Source of the DNA: Mycobacterium intracellulare ATCC 13950
Lineage (GTDB): Bacteria > Actinomycetota > Actinomycetes > Mycobacteriales > Mycobacteriaceae
NCBI RefSeq assembly: GCF_000277125.1
Contig: NC_016946.1
Location: 310,001-374,000, forward strand
Direction of reading: 5' to 3'
DNA: 64,000 nt
A model generated the notes under the pieces. The model made no database searches. It was not told where the DNA came from and saw nothing but the letters and a program-made list of their open reading frames with translations. The position numbers were made by a program, and so were the translations under genes. Position 1 is the first letter of the stretch. Each line of letters opens with the position of its first letter. Positions 1 to 64,000 of this stretch are shown piece by piece.

Positions 1-832
1 GCAAGAACTCGACCGTGCCCGCGCAGGTGTAGCCGATGCTTTGCGCGAACGCCACCGCGTCGGCGCAAATACGTTCGCGCAGTTGTGGATCCAGGTTCGG
101 CGCCGGGGCGATCTCGATCACCTTCTGGTGCCGCCGCTGCACGCTGCAGTCCCGTTCGTAGAGGTGGATCACGTTGCCGTGGTTGTCCGCCAGGATCTGG
201 ACCTCGATGTGGCGCGGGTTGATCACCGCCTGTTCGAGAAACACCGAGGCATCCCCGAAGGCGGATTCGGCCTCCCGGCTGGCCGCCTCGATCGCCTCCG
301 GCAGCGCCGCGGGGTCGGTGACCCGACGCATCCCGCGGCCGCCACCACCGGCGACCGCCTTGACGAACAGCGGAAACGTCATCGACTCGGCGGCCGTCAC
401 CAGCTCGTCCGCCGATGTCGAGGGCGCCGAGGACGCCAGCACCGGCAGGCCCGCCGCCCGCGCCGCCGCGATCGCGCGCGCCTTGTTGCCGGTGAGCTCG
501 AGCACCTCGGCGCTCGGGCCCACGAACGTGATGCCCGCGGCCGCGCACGCCGCCGCCAGGTCCGGGTTCTCGGACAGGAACCCGTAGCCCGGGTAGATGG
601 CGTCCGCCCCGCACGCCTGCGCCGTGCCGACGATGTCGTCGACCGACAGGTAGGCGCGGACCGGGTGGCCCTCCTCACCGATCTGGTAGGACTCGTCGGC
701 CTTGAGCCGGTGCACCGAATTGCGGTCCTCGTAGGGGTAGACCGCCACGGTGGCCATTTCCAGTTCGTAGGCGGCGCGGAAGGCGCGGATCGCGATCTCA
801 CCGCGATTGGCGACCAGGACTTTCGTCAACAC
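1..832 (-). CDS. pyc: Pyruvate carboxylase, N-terminal part (cut by window edge)
   Basis: Pyruvate carboxylase makes oxaloacetate from pyruvate, bicarbonate and ATP. Only the first 277 or so residues are in the window, all from the biotin carboxylase half. The N-terminus reads VLVANRGEIAIRAFRAAYE, followed by VAVYPYEDRNS, YQIGEEG and AIYPGYGFLSENPDLA, which fits pyruvate carboxylase better than acyl-CoA carboxylase alpha subunits. The GTG start at 832 lies five bases past the prpC stop, so the gene looks like the last known member of the prpD-prpB-prpC unit. The methylcitrate cycle consumes oxaloacetate and yields pyruvate, so co-expression makes metabolic sense. The family call is firm; the rest of the gene lies outside the window. 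Confidence 0.88.
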   Translation of the reverse strand, partial: MLTKVLVANRGEIAIRAFRAAYELEMATVAVYPYEDRNSVHRLKADESYQIGEEGHPVRAYLSVDDIVGTAQACGADAIYPGYGFLSENPDLAAACAAAGITFVGPSAEVLELTGNKARAIAAARAAGLPVLASSAPSTSADELVTAAESMTFPLFVKAVAGGGGRGMRRVTDPAALPEAIEAASREAESAFGDASVFLEQAVINPRHIEVQILADNHGNVIHLYERDCSVQRRHQKVIEIAPAPNLDPQLRERICADAVAFAQSIGYTCAGTVEFL

Positions 833-837
833 GGTAC

Positions 838-1965
838 TTACGATAGAGCGCGTTGCGGCGGTCCGACATACTCGCTCAGCGGACGGATCAACGCGTTCGA
901 CGCGGTCTGCTCGATGATGTGCGCCGTCCATCCGGTGATCCGGCTCATCACGAAAATCGGGGTGAAGGCCCCGATGTCGAAGCCCATCAGGTAATAGGCC
1001 GGGCCGGTGGGAAAGTCCAGGTTCGGCTTGATGCCATTGGCTTGGGCCATCCCCTTTTCCAGGACCTCGTAGATGTCGAGCCACCTCTGACCGTCGCGCG
1101 CCGCGGCGACGCGCGTGAGCGCCGCCTTCATGGTCGGCACCCGGGAGTCGCCGTTCTTGTAGACGCGGTGACCGAAGCCCATGATCTTGTCTTTGCGATC
1201 CAGCTTGCCAGACAACCACTCCGAAGCCCGTTCGGCGCTTCCGATTTCGATCATGTCGTGCATGACCGCTTCGTTGGCCCCGCCGTGCAGCGAGCCCTTG
1301 AGCGCACCGATGGCGGCCGTGACCGCGCTGTAGATGTCGGACTGGGTCGAGGTGACCACGCGCGCGGCGAAGGTGGAGGCGTTGAAGCTGTGCTCGGCGT
1401 AGAGCACCATCGACTGTTCGAACGCGTCGACGATCACCTGCTCGGGGACGTCGCCGAAGCACATGTGCAAGAAATTCTGGGCGTAGCTCATGTGGCTGTG
1501 GGGCGCGATGGGTTCCAGTCCGCGCCGGCGGCGCATGTCGGCCGCGACGACGGTGGGCAGCACCGCGAACATCCGCAAGGCCTTGGCGTAGTTGGCCCCC
1601 GGGCTGTTGTCGTCCTCATCGGGATCTTCGGCGCCCATCGAGCTGACGAAGGTGCGCACGACGTCCATGGGGTGGCAGGTGTCGGGCAACTTGGTCAGCA
1701 GCGACAACTGGGACCGGTTCAGCCGACGCGCCGCTCGTTCCCGCTGGGTGAACAGCGCCAGCTGCTGCTCGTCGGGCAACTCGCCGTGCCACAGCAGGTA
1801 GGCGACCTGCTCGAAGCTGCACGTGGCCGCGAGGTCCTGCACGGCGTACCCGCGGTAGGTCAGGGAGTTGGTCTCCGGGACGACCTTGGAGATGGCGGTG
1901 GTGTCGACGACGACGCCGGCCAGGCCTTTGTAAATGCGGGGCTTGTTGTCTTCGACGGTGCTCAT
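838..1965 (-). CDS. prpC: 2-methylcitrate synthase (citrate synthase family)
   Basis: This 375-residue enzyme condenses propionyl-CoA with oxaloacetate to give 2-methylcitrate, the entry step of the methylcitrate cycle; such enzymes often retain citrate synthase activity. The citrate synthase signature GFGHRVYKNGDSR is at about residues 263-275 (His266), the other active-site histidine is in EHSFNAST (His192), and NLDFPTGPAYY holds the late catalytic Asp. The length matches the short PrpC/GltA1 type. The ATG at 1965 overlaps the prpB stop by four bases (ATGA), so translation is probably coupled. The prpD-prpB context is why it is called methylcitrate synthase and not housekeeping citrate synthase. 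Confidence 0.93.
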   Translation of the reverse strand: MSTVEDNKPRIYKGLAGVVVDTTAISKVVPETNSLTYRGYAVQDLAATCSFEQVAYLLWHGELPDEQQLALFTQRERAARRLNRSQLSLLTKLPDTCHPMDVVRTFVSSMGAEDPDEDDNSPGANYAKALRMFAVLPTVVAADMRRRRGLEPIAPHSHMSYAQNFLHMCFGDVPEQVIVDAFEQSMVLYAEHSFNASTFAARVVTSTQSDIYSAVTAAIGALKGSLHGGANEAVMHDMIEIGSAERASEWLSGKLDRKDKIMGFGHRVYKNGDSRVPTMKAALTRVAAARDGQRWLDIYEVLEKGMAQANGIKPNLDFPTGPAYYLMGFDIGAFTPIFVMSRITGWTAHIIEQTASNALIRPLSEYVGPPQRALS

Positions 1966-2879
1966 GGCGCGACTCCTTGGACGGAAAAGTTGTAGAGGTC
2001 GGAATCGAATTGGGTGTAATCGGCGTAGCGCAGCAGTTCGTAGAGGCGGCTGCGGTGCTGCATCCGCTCGGTCAGGCCGGATTGTGTTCCGGTCTCGGCG
2101 ATTTCGCGAAGGCCCGCCTCGACGGCGTGCATGGCCAACCGCAGCGTGGTGACGGGGTAGATCACCACGTTGTAGCCGATGTCGGACAGCTGTTGGGTGG
2201 TCAGCAGCGGCGACTTGCCGAACTCGGTCATGTTGGCCAGCAAGGGTGTGTCCACCGCGGCGCGGAACCGCTCGAATTCCGTTGGGCTGCCCAAGGCTTC
2301 GGTGAAGATCAGGTCCGCACCCGCGTCGGCGTAGGCCTTGGCGCGCTCGATCGCCGCCCCCACCCCCTCGATGCCGGCGGCATCGGTGCGGGCGCAGACG
2401 ATGAAATTCGGGTCGCGGCGCGCGGAGACGGCGGCCCGCAGCCGTTTGATCATCTCGCCGGCCGGCACCACGGCCTTGCCGTCGAGATGCCCGCAGCGCT
2501 TGGGGTTTTCCTGGTCCTCCAGGTGGCAGCCTGCCAGGCCGGCGTCCTCGAGCACCGTCACGGTACGCGCCGCACTCATCGGCTCACCGAAGCCGGTGTC
2601 GGCGTCGATCAGGGTGGGCAGGTCGCTCACCCCCGCGATCTGGGCGCCTCGCCCGCTGACCTCGGTCAGGGTGGTCAGGCCGATGTCGGGCAGGCCGAGG
2701 TCGGCCGAGAGCGCCGCGCCCGACACGTACACGCCGTCGAACCCGAGCTCGGCGACGAGCTTGGCCACCAGTGGTGAGAAGGCGCCCGGGAACCGTTGCA
2801 GCCGACCGCTTTCCAGCGCGGCGCGGAACCGCGCCCGCTTGTCGGTCGCCGGCACGGCCCCGCCGATCAGCCCGCCCAT
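1962..2879 (-). CDS. prpB: Methylisocitrate lyase
   Basis: A 305-residue member of the isocitrate lyase/PEP mutase superfamily that splits 2-methylisocitrate into pyruvate and succinate. The catalytic motif KRCGH is at residues 127-131 (Cys129), and the metal-binding loop DADTGFG is at about 92-98. The ATG at 2879 overlaps the prpD stop in a TGATG arrangement, and the stop overlaps prpC. A longer upstream reading frame exists but runs inside prpD and has no family similarity, so the start at 2879 was chosen. From memory, M. tuberculosis lacks a dedicated PrpB and uses isocitrate lyase for this step, so a dedicated gene points to a non-tuberculous mycobacterium. Confidence 0.93.
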   Translation of the reverse strand: MGGLIGGAVPATDKRARFRAALESGRLQRFPGAFSPLVAKLVAELGFDGVYVSGAALSADLGLPDIGLTTLTEVSGRGAQIAGVSDLPTLIDADTGFGEPMSAARTVTVLEDAGLAGCHLEDQENPKRCGHLDGKAVVPAGEMIKRLRAAVSARRDPNFIVCARTDAAGIEGVGAAIERAKAYADAGADLIFTEALGSPTEFERFRAAVDTPLLANMTEFGKSPLLTTQQLSDIGYNVVIYPVTTLRLAMHAVEAGLREIAETGTQSGLTERMQHRSRLYELLRYADYTQFDSDLYNFSVQGVAP

Positions 2880-4393
2880 CAGAAGATCCCCGGCCCGATC
2901 GCGGGCGCCTTGTCGAGAATCAGCGGAGCGACCGTGATGTTGAGCGCGCCCAAAGCGCCCGCCTGCAGGTCCGCCAGGGCTTCGGCGGCCGACAGGAACC
3001 GCTGCTGCTCGCCCTCGCCGACCACGCCCTCGGCCAGCTCGGTGAACTTCCCGACGTACTGCTTGCGCTCGAATGGCCGCGCCCCCAGGGGATGAGCGTC
3101 GGCGACGGCGATCTCGTCGACGATGACCTCGCCGTTCTTGAGGGTGACCTCCGCGCGCGCGCCGAACGCCTTCTCCGCCGGATCGGTCGAGTGGTAGCGC
3201 CGGGTCCATTCGGGATCCTCGACCGTCGAGATCTTGTGCCACAGCTCGACGGTGTCGGGGCGGCGCGCCCGCTGCGGCGCATACGAGCGCTCGTGATGCC
3301 AGGTGCCGTCCTGCAGCGCGACCGCGAAGATGTACATCACCGAGTGATCCAGCGTTTCGCGCGAAGCGTCGGGATCGAACTTCTGCGGATCGCCCGACCC
3401 GGTGCCGATCACGTAGTGGGTGTGATGGCTGGTGTGCAGCACGATGGTCGCGACCTGATTCAGATCGCCGATCCGTTCGCGCATCCGGCGCGCGAGGTCG
3501 ATCAGCGCCTGACTCTGATACTCCGCCGAGTGTTCCTTGGTGTAGCTGTCGAGGATGGCGCGCTTGGGCTCGCCGGGCTCGGGCAGCGGGACGTGATAGG
3601 TGTGCTCGGGCCCCGAAAGCAGCCAGCCGATCACGCCGTCCTCGCCCTCCCAGATCGGGGCCGGCGCGCCCTCACCGCGCATGGCGCGGTCGACGGCCTC
3701 GATGGCGACCTTGCCCGCCCAGGCGGGCGCGTACGCCTTCCAGCTCGAGATCAGGCCCTTGCGCGACTGCCGGGTCGACGTCGTCAGGTGCAGCGCCTGG
3801 CCGATCGCCTGATAGATGGTCTCTTTGTCCAGGCCCAACATCGTGCCCAGGCCGGCTGCCACCGACGGGCCCAGGTGCGCGACGTGGTCAATCTTGTGCT
3901 CGTGCAGGCAGATTCCCTTGACCAGGTCGATCTGGATCTCGTAGCCGGTCGCGATGCCCCGGATCAGGTCGGCGCCGCCGATCCCCAGGTGCTGCGCCAC
4001 CGCCACCAGGGCGGGAATGTTGTCACCGGGATGCGAGTACTCTTCGGCCAGAAACGTGTCGTGGAAATCCAATTCGCGCACCGCGACGCCGTTGGCCCAG
4101 GCCGCCCACTCCGGGGAGTAGTCGCCCTCGATCCCGAAAACCTTGGCGCCCTTGGCCGCGGCGGGGTGCGCCCGCGCCTGAGCCCGCGCGACCGCCACCG
4201 GCCGGCGGAGCAGCGAGGCGGCCGAGACGGCGGCGTTGTCGATGATGCGGTTGATCACCATCGCCTCGACGTCGGCGGGCACGGCGACCGGGTCGGCCGC
4301 GACCTCGGCAATCTTCCACGCGAGGTGTTCACTGCGGGGGAAGTCGTCGGCGCTACGACGGGTTCGAACATCATGAATGCGCATAACTCGCAC
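2879..4393 (-). CDS. prpD: 2-methylcitrate dehydratase
   Basis: A MmgE/PrpD-family protein of about 504 residues that dehydrates 2-methylcitrate to 2-methylaconitate in propionate breakdown. The N-terminal stretch [19 protein letters not shown] and the blocks [19 protein letters not shown] and [18 protein letters not shown] look like actinobacterial PrpD. The start may be GTG at 4393 or ATG at 4384; neither has a clear ribosome binding site, and a leaderless transcript is possible. It is the first gene of the unit and is divergent from prpR across about 110 bp that should hold both promoters and the regulator sites. Confidence 0.93.
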
Positions 4394-4454
4394 AGTACGC
4401 AGGGCTGAAGTCGGCGTAAATCCCCTGTAAAAGCGTAATCTTGTGTCCTTGTCC

Positions 4455-4482
4455 GCGGCAGTTTGCGAATGTTGTGAAAGGA
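4455..4482. promoter_or_regulatory. Possible PrpR/RamB-type binding site
   Basis: In the prpD-prpR gap lies AGTTTGCGAA (4460-4469), followed closely by GTTGTGAAAG. Corynebacterial RamB sites are built around AATTTGC-like cores, so this is a reasonable autoregulatory operator. Position and resemblance are the only evidence; no symmetrical partner is exact. Confidence 0.33.
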
Positions 4483-4503
4483 CTTGGGCGTACGGTGGGT
4501 TCC

Positions 4504-5928
4504 GTGGCGAAGACGTTCGCCGGCGCGCGGCTACGGCGATTGCGCGAGGAGCAGGGGCTGACCCAGGTGGCGCTGGCCCGCGTCCTGGGGCTGTCGACCA
4601 GCTACGTCAACCAGCTGGAAAACGACCAGCGCCCGATCACCGTGCCGGTACTGCTCACGCTCACCGAACGATTCGACCTGCCGAGCCAGTACTTCGCGCC
4701 GGAGTCCGACGCCCGCTTGATCTCCGACCTGCGGGAGGTGCTCGCCGAGGCGCCCGCGACGGCCGGGCAGGTCGAGGAGCTCGTCGCCCGCATGCCCGCG
4801 ATCGGTCAGACCCTGGTCAACCTGCACAGGCGGCTGCACGACACGACGGCCGACCTGGAGGCCCTGCACAGTCGCGCGAATTCGGAAGTCTCGGACGCGT
4901 CGTCGCTGTCCCAGCAGCCGATGCCGTTCGAAGAGGTTCGCGATTTCTTCTACGACCGCAAGAACTACATCGGCGAACTGGATCTCGCGGCCGAAGAGCT
5001 GTTCACCAAGAACCACTTGCGAATCGGCGGACTCGACGGCCAGCTCGCGGAGCTGCTCGCCGAACAGCTCGGCGTCTCGGTGGTGATCGACGACGGTCAG
5101 GTGTTGGATCCCAACTCCAAACGCCGGTTCGCGCCCGAATCGAAAACCCTGTACCTGGCTCGGTGGCTGCATCCGGGCCAGCGTGCCTTTCAACTCGCCA
5201 CCCAGATCGCCCTGCTCACCCAGGCCAAGTTGATCACCGGGATCATCGCCGGCGACGACCAGCTCAGCGACGACGCCCGCAGCGTGGCGCGCATCGGGCT
5301 GGCCAACTATTTCGCCGGCGCCCTGCTGCTTCCCTACCTGAGATTCCTCGAGGCCGCCGAGGACGTCCGCTACGACATCGACCAGCTGGCAAGGCGATTC
5401 GAGGTGGGATTCGAAACCATCTGCCACCGGCTGTCCACCCTGCAGCGCCCGAACGCGCGGGGCGTGCCGTTCATCTTCGTCCGCACCGACAGCGCCGGCA
5501 ACATCTCTAAACGCCAGTCCGCCACCGCTTTTCACTTCTCACGCGTCGGCGGCAACTGTCCGCTGTGGGTGGTCCACCACGCGTTCTCGCGGCCCGGCCA
5601 GTTTCTGACCCAAGTCGCGCAGATGCCCGACGAGCGCACCTACTTCTGGGTCGCGCGAACCACCACGACGGAGCCGAGCCGATACCTCGGCCCGGACAAG
5701 AGTTTCGCCATCGGACTGGGGTGCGACGTCGCGCACGCGGAGAAGCTGATCTACTCCGTCGGCATCGATTTGGGCGACGCCGAGTCGATCGTGCCGATCG
5801 GCGCCGGCTGCAAGATCTGCGACCGGCCCGCGTGCCCGCAACGCGCGTTCCCATACCTCGGCCATCCGGTGTACGTCGACCCCCACAGCAGCACCGATCT
5901 GCCGTATCCGCCGGCGATCACGCCTTGA
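4504..5928 (+). CDS. prpR: Transcriptional regulator of propionate genes, PrpR/RamB type
   Basis: A 474-residue XRE-family regulator divergent from prpDBC. The helix-turn-helix spans about residues 5-60 and includes [19 protein letters not shown] and [16 protein letters not shown] long ImmA/IrrE-like central region and a C-terminal cysteine cluster ([16 protein letters not shown]) follow, as in RamB/PrpR proteins; the cysteines in M. tuberculosis PrpR are reported to hold an iron-sulfur cluster. The family activates methylcitrate and glyoxylate genes in response to propionyl-CoA. The start chosen is GTG 4504, matching the family N-terminus; GTG 4495 and TTG 4486 are in frame and nearer to the AAAGGA at about 4477-4482. 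The 3' end overlaps the next gene by 11 bp. Confidence 0.88.
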
Positions 5929-6796
5929 GCGCGGTCAGGTCGGGCCGGCCGCCGAGGCGCTGAACGGTAGCGCTGGCGGCCGCGGCCGCAAGCTCGCCGG
6001 CCTCCGGTGGTGCGGCGCCATCACGCAGCGCGGCGATCAGCCCGGCCACGAACGCGTCGCCCGCGCCGGTCGGATCCACCACGTCGACGTCGGCGAATTC
6101 GAAGAGCCGGCTGCCACCGTCCCACGCCACCAGGTCACCGACCTTCGGAACCGCGAGGGCGACCAGTCCCGGACCGCAGGTCAACAGGCGGTCGGCCAGC
6201 TCGCGCGCCTGCGCCGCCGTGCCGATCTCCCGGCCCGCGATGAGCGAGGCTTCCGTGGCGTCGGCGCGGATCACGTCGACCGCCGCGAGCAGGTCGGCCC
6301 GAATGTGCTCGGCGGGCGCGCCGTCGGCCACGACGCGCAGACCCCGCCGCCGAGCGCGTTGCGCGGCTTCCAACGCGGTGGCCGGCGGCTGCTGCAGCTG
6401 AATGGAAACGGTGTCGGCGGTGTCGAACACGGACCGATCGAGGTCGGCGACTTGGATCAGCGAGCTTTCGGGCACGTCTTCGAGGAGCATGCGTTCCGGC
6501 GGTTTTGGGACCACATCGATCAACAGCGCCGTGGTGCCGCGACGCGCGACGCCGCCGACGTCGATGCCGTCCCGTTGGGCCTGCGCCAGGATCGACGTCC
6601 CCGCGTCGTCGTCACCGGCCACCGCGATGAGGGCGACCGGTACACCCAGCTGCGCCAGGCCGACCGCCTGATTGGCGCCCTTGCCGCCCAGCAGCTCCTT
6701 GCGCTGCAGGACCGTGGTGGAATCGTCGGTCGTCGGCGGCCCATCGGTACGCAGCACCAGATCGCGTGCGATCTGGCCGATCACGACAACGCCCAT
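5918..6796 (-). CDS. PfkB/ribokinase-family carbohydrate kinase
   Basis: A 292-residue sugar kinase that would phosphorylate a sugar or nucleoside with ATP. The N-terminal PfkB signature is at LGGKGANQAVGLAQLG, and the C-terminal one is DPTGAGDAFVAGL with the GAGD anion hole and catalytic Asp. Length and the opening MGVVVIGQIARDLV fit ribokinase-like enzymes. The substrate cannot be read from the sequence. It is convergent with prpR (11-bp overlap) and divergent from the 2-hydroxyacid dehydrogenase gene, whose start is 54 bp away across an inverted repeat. Confidence 0.82.
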   Translation of the reverse strand: MGVVVIGQIARDLVLRTDGPPTTDDSTTVLQRKELLGGKGANQAVGLAQLGVPVALIAVAGDDDAGTSILAQAQRDGIDVGGVARRGTTALLIDVVPKPPERMLLEDVPESSLIQVADLDRSVFDTADTVSIQLQQPPATALEAAQRARRRGLRVVADGAPAEHIRADLLAAVDVIRADATEASLIAGREIGTAAQARELADRLLTCGPGLVALAVPKVGDLVAWDGGSRLFEFADVDVVDPTGAGDAFVAGLIAALRDGAAPPEAGELAAAAASATVQRLGGRPDLTALKA

Positions 6797-6805
6797 GGGT
6801 CCACA

Positions 6806-6826
6806 GTGCCCGGTCTTGACGGGCAC
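6806..6826. promoter_or_regulatory. Inverted repeat between divergent kinase and dehydrogenase genes
   Basis: GTGCCCG (6806-6812) and CGGGCAC (6820-6826) form a perfect 7-bp inverted repeat with a 7-bp spacer, inside the 54-bp gap between two divergent starts. It could be an operator shared by both genes. No regulator is encoded next to it. Confidence 0.35.
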
Positions 6827-6850
6827 GGCAACGCGATGATCGAGTGAGCC

Positions 6851-7840
6851 ATGCCCAAGGTCGCGGTACTCGACGACTACGCGGGAGTGGCGTTGCGGGT
6901 CGCCGACTGGTCGCCCGTGCAGACACGCTCGGAGGTAACCGTTTTCGATCGCCACCTCTCCGAGGACGCGGCCGCCGAAGCGCTGCGGCCGTTCGACGTG
7001 GTGTGCACCCTGCGCGAGCGGATGGCGTTTCCGTCGACCCTCATCGCGCGGCTGCCGAACCTGAAACTGATCACCATCGTCGGCAGGAGCCTGCCGAACC
7101 TGGACCTGGCCGCCGCCACCGAGCACGGGATCCTGGTCGCTCACTCCGATTTCGCGCATCCCCGATTCAGGGCAATGCGCGATGCGACGCCGGAACTCGC
7201 GTGGGGCCTGATGATCGCGACGGTGCGCAATCTCGCCGAAGAGCATCGCAACATGCGCGACGGCGGTTGGCAGAGCGCCGCAGGTATGACGCTGGCGGGC
7301 AAGACGCTCGGCCTGCTCGGTCTGGGCAGGGTCGGCAGACGAATGGCCGAGTATGCCAAGGCGTTCGGCATGGACGTGATCGCGTGGAGCCAAAATCTCA
7401 CCGCGGACACCGCCGCGAGCGTGGGGGCCCGGCGCGTGCAGAAGTCGGAGCTGTTCGCTGCCTCCGACGTGGTCTCCATCCATGTGGTGCTCTCGGAGCG
7501 CACCCGGGGGCTGGTCGGCGCGTCCGAGCTGGCCTTGATGCAGCCGCACGCCTACCTGATCAACACGTCGCGGGGTCCGATCGTCGACGAGGCTGCGCTG
7601 CTCGCGGCGTTGGAGTCGGGGCGCATCGCCGGTGCCGGGCTGGACGTGTACGACGTCGAACCGCTGCCCGGCGATCACCGGTTGCGGCGGCTGCCGAATG
7701 TGACGCTGTCTCCTCACCTGGGGTACGTCACCCGCGAGATGCTCGGCGCCTTCTACTCCGACACCGTGGAGTCAGTGGTGGCATGGCTGGACGGGACGCC
7801 CGTTCGGATCGCCAATCCCGAGGTGTTGCACCGACGCTGA
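6851..7840 (+). CDS. D-2-hydroxyacid dehydrogenase family protein
   Basis: A 329-residue NAD-dependent dehydrogenase of the D-isomer-specific 2-hydroxyacid family (phosphoglycerate dehydrogenase-like). The Rossmann motif is LGLLGLGRVGRRMAEYAKAF at about residues 150-170. The catalytic Arg lies in INTSRGPIVDE, followed by the Glu-containing segment, and the catalytic His is in LSPHLGYVT near residue 290. There is no ACT or other C-terminal regulatory domain, so it is not full-length SerA. The substrate is unknown. It is divergent from the PfkB kinase and may act with it on a sugar acid; that link is inferred from position only. Confidence 0.82.
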   Translation: MPKVAVLDDYAGVALRVADWSPVQTRSEVTVFDRHLSEDAAAEALRPFDVVCTLRERMAFPSTLIARLPNLKLITIVGRSLPNLDLAAATEHGILVAHSDFAHPRFRAMRDATPELAWGLMIATVRNLAEEHRNMRDGGWQSAAGMTLAGKTLGLLGLGRVGRRMAEYAKAFGMDVIAWSQNLTADTAASVGARRVQKSELFAASDVVSIHVVLSERTRGLVGASELALMQPHAYLINTSRGPIVDEAALLAALESGRIAGAGLDVYDVEPLPGDHRLRRLPNVTLSPHLGYVTREMLGAFYSDTVESVVAWLDGTPVRIANPEVLHRR

Positions 7841-7844
7841 CCGC

Positions 7845-8453
7845 TCACTTCCGTTTCCAGTGCGGGCTTTTGACCGCGTCGAGAGCCTCGGTGACGTAGC
7901 GGTCGAGTGGCCGCGGCTTTCCCGATTGTCGTACCCATTGCTGGAAGGCGAAATCCGCCGCCGCGAAGGCCAGTTGGACCAGCAAGCCGGGACGCAGATC
8001 GGCGTCGGCGTTGACGCCCATTCGTTCGGCGATGAGTTTGGTCGCCCGGTCCTTGTCGGCGGGCCGGTGCACCGTGACCTTGTCGAGCAGGTCGGGGGCC
8101 ACCAGCAGGGCTTCGCGCCATTCCTCGGTGTCGGCCTGCTCGAACGAGCGGGTGCGGGTGACGATGGCGTTGATCAGCGCGATGTCGGGTGGTTCGGCGG
8201 CCGGGCGGCCTTCGAGGAGGTTGACTATCGCGGCGCCGCCATAGCGCACCGGCGCAAGCAGCAGCTCCTCCTTCGCCGGCACGTGGCGGAAGAAGGTGCG
8301 CGGGGAAACGCCTGCGGCCGTGGCGATTTCCTCCGTCGTCACCGCGTCATACCCGCGCTCCACGAACAGCCGGAACGCCGCGCGCCGGATGTCGGCGCGG
8401 ATCTGCGCGCGCTGCCGATCGCGGAGCGACTCTGGTCGGGTGGGCGAGGTCAC
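7845..8453 (-). CDS. TetR-family transcriptional regulator
   Basis: A 202-residue one-domain repressor candidate. The N-terminal DNA-binding part (about residues 12-60) contains DIRRAAFRLFVERGYDAVTTE followed by AAGVSPRTFFRHVPAKEELL, the usual TetR helix-turn-helix. The C-terminal ligand region has no recognised specificity. Its start overlaps the stop of the upstream SDR gene by four bases (8450-8453), so it is the last gene of an apparent unit SDR, VOC protein and reductase, which it may control through the palindrome at 10863-10877. Confidence 0.85.
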   Translation of the reverse strand: MTSPTRPESLRDRQRAQIRADIRRAAFRLFVERGYDAVTTEEIATAAGVSPRTFFRHVPAKEELLLAPVRYGGAAIVNLLEGRPAAEPPDIALINAIVTRTRSFEQADTEEWREALLVAPDLLDKVTVHRPADKDRATKLIAERMGVNADADLRPGLLVQLAFAAADFAFQQWVRQSGKPRPLDRYVTEALDAVKSPHWKRK

Positions 8454-9223
8454 CGGAAGCAGCCGATCCCGCCGTCGACGTGGATGGTCTGCCCGGTGAT
8501 GAACGTCGCGTCACTGCCGAGCAGGAACGCCACCAGCGCGCCCACGTCGGTGCGGACGTCGCCGATGCGCTTCATCGGGACGCGGCCCACGGCCTTCTCG
8601 TATTCCTTGGGCGCGAACGACTTCCAGTACTTGACGCCGTCCGACTCGGCGAATGGGCAGATGACGTTGACGCGGATGTTATCGCGTCCCCATTCGAGCG
8701 CCGCGACCTTGGACAGCCCGCGGATGCCTTCCTTGGCGGCCGCGTACCCGCCCCACTTGGGCTCGCCGCCGGTACCCGTCCCGGAGCCGAGGTTGACGAT
8801 CGACCCGCCGCCCTCCCTGACCATCAGCGGGTGCACGGCCTGCATGAGCAGGAAGGTCGCCCGGGGCCCGACGTCGTAGCCGAGCGCGAGGTCTTCGGTG
8901 GTGATGTCGACGAACGCCTTGGGCTCGTTGGTGGCGATCGCGTTGTTCACCAGGCCGTGCACGGCACCGAAGGCGTCGATCGCGGCGGTCGCGATCCGCG
9001 GCGCACTGTCGGGGTCGCGCAGGTCGGCGACGAGCCGTTCGACCCGTCCGATCGCCCTGAGTTCGGTGGTGGTCGCCTCGAGGGCCTCCTCCTGGATGTC
9101 GACCAGCAGCACCGCCGCGCCGCGTTCGAGCAACGCGGTGGCCACGCCCTTGCCGACGCCCTGGGCGGCGCCGGTGACGATCGCGACGTGCCCGCGCATC
9201 GAATCGGGGTGGCTGTAGCTCAT
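8450..9223 (-). CDS. SDR family oxidoreductase
   Basis: A 257-residue classical short-chain dehydrogenase. The cofactor motif TGAAQGVG is at residues 17-24, NNA at 93-95, the catalytic Ser at about 147 (NLGSGTG) and YAAAK at 160-164. The C-terminal ITGQTIHVDGGIG matches FabG-like enzymes. A preceding VAD aspartate suggests NAD(H) or mixed preference, but this is not certain. Start and stop overlap the VOC gene (9220-9223) and the TetR gene by four bases each, so translation is coupled. The substrate is unknown. Confidence 0.85.
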   Translation of the reverse strand: MSYSHPDSMRGHVAIVTGAAQGVGKGVATALLERGAAVLLVDIQEEALEATTTELRAIGRVERLVADLRDPDSAPRIATAAIDAFGAVHGLVNNAIATNEPKAFVDITTEDLALGYDVGPRATFLLMQAVHPLMVREGGGSIVNLGSGTGTGGEPKWGGYAAAKEGIRGLSKVAALEWGRDNIRVNVICPFAESDGVKYWKSFAPKEYEKAVGRVPMKRIGDVRTDVGALVAFLLGSDATFITGQTIHVDGGIGCFR

Positions 9224-9711
9224 TCGGCGGGTCCCATATGTAGCGCCACGCCCCGGTGCAGTTCGTAGGTGCTCCGCGCGCCGTTGGGCAGCTCGATGAA
9301 CTCCACCGGCGTCCCGTCCGGATCCTTGACGAAAAACATTCGGACACCGCCGATCTCGAAGGGATCCTGGTCGGGGGTGTAACCGGCGGAGACGATGCGG
9401 CGATGGGTGTCGTCGAGGTCGGGCACCGACAGCGAGACGTTGTGGATCCCGGTGATGCCCCGTCGCGGTTTGTGTTCGGTCGGCTTGCTGCCGATCGACA
9501 GCAGCTCGATCATCAACCCGCCCAGCAGCCCGCCGACGACCCGCCCCTCCTGCTTGCGGGTCGCGTGCAACACCGCATCGAAAGGCTCTCCGGAGATGAG
9601 CGTTTCGAAGACCACGTCCATGCCCAGGACGTCGCGGTAGAACGCCAGTGCGCGGTCCATGTCGGTGACGCCGACGACGAGGTGACAGAACGACACGTCG
9701 TCGAGGGTCAT
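9220..9711 (-). CDS. VOC/glyoxalase-family protein
   Basis: A 163-residue protein of the vicinal oxygen chelate fold with two beta-alpha-beta-beta-beta modules. It opens with CHLVVGVTDMDRALAFYRDV (about residues 9-28), and the second module contains GIHNVSLSVPDLD and FFVKDPDGTPVEFIELP. The His near residue 10 and Glu in VEFIEL are in typical metal-ligand positions. Members include glyoxalase I, extradiol dioxygenases and methylmalonyl-CoA epimerase; the sequence does not decide among them. It overlaps the flanking reductase and SDR genes by four bases each. Confidence 0.8.
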   Translation of the reverse strand: MTLDDVSFCHLVVGVTDMDRALAFYRDVLGMDVVFETLISGEPFDAVLHATRKQEGRVVGGLLGGLMIELLSIGSKPTEHKPRRGITGIHNVSLSVPDLDDTHRRIVSAGYTPDQDPFEIGGVRMFFVKDPDGTPVEFIELPNGARSTYELHRGVALHMGPAE

Positions 9712-10793
9712 GGCCTGCCCGCCGCGAGATTCGGGGCCGGGCGGCCGGCGAACAACGGCAGATCGAGGTAGGTCTTGATGCCCGGTTCGGCGGCGCAGAC
9801 GTCGGGAACGGCGTTGATGCAGTGGTTGGCGGTGACCACGACGCCGGGATTCTTGATCAGCCCTTCGGCGATCGTCTCCGGCTGCAGCCCCTTGAAGGTG
9901 AGGCTCACGTCGGGGTCGCCGGTGATGTCGACCTCGAAGCGTTCGCCGCGCCCACCGAAATCCCAGGCGGGATCGAGGTTTTCCTCGCCCATCAGCCAGT
10001 TGACCGCCGCGGTGATGACCGGCTCGCCATCGACCAGCGCTTGCCAGCGGAAGCGGCGCGCCGCCACGGTGCCGACGGCGATCGGGAAGGGGCCGTAGTC
10101 GATCTCCGCGGTCGCCACGGCGACATCTTGGATGGTCCTGATGTTGGGGTCGATGCGAAAACCCATGTGATCGGCGATCATCCGCACCGACTGCTTGAAG
10201 CCCCCGTCGAGCAGTCCGGCCATCGGCCCCTGGGTGGCCTCCTCGGGCGTGCCGCCGAATCCCATGATGTGGCGGACCACGTCGGGTGCGTTGTAGGTGC
10301 GGATGTCGGAGAACTCCTCGGCGCGCACGTGCGTGATCGCCGACGACAACGAGGACACCATGAGCGGGAATCGCTCCGTGATGCCCCCGGGGTGAATCCC
10401 CGAACCATGCAGCGTGACACCGCTTTCCGCCGCAGCGTCGGCGACGGCCTGGTGGCGCGGGTTGGCCGGGTCGGGGTAGACCCAGCCGACCGGTGTGACG
10501 ACGTTCTTGCCGGACCGCAGGATCGCGATGACCTCGTCGTCGTTGGGGATCAGCGGGCTGTACATGACGCAGTCGGCGTCCAGCGCCAGCACCTCGTCGG
10601 CGCTGGTGGTGGCCGTGACGCCGAGATCCTGGGTGCCGATGATCCGCCCGACGTCGACACCGTTCTTGTCCGCGCTGTGCACCCAGCACCCGACGAGTTC
10701 CAGCTGTGGGTGATTGAGGACGCACTGGATCGCCGCCTTACCCACACCGCCGGTCGCCCACTGGATGACACGAAGTTTGGACGGGCTACTCAT
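9708..10793 (-). CDS. NAD(P)H-dependent dehydrogenase, dihydrodipicolinate-reductase-like
   Basis: A 361-residue protein with an N-terminal Rossmann fold (RVIQWATGGVGKAAIQCVL, about residues 7-25) of the mycobacterial DapB-like or amine-dehydrogenase-like group. It is not the lysine-pathway DapB, which is shorter and lacks this C-terminal domain. A paralogue lies at 31724-32785. The start chosen is the second of two adjacent ATGs (10793), because GGGAGG sits six bases upstream of it against three for the first. It is the first gene of the unit with the VOC protein, SDR and TetR, and is divergent from another SDR gene. Confidence 0.78.
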   Translation of the reverse strand: MSSPSKLRVIQWATGGVGKAAIQCVLNHPQLELVGCWVHSADKNGVDVGRIIGTQDLGVTATTSADEVLALDADCVMYSPLIPNDDEVIAILRSGKNVVTPVGWVYPDPANPRHQAVADAAAESGVTLHGSGIHPGGITERFPLMVSSLSSAITHVRAEEFSDIRTYNAPDVVRHIMGFGGTPEEATQGPMAGLLDGGFKQSVRMIADHMGFRIDPNIRTIQDVAVATAEIDYGPFPIAVGTVAARRFRWQALVDGEPVITAAVNWLMGEENLDPAWDFGGRGERFEVDITGDPDVSLTFKGLQPETIAEGLIKNPGVVVTANHCINAVPDVCAAEPGIKTYLDLPLFAGRPAPNLAAGRP

Positions 10794-10862
10794 CATTGAC
10801 CTCCCGGACTGCGGTGCGCGACCTTTACACATCGGCGAACAAAATGGCAGGCTATGACTTGC

Positions 10863-10877
10863 TGACAGTGACTGTCA
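10863..10877. promoter_or_regulatory. Palindromic operator candidate in divergent promoter
   Basis: TGACAG-TGA-CTGTCA is a perfect inverted repeat with a 3-bp centre, in the 114-bp gap between two divergent starts (10793 and 10908). Size and symmetry suit a TetR dimer, and the unit to its left ends in a TetR gene. It lies 30 bp upstream of the right-hand start. Confidence 0.5.
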
Positions 10878-10907
10878 ATGATCGCCTACTTCGGGAAGGG
10901 TCTGTTG

Positions 10908-11765
10908 ATGAGCGTCCTCGACGGGAAGATCGCGATCGTGACCGGCACCAGCCGCGGCGTGGGCGTCGGCATCGCCCACGAGCTGCTGCGGGCGGGCGCG
11001 ACGGTCATCGGCTGCTCGCGTTCGCCGCTCGATGGCCTCCCCGGCATCGAAAAAGACTGGGCGCCGCGCGCTTTCCAGGAGGTCTGCGATCAGGGTGACT
11101 ATCGGTCGATCGACTCGTTCGTCGCGGACGTCGTGGCCGCCCACGGCCGTGTCGACATCCTGGTGAACAACGCCGGCGGCACCGTTCCGGCGCCGCACGT
11201 CGAGAGCATTCCCGAACTGGTGCAACGCATTCAGGGCGCGCCCGCCAGCGACGACGAGTACGCGCGCACCGCCCTGTTCCATGCGTTCGCGGTGCAGATG
11301 AACCTGATCAGCCCGCTGTGGTTCGCCATCCGCGCCTATCGGCAGATGCAGACCCAGGACGGCGTCGGTTGCATCATCAACATCTCCAGCGGCGCGGGAC
11401 ATCCGGCGGGATCGCCGACGCTGGTCTCCTACGGCGCGGCCAAAAGCGGCCTCAACCACCTCACCCGATCCCTGGCCGAGGAGTGGGGGCCGAAGGTCCG
11501 CGTCAACTGCGTGGCGTTGGGCCCGACGATGACGGAAAACTTCCGGTCGTTTGTGCTGCCCAAGGACGATCCGACCGGCGAGAGGTACTTCGCCGCCGTT
11601 CCGCTGCGCCGCGCCGGCGAGCCCGCGGAGGTGGGGCGGGTGTGCGTGTTCCTCGCGGGCGGGCAGGCCGACTTCGTCAACGGCACCACCATCGAATGTG
11701 ACGGCGGGATGCTGCCCGGTGTGCTCTATGACGCGGGGCTGAAGACGATCACCGACTTGTTGTGA
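10908..11765 (+). CDS. SDR family oxidoreductase
   Basis: A 285-residue classical short-chain dehydrogenase. TGTSRGVG is at residues 12-19, NNAG at 87-90, the catalytic Ser near 161 (INISSGAG) and YGAAK at 175-179. The end reads FVNGTTIECDGGM as in FabG-like enzymes. The start chosen is ATG 10908, seven bases after GGGAAGGG; an upstream in-frame ATG at 10878 would start next to the palindromic operator. An insertion of about 25 residues before the active site (VESIPELVQRIQGAPASDDE) is longer than usual and may line the substrate pocket. The substrate is unknown. Confidence 0.83.
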   Translation: MSVLDGKIAIVTGTSRGVGVGIAHELLRAGATVIGCSRSPLDGLPGIEKDWAPRAFQEVCDQGDYRSIDSFVADVVAAHGRVDILVNNAGGTVPAPHVESIPELVQRIQGAPASDDEYARTALFHAFAVQMNLISPLWFAIRAYRQMQTQDGVGCIINISSGAGHPAGSPTLVSYGAAKSGLNHLTRSLAEEWGPKVRVNCVALGPTMTENFRSFVLPKDDPTGERYFAAVPLRRAGEPAEVGRVCVFLAGGQADFVNGTTIECDGGMLPGVLYDAGLKTITDLL

Positions 11766-11927
11766 CCGGCTGGTAGCTGGAACCCTTCTGGGACAACGGG
11801 ACTCGCCCGATCACCGTCCGCCCCACTGCCGCGTTCGCGGTCACCGCGACCGACCGGCGGCGAATCGGCTCGTCGCCGATCTGGGCAGACATGCACACAG
11901 CGGCGTCAGTCGCGGTCTAATGGGTGG

Positions 11928-13283
11928 ATGGAACTGATGATGCCCACCGACGCGATCTTTCTCCTGGGAGAGTCTCGCGAACATCCCATGCACGTCGGAG
12001 GCTTGCAGTTGTTCGAGCCCCCGCCGGGCGCCGGGCGCGGCTTCGCCCGTGAGCTGCACAAGCAACTGACCGCTCAGCGGGAGTTCCAACCCACGTTTCG
12101 CAAGCATCCCGCGAAGTTCGTCGGCGGCATCGCGAACCTGGGGTGGTCGTATGACGACGACATCGATGTCGACTATCACGTCCGGCGTTCGGCGCTGCCG
12201 TCACCCAAACGGGTCCGCGAACTGCTCGAGCTGACGTCCCGGTGGCACAGCACCCTGCTGGACCGTCATCGCCCGTTGTGGGAGACGCACATCGTCGAAG
12301 GCCTCAAGGACGGCCGGTTCGCCATCTACACCAAGGTGCACCATGCACTGATCGACGGCGTCTCGGCGCAGAAGCTGATGCAGCGCGCGCTGTCCACCGA
12401 CCCCGACGACCCCGAGATCCGCGCCCCGTGGAGCCTGAGCAAACCCAAGCGCAGATCCAGCCCGTCGTCTCGCTTGGGTTCAGTGGCCCGTGCGGCGGGA
12501 TCCGTTGCGGCACTTGCTCCCTCGACGGTAGGACTGGCGCGCGCCGCGCTACTCGAGCAGCAGCTGACGTTGCCGTTCGGCGCGCCGAAGACCATGCTGA
12601 ACGTCAAGATCGGCGGCGCTCGCCGCTGCGCCGCGCAGTCCTGGTCGCTGGACCGCATCAAAAGCGTGAAGCGGGCCGCCGGCGTCACGGTGAACGACGT
12701 CGTCTTGGCGATGTGTTCGGGGGCCCTGCGCTATTACCTGCTCGAGCAGAACGCGCTGCCGGACACGCCGCTGATCGCGATGGTCCCGGTGAGCCTGCGC
12801 ACCGAGGAAGAGGCCGACGCCGGTGGCAACATGGTCGGAGCCATCCTGTGCAACCTCGCGACCGACACCGACGATCCCGCGCAACGTCTGCTGACCATCA
12901 GCGATTCGATGTGCAGCAACAAGAAGGTCTTCTCGCAGTTGCCGCGGCTTCAGGCGCTGGCGCTGTCCGCCGTCAACACGTCGGCGCTGGCGTTGGCGGC
13001 GGTGCCGGGCTGGGTGGCGTCGACGTCGCCGCCTTTCAACATCATCATTTCGAACGTGCCGGGGCCCACGCAGCCGATCTACTACGGGGGAGCGCGGCTC
13101 GACGGCAACTATCCGCTGTCCATCGCGCTGGACGGCCAGGCGCTGAACATCACCCTGGCCAGCAACGCCGGCAATCTGGACTTCGGTCTGGTGGGGTGCC
13201 GGCGCAGCGTGCCGCACCTGCAGCGCCTGCTCGCGCATCTGGAATCCTCGCTCAAGGATCTGGAACGCGCTGTGGGAGAATAG
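11928..13283 (+). CDS. Wax ester synthase/diacylglycerol acyltransferase (WS/DGAT)
   Basis: A 451-residue acyltransferase of the mycobacterial Tgs family, which moves an acyl group from acyl-CoA to diacylglycerol or a fatty alcohol to make storage lipid. The catalytic HHxxxDG motif is present as HHALIDG at residues 138-144, and the C-terminal half has NVPGPTQPIYYGGARLDG, typical of the family. The N-terminus MPTDAIFLLGESREHPMHVG is also characteristic. Which Tgs paralogue it represents was not resolved. The start is at ATG 11928; a second ATG nine bases on is possible. The Nudix gene follows after six bases. Confidence 0.9.
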   Translation: MELMMPTDAIFLLGESREHPMHVGGLQLFEPPPGAGRGFARELHKQLTAQREFQPTFRKHPAKFVGGIANLGWSYDDDIDVDYHVRRSALPSPKRVRELLELTSRWHSTLLDRHRPLWETHIVEGLKDGRFAIYTKVHHALIDGVSAQKLMQRALSTDPDDPEIRAPWSLSKPKRRSSPSSRLGSVARAAGSVAALAPSTVGLARAALLEQQLTLPFGAPKTMLNVKIGGARRCAAQSWSLDRIKSVKRAAGVTVNDVVLAMCSGALRYYLLEQNALPDTPLIAMVPVSLRTEEEADAGGNMVGAILCNLATDTDDPAQRLLTISDSMCSNKKVFSQLPRLQALALSAVNTSALALAAVPGWVASTSPPFNIIISNVPGPTQPIYYGGARLDGNYPLSIALDGQALNITLASNAGNLDFGLVGCRRSVPHLQRLLAHLESSLKDLERAVGE

Positions 13284-13289
13284 AAGTCG

Positions 13290-13775
13290 ATGGCAAAGCT
13301 GAGCGCGGGTGTGATGTTGTACCGGACCTGCGACGGCGTCGTCGAGGTCTTGCTCGCGCACCCGGGTGGGCCGTTCTGGGCCCGCAAGGACGACGGCGCG
13401 TGGTCGATCCCGAAAGGCGAGTACGCCGACGGGGAGGATCCCTGGGCGGCCGCGCAGCGCGAGTTCGCCGAGGAGCTGGGGTTGCCGGTGCCGGCCGGGC
13501 CGCGTGTCGACCTCGGTCAGCTGAAACAATCCGGCGCCAAGGTGGTGACCGCCTTCGCCGTGCACAGCGACCTCGACATCACCGACGCGCGCAGCAACAC
13601 GTTCGAACTGGAGTGGCCAAAGGGGTCGGGCACGCTGCGGGAGTTTCCCGAGGTCGATCGGGTGGGCTGGTTCGCGGTGGGGGCGGCGCGCACCAAGCTG
13701 CTGAAGGGCCAGCACGGTTTTCTCGACCGCTTGATGGCGGATCCTGCTGTGGCCGGACTATCCGAAGGGACCTGA
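13290..13775 (+). CDS. NUDIX hydrolase
   Basis: A 161-residue pyrophosphohydrolase. The Nudix box runs from about residue 43 to 65 with its core REFAEE at 57-62, supplying the metal-binding glutamates. The N-terminus reads AGVMLYRTCDGVVEVLLAHPG and the flanking AWSIPKGE is typical. It resembles a small group of stand-alone Nudix proteins in actinobacteria that may act on nucleotide or diadenosine-type substrates; the sequence does not settle this. It begins six bases after the wax synthase stop and ends one base before the dehalogenase start, so the three genes probably share a transcript. Confidence 0.87.
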   Translation: MAKLSAGVMLYRTCDGVVEVLLAHPGGPFWARKDDGAWSIPKGEYADGEDPWAAAQREFAEELGLPVPAGPRVDLGQLKQSGAKVVTAFAVHSDLDITDARSNTFELEWPKGSGTLREFPEVDRVGWFAVGAARTKLLKGQHGFLDRLMADPAVAGLSEGT

Positions 13776-13776
13776 C

Positions 13777-14682
13777 ATGCAGACACTGCGCACACCCGAC
13801 GAGCGGTTCGACGAGATTCCTGGTTTCCCTTATGCGCCGAGGTATTGCGAACTGCCCGACGATGACGGCGGTGCGCTGCGCGTGGCCTGGATCGAAGACG
13901 GACCAGGAGATGCGGATCCGGTTCTCATGCTGCACGGCGAGCCGTCGTGGTCGTACCTGTACCGCAAGATGATTCCGATACTGGTGGCCGACGGTCACCG
14001 CGTCGTCTGCCCGGACCTGGTGGGTTTCGGCCGTTCGGACAAGCCGACCCGGCTCGACGACCACAGCTATGCGCGCCACGTCGAATGGATGCGCGCGCTG
14101 GCGTTCGATGTCCTCGACCTCCGCAACGTCACCCTGGTCGGTCAGGACTGGGGCGGGCTGATCGGATTGCGGCTCGCCGCAGAGCATCCCGAGCGGTTTG
14201 CCCGGATCGTCGTCGCCAACACCGGGCTTCCGAACGGGGACCAGCCGATGGCCGACATCTGGTGGCGCTTCCGGGAGGCCATCACGTCGGCGCCGGCGCT
14301 CGACATCGGCGCGTTTGTGCAGGGCGGCTGTCGCCGGCCGATGAGCGATGCCGAACGCGCGGGCTACGACGCGCCGTTTCCCGCTGACGAGTACTGCATC
14401 GGCCCCCGGGCCATGCCCGGGCTGGTGCCCACCTCTCCGGACGATCCCGCCGCGGCGGCCAACAAGGCCGCGTGGGCCAAGCTGTCGGTGAGTCCGACGC
14501 CGATGCTGGTCGCCTTCAGTGACAGCGACCCCATCACCGCGCCGATGGCCGCGATCTTTCAGCGCGAGATGCGCGGCGCGCAGGGGATCGACCACCCGGT
14601 GATCCGCGGCGCCGGACATTTCCTGCAGGAGGACGCCGGCGAAGTACTGGCCCGCCATATTGTGGCGTTCCTGCGCCGCTGA
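13777..14682 (+). CDS. Haloalkane dehalogenase (alpha/beta hydrolase)
   Basis: A 301-residue alpha/beta-fold hydrolase that would cleave carbon-halogen bonds in haloalkanes. The nucleophile elbow is VGQDWGG with Asp124 in place of the usual Ser and Trp125 as halide-binding residue. The oxyanion region is HGEPSWSYLYRKM (residues 53-65), and the catalytic His is in GAGHFLQED near residue 281. VAFSDSDPITAP offers the acid residue, as in subfamily I enzymes such as mycobacterial DmbB. Residue identity at the nucleophile separates it from epoxide hydrolases and esterases. Natural substrates in mycobacteria are unclear. Confidence 0.86.
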   Translation: MQTLRTPDERFDEIPGFPYAPRYCELPDDDGGALRVAWIEDGPGDADPVLMLHGEPSWSYLYRKMIPILVADGHRVVCPDLVGFGRSDKPTRLDDHSYARHVEWMRALAFDVLDLRNVTLVGQDWGGLIGLRLAAEHPERFARIVVANTGLPNGDQPMADIWWRFREAITSAPALDIGAFVQGGCRRPMSDAERAGYDAPFPADEYCIGPRAMPGLVPTSPDDPAAAANKAAWAKLSVSPTPMLVAFSDSDPITAPMAAIFQREMRGAQGIDHPVIRGAGHFLQEDAGEVLARHIVAFLRR

Positions 14683-14724
14683 ACGGGCGCGGCCCGGCGG
14701 ATCGGGGGCGGGCACAATGTCAGG

Positions 14725-15960
14725 ATGACGACCGCGCCCACCGAAGCCACCGAATCCCAGGGGCTATTGCTGCAGCTGCTGGACCCCGCCAACCGGGCCG
14801 ACCCGTATCGGCTGTGCGCGCAGTTCCGCGACCGCGGGCCGTTGCAGCTGCCCGACGCCAACCTGGTGGTCTTCTTGAGCTACCGCGACTGCGACGAGGT
14901 GTTGCGGCATCCGTCGTCGAGCAGCGAGAACGCCAACTCGACGGTCGCGAAGCGGCAGGCCGAGGCCGGCACCGCACCGCCCAGGCAGGGCCCGCCGGGA
15001 TTCTTGTTCCTCGACCCGCCCGATCACACCCGGCTGCGCAAGCTGGTCAGCAAGGCGTTCGCGCCGAGGGTGGTGAGCGCGCTGCAACCCGACATCCGCT
15101 CGCTGGTCGACGGATTGCTCGACCGGGTCGCCGAGAAGGGCCAGTTCGAAGTCGTCGAGGATTTCGCCTATCCCCTGCCGGTCGCGGTCATCTGCCGGTT
15201 GCTCGGTGTGCCCCTCGAGGACGAGCCGCAGTTCAGCCGCGCGTCGGCGTTGCTCGCCCAGGCGCTGGACCCGTTTTCGACGATCACCGGCGTGCCGGCG
15301 GAAGTCGCCAATGAGCGCCAACAGGCCGGTACGTGGCTGCGTGATTACTTCCACGGCCTGATCGACAAGCGCCGGTCACGACCCGGTGAGGACCTGCTGT
15401 CGGGGTTGATCGCCGTGGAGGAGTCGGGGGATCAACTGACCGAGGAAGAGATCGTCTCGACCTGCAACCTGCTGCTCATCGCGGGTCACGAGACCACGGT
15501 GAACCTCATCGGGAACGCCGTGTTGGCCATGCTGCGCAACCCAGGTCAGTGGGCAGCCCTGGGCGCCGACGCCGACCGAGCGCCCGCGATCGTGGAGGAG
15601 ACCCTGCGCTACGACCCGCCCGTACAGCTGGCTGGTCGAATTGCGCTCGCCGACATGGTGATTGGGGGAGTCGAGGTGCCCGCGGGTGATGTCATGATGC
15701 TGCTGCTCGCCGGCGCCAACCGTGACCCCGCCGAATACGACCGGCCCGATGTGTTCGATCCGGATCGGAAGAACCTGCGGCACTTGGGATTCGGCCGCGG
15801 GGCGCATTACTGCCTGGGTGCGCCGTTGGCCCGGCTGGAGGCCAGCGTGGCGCTGGCGGCGGTCGCCGCGCGTTTCCCGAACGCCCGGTTGGACGGCGAA
15901 CCGCAGTACAAGACCAACGTCACGCTGCGCGGACTGTCGCAGCTGACGCTCGCGATCTGA
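14725..15960 (+). CDS. Cytochrome P450
   Basis: A 411-residue soluble P450 monooxygenase. The haem-binding loop FGRGAHYCLG is at residues 356-365 (Cys363), the I-helix oxygen-activating motif AGHETT at 253-258, and the K-helix ExxR in EETLRYDP near 291. The subfamily was not assigned; it somewhat resembles the CYP164 type. It needs external ferredoxin and reductase, neither of which is encoded nearby. The start is ATG 14725, 42 bp after the dehalogenase gene, so it may be co-transcribed with the upstream genes. Confidence 0.88.
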   Translation: MTTAPTEATESQGLLLQLLDPANRADPYRLCAQFRDRGPLQLPDANLVVFLSYRDCDEVLRHPSSSSENANSTVAKRQAEAGTAPPRQGPPGFLFLDPPDHTRLRKLVSKAFAPRVVSALQPDIRSLVDGLLDRVAEKGQFEVVEDFAYPLPVAVICRLLGVPLEDEPQFSRASALLAQALDPFSTITGVPAEVANERQQAGTWLRDYFHGLIDKRRSRPGEDLLSGLIAVEESGDQLTEEEIVSTCNLLLIAGHETTVNLIGNAVLAMLRNPGQWAALGADADRAPAIVEETLRYDPPVQLAGRIALADMVIGGVEVPAGDVMMLLLAGANRDPAEYDRPDVFDPDRKNLRHLGFGRGAHYCLGAPLARLEASVALAAVAARFPNARLDGEPQYKTNVTLRGLSQLTLAI

Positions 15961-15976
15961 TCGGCGCTCCCAGGGT

Positions 15977-16342
15977 TCAGCGCTCCCAGGGAGGGCTTTC
16001 GTCCATCTTCCTGTAGTACTTCGCCAGGTGGCTTTTGACCCGATCGACATCGGAGTGCGGCACGTCGATGCCGCCGCGCGCGCCGTCCATGATCGCGCCG
16101 GCGGCCATCACCCCGCGCGGCACCGCCTTGAGGGTTCCTCCGATGACGTCGGCGATCAGCAGCTTGTAGCCGGTGAAATTGTCCTTTTTGTCGCCGTCGT
16201 ACCAGACGTGGGCGTCGCGGTACTTCTGGTTCGGGGCCTCCTCGGCGCCGGCCCACTTGCGGACCCGTTTCTCCGCGGCGCCACCGTCCCATTTCTGGTC
16301 GCGGTCGGCCAACGGCAGGTCTTGAAACGCTGTGACTGACAT
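15977..16342 (-). CDS. Conserved hypothetical protein, phage-associated type
   Basis: A 121-residue protein starting at the internal ATG (MSVTAFQDLPLADRDQKWDG). It contains NFTGYKLLIADVIGG, AVPRGVMAAGAIMDGARGG and VKSHLAKYYRKM. From memory, similar sequences occur in mycobacterial genomes and beside phage prohead protease genes, but no phage structural gene is nearby, so it may be a domesticated or stand-alone copy. No signal peptide or membrane segment is visible. The in-frame ATG at 16384 would add 14 residues without family character. It is convergent with the P450 gene, with 16 bp between. The function is unknown. Confidence 0.68.
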   Translation of the reverse strand: MSVTAFQDLPLADRDQKWDGGAAEKRVRKWAGAEEAPNQKYRDAHVWYDGDKKDNFTGYKLLIADVIGGTLKAVPRGVMAAGAIMDGARGGIDVPHSDVDRVKSHLAKYYRKMDESPPWER

Positions 16343-16591
16343 ACGGGCCGCGTGCCCGCTTCGGCGGGCGTTAAACGTGTGCATTCGAAGTTATCCACAG
16401 TTGGAAGTTCTTCCACAGGTTGGCTTTTGGGTTGAGCTTCGGGTGGGCGGGCGTTGTTTGGGTGGCCGGGTTTTGTCGGTGGTGGTTGTGATGATGTGGT
16501 CATGTCGTCGACCGCGTCCGCTGACGCTGTGGTGGTCACTGCGAGTGACCGCCTTGAGGTGCTGTTCGGGGAGTTGGCGGAGTTGGCGGGT

Positions 16592-16594
16592 CAG
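16592..16594. repeat. Target-site duplication, left copy
   Basis: CAG directly before the left end of the IS matches CAG at 17931-17933 after the right end. A 3-bp duplication fits IS3-family transposition, and removing one copy restores the host reading frame. Confidence 0.8.
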
Positions 16595-16617
16595 TGAACT
16601 ACCCCAGGTTTAGTTCC
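16595..16617 (+). repeat. IS terminal inverted repeat, left
   Basis: A 23-bp repeat beginning TGAACTACCCCAGG, complementary to 17908-17930 with one difference (A against G at position 12). Confidence 0.85.
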
Positions 16618-17568
16618 TACTCGGTTGCGAGGGCCGGGGTCGGCTGGCTCGCATGGTGTGAGGTGCCGGTGAGGGCGGCCTCGTACTCGGCGGGTGGAAC
16701 GTAGCCGAGGCCTTCGTGCAGGCGTTCCTGGTTGTACCAGGCCACCCATTCGGCGGTCGAGAGTTCGACATCATCGATGCACCGCCAGGGCTTGCCGCGG
16801 TTGATGAGCTCGGTCTTGTAGGCGGCGTTGACCGCTTCAGCGAGGGCGTTGTCATAACTATCGCCACGCGACCCGACCGAGGGCGCGATCCCCAGTTCAG
16901 CCAGCCGGTCGGTATAGGCCAGCGATAGGTACTGGGATCCGCGGTCGGAATGATGAACCAACTCGGATAGATCGGTATTCGACTGCCACACAGCGTGATT
17001 GAATGCTTGAAGTGGGAGGTCTTCGGTGCGCATCGTGGCCGAGACCGCCCAGCCAACGATCTTCTTCGTGCACGCATCAGTGACGAACGCGGTGTAACAG
17101 AACCCCTGCCAGGTCCGCACGAACGTGATGTCGGCGACCCATAGCCGGTTCGGTGCAGCAGCCCGGAATTGGCGGTTGACCAGATCGGCCGGCCGGATCG
17201 CGGCCGGGTCGCTGATCGTGGTGAACACCGGCTTGCCCCGCTGGGCGCCGCGCAACCCGGCCTTGCGCATCAACCGGCGGGTTTGTTCACGGCCCAGCTG
17301 CCAACCACGCCGTGTCATCGCCGCGTGCATCTTCTTGACCCCATACACCGAGTAATTTCTTGACCCCATACACCGAGTAATTCTGCCGGTGCACCGCCTC
17401 AAGGTCGGCGATCAGCTGCTCATCGCGGATCTCCCGGTCCGACGGTGGTCGGGTCCGCGCGGCCCGATAACCCCGCGAGGTGAGGAATCCGGGGATAGCT
17501 GCCCGCAGCACTCGGCAGATGAGCTCGACCCCGAACTGATCGCGATGAGCATCGATGTAGGCGATCAT
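16617..17568 (-). pseudogene. IS3-family transposase OrfB, frameshifted by a 25-bp duplication
   Basis: OrfB supplies the DDE catalytic domain of the OrfAB transposase. It starts at ATG 17568, overlapping the OrfA stop (ATGA). Catalytic residues are visible in WVADITFVRTW (first Asp), HHSDRGSQYLS (second Asp) and LAEAVNAAYKTEL (Glu), with the family end WYNQERLHEGLGYVPPAEYE. Two adjacent 25-bp copies (17332-17356 and 17357-17381) shift the frame, so NYSVYGVKK is encoded twice, in two different frames, and the first frame then runs to a stop near 17287. Deleting one copy restores a continuous protein. Confidence 0.88.
17332..17381. repeat. Tandem 25-bp duplication inside OrfB
   Basis: Two identical adjacent 25-bp units, each starting TTCTTGACCCC and ending GAGTAAT. 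Since 25 is not a multiple of three, the duplication breaks the transposase frame. Confidence 0.95.
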
Positions 17569-17882
17569 TTCGTCGCGGGGCGGTCGAACTCCGCGGCAAA
17601 AAACGCAGACGCTGACTTCAAAATCTCGTTAGCCCTGCGCAGTTCAGCGTTCTCGCGCTTGAGCTTACGGATCTCGGCATGCTCAGAGCTGGTCATGCCC
17701 GGCCGTTCACCAGCATCGACTTGGGCCTTGCGTCGCCACCGACGCACCGACTCCTCCGAAATATTGAGTTTGCTGGCCACAGACTTTATGGCCTCGAACT
17801 CCGACACTTCCGAGGCTTCCATCACAGTGTCCAACAACCGCAACGCACGCTGCCGAAACTCCGGCGAATACTGACGGGGCAT
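17565..17882 (-). CDS. IS3-family transposase OrfA
   Basis: A 105-residue DNA-binding subunit. MPRQYSPEFRQRALRLL opens a helix-turn-helix containing NISEESVRRWRRKAQVD, followed by a leucine-rich coiled coil (IRKLKRENAELRRANEILK) used for multimerisation. This is the usual OrfA plan. ATG 17882 was chosen because AGGAGG lies ten bases upstream; the TTG nine bases earlier would be too close to that site. The stop overlaps the OrfB start by four bases, where programmed frameshifting or coupling would normally make OrfAB. Confidence 0.88.
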   Translation of the reverse strand: MPRQYSPEFRQRALRLLDTVMEASEVSEFEAIKSVASKLNISEESVRRWRRKAQVDAGERPGMTSSEHAEIRKLKRENAELRRANEILKSASAFFAAEFDRPATK

Positions 17883-17907
17883 AGCTTCCAATCCTCCTAT
17901 AAGGATC

Positions 17908-17930
17908 GGAACTAAACCCGGGGTAGTTCA
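17908..17930 (-). repeat. IS terminal inverted repeat, right
   Basis: A 23-bp repeat ending GGGGTAGTTCA at 17930, matching the left arm in inverse orientation with one mismatch. Confidence 0.85.
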
Positions 17931-17933
17931 CAG
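17931..17933. repeat. Target-site duplication, right copy
   Basis: CAG right after the IS, identical to 16592-16594. Confidence 0.8.
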
Positions 17934-19091
17934 CGCAATGCGATTGATGGGCGCATTGTGGAGATCGTGGCCGAGATCGATCGTGACGGGTTGTGTGGTG
18001 TGACCGGGGCGCGGTCGGTGCCGGCGTTGGTGGCCTGGAAGCTGGGGTGTTCGTCGGCGAACGCGCACACGCTGGCCGCGATTGCGGGCAGGCTCGAGGA
18101 GTTTCCGCGCTGCGCCGCCGGCCTGCGGGAGGGTCGGCTGTCGGCCGATCAGGTGGGTGTGATCGCGGCGCGCGCGGGTGAGGGGTCTGATGCGCATTAT
18201 GCGGAGCTGGCCGCGGTGGCAACGGTCAATCAGTTGCGTACCGCGGTGAAGCTGGAACCGCGACCCGACCCCGGCCCGCGGCCCGAGCCCGAGCCCTCGT
18301 TCACCAAGTCCTGCGATGAGTGGGGCGGTTGTTATCGGATCACGCTGGGCCATCATGATGCGGCGAAGTTCGATGCGGCGCTGGCCGCGCATCGTGAGGC
18401 GTTGACCGCGCAGTGGAAACACGATCACGCAAACGGCGCGGGTTCATCCGATCAGCGGCCCCCGTTGCCGAGTACGGTCGATGCGTTGATGCGTCTGGTC
18501 GAGGCGGGCTGGGACGTCGAGGCGACTCGGCGCCCGCATGGGCAGCACACCACGGTGGTGGCCCACCTCGATGTGGGGCGCCGCGTGGCGGGGCTGCATT
18601 TGGGTCCGCTGCTCTCGGATGCCGAGCGCCGCTTGCTGACCTGTGACGCCACCTGTGAGGTGTGGTTCGAACGCGACGGTGAGGTCATTGGGGCGGGCCG
18701 GACCACGCGGGTGATCAATCGGCGGCTGCGCCGCGCGCTGGAGTACCGCGACCGCACCTGTGTGGTGCCCGGTTGTGGGGCCACCCGTGGCCTGCACGCC
18801 CATCACCTGTGGCATTGGGAAGACGGTGGGCCCACCGAGTTGGCCAACCTGGTGCTGGTCTGCCCGTATCACCACCGGTTGCATCACCGGGGCGTTATCA
18901 CCCTCACCGGACCCGCACACGCCCTGACCGTGACCGACGAGGCCGGCCGGGTACTGAGCCCGGGATCACTCGCGCACCCACCCACCCGACCCCCGCCCGC
19001 GGTGCCGCCGTGTCCGGGACCTACCGGTGAGCGGGCCGACTGGTGGTGGTATGACCCCTTCCAACCCCAACCACCACCGACAACCAACTAG

Positions 19092-19403
19092 CTGGCGGAA
19101 TCAATCCTCCTACGGGATTGGGGCATCAACGGATTCGTTCGTTCGCGACCACGCCGACGCGCGCACCAATGCGAATCAAGCCCGGTGTTTTGGACAGGAT
19201 CACCGAATTGGCATGGAGCATTAACCACGCCCTTGGACAAGGCCACCATCGGCATATCGGCAATGTCCACCGTGCTAGATCGAAGTCTTCTTTGCCGAGT
19301 CGATTGCCTTGCGCCGCATACACCATTGGCAACGCAGGCTCCGGGCTACGAGTGAATGGGCCATTTTGTGCCATCGCCCGTTTGGTTCGTTCTACCTTGA
19401 GGC
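19092..19403. other. Intergenic, no supported feature
   Basis: A 312-bp gap between the HNH gene and a membrane protein gene. Short open frames exist on both strands, but none has a plausible start site, family similarity or codon pattern like its neighbours. No clear terminator or RNA was seen. Confidence 0.6.
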
Positions 19404-19865
19404 ATGACTACAACCGACCGAGCGGACCAAGCATCATCGGTCCCTACGTCCCGCAAAATTCTTTGCATCGTCTACGGCGCTATCGCGGTCGCCGCGCTCA
19501 TCGCGACGTGGAGCCAGACAATCACGTACGTTCACAGCCCGACCGACTTTTTCGTTAATTTCTGGCGCGACACCAAAACGACTGCGGCCTCGCGCAATAT
19601 CACAGCCGACGCCCTGATGCTGGCCCTGAGTGCCGTCATTCTGATGGCGATCGAAGCCAGGAAATACAACCTGCGATTCGTCTGGCTGTACATTGTGGGA
19701 TCGTTCTTCATCGCCGTCAGCGTGATGTTCCCGCTCTTCCTGATCGCGCGCGAATTGCGCCTGCGCACAGCCGACGTGCCACGCCTTGGCAGGACGGACA
19801 CAATTCTGCTCGCGGTTGTCGCCGTCTTGACCCTGGCCCTGACTATCAGGATCGACATGGGGTGA
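19404..19865 (+). CDS. DUF2834-type small membrane protein
   Basis: A 153-residue protein with four predicted membrane segments at roughly residues 19-37, 66-83, 90-112 and 131-148. The segment WSQTITYVHSPTDFFVNFW followed by SRNITADALMLALSAVILMAIEARK resembles the DUF2834 group of small integral membrane proteins. No catalytic motif is visible. GC content is lower than in neighbouring genes. It stands alone, with more than 200 bp on each side. The function is unknown. Confidence 0.7.
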   Translation: MTTTDRADQASSVPTSRKILCIVYGAIAVAALIATWSQTITYVHSPTDFFVNFWRDTKTTAASRNITADALMLALSAVILMAIEARKYNLRFVWLYIVGSFFIAVSVMFPLFLIARELRLRTADVPRLGRTDTILLAVVAVLTLALTIRIDMG

Positions 19866-20084
19866 CCACTCAACGCGACCTTTCACTTGTACGACTAACA
19901 GTGGTCTGACGGCACCACGGTGTGGACCTGACCCAGCTAACCGACGTTGAAAGCCGTCCGGGCACCTGGCTCTTGTGTCCGAAGGTATGCCCGGCGGAGG
20001 CAAACTAACCAGTGCCGCAAGGCGTTTCAGATCCGGTAATCGCGGGTCGTGATGGCCGCAGCGTCGCGGAAGGAACCCTTCCTT

Positions 20085-21155
20085 TCAGCCCGGGCCGAGG
20101 CCCGGCACGATCTCGCCGAGGCTGAACGTCACCGGCTGTTCCAGCTGTTCGTAGGTGCACGAGCGCGGGTCGCGGTCCGGACGCCACCGATTGAACTGCG
20201 CGGTATGGCGAAACCGCCGACCCTCCATGTGGTCGTAGCGGACCTCGACCACGCGCTCGGGCCGCAGCGGCACGAACGAGAGGTCCTTGCCGGCGTTCCA
20301 TCGCGAGTATTCGTTCTTGCGGGGCGTCCGCTCGCCGGCCTCGTGGGCGGCCCAGTTCCACGGATGGTCCGCGAAGTCGGTGACGAGCGGCTGCAGTTCG
20401 GCGAACAGCCGGCGTCGCTCGGTCATCGGGAACGCGCCGATGACGCCGACCGAGGCCAGCTGCCCGTCATCCTGGTAGAGCCCCAGCAGCAGCGACCCGA
20501 TCGCGTCGGCGCCGGACTTGTGGACCCGATAGCCGGCGACCACACAGTCCGCGGTCCGTTCGTGCTTGATCTTGAACATCACCCGCTTGTCCGGCTGGTA
20601 GGTGACGTCCAGGGGCTTGGCGATCACGCCATCGAGGCCGGCACCCTCGAACTCGTCGAACCATCGCTGCGCGGTGCCCAGATCGGTCGTCGCGGGCGTG
20701 ACATGGATCGAGCGACCCGATCCGCCCACCGCATCGACGAGGGCCGCCCGCCGCTCGCTGAACGGCCGCCGGGTGTAGTCGTCGCCGGCGAGCGCCAGCA
20801 GGTCGAACGCGATGAAGGACGCGGGCGTCGCCTCGGCGAGCATCCGCACCCGCGAGTCGGCCGGATGAATGCGTTGCTGCAGCGCCTCGAAGTCCAGGCC
20901 GTGGTCGGTGGCGATGACGATCTCCCCGTCGATCACGCAGCGCTCCGGCAGCTCGGCCCTGACCGCGGCGACCAACTCCGGAAAGTAGCGGGTCATCGGC
21001 CGCTCGTTGCGGCTGCCGAGCTCGACGTCGTCGCCGTCGCGGAAACAGATCGACCTGAATCCGTCCCACTTGGGCTCGTACGACGCGTGGGGCGGGATAG
21101 CGCGAACCGACTTGGCCAGCATCGGCGACACCGGCGGCATGACAGGGAGGTCCAT
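20085..21155 (-). CDS. ligC: ATP-dependent DNA ligase LigC
   Basis: A 356-residue ATP-dependent ligase that seals nicks. The nucleotidyl-transfer motif is EPKWDGFR with the adenylated Lys at residue 29. Later motifs include ELGSRNERPMTRYFPEL (III-like), CVIDGEIVIA, GLDGVIAKP (IV) and VMFKIKHERTADCVVAGYR (V), followed by an OB-fold region. The size fits LigC, which lacks the polymerase and nuclease domains of LigD. It is divergent from the Prim-PolC gene with 26 bp between, as in M. tuberculosis (Rv3731/Rv3730c). The pair is reported to act together in short-patch excision repair. Confidence 0.92.
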   Translation of the reverse strand: MDLPVMPPVSPMLAKSVRAIPPHASYEPKWDGFRSICFRDGDDVELGSRNERPMTRYFPELVAAVRAELPERCVIDGEIVIATDHGLDFEALQQRIHPADSRVRMLAEATPASFIAFDLLALAGDDYTRRPFSERRAALVDAVGGSGRSIHVTPATTDLGTAQRWFDEFEGAGLDGVIAKPLDVTYQPDKRVMFKIKHERTADCVVAGYRVHKSGADAIGSLLLGLYQDDGQLASVGVIGAFPMTERRRLFAELQPLVTDFADHPWNWAAHEAGERTPRKNEYSRWNAGKDLSFVPLRPERVVEVRYDHMEGRRFRHTAQFNRWRPDRDPRSCTYEQLEQPVTFSLGEIVPGLGPG

Positions 21156-21181
21156 AGCCTGATTGTGCTGGAATCGGTGGT

Positions 21182-22213
21182 ATGGCTGCTGCAGAAGAGG
21201 TCGACGTCGACGGTGTCGCGGTCCGCCTGACCAATCCCGACAAGGTGTATTTCCCCAAGCTGGGATCGCGGGGCACCAAGCGGCACCTGGTCGAGTACTA
21301 CCGCGCCGTCGCCGGCGGCCCGATGCTCGACACGCTGCGCGACCGGCCCAGCCACCTGCAGCGGTTCCCGGACGGCATCGACGGCGAGGAGATTTATCAG
21401 AAGCGGATTCCCCAGCACCACCCGGACTACTTGGAGACGTGCCAGGTGACGTTCCCGTCGGGGCGGACCGCCGACGCGCTGAAGGTCACCCATCCCGCCG
21501 CGATAGTGTGGGCGGCGCAGATGGGCACGATCACCCTGCACCCGTGGCAGGTGCGCTGCCCCGACACCGACCACCCCGACGAGCTGCGCATCGATCTGGA
21601 TCCGCAGCCCGGCGTCGCATTCGAACAGGCGCGCACCGTCGCGGTCGACGTGTTGCGGCCGCTGCTCGACGAGCTCGGTCTGGTGGGCTACCCGAAGACA
21701 TCCGGGGGTCGCGGGATCCACGTCTTCCTGCGGATCGCCACCGACTGGGATTTCGTCGAGGTGCGCCGCGCGGGCATCGCGCTGGCCCGTGAAGTGGAGC
21801 GCCGTGCGCCCGACGCCGTCACCACCGCATGGTGGAAGGAAGAACGGGGCGAGCGCATCTTCGTCGACTTCAACCAGAACGCCCGGGACCGGACCATGGC
21901 GTCGGCCTATTCGGTGCGACGCACGCCGATCGCGACGGTGTCGATGCCGCTGACTTGGGACGAATTGGCCGGTGCCGAGCCGGACGACTACACCATGGCG
22001 ACCGTGCCCGAGCTGGTCGCGCGCCGGGAAGACCCTTGGGCCGCAATGGATGATGTTGCCCAGTCGATCGCGTCGCTGCTGGAAATGGCCGAGGCCGACG
22101 AAGAGCGTGGCTTGGGTGACATGCCGTATCCGCCGAACAATCCGAAGATGCCCGGGGAGCCCAAACGCGTTCAGCCCAGCCGGGATACGGATCGCAGGAA
22201 CGGGAAGAAGTAG
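21182..22213 (+). CDS. Primase-polymerase Prim-PolC (LigD polymerase-domain family)
   Basis: A 343-residue archaeo-eukaryotic primase superfamily protein related to the LigD polymerase domain. The catalytic Asp pair is in DELRIDLDPQPGVAF, and the nucleotide-binding part is in KTSGGRGIHVFLRI with the conserved His. A further Asp lies in ERIFVDFNQNARDRT. The family prefers ribonucleotides and fills short gaps that LigC then seals. It is a stand-alone domain, as in Rv3730c, and faces ligC head to head, so the two probably share one 26-bp promoter region or use leaderless starts. Confidence 0.88.
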   Translation: MAAAEEVDVDGVAVRLTNPDKVYFPKLGSRGTKRHLVEYYRAVAGGPMLDTLRDRPSHLQRFPDGIDGEEIYQKRIPQHHPDYLETCQVTFPSGRTADALKVTHPAAIVWAAQMGTITLHPWQVRCPDTDHPDELRIDLDPQPGVAFEQARTVAVDVLRPLLDELGLVGYPKTSGGRGIHVFLRIATDWDFVEVRRAGIALAREVERRAPDAVTTAWWKEERGERIFVDFNQNARDRTMASAYSVRRTPIATVSMPLTWDELAGAEPDDYTMATVPELVARREDPWAAMDDVAQSIASLLEMAEADEERGLGDMPYPPNNPKMPGEPKRVQPSRDTDRRNGKK

Positions 22214-22812
22214 CCCGAAATCCATTACGGGGTCAGTCGGAGGGCGATGGGCTACCCGGGTCACGCTGGGCCCGCGCTTACCCCTCTCGTATAGACGAAC
22301 CACCGGACCATGCGAGCATCTCAAACGGTATCACTCGCCGGCAATGGTTGGACAGGAGCTTTTGCGCCCCAGTGGTTTAGGCGATACAGGCCCCAGTCAC
22401 ACGAATTTCTCTACCCGAACTGCCAGGGTTTCGGGGCTGACCGCTTTCAGCGCTCTTTCGCTCAGGCGATCAGTTTACCCCGAACCCGCACAGGCTCAGC
22501 AAGAAATTCGCGAAGAGCGTGCGCACGGCCCGAAGGATGCGCACGCCATCGCGTCGCTGAGGTGTCGGTCATGCTCAAAGTGACCGGAGCGGGCCCCAGC
22601 GATCGATGTAAACCGTTGGTGCCCAACGACTTCACGTCGCACGACCGCATTAGCATTGTCACGGCGTCGTCCGATATACGAGGGGATGTATCGGCTTCGG
22701 CTGTGCGAGTAACTGGCACCCAATGCCATTAACGCCGCATTGGTAAGTACAAATGGGCCCTACCTGGTAATGGGTGCCAACGGCGGAAGCACCTGATGGC
22801 CGAAGTTCGGCC
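22214..22812. other. Lower-GC intergenic stretch, no supported gene
   Basis: About 600 bp with GC visibly lower than the flanks. Open frames of 77-140 codons on both strands lack good starts, and their translations show no domain, signal peptide or familiar composition. It may be decayed or transferred DNA, or hold an RNA that cannot be recognised by eye. Confidence 0.5.
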
Positions 22813-22935
22813 CTACAACGTGCAGGTGGCGACCGGTGAGCAGTCGACAGTGAGGGGCAGGGTGCAACCCGACGCCGTCAGTGCGGTGAAGGTGAGGAGA
22901 AGGCCGAGAACAACCTTGTATTTCAATCCAGACAT
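22813..22935 (-). CDS. Tiny putative lipoprotein (40 residues)
   Basis: MSGLKYKVVLGLLLTFTALT begins a 40-residue protein with a basic N-terminus, a hydrophobic core and a lipobox-like ASGC (Cys24), leaving a 17-residue mature part with two more cysteines (TLPLTVDCSPVATCTL after the lipid Cys). A good ribosome binding site (GAAGGGAG) lies five bases upstream of ATG 22935, and a strong TATAAC -10 box lies about 41 bases upstream. No family was recognised. The design resembles small entericidin-like or lysis-type lipopeptides, but that is only an analogy. Confidence 0.6.
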   Translation of the reverse strand: MSGLKYKVVLGLLLTFTALTASGCTLPLTVDCSPVATCTL

Positions 22936-22975
22936 AACCACTCCCTTCGTAGGAGAATTCTTACGCCCGAGAAGC

Positions 22976-22981
22976 GTTATA
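22976..22981 (-). promoter_or_regulatory. -10 promoter element for the small lipoprotein
   Basis: On the minus strand TATAAC, preceded by GTACTCACGTAC (a short inverted repeat). It would place the transcription start about 30-35 bases before ATG 22935. No good -35 box was identified. Confidence 0.42.
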
Positions 22982-23203
22982 GTACGTGAGTACAATGCGG
23001 AATGCCATGGGATTCAGTGAAATAGCGTCGATTTACGTCAACTGATTGAAGTCCATCGCGGCGGGCCAATTTTTAGACTGGAATGGCGCGTTTCCGCCGC
23101 ACCGATGCCGGTCGCATGGTGCGAACGAGCAACACCGCGAAGGTGTTTCGTGCGGCAGAGGCGGAGACGGCATCAGGCCCGAAGAAAAGTAAGCTCCGTT
23201 GTT

Positions 23204-25237
23204 ATGCCGGTGGCTTCTCGGGCGTGGACTGCGGCCTGCGCGCTGATGCTGTGGGCCGCCGCCTGCGTCACCGCGCCCGCAGCGGCCGAGCCGCCGGCCG
23301 CCGGTCTCGGCGCGAAGACGGTCGGCTGGGACACCTACCGCCGGTTGGATCGGCTGCCCTATCTGGACGCCGAATCGCAGACCTTGCAGGTGTCGAGTTT
23401 CGATCGCAGCGGCGGCGATTTCGACATTTCGACCGGTAACCGCAACGGCACCGGCGGGTGTTTGGCGCCGGGCGGCGCGGGCTGCGTCATCGCGGAGGAT
23501 CACGGTGCCGGGGAAGTTGATTCGATCTGGTTTACCCGTGACGGGGGCAATGTGCGTGCCATCGGGCACATCCGCATCGAGCTGGATGGGCAGACCGTCG
23601 TGGACACACCGCTGCAAGCGCTGGTCGACGGCGAACTGGGCGCCCCGTTCGCGTGGCCGCTGGTGGCCAACGCCGCCCAGTCGCCGGGCGGGGTCTATAT
23701 CAAGGTGCCGATGCCCTATCGGCGGTCAATGCGGATCAGCGTCGCGTCCCATCTGGAGTACTACCACGTCGACTATCGACAGTTCCCGAATGCCGATGGG
23801 ATAACTACCTTTTCGCCCGCCGATCCCGCGCTCGATGTGCTGGACACCCTGCGCGCCGCGGGCACCGCCGACCCCAAACCGGCGACAGGCACTGCAACAC
23901 AGAGCAATCGGGTCATCGATCTCCCCGCCGGGACCGAACAAACCGTCGCCGAGACGAGCGGTCCGGGCAGCATCTCGGCGCTGCGGCTGCGGCTGCCCGC
24001 CGCGGCGGATCAACTCCTGACCGGATTGCGCCTGCGGATCGAATTCGACGGACGGACCTTGGTCGACGCGCCCCTGGGGGAGTTCTTCGGCGCGGGACTC
24101 GGCGCCAACCCCGTGCGATCGCTGATGTTCGCCGCCGATCCACAGCCCGACGGGTCGCTGGTCTTGTGGGATTGGTGGCCAATGCCTTTCGCGAACTCGA
24201 CCCGCGTCACCCTCGTCAACACCACCGCCGCCACGGTGCCGGGGATCGCCGGCGACGTCACGACGACGCCCGACGCGCAATGGGCGGCGGCGCTGGCCAG
24301 CGGCCGCGCTGGCTACTTCACCGCCCGCGCCCATGCCGGCCCGACCATCCAGGGCCAGGACTGGGTGTTCGCCGACGAACAGGGCCACGGCAAATTCGTC
24401 GGCGTCAGCCACACCATACGGGGCCAGCGGACCAAAACGGCGTTCAGCGACGGCGCCCCCTACTTTCTCGAAGGCGCCGAGCGGGTCTACACCGACGGCG
24501 CCGCATCCCCGCAGTGGTACGGCACGGGCACCGAGGACCTCTACGAGGGTGGCTGGTACTTCAAAGACGGCACCCACTTCAGCGACCCGCTCAACGGCCA
24601 GCCCGACCAGCGCACGGCGACCGGCGGGTGCGCGGACTACTGCGTCGCCGTCTACCGGATCATGCTCGCCGACGCCATCGGGTATGGCTCCGCGCTCCGC
24701 TTCGGCATCGAGCACGGCAAGCGCAACATGGTCCAACCCGACTACAGCTCAACGGCATTCCTCTACACACAGCCGGACGCGGTCCTCACCGGCAGCGACG
24801 ACGTCCGCCCCGCCGACCCCGTCGATCGCGTCCTGCACGGCTACACCGATGCCGACGCCACCGATCAGCTGCTGGTCAGCGAATACGAGGGCACCGAGGA
24901 CACCCTGCCCCTCGTCGGCTCGGTCCGCAGCACCCAGGGCGCGATCACGTTCCATGTCCAGGTTGATCCGGGCAACCACGGTGTCCTGCTGCGCCGCACG
25001 TCGGACCAGGAGACCGGCTTCCAATCGGCGGACGTCGCGGTGGACGGCGTGCCCGCGGGCACGTGGCTTCAGCCGCGCAGCAACACCTTTCACCGCTGGC
25101 TGGACGACACCTACCTGGTGCCGCAGTCGGTCACCGCGGGCAAAGCGCAGCTGACCATCACCCTCACGCCCGCGGCGGATTCGCCGCCCTGGACGGCCAG
25201 CCGCTACCACGTCGACGCCCTCACGGGCCCGGCCTAG
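23204..25237 (+). CDS. Secreted DUF2961/GH172-family glycoside hydrolase candidate
   Basis: A 677-residue exported protein with a signal peptide (SRAWTAACALMLWAAACVT, cleavage near AAAEPP) and a DUF2961 region. Family blocks include YRRLDRLPYLDAESQ, VDSIWFTRDGG and VPMPYRRSMRISV, and the likely active-site stretch with ERVYTDGAASPQWYG, GTGTEDLYEGGWYF and EHGKRNMVQPDYSS. DUF2961 proteins were reclassified as GH172, which includes exo-D-arabinofuranosidases and difructose anhydride enzymes; catalytic residues there are two Glu, and the Glu of ERVYTDG and GTGTED are good candidates. In a mycobacterium the natural target would be arabinan of arabinogalactan or lipoarabinomannan. The activity is inferred. 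It overlaps the convergent hydrolase gene by four bases. Confidence 0.75.
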   Translation: MPVASRAWTAACALMLWAAACVTAPAAAEPPAAGLGAKTVGWDTYRRLDRLPYLDAESQTLQVSSFDRSGGDFDISTGNRNGTGGCLAPGGAGCVIAEDHGAGEVDSIWFTRDGGNVRAIGHIRIELDGQTVVDTPLQALVDGELGAPFAWPLVANAAQSPGGVYIKVPMPYRRSMRISVASHLEYYHVDYRQFPNADGITTFSPADPALDVLDTLRAAGTADPKPATGTATQSNRVIDLPAGTEQTVAETSGPGSISALRLRLPAAADQLLTGLRLRIEFDGRTLVDAPLGEFFGAGLGANPVRSLMFAADPQPDGSLVLWDWWPMPFANSTRVTLVNTTAATVPGIAGDVTTTPDAQWAAALASGRAGYFTARAHAGPTIQGQDWVFADEQGHGKFVGVSHTIRGQRTKTAFSDGAPYFLEGAERVYTDGAASPQWYGTGTEDLYEGGWYFKDGTHFSDPLNGQPDQRTATGGCADYCVAVYRIMLADAIGYGSALRFGIEHGKRNMVQPDYSSTAFLYTQPDAVLTGSDDVRPADPVDRVLHGYTDADATDQLLVSEYEGTEDTLPLVGSVRSTQGAITFHVQVDPGNHGVLLRRTSDQETGFQSADVAVDGVPAGTWLQPRSNTFHRWLDDTYLVPQSVTAGKAQLTITLTPAADSPPWTASRYHVDALTGPA

Positions 25238-25851
25238 AGCGCGGCGATCGCGGCGACGGCCTCGTCGGCGGTTACGATGGCCGAGGCGTAGTTGGGCAGA
25301 TTGACCTCGAGGGCGGCGCGCATCTCGGTGTCCGAATAGTCGGCCGTGGCGTCGCGGACCACGGTGACGTCGTAGCCGAGTTCGGCGGCGAACCGCACCG
25401 TCGCCTCCACGCAGGTGTGCGCGATCAAGCCCATGACGATGACCTGCTCGATGCCGTGGCGCTTGAGTTGCAGATCCAAGTCGGTGTTGGCGAAACCGCT
25501 GGAACACCAGTGCTCGTGAGCGACGACGTCACCGGGTTGCGGTTCGAACCCGGGACGGATCTCGCCGCCCCAGGTGCCGTATTCGAACGTCTTGCGCGAC
25601 CAGGCGGCCCGCTGCACCGGCGCGATGTGCTTCCACGTTTCGTAGTCGCCCGGCCGGTAACGGCGATGCAGGGCATAATAGACGCGGAGGTTCGCGCCGC
25701 GCGCCGCGTCGAGCACCTGCTGCATGTGGGTGACGCAGCCATTGCCTTCGATGACGCCTTTCAGCCGGTCCCACACCTTCCCGCCCGGGGAAATGAAGTC
25801 GTTGTAGGGGTCGATCACCAGGAGCCCGGTCGCCGCCTTGTCGTATGCCAC
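25234..25851 (-). CDS. Isochorismatase-family cysteine hydrolase
   Basis: A 205-residue hydrolase. The catalytic triad is visible as Asp in LLVIDPYNDF, Lys in AWSRKTFEYG and Cys in GLIAHTCVEATVR, in the order and spacing of isochorismatase/nicotinamidase-like enzymes. Members hydrolyse vinyl ethers, amides or ureas; the substrate is not evident. GTG 25851 was chosen as start because the family fold begins at TGLLVIDP; GTG 25872 is an alternative with AAGG upstream. It is divergent from the P450 gene across a 26-bp palindrome, so the two are probably co-regulated by the TetR at 27202-27786. Confidence 0.82.
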   Translation of the reverse strand: MAYDKAATGLLVIDPYNDFISPGGKVWDRLKGVIEGNGCVTHMQQVLDAARGANLRVYYALHRRYRPGDYETWKHIAPVQRAAWSRKTFEYGTWGGEIRPGFEPQPGDVVAHEHWCSSGFANTDLDLQLKRHGIEQVIVMGLIAHTCVEATVRFAAELGYDVTVVRDATADYSDTEMRAALEVNLPNYASAIVTADEAVAAIAAL

Positions 25852-25923
25852 CGGATCATCATCGCGCACGGCTTGGCGACCTTGACGGATTCGCGGAGAT
25901 GCTGCTAGACATGGCCTGCGCCA

Positions 25924-25949
25924 CGATTTTGGGCGATCGCCCAAAATCG
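25924..25949. promoter_or_regulatory. TetR operator candidate 1 (perfect 26-bp palindrome)
   Basis: The left half is CGATTTTGGGCGA (25924-25936) and the right half is its exact reverse complement (25937-25949). It lies between the divergent hydrolase and P450 genes, and its core TTTTGGGC-N4-GCCCAAAA recurs at 27818-27839 in front of the tetR gene. Confidence 0.8.
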
Positions 25950-25992
25950 ACGGGCGCAGGGATGCCGGCGGCTGCCCGAAGTGAGGAAATCG

Positions 25993-27195
25993 ATGACCGT
26001 CACCAATGACACCGACGTCTACTACGACCCCTACGACGTGGGCATCAACGCCGACCCGTATCCGACCTATGCGCGGCTGCGCGATGAAGCCCCGATCTAC
26101 TACAACGAAAAGTACGACTTCTGGGCGCTGTCACGGCATTCCGACGTCGAGCGCGGATTGGCCAACTGGGAAACCTTCTCCAACAAGCGAAGCGACATCC
26201 TCGAGCTGGTCCAGTCGAAGTTCGAGATGCCCGGCGGCGTGATGATGTTCCAGGACCCCCCCGAACACACGAGGCTGCGCGGCCTGATGTCCCGCGTCTT
26301 CACGCCGCGCCGGATGGCCGCCCTCGAGGACCAGATCCGGCAGTACTGCGTTCGGTGCCTGGACCCACTCGTCGGGTCCGGGGGATTCGACATCATCGCC
26401 GAGCTGGCATCGATGATGCCGATGCGGGTGATCGGGATGCTGCTGGGAATCCCGGAATCCGAGCAGGTCTCGGTGCGCGACGCCAACGACGCCAACCTGC
26501 GCACCAAGCCCGGCGCCCCCCTGAAGGTCGCCAACGCCGACTCCATCGCCGACGGCCGGATCTACGCCGACTACGTCGAATGGCGTTCGAAGAATCCGTC
26601 CGACGACCTGATGACGACGCTGCTCAACGTCGAGTTCGACGACGACCAGGGCGTGCACCGCAAGCTGACCCGTAAAGAGGTGCTGCATTACACCCAGGTT
26701 GTCGCCGGGGCGGGTAACGAGACGACCGGCCGGCTGATCGGCTGGCTGGCCAAGGTGCTCGCGGAGCACCCGGATCAGCGCCGCGAGGTGTACCGGGACC
26801 GGTCCCTGTTGACCCGCACCGTCGACGAGACGCTGCGCTTCGAACCCACCGGCCCCCACGTCGCCCGTTGGATGGCACGGGATTTCGAGTGCTACGGCAC
26901 GACGGTGCCGGCCGGCAGCGCCATGCTGCTGCTCTTCGGCGCCGCCAACCGCGACCCCCGCCGCTACACCGATCCGGACACCTACAACATCCGACGCGAC
27001 AACATCTCGCACATCACGTTCGGCAAGGGCGTGCACTACTGCCTGGGCGCCAACCTGGCCCGCCTGGAAGGCCGCGTCGCGCTCGACGAGATCCTCAACC
27101 GTTGGCCGGAATGGGACATCGACTACGACACCGCACAATTGGCGTCGACGTCCACGGTGCGCGGCTGGGAGCGGCTGCGGGTCGTGCTGCCTTAA
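25993..27195 (+). CDS. Cytochrome P450
   Basis: A 400-residue soluble P450. The haem loop FGKGVHYCLG is at residues 343-352 (Cys350), the I-helix motif is AGAGNETTG with Asn where His or Asp is common, and the K-helix ExxR is in DETLRFEPTG. MMFQDPPEHTRLRGLMSRVF is the C-helix region. ATG 25993 follows GAGGA by five bases. It lies in the TetR module with a hydrolase, a TetR regulator and a PPOX-fold protein, suggesting one oxidative breakdown or detoxification pathway. Redox partners are not encoded here, and the subfamily was not assigned. Confidence 0.9.
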   Translation: MTVTNDTDVYYDPYDVGINADPYPTYARLRDEAPIYYNEKYDFWALSRHSDVERGLANWETFSNKRSDILELVQSKFEMPGGVMMFQDPPEHTRLRGLMSRVFTPRRMAALEDQIRQYCVRCLDPLVGSGGFDIIAELASMMPMRVIGMLLGIPESEQVSVRDANDANLRTKPGAPLKVANADSIADGRIYADYVEWRSKNPSDDLMTTLLNVEFDDDQGVHRKLTRKEVLHYTQVVAGAGNETTGRLIGWLAKVLAEHPDQRREVYRDRSLLTRTVDETLRFEPTGPHVARWMARDFECYGTTVPAGSAMLLLFGAANRDPRRYTDPDTYNIRRDNISHITFGKGVHYCLGANLARLEGRVALDEILNRWPEWDIDYDTAQLASTSTVRGWERLRVVLP

Positions 27196-27201
27196 CGGGC
27201 G

Positions 27202-27786
27202 CTAAGAGGGCAACTCGAAACGGTCGATGAGCCGGTTGACGAGGGCGACGGCTTCGTCATGGCCCGCCGTGGTGCCGAGCGCCTGTTCCAGGATCAGCAT
27301 GCGGCCGATCGCCGCGATGATGACCGCGATCCCCGCGGGCGGAAATTCGCTCCGGTCCAATCCGTGTTCGCGGACGATGAAATTCAATGCGGTGGTTTGC
27401 GTTTCGCGCCATCGCTCCGACCACGCCGCGATCTCTGCCCCGATCTCCTTGCGATGGTTGGCCAGCCCCATGAACTCCAACAGCAGCCGGGTGTCCTTCG
27501 GCTCGATGAGGGTTTGCCAGAAGGCATGCAGTGGGCGGTCGGAGGCCAGCGCCTGCTTTTGGCGCTCCAGATAGGCGGCGGCCCCGCGCCGGAAGACGTC
27601 GAGGTACAGCTCGTCCATGGTGGGGAAGTAATAGTGGACCAGCGCTGGTTTGACACCGGCCTCGTTCGCCACCCGCCGCGAGGTGGCCGCGGCGTAGCCG
27701 TCCTCGACCATGATATGGATCGTCGCGTCGATCAGCATGTCGCGAGTGGTGGAGTCGCGCGCCTTCGGCCGTCGGGGGGCGGTCAT
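27202..27786 (-). CDS. TetR-family regulator of the P450 module
   Basis: A 194-residue regulator. The N-terminal helix-turn-helix contains DMLIDATIHIMVEDGYAAAT, then RRVANEAGVKPALVHYYF at about residues 33-50. The C-terminal part is a TetR ligand-binding bundle of unknown specificity. ATG 27786 was chosen because the next upstream start (27828) would lie inside the palindrome. It is convergent with the P450 gene (7 bp apart) and divergent from the PPOX gene. The matching palindromes in its own promoter and in the P450 promoter suggest autoregulation and control of all four genes, most likely repression relieved by a ligand. Confidence 0.88.
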   Translation of the reverse strand: MTAPRRPKARDSTTRDMLIDATIHIMVEDGYAAATSRRVANEAGVKPALVHYYFPTMDELYLDVFRRGAAAYLERQKQALASDRPLHAFWQTLIEPKDTRLLLEFMGLANHRKEIGAEIAAWSERWRETQTTALNFIVREHGLDRSEFPPAGIAVIIAAIGRMLILEQALGTTAGHDEAVALVNRLIDRFELPS

Positions 27787-27817
27787 GGTGTACGTCTTTC
27801 CCGCAGGGATGCGTAGC

Positions 27818-27839
27818 CTTTTGGGCAATCGCCCAAAAG
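27818..27839. promoter_or_regulatory. TetR operator candidate 2
   Basis: CTTTTGGGC (27818-27826), four bases AATC, then GCCCAAAAG (27831-27839): perfect 9-bp arms. It sits between the divergent tetR and PPOX genes and shares its core with operator 1 at 25924-25949. Confidence 0.8.
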
Positions 27840-27900
27840 CTTAGCCCAGGGTCGTGCCGACCATGATTAGGAACTGGCGCGACGGGGCAATGGAGGTGTC

Positions 27901-28287
27901 ATGGCCCCCAGTTTCAGCGACGTCATCCGATCCAAGTACCTGCTGTTGACCACGTTCACCAAGGACGGCCGGCCCAAGCCGACCCCGGTCTGGGGGGCGC
28001 CCGACGGCGACGGCAAGCTGTTGGTGATCACCGACGACGGTTCGTGGAAAACCAAGCGGATCAACAACACGCCCAGGGTGACGATCGCCAAGAGCGCGGC
28101 GCTGGGCAAGCCCAAGAGCGACGAGGTCGAGGCCGTCGCCCGGGTACTGCCGAAGTCCGAGACGCGGCGCGTGTACAACGCCGTCCTCAAGCGGTACTGG
28201 TACCACGCGTGGTGGTTCTACGCGCACACGATCGTCCGCGGCGGCATCGACAAGGTGCACGTCGGCCTGGAGATCACACCCGCCTGA
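27901..28287 (+). CDS. PPOX-class (split-barrel) F420/flavin-dependent oxidoreductase
   Basis: A 128-residue protein of the pyridoxamine-phosphate-oxidase-like fold. It contains SKYLLLTTFTKDGRPKPTPV (about residues 12-31), GKLLVITDDGSWKTKRINN and PRVTIAKSAALGKPK, typical of probable F420-dependent enzymes abundant in mycobacteria. They reduce or isomerise diverse substrates, including xenobiotics and quinones. ATG 27901 follows GGAGG by four bases. It is divergent from tetR, with a shared palindrome, so it belongs to the same regulon as the P450 and the isochorismatase-like hydrolase. The cofactor choice cannot be proven from sequence. Confidence 0.82.
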   Translation: MAPSFSDVIRSKYLLLTTFTKDGRPKPTPVWGAPDGDGKLLVITDDGSWKTKRINNTPRVTIAKSAALGKPKSDEVEAVARVLPKSETRRVYNAVLKRYWYHAWWFYAHTIVRGGIDKVHVGLEITPA

Positions 28288-28309
28288 ACGGCCCTGAACG
28301 GCGTTGCGG

Positions 28310-29296
28310 CTATTCGCTTTCCGCGCGCATCGCCGCGAACGTGTCCGCCACCGTCTGCTGTGGATCGCGATAGTTGATGCCCAGTTCTCGTTCGCTCGGG
28401 GAATCGTCGGACGCCGGCATCTGGGTGTAGTACTGCATTCCCGCCGAGGTGAACGGGGTCTCGAAGGGCAGGAAGCGATTCGCCCGATCAAGCACCGCCC
28501 CGGCCACCCGCAGCGCGGTGTCGGGGATCGGGACCGCCACCATCGGCGTCCCGGCCACCTGGCCGAGCAGGTTCGCGAGGTCCGCGGCGGGCACCCGGTG
28601 GCCGCCCGCGGTGTAGCGCCGCGGCCCGCGCCCGGGTTCGAGCAACGCCGCGTGCAGGGCGGCCAGGTCGCGGACGTCGACGATCAGCCATGCCGCGCTG
28701 CGCCCCGGGATCGCATGCATCTGCACGGCCGCTCGCACGCCCTCGCCGGCCTCACCGAACTGGTCGCCGACCGGCGGCCCGAGCACCATCCCCGGATAGG
28801 TGATGCTGACCGGCGCGCCCGCATCCTGCAGGCCGCGGGCATAGATCTCGACCTGCGCCTTGGACGTTCCGTAGCCGTCGGCCCCACCCACCACCGGCAG
28901 GTCCGCCGTCAGCGTCTCCAGGTCCGGACGGAACAGCGCGGTGAAACTCGACACATGCACGATCGGATCCAGACCGAGCTCGACGGACTGGCCGAGCACG
29001 TTCTGGGCGCCCTGCATGTTGGTGGCGAGCATCTGCGGCGTCTGGCGCGGATCCGTGGCCACCAGGGCGGCGCTGTGCACGACGGCGTCGCATCCCTGCA
29101 ACGCGTCTCGCACCGCGACGCGGTCGGTGATGTCGGCGACGGCGAAGTCCGAGGTGTCCACACCCAGCTTCGCGACGGTGGTCTGCAGCTTCGCCGGGTT
29201 GCGGACCAGGAACCGCACCGAGTGTCCCGCGTCGAAAACGGCCTTGGCGGTCCACCCGCCGACAAAGCCCGTACCGCCCGTGATGAGGACCCGCAT
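28310..29296 (-). CDS. NAD-dependent epimerase/dehydratase family protein
   Basis: A 328-residue extended short-chain dehydrogenase. The Rossmann motif GGTGFVGG is at residues 7-14 and the active-site YGTSK is in GGADGYGTSKAQVEIYARGL. It resembles dihydroflavonol reductase-like and 3-beta-hydroxysteroid dehydrogenase-like proteins. From memory, position next to a cutinase parallels Rv3725 in M. tuberculosis. The cutinase stop lies seven bases upstream of its ATG, so the two may form one transcript with the CsbD gene. The substrate is unknown. Confidence 0.82.
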   Translation of the reverse strand: MRVLITGGTGFVGGWTAKAVFDAGHSVRFLVRNPAKLQTTVAKLGVDTSDFAVADITDRVAVRDALQGCDAVVHSAALVATDPRQTPQMLATNMQGAQNVLGQSVELGLDPIVHVSSFTALFRPDLETLTADLPVVGGADGYGTSKAQVEIYARGLQDAGAPVSITYPGMVLGPPVGDQFGEAGEGVRAAVQMHAIPGRSAAWLIVDVRDLAALHAALLEPGRGPRRYTAGGHRVPAADLANLLGQVAGTPMVAVPIPDTALRVAGAVLDRANRFLPFETPFTSAGMQYYTQMPASDDSPSERELGINYRDPQQTVADTFAAMRAESE

Positions 29297-29302
29297 GCCG
29301 GC

Positions 29303-30019
29303 CTACAGGCGGCCGGCGACGAAATCGGCGGCCTGGCTGGTCATGCCGTTTCCCGGGTAGGAGGTGTGGGCGGCCAGGCCCCCGTCGCCGCCGCTGGCAC
29401 AGACCGGATCGCCCGGCGCGCACAGTTGGATCGTCTTGGGCGCATACAGCGGCCCGATGGTGAGCGGCGGCGCGTTGTACTTCTGCAGGAACTGCCCCGT
29501 CGGCGTGCCGAACAGCGTGACGGCGGCGACGTGTTGCGCGATGGCCGGCGGCATCGGCGGCGGCACCTTGTCAGCGGGAACGCCCGGCGGCACGGTGGCC
29601 GAGGTGGTGTAGCCCGCCACCGCGGCGCCCTGCGAGTAGCCGCCGAGCACCTCGCGGGTGTTGGGGCAACTCGCCACCATGGACTCGATGTGCGAACTGG
29701 CGTCGCGGATTCCGTCGATGACGGTCCCCGGGAACGCGGGATTGTCGAAGTCGGTGCTGGCGGGGTAGTTCACCGCATACACCGTCAGCGACTTGGCGCC
29801 GATCTCCGAGCGCAGCGCGTCCACGAACGGCCGGCCGATGCCGCCGATGCCGGGCGGCTCGCCGGATCCCCGGGCGAACACCACCTCGACGTCGGGACAC
29901 GGTTCGGCCGTCGCCGAGGGCGCGCTCGCGACCGGTGAGCCGAATACGGCTGCCGCTGCCAACAAGGGCAGCGGCAGGCGGCGCATCGACCGGACGGCCA
30001 ACACATTCCGGATTGTCAT
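29303..30019 (-). CDS. cut5: Cutinase-family secreted serine esterase
   Basis: A 238-residue exported alpha/beta hydrolase with a signal peptide (MRRLPLPLLAAAAVFGSPVA, cleavage near ATA-EPC). The cutinase signature VVFARGSGEPPGIG follows, the nucleophile is in GGYSQGA, the acid in CAPGDPVC and the His in AHTSYPGNGM. Mycobacterial Culp proteins hydrolyse medium-chain esters and lipids in the envelope. Synteny suggests it matches the M. tuberculosis locus annotated as two fragments, cut5a and cut5b; here the frame is intact. The ATG overlaps the stop of the CsbD gene (TAATG). The symbol rests on synteny. Confidence 0.82.
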   Translation of the reverse strand: MTIRNVLAVRSMRRLPLPLLAAAAVFGSPVASAPSATAEPCPDVEVVFARGSGEPPGIGGIGRPFVDALRSEIGAKSLTVYAVNYPASTDFDNPAFPGTVIDGIRDASSHIESMVASCPNTREVLGGYSQGAAVAGYTTSATVPPGVPADKVPPPMPPAIAQHVAAVTLFGTPTGQFLQKYNAPPLTIGPLYAPKTIQLCAPGDPVCASGGDGGLAAHTSYPGNGMTSQAADFVAGRL

Positions 30020-30192
30020 TACTTTTTGAACGCGTCCTTCACCTTTTCGCCGGCGTCTTTCAACGCGGACTTCGCTTGATCGGCCCGCCCTTCGTCCCGG
30101 GTTTGGGCATCGCCCGTGGCTTTGCCGAGGGCTTCCTTGGCGCGGCCGCCGAGGTCCTCGATCTTATTCTTCAACTTGTCTTCGGCGCTCAT
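30019..30192 (-). CDS. CsbD-family small stress protein
   Basis: A 57-residue protein starting MSAEDKLKNKIEDLGGRAKE, rich in Lys, Glu, Asp and Ala, with the repeated pattern KEALGKATGD and KSALKDAGEKVKDAF seen in CsbD-like general stress proteins. It is expected to be helical or partly disordered. Its role is poorly defined in the family. It lies directly upstream of, and overlaps by one base, the cutinase gene. Confidence 0.85.
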   Translation of the reverse strand: MSAEDKLKNKIEDLGGRAKEALGKATGDAQTRDEGRADQAKSALKDAGEKVKDAFKK

Positions 30193-30244
30193 GGCGTGCT
30201 GGCTACCCGGGAGCAGCAGATATCGAAACACCGGCCCTGTCATC

Positions 30245-30412
30245 ATGGACGCTGTGAGCACCGCGATCGTGGTGGCAGTAGTGGCGGGCCTGATGTTGCT
30301 GGGCATCGGCATGGTGGTCAATCAGCTGCTGCGGCTGCGCCGCTATCTGAGGGAGGCGCCGCCCGATCAAATCCCCGGTGAGAATCCCGAGCCCCCGCGA
30401 CAACCCGACTGA
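30245..30412 (+). CDS. Small single-pass membrane protein
   Basis: A 55-residue protein with one membrane helix (STAIVVAVVAGLMLLGIGMV, about residues 5-24) followed by a basic patch (LLRLRRYLRE) and a Pro-rich tail. ATG 30245 or GTG 30254 may be the start. It diverges from the CsbD gene by 52 bp and precedes the serine hydrolase gene by 39 bp. No family function was recognised. Confidence 0.6.
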   Translation: MDAVSTAIVVAVVAGLMLLGIGMVVNQLLRLRRYLREAPPDQIPGENPEPPRQPD

Positions 30413-30451
30413 TAGCTTCATTCGGATGACCGCTCCAGACGTCGCGGCGCA

Positions 30452-31729
30452 GTGACACCGTCGACCCTGCTGATCACCGGCGATGGTTTGCCACGCGGTG
30501 TGTCCGGCGCCGCCGACCCGCGCTTCGCCAACGTCGTCAAGCTGTTCTCCCAGCTGTTCCCCGGCCGCCGGTTCGGCGGGGGAGCCCTGAGCGTCTATGT
30601 CGACGGCGTGTCCGTCGTGGACGTCTGGACCGGGTGGTCGGACCGGGCCGGCACCCAGCGCTGGACCGCCGACACCGGCGCGATGGTGTTCTCGGCTACC
30701 AAGGGCATCGCGTCGACCGTGATACACCGGCTCGCCGACCGCGGCCTGCTGTCCTACGACGCGCCCGTCGCGCAATACTGGCCCGAGTTCGGCGCCAACG
30801 GGAAGGCCGAGATCACGGTCCGCGACGTCTTGCGGCACCGATCCGGGTTGTCGCACCTGCGGGGCGTCACCAAAACCGAGTTGATGGACCACCTGCTGAT
30901 GGAGGAGCGGCTGGCGGCCGCGCCCGTCGATCATCTGCGCGGTGTGCAGGCCTACCACGCGCTCACCTACGGGTGGCTGTTGTCGGGTCTGGCCCGGGCG
31001 GTGACCGGTAAGGGGATGCGCGAGCTGATCCGCCAGGAGGTCGCCCGTCCGCTGGACACCGACGGGCTGCACCTGGGCCGCCCCCCGCAAGGTTCACCGA
31101 CGACGGCCGCCGAAATCCTGATACCGCAGGGGCGGCTGCGTGCCCCGGTGTTCAACTTCATCGCGCCGCGACTGGCCGGCCTGCCCTTCTCCGGGGCGCT
31201 CGGCGCGATGTACTTCCCGGGCGTCATCTCGCTGATCAAGGGAGACACCCCGTTCCTGGACGGCGAGGTCCCGGCCGCCAACGGCGTGGTGACCGGGCGG
31301 GGACTGGCCAAGATGTTCGCCGCGCTGGCCAACGACGGCCGCATCGACGGCAAGAAGTTCCTGTCCGACGAGCTGGCACGGGGGCTCGCCGGGCAGGCGC
31401 GGCGGAAGTGGCCCGACGCAAACATGGTGGTGCCCATGCCTTTTCACCTCGGGTACCACGAGTCGCCGGTTCCCGGCCTGCTCCGCGGCTTCGGCCACGT
31501 CGGGCTGGGCGGAACGCTCGGCTGGGCCGACCCCGAGACCGGCAGCTCCTTCGGCTTCGTGCACAACCGGCTGCTGACGCCGCTGCTGTTCGACATGGGA
31601 TCCTTTGCGGGCCTTGCGCGTCCGCTGCGCAACGCCATCGAGGCGGTCCGCGATCAGGAGCCGCTCGCGGTGCCGCCGCTGGGCGCGCGCTACGCCAAAC
31701 CCGCCCGGCGGCGCAGCGCGGAGCTATGA
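30452..31729 (+). CDS. Beta-lactamase-fold serine hydrolase (esterase)
   Basis: A 425-residue protein of the class C beta-lactamase/penicillin-binding-protein-like family. The nucleophile motif SxxK appears as SATKG near residue 87, the Tyr motif is in AYHALTYGWL, and the late conserved HVGLGGTLGWADPETG block fits. Such mycobacterial proteins (LipE/LipL-like) are usually lipid or ester hydrolases, not antibiotic-degrading enzymes. No signal peptide is evident. The start is GTG 30452. Its stop overlaps the convergent reductase gene (31724-31729). Confidence 0.85.
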   Translation: MTPSTLLITGDGLPRGVSGAADPRFANVVKLFSQLFPGRRFGGGALSVYVDGVSVVDVWTGWSDRAGTQRWTADTGAMVFSATKGIASTVIHRLADRGLLSYDAPVAQYWPEFGANGKAEITVRDVLRHRSGLSHLRGVTKTELMDHLLMEERLAAAPVDHLRGVQAYHALTYGWLLSGLARAVTGKGMRELIRQEVARPLDTDGLHLGRPPQGSPTTAAEILIPQGRLRAPVFNFIAPRLAGLPFSGALGAMYFPGVISLIKGDTPFLDGEVPAANGVVTGRGLAKMFAALANDGRIDGKKFLSDELARGLAGQARRKWPDANMVVPMPFHLGYHESPVPGLLRGFGHVGLGGTLGWADPETGSSFGFVHNRLLTPLLFDMGSFAGLARPLRNAIEAVRDQEPLAVPPLGARYAKPARRRSAEL

Positions 31730-32785
31730 CCCGATGTGCGCGTTGCCGCGGGGCAGCGTCAGCGGGAGGTCTGCGTAGGTGGCGATGCCGGGTGCCGCGG
31801 CGACGACGGCGGGGATCGCGTTGATGGCCGGCATCGCGGTCATGATGTGGCCGAGGTCCATGAACTCTTCGATGGTGGTGGCTTCGAAGTAGGGCGGCGG
31901 CAGGAACCCCACCTTGGTGGTCACCGTGGGCTGCCCGTCGATCTGGATGACCCAGCCGTCCTGCTCGATCTTCCAGTCCGGATCGAGCGTCTGCCCCTTG
32001 CGCCACCGCACGTTCAGGTCGATCAGGGTCTGTCCGTTGACGATTCCCTGCCAGCTGATGTACGTGCCCGCGACGTGTCCCGCGGGGATGGTCCAGGACG
32101 CCATCACGAGGTCCTCGGTGGTCTGGGCGAACTCGGCGACGCAGCGCACCTCGTCGAGCTCGACGCCGAGGGCGTCGCCCACCAGCCGGACGGCCTCGCC
32201 GAAGATCGCCGTCCCCTTCGCCGCCATCGCCGGCAGGTCCGGATGGTCGATCGGCTGGCCGAAGCCCACCGGCTTCTCTGTCTCGGGCGAGTCATAGAAC
32301 GTGGTGTCGGCGGCCTCGTTGACCGTGACCTTGTCGATCCGGTTGCACACCATCGCCGACACGATGGCCAGCAGCTCGGCGAAACCCGGGCTGACGCCGG
32401 ACCCGAAGATCGTGGAGCCGCCCTTCTGGCAGGCCTCCGCGATGCGCTCGCGGTCGTCGCCGAGGTTCCCGCCGGTGATGAACGACGCGGTGGTCACCAC
32501 GTTGACGCCCGCGGACAGGATGCGGACTAGCTCGTCGACGTCGAACCACATCGGGTTGTAGACCACGCAATCCGGCTTGAGGGCCAGGAGCTCGTCGACG
32601 TCGTTGGTGGCCGCGACGCCCACCGGCGCGATCCCGACGAGCTCACCGGCATCGCGCCCGACCTTGTCCTTCGACCAGGCGAAGCACCCGACCAATTCCA
32701 GCGTGGGGTTGGTGACGATCGACTTCAGCGAGCTCTTGCCGACGTTGCCGGTGTTCCACTGAACCACTCGATAGTTGTTTGGCAC
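31724..32785 (-). CDS. NAD(P)H-dependent dehydrogenase, dihydrodipicolinate-reductase-like
   Basis: A 353-residue Rossmann-fold protein, paralogous to the gene at 9708-10793. They share RVVQWNTGNVGKSSLK against RVIQWATGGVGKAAIQ at the N-terminus, ELVGCFAWSKDKVGRDAGE, the PDCVVYNPMW block and a common C-terminal end (IATYADLPL). The group is abundant in mycobacteria and sometimes annotated as 2,4-diaminopentanoate dehydrogenase-like. The start is GTG 32785 (VPNNYRVVQ); no ATG is in a better place. It lies downstream of lucA on the same strand with a 95-bp gap. The reaction is not known. Confidence 0.78.
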   Translation of the reverse strand: MPNNYRVVQWNTGNVGKSSLKSIVTNPTLELVGCFAWSKDKVGRDAGELVGIAPVGVAATNDVDELLALKPDCVVYNPMWFDVDELVRILSAGVNVVTTASFITGGNLGDDRERIAEACQKGGSTIFGSGVSPGFAELLAIVSAMVCNRIDKVTVNEAADTTFYDSPETEKPVGFGQPIDHPDLPAMAAKGTAIFGEAVRLVGDALGVELDEVRCVAEFAQTTEDLVMASWTIPAGHVAGTYISWQGIVNGQTLIDLNVRWRKGQTLDPDWKIEQDGWVIQIDGQPTVTTKVGFLPPPYFEATTIEEFMDLGHIMTAMPAINAIPAVVAAAPGIATYADLPLTLPRGNAHIGS

Positions 32786-32880
32786 TCGCTCAGCATAGGG
32801 AATCGCGGGGGTTCTTAGTAGGCCTAATAGGAAGATTCGGCAGCCGACGTTGCCGCGGGAGGGTCGGTCGACCGAGGCCG

Positions 32881-33684
32881 CTAGTCCTCGTCGGCGGTTT
32901 GGTCGACGGTGTCGTCGACCGCGGTGCCGGCCCGAGTGCGCCTGCGCCGCATCCGGTGCGACCCCTTGCCCGTCGGGCGGCGGTTCTGCAACTTGGTCCG
33001 CGGCTCTTCGCTCTCCTCGGTCGCGTCGGCTACCGGCGCTACCTCGGTCTCGGCGGGCTCGTCGGGGGCTGCTTCGGCTGCTGCGTCGGTGGCCGCGTCC
33101 GTCTCGTCCGGCTCGCTCGCTTCGGCCTCTGTGGCCTCGTCGGCCTCTTCGGCCTCGTCGGCTTCGCCTGCTTCGTCGGCCTCCTCGCCCTTCTTGCGGC
33201 GGAGGCCCCCCTTCTTGGCCTTCTTGGGCTTTTTCGCCTTGATCGGTTTCGGCGGCGGCGGCGGCAACTCGGCGACAAAGGAGAGATAGAAGGCAAAGAA
33301 ACCGAGCAACGCGATCGCGGCAGCCGCCCCGTAAATCCCGAACAACCACCGTCCGGCGACGTCCAGGCTCAGCCAGATCTCGCTGATCGCCGTCCCGACG
33401 ATGAGCACACCGGCCAGCACGTGGGCCACGATCGAGGCGACCCGGATGGACAGCGCCATCTGCGGGGTGCCCAATTCCGGCTTGCGGGTGCGCAGCAGGG
33501 TGAACACCACCGGCAGCGCCGCGAGCGCGACAAGCGCGCCCGTCACGATGCGCAGCGCCGTCCCCAACGAATGCGCGGTGTCACCCATCAACTCAGGCCA
33601 GCGGGGCAAGACGAAGAAGAAGTAGAGGAAGCCGGCGGCGATCGTGAATGACGCGTGCCACAGGATGGCGACCTTGCGCCCCAT
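32881..33684 (-). CDS. lucA: LucA homologue, lipid-uptake coordinator membrane protein
   Basis: A 267-residue membrane protein. The first 140 residues hold four hydrophobic helices (about residues 7-25, 39-60, 77-100 and 112-134), followed by a Pro stretch (ELPPPPPKPIKAKKPKK), a Lys/Arg block and an acidic Ala/Glu/Asp tail, ending in another basic patch. The N-terminus MGRKVAILWHASF and the helices closely match Rv3723 (LucA), which is reported to stabilise Mce1 and Mce4 transporters and so link fatty acid and cholesterol uptake. Its place next to tRNA-Ser, ffs and aspC also matches. ATG 33684 was chosen; an ATG at 33696 is possible. Confidence 0.8.
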   Translation of the reverse strand: MGRKVAILWHASFTIAAGFLYFFFVLPRWPELMGDTAHSLGTALRIVTGALVALAALPVVFTLLRTRKPELGTPQMALSIRVASIVAHVLAGVLIVGTAISEIWLSLDVAGRWLFGIYGAAAAIALLGFFAFYLSFVAELPPPPPKPIKAKKPKKAKKGGLRRKKGEEADEAGEADEAEEADEATEAEASEPDETDAATDAAAEAAPDEPAETEVAPVADATEESEEPRTKLQNRRPTGKGSHRMRRRRTRAGTAVDDTVDQTADED

Positions 33685-33773
33685 AAGCCTCCTCATGCTG
33701 GGTTGGTTCGAGCCGGCCTGAGGGGACCGACTCGACACCAAACCGCTTTGTGCGTGTCCGCGGGGCGGACCGA

Positions 33774-33862
33774 TGGCGGAGGATGCGGGATTTGAACCCG
33801 CGAGGGCTGTTAACCCAACCCGCGTTCCAGGCGAGCGCCATAGGCCACTAGGCGAATCCTCC
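33774..33862 (-). tRNA. serU: tRNA-Ser(GGA)
   Basis: The minus strand folds as a class II tRNA: acceptor arms GGAGGAT (33856-33862) and ATCCTCC (33778-33784) pair fully, the T arm contains GGTTCAAATCC, a long variable arm follows the anticodon stem, and the loop CTGGAAC has anticodon GGA at 33826-33828. CCA is encoded (33774-33776). A long variable arm with GGA anticodon identifies serine (UCC/UCU codons). Confidence 0.93.
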
Positions 33863-33930
33863 GTGGCCATGGTAACCGAGGGCCAGACCGCGTTCGCCGG
33901 TTGCTCCGGGGAAGGTACTAGACTCTCGGT

Positions 33931-34016
33931 GGACCCCGCGCGGCGTCTATCCTGTGAACTCCCCCAGGGCCGGAAGGCAGCAAGGGTCAATGGGCTCTGT
34001 CGGGTGCGCGGGGTCC
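33931..34016 (+). ncRNA. ffs: Signal recognition particle RNA (4.5S type)
   Basis: The ends GGACCCCGCG (33931-33940) and CGCGGGGTCC (34007-34016) pair to form the closing stem. The apical domain contains the hallmark GGCCGGAAGGCAGCAAGGG with the GGAA tetraloop, where Ffh binds. This is the short bacterial SRP RNA lacking an Alu domain. It lies between tRNA-Ser and aspC as in other mycobacteria. Confidence 0.93.
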
Positions 34017-34021
34017 CCTAG

Positions 34022-35446
<1,425 letters not shown>

Positions 35447-35503
35447 ACCGACGACCCTGCCGCGCCCGCATCGTCGTCGGACGACGCCGGTAGCCTGCTG
35501 ACC

Positions 35504-37351
35504 GTGGCCCTCTACCGCAAGTACCGTCCGGCAACCTTCGCCGAAGTGGTGGGGCAGGAGCACGTCACCGAGCCGCTGTCGATCGCGCTGGAGGCCGGCC
35601 GGATCAACCACGCGTACCTGTTCTCGGGTCCGCGCGGCTGCGGCAAGACCTCCTCGGCGCGGATCCTCGCCCGGTCGCTGAACTGCGCCCAGGGGCCGAC
35701 GGCCACCCCCTGCGGGGTCTGCGACTCGTGCCAGGCCCTGGCGCCCAACGCGCCCGGCAGCATCGACGTCGTCGAGCTCGACGCCGCCAGCCACGGCGGT
35801 GTCGACGACACCCGCGAGCTACGCGACCGCGCGTTCTACGCGCCGGCGCAGTCGCGCTACCGGGTGTTCATCGTCGACGAGGCGCACATGGTGACCACCG
35901 CGGGGTTCAACGCGCTGCTCAAGATCGTGGAGGAACCCCCCGAGCACCTCATCTTCATCTTCGCCACCACCGAGCCGGAGAAGGTGCTGCCGACGATCCG
36001 GTCGCGCACCCATCACTACCCGTTCCGGCTGTTGCCGCCGAAGACCATGCGGGCGTTGATCGGCCGGATCTGCGAGCAGGAGGGCGTCGTCGTCGACGAC
36101 GCGGTCTACCCGCTGGTGATCCGCGCCGGCGGCGGCTCGCCCCGCGACACCCTGTCGGTGCTCGACCAGCTGGTGGCCGGCGCCGAGGGCGCCCACGTGA
36201 CCTACCAGCGGGCCCTGGGCCTGCTGGGGGCCACCGACATGGCGTTGATCGACGACGCCGTGGACGCTCTGGCCGCCGCCGATGCCGCGGCGCTGTTCGG
36301 GGCGGTGGAGTCGGTGATCGACGCGGGCCACGACCCCCGGCGTTTCGCCACCGATCTGCTGGAGCGGTTCCGCGACCTGATCCTGCTGCAGGCCGTCCCG
36401 GACGCGGCGGCCCGCGGCGTGGTGGACGGACCGGAGGACGTGCTGGAGCGGATGCGCGACCAGTCGACCCGGCTCGGGACGGCGACCCTGACCCGCTACG
36501 CCGAGGTGGTGCAGGCGGGGCTGGGGGAGATGCGGGGCGCGACGGCGCCGCGCCTGTTGCTCGAGGTCGTGTGCGCGCGGCTGCTGTTGCCCTCGGCCAG
36601 CGACACCGAAGCCGCGCTGCTGCAACGCGTCGAGCGGATCGAGACCCGGCTGGACATGTCCATTCCCGGCTCGGAGGCCACCGCGGGCCGGCCGGCCGAG
36701 CCCGCCGACCGGCCGGTCCGCTTCACCCGACCGTCCGCGGCTGCCCCCAAGCCCGAGCCGAAGCCCGAACCAAAGCCCGAGCCGAAGCCCGAGCCAAAGC
36801 CCGAGCCGAAGGCCGAGCCCGCGCCGGCACCCGAGCCTCCTCCGGCGCCCGCCCCCGCCCCCTCGCCGGCGGCCGAAACATCCTCTGCGCCCGGCGAACT
36901 CAACGCCGCAGCGGTGCGCAGCATGTGGTCGACCGTGCGCGACAAGGTCCGTCAGCGCAGCCGCACCACCGAGGTGATGCTGGCCGGCGCCATCGTCCGG
37001 GCGATCGAGGACAACACGTTGGTGCTGAGCCACGAATCGGCGCCGCTGGCCAAGCGGCTGTGCGAACAGCGCAACGCCGACGTCATCGCCGAGGCGCTCA
37101 AGGACGCGCTGGGAGTCAACTGGCGAGTGCGGTGCGAGGCCGGCACGCCGGCGCAGGCCGCGGCCAACCCGCTGACACCGCAGCCCGAAGAGCCTGCCCC
37201 CGAACCGGATTCGGCCCGGCGGGCCGAGGAAGAACACCTGCTCGCCGAGGCCGTCCGCGACCAGCCGTCGGGCCCGCGCCGCGACCCGGAAGAGGTCGCG
37301 CTCGAACTGCTCCAGAACGAGCTCGGCGCGCGCCGCATCGACAACGGCTGA
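35504..37351 (+). CDS. dnaX: DNA polymerase III subunits gamma/tau
   Basis: A 615-residue clamp-loader ATPase. Walker A GPRGCGKT is at residues 42-49, the zinc-binding cysteines are 61, 70, 73 and 76, and DEAH (VFIVDEAHMVTT) and the sensor region (EPPEHLIFIFATTEPEK) follow. After the ATPase core and collar, a Pro/Lys/Glu/Ala-rich linker (about residues 410-460, repeated PKPE units) leads to a C-terminal tau domain that would bind the polymerase. No slippery heptamer typical of E. coli gamma production was looked for in detail. GTG 35504 starts the family MALYRKYRP. The 3' end lies 12 bp from the convergent methyltransferase gene. Confidence 0.94.
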   Translation: MALYRKYRPATFAEVVGQEHVTEPLSIALEAGRINHAYLFSGPRGCGKTSSARILARSLNCAQGPTATPCGVCDSCQALAPNAPGSIDVVELDAASHGGVDDTRELRDRAFYAPAQSRYRVFIVDEAHMVTTAGFNALLKIVEEPPEHLIFIFATTEPEKVLPTIRSRTHHYPFRLLPPKTMRALIGRICEQEGVVVDDAVYPLVIRAGGGSPRDTLSVLDQLVAGAEGAHVTYQRALGLLGATDMALIDDAVDALAAADAAALFGAVESVIDAGHDPRRFATDLLERFRDLILLQAVPDAAARGVVDGPEDVLERMRDQSTRLGTATLTRYAEVVQAGLGEMRGATAPRLLLEVVCARLLLPSASDTEAALLQRVERIETRLDMSIPGSEATAGRPAEPADRPVRFTRPSAAAPKPEPKPEPKPEPKPEPKPEPKAEPAPAPEPPPAPAPAPSPAAETSSAPGELNAAAVRSMWSTVRDKVRQRSRTTEVMLAGAIVRAIEDNTLVLSHESAPLAKRLCEQRNADVIAEALKDALGVNWRVRCEAGTPAQAAANPLTPQPEEPAPEPDSARRAEEEHLLAEAVRDQPSGPRRDPEEVALELLQNELGARRIDNG

Positions 37352-37362
37352 GCGTCAGACCG

Positions 37363-38673
37363 TCAGGCCGTCCACCACGGCCGCAGCGGCAGGTCGTCGT
37401 CGCCCCGCGCGTCGGTCTTGGCCGCCAGCACGTGATGCAGCTGAAGGTTGTTCTGCTCGAACGCAACCCGTGACGCCGCCATGTACAGGCCCCAGACCTT
37501 CGCGGTCGGCAGGCCGACCTCGCTGACCGCGGCGTCCCAGTTCTCGACCAGATTCCGGCACCAGTCGCGCAGCGTCATCGCGTAGTGGTGGCGGAAGTTC
37601 TCCGCGTGCAGCACCTCGAAGCCGCAGTCCTGGACGTCGCAGGTGAGGCGGCCCGAGCCGGTCAGCTCCCCGTCCGGGAAGACATAGCGATCGGTGAATC
37701 CGCCCGCGAACGACGTCGACGTGTTGTCGTGGCGGGTGATGCAGTGATTGAGCAGCAGGCCGCCGGTGCGCAGCTTCGACTTCAAGAAGCCGAAGTAGGC
37801 GGGGTAATTCTTGACGCCGATGTGCTCGGTCAGCCCGATCGAGGACACGGCGTCGAACGCCGCCTCGCCCACGTCCCGATAGTCGGTGTGGCGCACCTCG
37901 GCCAGGTCCGCAAGGCCTTCCTCGGCGATCGCCTTCTGCGCCCACTTCGCCTGTTCGGCCGACAGGGTGGCGCCGGTGGCCCGGACGCCGCGCCGGGCCG
38001 CGTAGCGCACCATGCCGCCCCAGCCGCAGCCGACGTCGAGCAGCCGGTCGCCGGCCTTCAGCCGCAGCTTCTCGAAGATCAGCCGGTACTTGTTCTCCTG
38101 CGCCTGTTCGAGTGTCGCGTCGGCATCGGGATACACCGCGCAGGTGTAGGTCATCGACGGCCCCAACACCAATTCGTAGAAGGTGTTGGACACGTCGTAG
38201 TGGTGGTGGATGGCCTCGGCGTCGCGGGTCCTCGTGTGCATCAGCCCGTCGGCGATGCGCCGCCACCTTGGCAGCGCCTCCTGCGGGGGCGGCGCAACCG
38301 GCAGCAACCGCTCGAACCCCAGCGACCGCACGACGTTGGCCAGCACCCGCACCGGGGGCCGCTTGAATTCCACCCGATCGGTGAGCGTCTTGAGCAGTTG
38401 GTACGGGTCGCCCGGATGAACGCCGTACGCCTGCAGGTCGCCCGACACGTAGGCGCGGGCGAGGCCGAGTTCGCCGGGGGCGGTCGCCAGATAGGTGGCG
38501 CCGCGGGGGCTGCGAAGGTCCAGGCCCAGTTCGGCGTCCTCGTTGCCGGCGATGCTGCCGTCGTAGGCGGTGAACTTCAGCGGATGTCGGCCGGTGGCGG
38601 CGAAGACCTCCAGGATCTCTGCCATGCTCAGTTTCCCGTGCGACGTGCGGTGGGGTTCCTTGGTAGTCGTCAT
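37363..38673 (-). CDS. tmsB: SAM-dependent fatty acid methyltransferase for tuberculostearic acid
   Basis: A 436-residue cyclopropane-fatty-acid-synthase family enzyme. The SAM site is LLDVGCGWGGMV at residues 211-222, HHHYDVSN is at 156-163 and the carboxylic end NLQLHHVLAAKTDARGDDDL is family-like. With the adjacent FAD-dependent reductase it forms the pair (BfaB/BfaA or TmsB/TmsA; Rv3720/Rv3719) that methylates oleoyl chains at C10 and reduces the methylene product, giving tuberculostearic acid. Its ATG overlaps the reductase stop by four bases. The function follows from the pair; other CFA-like mycolate methyltransferases lack this partner. Confidence 0.85.
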   Translation of the reverse strand: MTTTKEPHRTSHGKLSMAEILEVFAATGRHPLKFTAYDGSIAGNEDAELGLDLRSPRGATYLATAPGELGLARAYVSGDLQAYGVHPGDPYQLLKTLTDRVEFKRPPVRVLANVVRSLGFERLLPVAPPPQEALPRWRRIADGLMHTRTRDAEAIHHHYDVSNTFYELVLGPSMTYTCAVYPDADATLEQAQENKYRLIFEKLRLKAGDRLLDVGCGWGGMVRYAARRGVRATGATLSAEQAKWAQKAIAEEGLADLAEVRHTDYRDVGEAAFDAVSSIGLTEHIGVKNYPAYFGFLKSKLRTGGLLLNHCITRHDNTSTSFAGGFTDRYVFPDGELTGSGRLTCDVQDCGFEVLHAENFRHHYAMTLRDWCRNLVENWDAAVSEVGLPTAKVWGLYMAASRVAFEQNNLQLHHVLAAKTDARGDDDLPLRPWWTA

Positions 38674-40058
38674 CGCCGTTGCACCGCCTTTGCGTAGAGG
38701 TCGAGTAAACGAGAATCGGGGTCGTAGGTTTTCTTGACGGTGTTGTAGGCCTCGCCGCCGTACAGCTCGTCGAAGTCCTCGCGGGAGTAGAAGGAATCGG
38801 AGTACAGGGACTTGTGCCCGTCGAGTTCGCTCACCTTTTCTTCGATCATCCGGTTGGCGGCGCCCTCGGTCGCGCCCCCCGGCACCGACGACCAGAAGCC
38901 GACGTTGACGTACGTGTGATCCGGCCGCATCGGGTACAACGGCCAGCCGTCGCGGTCGCGAAGGCGCAACGGGCACAACCAGATTGGCGTGATTGGCACG
39001 TTGTCCAGGAACCACTCCAGGAAGTCGCAGGTCCGTTCGATTGGAATCTCGATGTCTTGCACCACCCGTTCGCGTGGGGGCCGCCCGTTGCGCGCCTCGA
39101 TGCGGTCGGAGATCCCGAAGCGCCGGTCCAGGGAAATCAGCTTCCAGTAGAAGCTGCTGCGCCGATAACGGCGCGGCCAGAAGCGTCGCACCCGCGGGTC
39201 CTGCACGCCGAACGCGCGCGAGCACCAGAACCAATCGGTGTCCCAGCGCCAGAAGTAGTCGTGGATGGTCAGCCGGTCATCCTTGGTCGCATCCATGCCC
39301 GGGGCGTCGTGCCGGATGGACTGGTAGTAGATGTCCTTGCCGGTGTAGTCGCTGACCGGGCCGGGGGTGGTGGTCCGCCGGCCCACGCACAGGTAGCTTT
39401 CGTCGGCGCTGAAGACCACCCCGTCGAGGTAGTCGACCGGGGTTCCGCCCTGCCCGCCGGTGTCGACGATGCGTTCGGCCGCGGCGATCAGCGCGGGCAG
39501 CGAGCGGAAGCGGATGTGGCGCAGCGCGACGAACGGTGCGACGGGTTCCAGCTCGATCCGAAGCCGGGTCGAATACCCCAGTGTCCCATAGGAATTCGGG
39601 AAGGCGCGGAACAGGTCCGGGTGCTGGGTACGTGATGCGGTGAGCAAATCGCCAGCGCCGGTGAGGATATCCATCTCCAGCACCGATTCGTGCGGCAGCC
39701 CGTTGCGAAACGACGCCGACTCGATCCCCAGGCCGCTGACCGCCCCGCCGAGGGTGATGGTCTTCAGCTGCGGGACGACCAGCGGCGACAGGCCGTAGGG
39801 CAGCGTTGCGGCGACCAGGTCCGCGTAGGTGCACATGCCGGCGACGTCCGCGGTGCGGGTTTCGGGATCCACGCTCAGGACGCCGGTCAGCCCCGAGGTG
39901 TCCAAGCCGGGCGCGTCACGTTTGGTGCGGGCGCGGAACAGGTTTGACGTCGGTTTGGCCAGCCGGACCGCGGACGTTGCGGGAATGGATCGATAGCTTG
40001 CCAGCAGCCGGTCAACGCCCGACTTGTGGGCCGAGAGTGCAGATCCAAGGACAGGCAC
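38670..40058 (-). CDS. tmsA: FAD-binding oxidoreductase for tuberculostearic acid
   Basis: A 462-residue protein with an N-terminal PCMH-type FAD domain (DVAGMCTYADLVAATLPYGL, then LKTITLGGAVSGLGIESASF at about residues 100-120). It resembles the DHCR24/BfaA class and is expected to reduce 10-methylene stearoyl chains to 10-methylstearate. The start chosen is GTG 40058, giving VPVLGSALSAHKSG, close to the M. tuberculosis N-terminus; an ATG 36 bases upstream is possible but has no ribosome binding site. It is the first gene of a two-gene unit with tmsB and is divergent from the SRPBCC gene. Confidence 0.85.
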   Translation of the reverse strand: MPVLGSALSAHKSGVDRLLASYRSIPATSAVRLAKPTSNLFRARTKRDAPGLDTSGLTGVLSVDPETRTADVAGMCTYADLVAATLPYGLSPLVVPQLKTITLGGAVSGLGIESASFRNGLPHESVLEMDILTGAGDLLTASRTQHPDLFRAFPNSYGTLGYSTRLRIELEPVAPFVALRHIRFRSLPALIAAAERIVDTGGQGGTPVDYLDGVVFSADESYLCVGRRTTTPGPVSDYTGKDIYYQSIRHDAPGMDATKDDRLTIHDYFWRWDTDWFWCSRAFGVQDPRVRRFWPRRYRRSSFYWKLISLDRRFGISDRIEARNGRPPRERVVQDIEIPIERTCDFLEWFLDNVPITPIWLCPLRLRDRDGWPLYPMRPDHTYVNVGFWSSVPGGATEGAANRMIEEKVSELDGHKSLYSDSFYSREDFDELYGGEAYNTVKKTYDPDSRLLDLYAKAVQRR

Positions 40059-40142
40059 CACATATACCCTAGTCTTCGACAACAGCCCGTGCATCCGTCG
40101 CGAGCGGCGGCGCCGGGGAATTCATCACGAGGAGGGGTCGCC

Positions 40143-40580
40143 TTGGGACAGGTGAGCGCCGACAGCACCATCTTGATCAATGCCGAGCCTGCGGCGACCC
40201 TGGCCGCCGTCGCGGATTATCAGACGGTGCGTCCGAAAATTCTCTCGCCGCAGTACAGCGACTACCAGGTGCTGCAGGGCGGGCAGGGGGCGGGCACGGT
40301 CGCCAAGTGGAGGCTGCAGGCCACCAGATCACGCGTCCGCGACGTGCAGGTCAACGTGGACGTGGCCGGGCACACCGTCATCGAGAAGGACGCCAACTCG
40401 ACCATGGTGATCAACTGGACGGTGGCGCCCGCCGGGCCGGGCTCCAGCGTCACCGTGAAGACCACCTGGACCGGCGCGGGCGGCGTCAAGGGCTTCTTCG
40501 AAAAGACCTTTGCGCCCTTGGGGCTGAAGAGGATTCAGGGCGAGGTGCTGGCCAACCTGAAGAAGGAACTCGAAGGCTAG
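40143..40580 (+). CDS. SRPBCC-fold protein (polyketide cyclase/START-like)
   Basis: A 145-residue helix-grip protein, matching Rv3718c. It begins MGQVSADSTILINAEPAATL with TTG 40143 as start, five bases after GGAGGGG. The fold binds hydrophobic ligands; the C-terminal helix (GGVKGFFEKTFAPLGLKRIQ) closes the cavity. No catalytic residues can be assigned. It is divergent from the tuberculostearate pair, which suggests but does not prove a lipid link, and its stop lies 15 bp from the convergent amidase gene. Confidence 0.8.
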   Translation: MGQVSADSTILINAEPAATLAAVADYQTVRPKILSPQYSDYQVLQGGQGAGTVAKWRLQATRSRVRDVQVNVDVAGHTVIEKDANSTMVINWTVAPAGPGSSVTVKTTWTGAGGVKGFFEKTFAPLGLKRIQGEVLANLKKELEG

Positions 40581-40594
40581 CGCCGGGCGGGCGA

Positions 40595-41356
40595 TCAGCG
40601 CGCCTGGCCCTGCGAGGCCAGGAAACCCGCGACGCCGCGGACCATCGCGTCGGCGTATTTCTGCCGGCCTTCCGCGGACTGCATCAGCGCCGAGTCCGCG
40701 GGGTTCTTCATGTTGCCGCACTCGACCAGAACCGACGGGTACTGCGCGAGGTTCAGGCCGGCGAGGTCCGAGCGTCCGTACAGCCCGTTCTGCCCGATGT
40801 AGTTGGCCGGCGGGATGCCCGACGCCTGCATCTGGTCGCGCATGATGCGGGCGTACTGCACCGAAGGCCCGGCCTGCGCCTGGTTGAGCGGCGGCGCCGA
40901 ATAGTTGACGTGGAACCCGCGCCCGGACGGCGGGCCGCCGTCGGCGTGGATGGACAGGATCGCGTTGGGGTGCAGCGCGTTGGCCATGCTGGCGCGCTCG
41001 TCGACGCAGGGCCCCAGCCCGGTGTCGTTGGCGCGTGCCAGGGCGGTCCGCACTCCCAGCGCGGTCAACTCGGCGCGGACCCGCAGCGCGGTGTCCCAGG
41101 TGAAGGTGTGCTCCTGATAGCCGGCGGCGGACGCCGTCCCGCTGGCCTGGCAGTCCTTGGTGCCGCCGCGGCCGGTGGGCACCTGCCGGCTGATCGACGC
41201 GTCGTTGGAGCCGTTGTGACCCGGATCGATGAAAACCACCATGCCGGCGATGTTGGAGGGAACCCCCCACGCGGCCGGGGTGATCGCCGTCGAGGCGGCA
41301 ACGAGCGCGCCGACCGCCAATTTGATCCCGACACGTCTGCTCAGTCGTAGGTCCAC
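40595..41356 (-). CDS. ami1: N-acetylmuramoyl-L-alanine amidase (Ami1, Rv3717 type)
   Basis: A 253-residue exported zinc amidase that cuts the bond between muramic acid and L-alanine in peptidoglycan. A signal or anchor segment ([20 protein letters not shown]) precedes Amidase_3 motifs: [11 protein letters not shown] (first His), [10 protein letters not shown] (second His) and [14 protein letters not shown] with the catalytic Glu. A cysteine pair (KDCQ and GPCVDE) probably forms a disulfide, as in the M. tuberculosis enzyme. There is no cell-wall-binding domain, consistent with that family. The start is GTG 41356. It takes part in cell separation and wall recycling. Confidence 0.9.
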
Positions 41357-41454
41357 GGCGCAAAGGTAACGGCGCGCGGTTTACGCTGGGTGTTCCGAAT
41401 CGCCGGAGACTCACGAGCGAAATCAAGTCGAGACCAAGATGCGAGGGGACTGTC

Positions 41455-41799
41455 ATGCAACCCGGAGGCGATATGTCGGCGCTGCTGGCCCAGGCGCAGC
41501 AGATGCAGCAAAAGCTCATGGAGGCCCAGCAGCAGCTGGCGAACGCTGAGGTGCATGGTCAAGCCGGTGGGGGTTTGGTCAGCGTCGTCGTCAAGGGCAG
41601 CGGCGAGGTGGTCGCCGTGAAGATCGATCCCTCCGTCGTCGACCCGTCGGACGTCGAGACCCTGCAGGACTTGATCGTCGGCGCCATGGCCGACGCGTCC
41701 AAGCAGGTCACCCGGATGGCGCAGGAGCGGCTCGGGTCGCTGGCCGGTGGGTTCGGGCCGCCGCCGGGGCAACCGCCCGCGCCGGCGCCGGGGATTTAG
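41455..41799 (+). CDS. YbaB/EbfC nucleoid-associated protein
   Basis: A 114-residue DNA-binding protein. It has a Gln/Met-rich N-terminal helix ([20 protein letters not shown]), the central [20 protein letters not shown] and a Pro/Gly tail. Such dimers bind DNA as a tweezer-like fold and almost always precede recR, as here (14 bp apart). ATG 41455 has GAGGGGA just upstream. Confidence 0.92.
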
Positions 41800-41812
41800 A
41801 TCCCGCCCTGAC

Positions 41813-42424
41813 ATGTTCGAAGGACCCGTCCAGGATTTGATCGACGAGCTGGGCAAGCTGCCCGGCATCGGGCCCAAGAGCGCCCAGCGCATCGCCTTCC
41901 ACCTGCTGTCGGTTGAGCCGCCGGACATCGACCGGCTGACCGCGGTGCTGGCCAAGGTGCGCGACGGCGTGCGGTTCTGTGCGGTGTGCGGCAACGTCTC
42001 CGACAACGAACGGTGCCGGATCTGCGCCGATCCGCGGCGGGACGGGTCGCAGGTTTGCGTCGTCGAGGAACCGAAGGACGTGCAGGCCGTCGAGCGCACC
42101 CGCGAATTCCGCGGCCGCTATCACGTGCTGGGCGGGGCGCTCGATCCGCTGTCCGGGGTGGGGCCCGACCAGCTGCGGATCCGCGAGCTGCTGAGCCGGA
42201 TCGGGGAGCGGGTCGACGACGTCGACATCACCGAGGTGATCATCGCCACCGACCCGAACACCGAGGGCGAGGCGACGGCCACCTACCTGGTGCGGATGCT
42301 GCGTGACATCCCCGGCCTGACCGTGACGCGGATCGCCTCCGGGCTGCCGATGGGCGGTGACCTGGAGTTCGCCGACGAGCTGACGCTCGGCCGCGCGCTG
42401 GCCGGCCGCCGGGCCATGGTCTGA
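41813..42424 (+). CDS. recR: Recombination mediator RecR
   Basis: A 203-residue protein that works with RecO (and RecF) to load RecA at gaps. The helix-hairpin-helix is in [20 protein letters not shown], the zinc finger has [17 protein letters not shown], and the Toprim domain shows [16 protein letters not shown] and [18 protein letters not shown]. The ends [20 protein letters not shown] are the Walker B-like conserved tail. It has full family length. It follows ybaB in one transcript. Confidence 0.95.
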
Positions 42425-42430
42425 CGTTCG

Positions 42431-42853
42431 TCAGGCCTTGCTCAATTGGAACGACCTGGTAAAGGTCCTGCCCACCTCCGGGCCGCACGCGTCCGTCGTC
42501 GTCTGCTGGCCCTCGCCGGCGAGCGACACGGCGTCGAAGCTGTAGTTGACGGTCACCGGAGCGGACGCGCCGTTCGGGCACGGCGCCTGGGACGTGCCGC
42601 TGTGCGTCCACCGCCCGTCGGCGAGGTGGAACTCCCAGCTGATGACGAACGTCCCGCCATCCTGGGAGGTCGCCAGGGTGCAGTCCGACCCGCACGGGAC
42701 GAACAGCCAGGCGGTCGGCTTGTCGTTGTCCGCGTAGAGCACGTTGTACCGGCCGTTGAGCACTTCCGGGCTGGCGTGCGACGGCGCCGACGACGCGACG
42801 AACGCGGCGACCAGTGCGGCACCGGCGGCCAGTCTCGGGCGGATCTTCGTCAT
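42431..42853 (-). CDS. Small secreted protein of unknown function
   Basis: A 140-residue exported protein with a signal peptide (RPRLAAGAALVAAFVASSAP, cleavage near SHA-SPE). The mature part has two cysteine pairs (FVPCGSDCTL, and APCPNG with DACGPE), suggesting disulfides, and alternating Trp/Tyr strands (RYNVLYADNDKPTAWLF, FVISWEFHLADGRWTH). It resembles beta-rich secreted mycobacterial proteins of undefined role. It is convergent with recR (6 bp) and lies just upstream of nothing on its own strand, so it is probably a single gene. The M. tuberculosis locus has a different gene (Rv3714c) here. Confidence 0.72.
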   Translation of the reverse strand: MTKIRPRLAAGAALVAAFVASSAPSHASPEVLNGRYNVLYADNDKPTAWLFVPCGSDCTLATSQDGGTFVISWEFHLADGRWTHSGTSQAPCPNGASAPVTVNYSFDAVSLAGEGQQTTTDACGPEVGRTFTRSFQLSKA

Positions 42854-42865
42854 CTCGGCAACCCC

Positions 42866-43573
42866 CTAGCGCGCCGCTAACCGCTCGCGGCGCAGCAGGT
42901 CCACTTCCGGCATCGGCAGCGGCGGCAGCTCACCGACCACCGAACCCAGCAGCAGGTCGGCCAGCTGCGGGTTGCGGGCCAGGCACGGCCCGTGCATGTA
43001 CGTCGCGATCACGCTGCCCTGCACCGCGCCGTCGAATCCGTCCCCGGACCGGTTGCCGGCGCCCTTGACCACCGCGCCCAGCGGCGACGCCGACGGGCCC
43101 AGCACGGTGCCCCCGCGGTGGTTCTCGAACCCGGTGAGGCGCTCGGTCAGGCCCGCCAACAGCGGCCTGGTCGCCAGCTCGCCGATGGTGCGCGCCGCTT
43201 GCGGCGACGTCGTCGCGTCCAGCATGCCCACGCCGTCCACGCGTTCCCCGGCCGAGGTCTCGTACCAGTGCCCGAGCACCTGGACGGCCGCGCAGATCGC
43301 CAGCACCGGCGCGCCGCGTTCCGCGGCGCGCTGCAGGCCCGGGTGCTTGATCAGGTGACGGGTGGCCAGCCGTTGCGCATAATCCTCGGCCCCGCCCAGC
43401 GTGTAGAGGTCCAACGACTCCGGCACCGGGTCGGCCAGGGTGATCTCGACGATCTCGGCGGGGATGCCGCGCAGCAGTAGCCGCTGGCGCAACACCAGGG
43501 CGTTGCCGCCGTCGCCGTAGGTGCCCATCACGTCGGGCAGGACCAGCCCGATCCGCACCGTCGAGTCAGCCAC
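42866..43573 (-). CDS. gatD: Lipid II glutamine amidotransferase subunit GatD
   Basis: A 235-residue CobB/CobQ-like class I glutamine amidotransferase. It supplies ammonia to MurT for amidating the D-Glu of lipid II to D-isoglutamine. The nucleophile Cys is in VLAICAAVQVLG and the His in ATYMHGPCLARN. GTG 43573 overlaps the murT stop by eight bases. It lacks the full CobQ domains, so it is the cell-wall enzyme and not cobyric acid synthase, a common mislabel. Confidence 0.92.
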   Translation of the reverse strand: MADSTVRIGLVLPDVMGTYGDGGNALVLRQRLLLRGIPAEIVEITLADPVPESLDLYTLGGAEDYAQRLATRHLIKHPGLQRAAERGAPVLAICAAVQVLGHWYETSAGERVDGVGMLDATTSPQAARTIGELATRPLLAGLTERLTGFENHRGGTVLGPSASPLGAVVKGAGNRSGDGFDGAVQGSVIATYMHGPCLARNPQLADLLLGSVVGELPPLPMPEVDLLRRERLAAR

Positions 43574-44795
43574 GGCGCGCCAACGCTCGTTGCAGCTGGA
43601 GGAACGCGGTGTAATTGGCGACAACCTCAACCCGCCCGGGTGGGCACGACGCGATCGCGGCGACGGTGTCGTGCACCAAGGTGTGCTCGACCCCCGCGTA
43701 GCCGAGGCGCACCGCGAGGTCGGTGCCGCGCTCGCCGGCGGCCACGACTTCCGTCTGCTCGAAGTGTTCGAAACGCACGTCCCACAACCACGACAGGTCC
43801 TCCCCGTCAGGCACCTGGCCGTTGACGGAGATGACGACCCCGGCGGCGCGCTTGTCCACCATCGACAGCGCCTCCTGCCAGCCTGCCGGATTCTTGGCCA
43901 GCAGCATCCGCACCTCGTGCTCGCCGACGCGGACGGTCCGGTAGCGCCCCGCGACCTCGTCGACGGACGAGACGGCCGCGACCGCCGCCGCCGGATCCGC
44001 GCCCAGGGCGACCGCGGCGGCCACGGCCTGGGCGGCGTTGCCCCGGTTCACCGCGCCCGGCAGCGTCAACCGCATCGGCAGGGACAACCCGTCCGGGCCG
44101 TGCAGCGTGTGATCGTCGAACCACCACTGCGGGCTGGGCCGCTTGAAGTCGGCGCCGGTGGAGAACCAGTGGCCGCGCTCGCGGACGATGACCTCGCCGC
44201 TGCGCGGGCAGCTCACCGAGTCGTTCGACCACGAACCCCCGGCGGCCACCCACACCACGTTGGGGCTGTCGTAGGCGGCCGACGTCATCAGCACGTCGTC
44301 GCAGTTGGCCACCACCACCGCGTTCGGGTGTCGGGCCAGGCCCGCGCGCAGGGTTCGTTCGATGACGTTGATCTCGCCGACCCGGTCCAGCTGGTCGCGC
44401 GACAGGTTGAGCAGCACGACGACGCTGGGCTCGACGGCGTCGGAAACGTGGGGGACGTGCATTTCGTCGACTTCCAGCGCGGCCAGGGACGCCTGCCGGT
44501 TGGCGGCCAGCGCCGCCACCAGGCCGGCGTCCATGTTGGCGCCCTCGGCGTTGGTGGCGACCGGGCCCAGCGTCGCCAGCGCGGCCGACGTCATCCGGGT
44601 GGTGGTCGATTTGCCGTTGGTGCCGGTAACGACGACCGTGCGCCGCCCGGCGGCGAGCTGCCGGAGAACCGAGCGGTCCAGCGTCATCGCGATCAGCCCG
44701 CCGATCATCGCGCCGGCCCCGCGGCCGGTCACCCGCGACGCCCAGCGCGCGCTCGCTCCCGCGGCGAGGGCCAGGCGGGCGCGGGTGGTGACCAC
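43566..44795 (-). CDS. murT: Lipid II isoglutaminyl synthase subunit MurT
   Basis: A 409-residue Mur-ligase-family protein. The ATP site TGTNGKSTTT is at residues 57-66, then NLSRDQLDRVGEI and the C-terminal DUF1727 region (YTAFLQLQRAL). With GatD it amidates D-Glu in lipid II using ATP and glutamine, which supports cross-linking and tolerance to lysozyme. The cysteine ribbon seen in staphylococcal MurT is reduced here (one Cys pair position reads CPRSGEV). GTG 44795 starts it, 110 bp from the divergent dnaQ-like gene. Confidence 0.92.
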   Translation of the reverse strand: MVTTRARLALAAGASARWASRVTGRGAGAMIGGLIAMTLDRSVLRQLAAGRRTVVVTGTNGKSTTTRMTSAALATLGPVATNAEGANMDAGLVAALAANRQASLAALEVDEMHVPHVSDAVEPSVVVLLNLSRDQLDRVGEINVIERTLRAGLARHPNAVVVANCDDVLMTSAAYDSPNVVWVAAGGSWSNDSVSCPRSGEVIVRERGHWFSTGADFKRPSPQWWFDDHTLHGPDGLSLPMRLTLPGAVNRGNAAQAVAAAVALGADPAAAVAAVSSVDEVAGRYRTVRVGEHEVRMLLAKNPAGWQEALSMVDKRAAGVVISVNGQVPDGEDLSWLWDVRFEHFEQTEVVAAGERGTDLAVRLGYAGVEHTLVHDTVAAIASCPPGRVEVVANYTAFLQLQRALARRG

Positions 44796-44905
44796 CCGGG
44801 AAGTTTAAATGTGTGCGGCCCGCGTTGGATTCCCGCACCGATTTCCCACCCGACACGGCGCCGCGTGACACCGATGATGTCGGTCGGCCGTGCCATCCTC
44901 AGTGC

Positions 44906-45893
44906 ATGAGCGCGGTGTGCTGGGGGCGGCCTGCCAGCGAGCCGGACGCGGGCTGGGCCGTGATCGACGTCGAAACCTCGGGTTTCCGGCCAGGTCAGGC
45001 GCGGATCATCAGCCTCGCGGTGCTCGGTCTGGACGCCGACGGCGAGGTCGAACAGTCGGTGGTGAGCCTGCTCAACCCCGGCGTCGATCCGGGGCCCACT
45101 CACGTGCACGGTCTGACCGCCGCCATGCTGGAAGACCAACCGCAGTTCGCCGACATCGCTCCAGACGTGATCGACGTGCTGCGCGGCCGCACGCTGGTGG
45201 CCCACAACGTGGCGTTCGACTACGCCTTTCTTGCGGCCGAGGCCGAACTCGCCGACATCGAACTTCCCGTCGACTCGGTGATGTGCACGGTCGAGCTGGC
45301 CCGGCGGCTGGACCTCGGCGTCGACAACCTGCGGCTGGAGACGCTGGCGGCGCATTGGAGCGTGACCCAGGAGCGCCCCCACGACGCCTTCGACGACGCC
45401 ATGGTGCTGACCGGAGTGCTGGCCTCGGCGCTCAAGCTGGCCCGCGACGGCGACGTCTGGCTGCCGGTGCATCCGGTGACCCGGCGCCGCTGGCCGAACG
45501 GCCGGGTGACCCACGACGAGCTGCGGCCGCTGAAGGTGCTGGCCTCCCGGATGCCCTGCCCGTATCTCAACCCCGGCCCCTACGTGGGCGGGCGGCCCCT
45601 CGTCCAGGGCATGCGGGTGGCGCTGGCCGCCGAGGTCGGCCGCACCCACGAGGAACTCGTCGAGCGGATCCTGCACGCCGGTCTGGCCTACAGCGAGGCC
45701 GTCGACCGGGAGACCTCGCTGGTGGTCTGCAACGACCCCGCGCCCGAGCAGGGCAAGGGCTATCTGGCCCGGAAGTTGGGGGTGCCGGTGATCTCCGACG
45801 CGACCTTCATGGACTGCGTCCGAGCCGTCATCGGCGGCACCAGCATGGATGAATTCGCCGACACCACCAACTCCGACCCGCAGCTCGCGCTCT

Positions 45894-45898
<5 letters not shown>
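44906..45898 (+). CDS. DEDDh exonuclease, DNA polymerase III epsilon-like (Rv3711c type)
   Basis: A 330-residue protein with an N-terminal DnaQ-type 3'-5' exonuclease and a C-terminal BRCT-like part. Exonuclease motifs are AVIDVETSGF (Asp, Glu), LVAHNVAFDYAFL (Asp) and ERPHDAFDDAMV (His and Asp). The C-terminal GMRVALAAEVGRTHEEL and VVCNDPAPEQGKGYLA fit a BRCT domain. It may help proofreading or repair; mycobacterial replication proofreading is chiefly done by the DnaE1 PHP domain. ATG 44906 gives the M. tuberculosis-like N-terminus. It is convergent with leuA across a 16-bp tandem duplication. Confidence 0.87.
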
Positions 45899-48071
<2,173 letters not shown>

Positions 48072-48234
48072 TTACCGCTTTTAGCGCGTTGGTAAAAATG
48101 GCGCCGAGACCGCAGCGAATCCGCGCTCCGGGCGACCGGGTATCGCGACGTAAATCACCATGCGGCGGCACGTATTCTGTTGTGGACTTATCCCCGAAAT
48201 TGCAGTGCCCAGGGCCGGAGAGGCAGGGAAAAAC

Positions 48235-51674
<3,440 letters not shown>

Positions 51675-51767
51675 GCGCTTCGCCCGCTGAGCGGCGGCGA
51701 TGGTTCACAGCTCCTACATAAGTAGCGCATAGCCGCCACTACTGTTAACGGCTTCATCATTTGTCTC

Positions 51768-52220
51768 ATGAGTGAAACACCTGAAACCCCCACCGTGCGG
51801 ACCTCCACCGCAACTGCACCGGCCGCCGCTGCAGCGGCCTATCGGGCCCCGCGGGTCTTCCAACTCGCCGCGTGGGTCGCCATCGTCGCCGGGATCGTGT
51901 TCATCGTCGCGGTCATCTTCTTCACCGGCTTCATCCTCGGCCACCGCGGCGGCCATCACGGCCATCACCACCACAAGCACCACCACCACGCGATGCTGCA
52001 TCACCGCGGCCCCGGCGGGCCCGGTGGACCGGGCGGCGGCACCCAGGGCGGCCCGGGCGCACCCACGGGCCCGGGCGCGACCACCGCGCCCGCCAGTCCG
52101 TCGCCCGTGCGGCCCAGCGGCATGGCCCCGGGACAGCTCCCGGCGTCGATCTTCCACTCCGCGGCGGCCTCGCACGCAGCGCCGGGGCAGGCCCCCAGCG
52201 TCATTGTGCTGACCAACTAA
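51768..52220 (+). CDS. His/Gly/Pro-rich single-pass membrane protein (copy 1)
   Basis: A 150-residue protein: an Ala/Thr/Pro-rich N-terminal segment, one membrane helix (VAIVAGIVFIVAVIFFTGFI at about residues 38-57), then a cluster of about 14 His within some 30 residues (HHGHHHHKHHHHAMLHH), a Gly/Pro low-complexity stretch and a Ser/Ala-rich C-terminus. Orientation is unclear; the His cluster is likely extracytoplasmic and could bind metals. A paralogue follows 118 bp downstream. From memory it corresponds to Rv3706c or a neighbour. Confidence 0.72.
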   Translation: MSETPETPTVRTSTATAPAAAAAAYRAPRVFQLAAWVAIVAGIVFIVAVIFFTGFILGHRGGHHGHHHHKHHHHAMLHHRGPGGPGGPGGGTQGGPGAPTGPGATTAPASPSPVRPSGMAPGQLPASIFHSAAASHAAPGQAPSVIVLTN

Positions 52221-52338
52221 AACCCCCAACCCACTCGTGGCCCGGCGCTCTCATCGAGCGTCGGGCCACGTCTCGATTCCAGGCAATTTGCCGCCGGGGC
52301 CTGTTCCGGACATCGCGTGCGGGGCAATATGGCATGGC

Positions 52339-52854
52339 ATGAGCGAGACACCCGAACCGCAAGCCGAGCCGACCCCCGCCGCCGCGACCACTCCGCCCGC
52401 GCCGCCACCGCCGCCGCGGGTCAAGCCGCCGCGGCTCTACACGGCGGCAGCCTGGGTGGTGATCGTCGCGGGCATCGTGTTCATCCTCTCCTCGGTGTTC
52501 TTCGTCGGCGCCTTCATTTGGAAGCACCACTACCACTGCCACCATCACCACGGCATGTTCCACCCGGGCGGCCCCGGCCCGGGCAACGGGCCGTGGGGAC
52601 CCGGCCCCGGGCCGGGCAATGGCCCCTGGGGACCCGGTCCCGGTGGTCCCGGATCGTGGTACGGCGGCCCCGGTGGTCCCGGGCCCGACAATGGGCCCTG
52701 GGGGCCCGGTCCCGGCGGCCCCGGTTTGATCGTTCCGATGCCCCCGGGCGGCCCGGGCGGGCCCGGCGGTCCCGTCTCCGGCCCCGGCATCAGCGGACCC
52801 GGTCAGCCGACGGCCGTCAGCCCGGCTCCCGGCTCGCCGGCGCCGCGCCCCTGA
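52339..52854 (+). CDS. His/Gly/Pro-rich single-pass membrane protein (copy 2)
   Basis: A 171-residue paralogue of the preceding gene. It opens MSETPEPQAEPTPAAATTPP, has a Pro run before the membrane helix (AWVVIVAGIVFILSSVFFVG), a His patch (HHYHCHHHHGMFH) and a long Gly-Pro-Trp repeat tail (GPGPGNGPWGPGP-like units). The helix core AWV-IVAGIVFI is shared with copy 1. The tail is likely disordered. Functions are unknown; metal binding and wall association are guesses. ATG 52339 was chosen over ATG 52334, which is out of frame. Confidence 0.72.
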   Translation: MSETPEPQAEPTPAAATTPPAPPPPPRVKPPRLYTAAAWVVIVAGIVFILSSVFFVGAFIWKHHYHCHHHHGMFHPGGPGPGNGPWGPGPGPGNGPWGPGPGGPGSWYGGPGGPGPDNGPWGPGPGGPGLIVPMPPGGPGGPGGPVSGPGISGPGQPTAVSPAPGSPAPRP

Positions 52855-52936
52855 CGCGGTCGCGAAACGCTTGGCGCACAAGGCCGGCGCTTGACGGGGG
52901 CTGACCGAACGTCGGGGCGTTTGGCATGATCGCCTC

Positions 52937-53599
52937 ATGACCATGCGGGCCACGCAGGTGCACCGCGCCGTACTCACCGTCGGGTTCGCGGTGGCGGGCA
53001 CCGTCGCGCCCGCAGTCGCCGCCGCGCACCCGTCGGAGCCGGGCGTGGTGAACTACGCCGTCCTGGGCAAGGGGTCGGTCGGCAACATCGTCGGCGGACC
53101 CATGGGCTGGGAGTCGGTGTTCACCCAGCCCGGACAGGGCCCCTGGGTGGACCTCCCGGAGTGCAACAACTGGGCGGACATCGGGCTGTCCGAGGTCTAC
53201 GACGATCCCGATCTGGCGTCGTTCAACGGGGCCGTCACGCAGACGTCGGCGAATGATCAAACGCACCTGGTCAAGCAGGCGGTCGGGGTGTTCGCCACCC
53301 CGGACGCCGCGGCCCGGGCATTTCATCGGGTGGTGGATCGAACGGTCGGCTGTTCCGGTCAGACGACCGCGATACACCTGGACAACGGCAGCACGCAGGT
53401 GTGGTCCTTCGACGGCGGGCCGGCCGGGCCCGCCGACGAGAACTGGACCAAGCAGGAGGCGGGCACCGATCGGCGCTGCTTCGATCAAACCAGGCTGCGC
53501 GAAAACGTGTTGCTGCAGGCGAAAGTGTGTCAGCCCGGCAACGCCGGGCCCGCCGTGAACGTGCTAGCTGGGGCGATGCAGAACGCGCTGGGTCAGTAG
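52937..53599 (+). CDS. Secreted sensor-domain (PknH-type) protein
   Basis: A 220-residue exported protein with a signal peptide (HRAVLTVGFAVAGTVAPAVA) and a mature domain with conserved cysteine pairs (DLPECNNW, TVGCSG, RRCFDQ, AKVCQPG), similar to the extracellular PknH sensor-like domain of mycobacterial lipoproteins. There is no lipobox, so it is soluble or retained by the wall. It sits upstream of egtA (179-bp gap) as Rv3705c does in M. tuberculosis. No partner kinase is nearby. Confidence 0.75.
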   Translation: MTMRATQVHRAVLTVGFAVAGTVAPAVAAAHPSEPGVVNYAVLGKGSVGNIVGGPMGWESVFTQPGQGPWVDLPECNNWADIGLSEVYDDPDLASFNGAVTQTSANDQTHLVKQAVGVFATPDAAARAFHRVVDRTVGCSGQTTAIHLDNGSTQVWSFDGGPAGPADENWTKQEAGTDRRCFDQTRLRENVLLQAKVCQPGNAGPAVNVLAGAMQNALGQ

Positions 53600-53778
53600 C
53601 GCAGCGATCGGGTATCCGTCCTTGCCGTCTGGCCATCAGCGCGGGAGGGGAATATGTCGGGGGCGTCTGATAGATGAAGCACTAGACGAAGTAGTGCCGG
53701 ATATCGTTCGATTAGCTGCGCAGGGAAGCGGTCCGCAGGTGCGTGTTCAGCCTTCGCCGGGCCCGAAGGGATCGTGAT

Positions 53779-55080
53779 ATGACGTTCGCCCCGATCACTG
53801 CGGCGGCTCCGCGGTCGACCGGCGCCGACCCCGCCCCGGAGCTGAAAATCGCCGAGCTCACCGACTCCACGGCCGTCGCGCAATACATCGCCGACGGCTG
53901 CCTGGTGGACGCCCCGCTGGGACGGGTGGGTCTGGAACTCGAGGCCCACTGCCACGACCCGGCCGCCCCGCACCGCAGACCCGGCTGGGACGAAATCGCC
54001 GCGGTGCTCGACGGGCTCCCCGCCCTGCCGGGCGGCAGCAGGATCACCGTGGAACCCGGTGGCGCGGTCGAACTCTCCGGGCCGCCGGCCGACGGCGTCC
54101 TGCCCGCGATCGAGGCCATGCGACGGGACCAGGCCGTGCTCCAGCCGGCGTTTGCCGAGGCCGGCCTGGGCCTGGTCTTCCTCGGCGCCGACCCGCTGCG
54201 ACCCCCCCAGCGCATCAACCCCGGCGCCCGCTACCGCGCCATGGAAAGGTTCTTCGCCACCAGCCGCTCCGGGGAAGCGGGCGCGGCGATGATGACGTCC
54301 ACCGCATCGATCCAGGTCAACGTCGACGCCGGGCCGCGCGAGGGCTGGGCGGCTCGGGTTCGGCTGGCGCATGCCTTGGGGCCCACCATGATTGCGATCA
54401 CGGCCAACTCGCCGATGCTGGGCGGCGACTTCACCGGCTGGGTCTCCAGCCGGCAACGGGTGTGGGGGCAGATGGATTCCGCGCGCTGCGGACCCATCCT
54501 GGGCGCCAGCGGCGATGACCCGGGCACCGACTGGGGGCGCTACGCGCTCAAGGCCCCGGTGATGCTGGTGCACACGCCGGGCGCCGAGGCGGTCACGCAG
54601 TGGGTGCCCTTTGCCGACTGGGTCGACGGCCGGGTGTTGCTCGGTGATCGCCGCCCCAGCATCGCCGATCTCGAATACCACCTGACGACCTTGTTCCCGC
54701 CGGTCCGCCCCCGGCAGTGGCTGGAAATCCGCTACCTGGACAGCGTCCCGGACGCGTTGTGGCCCGCGGTGGTGTTCACCCTGGTGGCGCTGCTCGATGA
54801 CCCGACCGCGGCCGACGCCGCGGCCGAGGCCGTCGCACCGGTGGCCACCGCCTGGGACATCGCGGCCCGGCTCGGGCTGCGTGACCGGCGGCTCTACGCG
54901 GCCGCCAACGCGTGCGTGGCCATCGCGGCCGAAAGGGCTCCGGCCGAAGTCGGCGACGCGATGCAGCGGCTGGTCGACCTCGTCGAACAGGGCCGGTGTC
55001 CCGGCGACGATTTCGCCGACCGGGTGATCGAACACGGCGTCACCGCCGAGGTGTCGCGGGCGGCGCGAGGGGGACTGTGA
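53779..55080 (+). CDS. egtA: Glutamate-cysteine ligase EgtA (ergothioneine)
   Basis: A 433-residue ligase that makes gamma-glutamylcysteine for ergothioneine synthesis. It has a GCS2/EgtA-type fold with [32 protein letters not shown] (metal-binding Glu), [15 protein letters not shown] and [23 protein letters not shown] 53779 is preceded by GAAGGG. It is the first gene of the egtABCDE unit, with each junction overlapping by one to four bases. The unit has a 179-bp upstream gap for its promoter. Confidence 0.93.
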
Positions 55081-56387
55081 CGGTGACGTCACGCCAGGCG
55101 CTCGCCGACCAGTTGACGCGGACGCGGACGCGGACGCTGCGGCTGGTCGACTTCGACGACGCCGAACTGTGCCGGCAGTACGACCCGCTGATGAGCCCGC
55201 TGGTGTGGGATCTGGCGCACATCGGCCAGCAGGAAGAGCTGTGGCTGCTGCGGGGCGGGGATCTTGCCCGGCCGTCGATGCTGTCGCCGGCCGTCGAGGG
55301 TCTCTACGACGCCTTCGTGCACTCGCGCGCCAGTCGGGTCGACCTGCCGCTGTTGTCGCCGGACGAGGCGCGCGCGTACTGCCGGACGGTGCGGTCCGCC
55401 GTGTTCGACGCCCTGGACGCGCTGCCCGACGACCCCGCGGGCGACGAGGCGGCGTTCGCGTACGCGATGGTGGTCAGCCACGAAAACCAGCACGACGAAA
55501 CCATGCTGCAGGCATTGAATCTGCGCAGCGGCCCGCCGCTACTGCGCGGCACGTCGATGCTGCCGCCCGCCCGCCCGGGCCTGGCCGGCACCTCGGTGCT
55601 GGTGCCCGGTGGCGAGTTTGTGCTCGGCGTTGACCCCGCCGCCGAGCCATTTTCGCTGGACAACGAGCGTCCCGGCCACGTCGTCGACCTGCCCGCGTTC
55701 CGGATCGGCCGGGTTCCGGTCACCAACGGCGAATGGCGGCACTTCATCGACGACGGCGGCTACGACCAGCCGCGGTGGTGGTCGGAGCGGGGCTGGCGGC
55801 ATCGCCAGGCCGCCGGCCTGACCGCACCGCAGTTCTGGAATCCCGATGCCGCCACCCGCACCCGGTTCGGCCACGTCGAAGACATCCCCGCCGACGAACC
55901 CGTCCAGCACGTCAGCTATTTCGAGGCCGAGGCGTACGCGGCCTGGGCCGGCGCGCGGCTGCCCACCGAGATGGAATGGGAGAAGGCCTGCGCATGGGAC
56001 CCCTCCGCCGGCGTCCGGCGCCGCTACCCGTGGGGCGCCCAGGAGCCGTGCGACGCGCTGGCCAACCTCGGCGGCACCGCGCTACGGCCCGCACCCGTCG
56101 GGGCCTACCCCGCCGGCGCTTCCGCGTACGGGGCCGAGCAGATGCTCGGCGATGTGTGGGAGTGGACGAGCAGCCCGCTGCGGCCCTGGCCCGGGTTCGT
56201 CCCGATGCTCTACGAGCGCTATTCACAGCCGTTCTTCGACGGCGATTACCGGGTGCTGCGCGGCGGATCGTGGGCCGTGGAGCCGGGCATCCTGCGCCCG
56301 AGTTTTCGCAACTGGGATCACCCGTACCGGCGCCAGATCTTCTCCGGCGTCCGGTTGGCCTGGGACGTGCCGAAGGAGATCGCCTGA
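55077..56387 (+). CDS. egtB: Hercynylcysteine sulfoxide synthase EgtB (iron-dependent)
   Basis: A 436-residue non-haem iron enzyme that uses O2 to join gamma-glutamylcysteine to hercynine (trimethylhistidine). The N-terminal DinB domain gives iron ligands His48 ([10 protein letters not shown]) and His135/His139 in [11 protein letters not shown]. The C-terminal formylglycine-generating-enzyme domain has [26 protein letters not shown] and [13 protein letters not shown] 55077 overlaps the egtA stop by four bases. The length fits mycobacterial EgtB. Confidence 0.94.
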
Positions 56388-57097
56388 TGTGCCGGCACCT
56401 GGGGTGGCTCGGGGCCGACGTCACGGTCTCCTCGCTGGTGCTCGACCCGCCGTTCGGGCTGCGGGTGCAGGCCTACGCGCCGCGCCGCCAGAAGCATTGT
56501 CTGTTGAACGCGGACGGTTGGGGCGTCGGCTTTTTCGATGCTGCGTCGGATGGCGCCGCGCCCCGGCGCTGGCGCAGCCAGCTGCCGCTGTGGGGTGATG
56601 TGTCCTTCGAGTCCGTCGCGCCGGCGCTGCGCAGCCACTGCGTGGTGGCCGCGGTGCGCTCGGCGACCGTCGGCATGCCGATCGAAGTCAGCGCGACCGC
56701 GCCGTTCACCGACGGGCAATGGTTGTTGTCGCACAACGGAATCGTCGACCGGGCGGCGCTGCCGGCGACGTCGCAGGCCGAATCGGTCTGCGACAGCGCG
56801 ATGCTGGCGGCCGTCATCTTCGAGCGCGGCCTCGACGCGCTGGGCGACACCATCGTCGAGATCGCGGCGGCCGACCCGCGCGCCCGGCTGAACATATTGG
56901 CCGCCAACGGTTCTCGCATGCTGGCGACGGTGTGGGGGGACACGCTGTCCATCCTGCGCCGCCCGGACGGTGTGGTCCTGGCCAGCGAACCCTATGACAA
57001 CGACTCCGACTGGGAGGACGTGCCGGACCGCCACCTGGTCGAAGTCACCGCCGGCGGAGTCACGATGACCCCGCTGGATCATCCGAAAGGGTCTTGA
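56387..57097 (+). CDS. egtC: Gamma-glutamyl hercynylcysteine sulfoxide amidohydrolase EgtC
   Basis: A 236-residue class II glutamine amidotransferase-like hydrolase that removes the glutamyl group from the EgtB product. Cys2 (MCRHLGWLG) becomes the N-terminal nucleophile after Met removal, and [31 protein letters not shown] and LSHNGIVD follow family patterns. The ATG shares one base with the egtB stop (TGATG). Confidence 0.93.
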
Positions 57098-58058
57098 TGA
57101 CGCTGTCGCTGTCGAACCACCTCGCCGCAGACTCGGCCTATCACGCGTTGCGCCGTGACGTGTTCGAAGGCCTGCAGAAGACGCCGAAGTCGTTGCCGCC
57201 CAAGTGGTTCTATGACGCCGTGGGCAGTGACCTATTCGACCAGATCACCCGGCTGCCCGAGTACTACCCGACCCGCGCCGAGGCCGAGATCCTGCGCGCG
57301 CGGGCGGCCGAAATCGCGTCGGCCAGCGAGGCCGACACCCTGGTGGAACTGGGCAGCGGCACCTCGGAGAAGACGCGGCTGCTGCTGGATGCCCTGCGCG
57401 CGCGCGGTTCGCTGCGCCGGTTCGTCCCCTTCGACGTCGACGCCAGCATCCTGTCGACGGCCGCCGCGGCCATTGCGCAGGAATACTCGGGAGTCGAAAT
57501 CAAGGCCGTCTGCGGCGATTTCGAAGAACACCTGACCGAGATCCCGGCGGACGGACGGCGGCTGTTCGTGTTCTTGGGGTCGACGATCGGCAACCTCACG
57601 CCCGGGCCGCGCGCGGACTTCCTCGCCGCGCTGTCCGCCCAGATGCGGCCCGGCGACAGCCTGCTGCTGGGCACCGACCTGGTCAAGGACCTCGAGCGGC
57701 TGGTGCGCGCCTACGACGATTCCGCCGGGGTGACGGCGGCGTTCAACCGCAATGTTCTTGCGGTGGTAAACCGGGAACTGGACGCCGATTTCGACGTCGA
57801 CGCTTTCGCGCACGTCGCGCGGTGGAACCCGGCCGAGGAACGCATCGAGATGTGGTTGCGGGCCGATCGCGGCCAGCGGGTGCGTGTCGGTGCGCTCGAA
57901 CTGATCGTGGACTTCGAGGCCGGCGAGGAGATGCTGACCGAGGTGTCGTGCAAGTTCCGCCCGGAAAAGGTGAGTGCCGAACTGGCCGCCGTGGGACTGC
58001 GTCGCACGCAATGGTGGACCGACGGAGCGGGTGACTTCGGGTTGTCGTTGGCCGTGAA

Positions 58059-58062
<4 letters not shown>
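57097..58062 (+). CDS. egtD: Histidine N-alpha-methyltransferase EgtD
   Basis: A 321-residue enzyme that trimethylates histidine to hercynine with three SAM molecules. It contains [20 protein letters not shown], the SAM loop [18 protein letters not shown] and [12 protein letters not shown], and substrate-binding segments such as [13 protein letters not shown]. An ATG at 57097 follows a TTG; both are in frame, and ATG shares a base with the egtC stop. AAAGGG lies just upstream. Confidence 0.94.
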
Positions 58063-61376
<3,314 letters not shown>

Positions 61377-61481
61377 ACCGCAGATGCAACAGGGTTACCG
61401 CCCGTAACGCAAGCTCTCCGGCGGCGCGGTTGTGGCCTCGCCCGCCGGGCGGGTAGACCATGATGGACTTTTGCCGCAAAA

Positions 61482-63038
61482 GTGTCAGAGCTCACGGGTG
61501 GAGGAGAGCAGTTGGCCGAGTTCGCCGAATTCGTGGCCGCTATCGACCAGGGGACGACCAGCACGCGCTGCATGATCTTCGATCACGAGGGTGCCGAGGT
61601 GGCCCGCCACCAGCTCGAGCACGAACAGATCCTGCCCCAGGCGGGCTGGGTCGAGCACGACCCGGTGGAGATCTGGGAACGTACCTCCTCGGTGCTGACC
61701 TCCGTGCTCAACCGTGCCAACCTGGCGCCGAAAAACATTGCCGCGCTGGGTATCACGAACCAGCGCGAGACGACGCTGGTCTGGAACCGCAAGACCGGAC
61801 GGCCCTATTACAACGCGATCGTCTGGCAGGACACCCGCACCGACCGGATCGCGTCGGCGCTGGGAGCCGACGGCCGGGGCGAGGTGATCCGCCGCAAGGC
61901 GGGACTTCCCCCGGCGACGTACTTCTCCGGCGCAAAGCTGCGATGGATCTTGGAGAATGTCGACGGGGTGCGCGACGCCGCCGAGCGTGGCGACGCGTTG
62001 TTCGGCACCCCGGACACCTGGGTGTTGTGGAACCTGACCGGGGGTCCGCGGGGCGGCGTGCACGTCACCGACGTGACCAACGCCAGCCGGACCATGCTGA
62101 TGAACCTCGAGACCCTGGACTGGGACGACGAGTTGCTGTCATTCTTTGCGATCCCGCGCGCGATGCTGCCGCGGATCGGGCCGTCGTCGTCGCCGCAGCC
62201 CTACGGGGTGACGGCCGAGACCGGCCCGGCGGGCGGAGAGATTGCGATCACGGGCGTGCTGGGTGACCAGCACGCGGCGATGGTGGGGCAGGTGTGTCTG
62301 GCCGAGGGGGAGGCGAAAAACACCTATGGCACCGGCAATTTCCTGCTACTGAACACCGGCGAGACGATCGTGCGGTCCGACAACGGGCTGCTGACCACCG
62401 TCTGCTACCAGTTCGGGGACGCCAAACCCGTTTACGCACTTGAGGGTTCGATCGCGGTGACGGGCGCGGCCGTGCAATGGCTGCGCGATCAGCTGGGCAT
62501 CATAAGCGGGGCCGCGCAAAGCGAGGCGCTGGCCCGCCAGGTCGACGACAACGGCGGCGTCTATTTCGTCCCGGCGTTTTCCGGGTTGTTCGCCCCCTAC
62601 TGGCGATCCGATGCCCGGGGCGCGATCGTGGGGCTGTCCCGATTCAACACCAACGCGCATCTGGCCCGGGCCACCCTGGAGGCGATCTGCTACCAGAGCC
62701 GCGACGTGGTAGACGCGATGGCCGCGGATTCCGGTGTGCGCCTTGAGGTTTTGAAGGTCGACGGTGGTATCACCGGCAATGACCTGTGCATGCAGATCCA
62801 GGCCGACGTGCTGGGCGTGGACGTGGTGCGTCCGGTGGTCGCCGAGACGACGGCGCTGGGCGCCGCGTACGCGGCCGGCCTGGCCGTGGGGTTCTGGGCC
62901 GACCCGGCGGACCTGCGCGCCAACTGGCAGGAGGGCCGGCGTTGGTCGCCGACCTGGAACGACGAGCAGCGCGCCGAGGGGTACGCGGGCTGGCGCAAGG
63001 CCGTGCAGCGGACCCTGGATTGGGTCTCCATCACCTGA
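61482..63038 (+). CDS. glpK: Glycerol kinase
   Basis: A 518-residue FGGY-family kinase converting glycerol to glycerol-3-phosphate. [19 protein letters not shown] opens the ATPase fold, and [54 protein letters not shown] and [15 protein letters not shown] are family blocks. GTG 61482 fits the M. tuberculosis N-terminus; TTG 61512, seven bases after GGAGG, is the alternative. In M. tuberculosis a C-tract in glpK phase-varies and affects drug tolerance; no run longer than five was seen here. The 3' end contains one arm of a long hairpin. Confidence 0.95.
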
Positions 63039-63060
63039 GGTGACCTGATCCAGGGTCCGC
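63008..63060. terminator. Probable bidirectional terminator, 13-bp stem
   Basis: GCGGACCCTGGAT (63008-63020) and its exact complement (63048-63060) form a 13-bp stem, with a smaller palindrome TCACCTGAGGTGA (63031-63043) in the loop. It covers the end of glpK and lies between the convergent glpK and PadR genes. No U-tract follows, as is common in mycobacteria. Confidence 0.62.
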
Positions 63061-63070
63061 TGGCTCGGAA

Positions 63071-63790
63071 TCAGTCTTCGCCGAGGATGCCGTAGATCTC
63101 GCGCCGCGCGTTGTTGAGAATGTCGACGATGCGCTGCTGCTGCTCGGCGGAAGCGGTGTGGGCGGACTGCCCGACCGCGCCGAACAACTGGCCGACGGCC
63201 GCCCTCAGGCTCATGTGACCGGGGTCCGCACCTTCGGTGATCTCGTCCCACGGCGGGGTCTCGATCTTCTCGGCCGCCCCGCGGCCCTGCTCGGTCAGCT
63301 CGAAAAGCTTCTTGCTGCCCGCGGATTCGCTCGCGGTGATCAGGCCTTCGTCGTCGAGCAGCTGCAGGGTCGGATACACCGAGCCAGGGCTCGGCTTCCA
63401 CAGCCCGTTGCTGCGTTCGGCGATCTGCTGGATCATCTCGTAGCCGTGCATCGGCCGCTCGGCGAGCAGCGTCAGGATGGCCGCCCGCACGTCACCGCGC
63501 TTGCCGCGGCCCGGGCCGCCACGGCGCCAGGCGCCGCGCCGTCCGCCGGGACCGAAACCGAAACCGGGGCCGAAGCCCGGCCCGAATCCGGGACCGAACC
63601 CGAACGGGCCTTCGTAGCCACCCGGGTGGCCGCCGCCGGCGTGGTCGCGGAGATGTTCGCGGAAGTCCCGCCTGGCCTGGCGCCGCGCCTCGTGCAGGGC
63701 GCGCCGGTCGACCGGGCCGGAGCCGAACCCGAATCCGAAACCGGGCCGGCCGCCGAATGGTCCCTCGGGGGGAGTGAATGGGTTGCTCAT
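63071..63790 (-). CDS. PadR-family transcriptional regulator with Gly/Phe-rich N-terminal extension
   Basis: A 239-residue regulator. Residues 1 to about 95 are low-complexity and Gly/Phe/Pro-rich (repeated GFGPGFGPGF) with a basic patch (RRQARRDFREHLRDH). The winged helix is at about residues 99-175 (AILTLLAERPMHGYEMIQQI, then SPGSVYPTLQLLDDEGLI), followed by a C-terminal helical dimerisation part. The ligand is unknown. It is alone on its strand; the AT-rich upstream region (63835-63895) holds ATATC-type repeats that suit PadR binding. Confidence 0.85.
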   Translation of the reverse strand: MSNPFTPPEGPFGGRPGFGFGFGSGPVDRRALHEARRQARRDFREHLRDHAGGGHPGGYEGPFGFGPGFGPGFGPGFGFGPGGRRGAWRRGGPGRGKRGDVRAAILTLLAERPMHGYEMIQQIAERSNGLWKPSPGSVYPTLQLLDDEGLITASESAGSKKLFELTEQGRGAAEKIETPPWDEITEGADPGHMSLRAAVGQLFGAVGQSAHTASAEQQQRIVDILNNARREIYGILGED

Positions 63791-63834
63791 TTGTGTCCTT
63801 ACGTTGGTGGATCGCGCACCCGACGTGCGCTTCG

Positions 63835-63895
63835 GAATATCACGATATATCGGGAACTAACGCGATGCAACTGGATATGTTGAAAGATATCGACT
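63835..63895. promoter_or_regulatory. AT-rich region with ATATC repeats, PadR operator candidate
   Basis: CGATATATCG (63843-63852) is a perfect palindrome, AATATC lies just before it, and GATAT at 63874-63878 with ATATC at 63887-63891 forms a second, spaced inverted pair. The segment is far more AT-rich than the surroundings and lies 45-105 bp upstream of the PadR start. PadR proteins often bind ATAT/ATC-rich palindromes, so autoregulation is likely. Confidence 0.5.
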
Positions 63896-64000
63896 AGCGA
63901 AGCTGACCTGCGGAAATCCACGCCCATCCGCGCCGCCCAAACCCGCGGGCCGGTTTGCAGAGGCCAGACGGCGGGTAGGAACTGTGGGATGGACGCTGAC
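63896..64000. other. Window end, no supported gene
   Basis: About 105 bp with no clear start codon, RNA or repeat. A gene may begin just beyond the edge (an ATG near 63990 is in plausible position), but too little is present to call it. Confidence 0.4.

Follow-up and report, generated by a model that had tools for sequence, protein, structure and literature searches.

A candidate TetR-controlled block of P450 and PPOX genes with two matching palindromes in Mycobacterium intracellulare, apparently the remainder of a larger mycobacterial regulon

The accessible part of one report describes a mycobacterial TetR regulator of the Rv0767c type, whose proposed targets are P450s, short-chain and aldehyde dehydrogenases and its own gene, by way of a palindrome, and a motif X reported in phytosterol-induced operons (PMC6593523). 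In the accessible part of a second report, 11 novel palindromes are given for divergent mycobacterial TetR regulators, which carry Rv numbers (PMC4482099); they are predictions of the same sort as the present one, a palindrome between a TetR gene and a divergent gene, and are likened to it by kind, not by motif letters. The block described here, a palindrome-regulated TetR/P450 set, is of this known general kind; the regulon itself is apparently undescribed, and in the literature no description was found of its operator sequence, of a mycobacterial camphor-type route or of a mycofactocin-P450 cluster. The camphor route of Rhodococcus consists of 6-hydroxylation by a P450, alcohol oxidation, and retro-Claisen cleavage by 6-oxocamphor hydrolase. 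The present comparison names a candidate operator and a candidate regulator for an uncharacterised P450 common to many mycobacteria.

The window, a 64,000-nucleotide stretch of M. intracellulare ATCC 13950 (NC_016946.1, positions 310,001 to 374,000), contained four genes whose coordinates, strands and divergent arrangement agreed with the initial annotation: an isochorismatase-like gene (PF00857; 25234..25869, minus strand), a cytochrome P450 gene (PF00067; 25993..27195, plus strand), a TetR-family regulator gene (27202..27786, minus strand) and a gene of the PPOX-class F420-dependent oxidoreductase family (TIGR03666; 27901..28287, plus strand). The perfect 26-bp palindrome reported between the isochorismatase-like and P450 genes was present at 25924..25949 (operator 1, CGATTTTGGGCGATCGCCCAAAATCG; class A core TTGGGCGATCGCCCAA), and the matching core reported in the tetR/PPOX gap was a near-perfect 22-bp palindrome at 27818..27839 with one central pair mismatched (operator 2, CTTTTGGGCAATCGCCCAAAAG), about 31 bases before the tetR start. 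Each palindrome sits between two divergent gene starts. By dN/dS, which ranged from 0.02 to 0.13 in the block, all four genes are under purifying selection. The P450 scored 84.5 bits for PF00067 (cut-off 22.8), had the haem-binding cysteine motif with Cys350 invariant in 10 homologues, and had a dN/dS of 0.02 against G046; its comparison with the PDB reached no characterised family (best match 207 bits), and the enzyme received no CYP family name.

The core had been noticed at only two places in the window, and a search for TTTTGGGC-N4-GCCCAAAA with up to 3 mismatches allowed returned exactly 2 matches there; 100 shuffles of the window gave a mean of 0.13, and one shuffle reached 2. Genome-wide, this pattern had 2 exact matches and 1 more place with 2 mismatches. 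The short core TTGGGC-N4-GCCCAA occurred exactly twice in the 5,402,402-bp genome, both times within the block, and at 11 genome places with one mismatch among the matches listed. At up to 2 mismatches it had 250 matches, fewer than the 480 of its reversed control, so that information lies in the exact or near-exact palindrome only. From base composition alone one would expect 0.63 exact short cores per genome and 0.0004 exact 20-mers, and it is therefore the 20-mer that makes a significant statement. The genome search that the initial annotation had proposed thus returned a motif that is rare and goes with this gene set, and not a common one unrelated to it.

The regulator had an N-terminal helix-turn-helix (PF00440, 43.8 bits; cut-off 24), an all-helical TetR fold, the recognition helix GVKPALVHYYFP (residues 44-55) and, next to its own gene, an operator-like palindrome. 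A structure search with its predicted model matched numerous TetR proteins with comparable Z values and gave no clue to a ligand. Among 80 loci collected by P450 homology, the motif was found at no more than 1 mismatch in 59/59 with this TetR type adjoining the P450 (58 of class A, and L166 with the variant GVKSALVHYYFP) and in 1/21 without this TetR type beside the P450. All 54 P450 loci with an adjacent TetR carried the pattern TTG[GA]GCGATCGC[CT]CAA no more than 400 bp ahead of the P450 or of the dehydrogenase upstream of it, and the P450 was encoded in each of the 30 loci that were returned by motif across genomes of the genus and inspected. The exact 16-mer was present in 121 of 396 genomes of the genus (reversed control, 0); beyond the genus a single exact match, in 301 genomes drawn from the family, adjoined a TetR of the same kind (55%). 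The combination of class A TetR, class A operator and P450 was likewise present in the window.

Recognition-helix type equalled the type of the nearby palindrome in 117 of 119 distinct TetR relatives (138 matches reduced to unique sequences, those without the full helix left out), a pairing that rests on about four contrasts and not on 119, because operators B, C and D were derived from the very sequences being compared and class members are related. The remaining 2 had no such palindrome. Agreement by class was 87/89 for A, 10/10 for B, 13/13 for C and 5/5 for D, and two unclassed helices each lay beside one of the class A-D palindromes. These four helix types with four palindromes form a natural set of TetR paralogues for the study of how operator specificity evolves. 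Other loci departed from the pattern: L058 had the TetR (59%) and neither P450 nor operator in 18 kb, L056 had the TetR (74%), no P450 and its nearest operator-like sites about 4.6 kb off, and L198 (motif) and L188 (motif with 2 mismatches) had no detectable TetR. The genome is rich in TetR genes (at least 18 matches at E 0.001; 22 of 109 candidates scored), which could favour a different regulator binding the palindromes with this TetR as a bystander; the co-occurrence of motif and TetR type, and the altered recognition helix that accompanies an altered palindrome, make this highly improbable. Comparison of loci supports the TetR as the binder of both operators.

The Rv0767c-type regulon belongs to the CYP123/CYP51 region. 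At the presumed corresponding place of this genome (L272:4044-4688) the regulator was unalignable with the window TetR and had another recognition helix; this comparison concerns the regulators. L272, the site of the one Rv0768-type aldehyde dehydrogenase over the cut-off, gave no meaningful match to the window TetR. Membership of the window block in the Rv0767c regulon was rejected, the regulator not being orthologous.

A promoter-like element, TTGACG-N18-TAGACA (25882..25911, plus strand), is directed at the P450. It was spotted by eye and is conserved, TTGAC in 7/7 and TAGACA in 6/7 of the aligned regions, in all of which the isochorismatase-like gene stands at the operator; a strict scan for consensus promoters and terminators found nothing, this element included. 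Operator 1 begins 12 bases past the element, so that a bound TetR would cover the P450 transcript start. We infer that a TetR dimer would bind both palindromes, that occupancy of operator 1 would repress the P450 and occupancy of operator 2 tetR itself and the PPOX gene, and that a small hydrophobic substrate would release the TetR.

The PPOX protein, for which F420 dependence had been suggested as possible, scored above the TIGR03666 cut-off (146.3 against 84.9 bits); it differed from described members of that family in that no solved structural relative was found by sequence at E 0.001. The dN/dS of its gene was 0.07 against G046. The operator was present at no more than 3 mismatches in 18 of 21 divergent tetR-PPOX gaps and missing from 3, and 42 of 1080 stretches of 320 bp drawn at random from these loci reached that level, by chance or via a real site. 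The 18 gaps make the link between PPOX and TetR a good one.

The isochorismatase-like gene starts at GTG 25869, or at GTG 25851, and is a part-time member of the block. The TTG start at 25944 of its longest frame was rejected: it lies inside the palindrome, and orthologues begin near 25869. Its product scored 122.7 bits for PF00857 (cut-off 27). The catalytic triad of RutB is Asp-Lys-Cys; Asp20 and Cys153 were kept and Glu119, identical in all 10 aligned sequences (window protein included), occupied the position of RutB Lys133, so that a standard cysteine hydrolase is doubtful.

The gene stood divergent at operator 1, 57-195 bp away, in 6 of the 54 TetR loci and in the window, and its dN/dS was 0.06 against L050; both argue against its being a chance neighbour with its own promoter, beside a TetR that governs itself, the P450 and the PPOX gene only. 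That reading has somewhat less than even chances. In its favour, the gene was not found in the sequence stretch of 44/54 loci, though it may be missed in 5/54 because less than 4 kb before the P450 was covered there; of the 10 loci having it, 4 place it at a distance of 1.4-5.4 kb from operator 1, and the promoter-like element is directed at the P450. Under the preferred reading, the gene would share operator 1 in the window lineage and a few others. Control by one TetR through two operators drew support from comparison for the P450 and PPOX genes, and was weaker for the isochorismatase-like gene.

An intact mycofactocin-type dehydrogenase (SDR) gene preceded the P450 in 31 of 54 named loci, one representative scoring 394.5 for TIGR03971 (cut-off 300). 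The window had no intact TIGR03971 SDR before the P450, only a scar of the last seven codons and the stop (25961..25984, plus strand), which reads D A G G C P K stop where the intact 3' end of relatives reads D A G S C L K stop. The scar indicates that the block is derived. It speaks against the four genes forming a pathway of their own, with P450, cysteine hydrolase and F420 reductase acting in sequence on one substrate; so do Glu119 and the nearest relatives with the same TetR and P450 (L034-L036, L128, L133), which had no isochorismatase-like gene nearby. Shared operators and purifying selection on all four genes speak for such a pathway, which we consider unlikely. The comparison suggests instead that the four-gene set is a lineage-specific remainder of a larger regulon, which the initial annotation, correct as to four genes and two palindromes, had missed.

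Additional members in relatives were a 6-oxocamphor-hydrolase-like enzyme, a Rieske protein, an F420-type LLM and an aldehyde dehydrogenase, none of which was found in the 18 kb around the window block. The window genome was searched in full for the P450, the mycofactocin-type SDR and the 6-oxocamphor-hydrolase-like enzyme, the last of which had no near counterpart (best 32%); aldehyde dehydrogenases were sought genome-wide by the TIGR04284 family only, and Rieske and LLM proteins only in the 18 kb. Some genes escaped the home-made gene caller, among them the P450 of L054 and the regulator of L272; the main genes were scored as present by tblastn. The relatives' crotonase-like enzyme (representative L048) had its nearest matches in 6-oxocamphor hydrolase and a beta-diketone hydrolase (E 3.2e-63 to 2.3e-59; structures 1o8u and 1szo among the matches), the next match having E 2.7e-20. 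The relatives thus resemble the Rhodococcus camphor route in P450, alcohol oxidation and then retro-Claisen cleavage; they differ in the mycofactocin type of their dehydrogenase, and the window genome in its want of a close hydrolase homologue. In these relatives the P450 is thereby linked with oxidation of the mycofactocin type and with a cleavage enzyme like that of the camphor route.

Taken as a whole, one TetR with two operators, repression of P450 and PPOX genes and an eroded regulon is the best explanation, and a probable one. In the wider mycobacterial regulon, P450 hydroxylation would be followed by a mycofactocin-dependent SDR oxidising the alcohol and, in certain species, by ring or diketone cleavage by the 6-oxocamphor-hydrolase-like enzyme, together with further oxidoreductases. 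More tentatively, and with the odds somewhat against it, the regulon may serve to oxidise a cyclic terpenoid-like compound; the TetR subfamily may have switched operator with few recognition-helix residues, keeping paralogues apart, and the pathway may have been cut repeatedly to operator and P450, which in the window lineage joined other partners (isochorismatase-like, PPOX), possibly with a function in detoxification.

A rapidly built P450 tree, many of whose forks are weak, calls for at least 15 changes of state of the dehydrogenase gene. The dehydrogenase gene comes and goes; operator and P450 stay.

Operator 1, a perfect 26-bp palindrome (25924-25949), lies between the isochorismatase-like gene (25234-25869, minus strand) and the P450 gene (25993-27195, plus strand); operator 2, a 22-bp palindrome with one central pair mismatched (27818-27839), lies between tetR (27202-27786, minus strand) and the PPOX gene (27901-28287, plus strand). 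When up to three mismatches were allowed, the 20-base core still matched the window at just two places (shuffle mean 0.13), the two at which the initial annotation had noticed it. The shorter core TTGGGC-N4-GCCCAA had two exact matches in the 5,402,402-bp genome, both at the block. TetR binding at operator 1 would block the P450 gene, and tetR and PPOX would be under the control of operator 2. Profile searches matched the isochorismatase-like protein to PF00857, the P450 to PF00067, TetR to PF00440 and PPOX to PF01243, the last also scoring above the TIGR03666 family cut-off. Purifying selection acts on all four genes: in comparison with G046, dN/dS is 0.02 (P450), 0.13 (TetR) and 0.07 (PPOX), and in comparison with L050 it is 0.06 (isochorismatase-like gene). 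A DUF2961 gene (PF11175; 23105-25237) adjoins the block, as in many relatives.

Relatives were sampled in three ways. Set (a) was a TetR similarity search of 148 genomes of the genus, with matches of at least 74% identity in 25, the window's own included; the other 24 and ten more distant genomes were viewed in 16-18-kb stretches. Set (b) comprised the best 80 of 231 loci found by P450 homology with organism names attached, the named relatives being mycobacteria, and set (c) was fetched with the exact 16-mer TTGGGCGATCGCCCAA. The motif lay within 400 bp before the P450 gene or its upstream SDR (mycofactocin-type short-chain dehydrogenase) in all 54 set (b) loci with an adjacent TetR. Across all 80 loci, it occurred (at most one mismatch, 1.4 kb before P450) in 59/59 with a window-type TetR (L166 with a variant helix), in 0/3 with a class B TetR and in 1/18 with no TetR found (L198; L188 had a two-mismatch version). 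The comparison supports the core as rare and linked to the gene set. All 30 loci examined from set (c) encoded the P450, and 20 showed the TetR within the 3 kb covered. Exact TTGGGCGATCGCCCAA was present in 121/396 genomes of the genus (reversed control, 0) and in 13 of 301 drawn from the family, 12 of them in the window's genus. The sole match outside it lay between a 55% window-kind TetR and a different P450 (27%), so that the pair may serve another P450. The regulon with its two operators is very likely to be genuine and specific.

The 119 distinct TetR relatives (47-100% identity) fell into four recognition-helix types, apart from two unclassed helices, and each type had its own palindrome, either in the 300 bp ahead of tetR or in the 2.5 kb on its far side. 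Helix GVKPALVHYYF (class A, the window's) went with TTGGGCGATCGCCCAA in 87/89 (misses, L056 and L058), GVKQALVYYYF (class B) with a TTGATCGATCGATCAA-like palindrome in 10/10, GLKPQLVHYYFR with TGCTGAGCACCTGCTTAGCA in 13/13 and GVQRAVVYYYF with a TTAGGCGATCGCCTAA-like palindrome in 5/5; because the last three palindrome types were derived from the very data they are compared with, and members of one type are kin, the pairing amounts to about four contrasts. The unclassed helices, GVKSALVHYYF and GVKPALVYYYFD, adjoin first-type and second-type palindromes, respectively. The first-type palindrome was retained while TetR dropped to 50% identity. The window genome also encodes, within 683000-699000, a class B paralogue of about 50% identity (G000:C1:690733-691296) with its own imperfect GATCGATC-type palindrome, so the two regulators look insulated from each other. 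The paralogue adjoins a mycofactocin-type SDR stretch with one TGA inside (G000:C1:689697-690548). In M. triplex (L143, near 19089), a second TetR (53%) lies near CCTATTAGGCGATCGCCTAATAGG, the fourth operator type.

The window block is most readily understood as the remnant of a larger regulon built on P450 and mycofactocin SDR. An intact SDR (one representative falls in TIGR03971, the mycofactocin-coupled family) stood between operator and P450 in 31/54 named loci, and was lost in 23/54 and in the window. There, a scar of its last seven codons and stop (25961-25984) immediately precedes P450; L128 and L133 carry the same scar, several others different or longer remnants, and L138 and L140 decaying copies, which are intermediate stages of loss. 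On a rapidly built P450 tree, many forks of which are weak, SDR presence changed state at least 15 times. A second pair of mycofactocin-type SDR and P450, 74% and 54% to the members of the family described here, occurs in the window genome (G000:C1:2934618-2936650), with no class A palindrome and a different TetR nearby.

Beyond tetR, the operator preceded SDR in 15/15 and PPOX in 18/21 divergent gaps. In other species it precedes an operon that encodes a 6-oxocamphor-hydrolase-like enzyme and, in several of them, a Rieske oxygenase; tetR is the last gene, with an F420-type LLM gene immediately upstream in the same orientation. A genome-wide search found no close homologue of the 6-oxocamphor-hydrolase-like enzyme in the window genome (best 32%). 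At L059, L060, L065 and L067, all of them more distant, a class A tetR is followed in the same direction by mmpS- and mmpL-type genes, which suggests that a transporter is part of the regulon in those species. This gene content, SDR included, suggests that the inducer may be hydrophobic and perhaps resembles a terpenoid.

The four-gene TetR regulon proposed in the initial annotation fits the layout of the window genome, the isochorismatase-like gene being its least certain member. It was at operator 1 in 6/54 loci and the window, and 1.4-5.4 kb away in four further loci (one of them, L141, a fragment match); the stretches examined for the other 44 did not reveal it, a few of these covering less than 4 kb before P450. 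The protein has Asp20 and Cys153, and Glu119 occupies the position of RutB Lys133 in it and in all nine orthologues aligned. Operator 1 starts 12 bases after a TTGACG-N18-TAGACA element. A strict consensus promoter scan does not list this element, though it is conserved in the seven regions aligned, namely the ones in which the isochorismatase-like gene stands at the operator.
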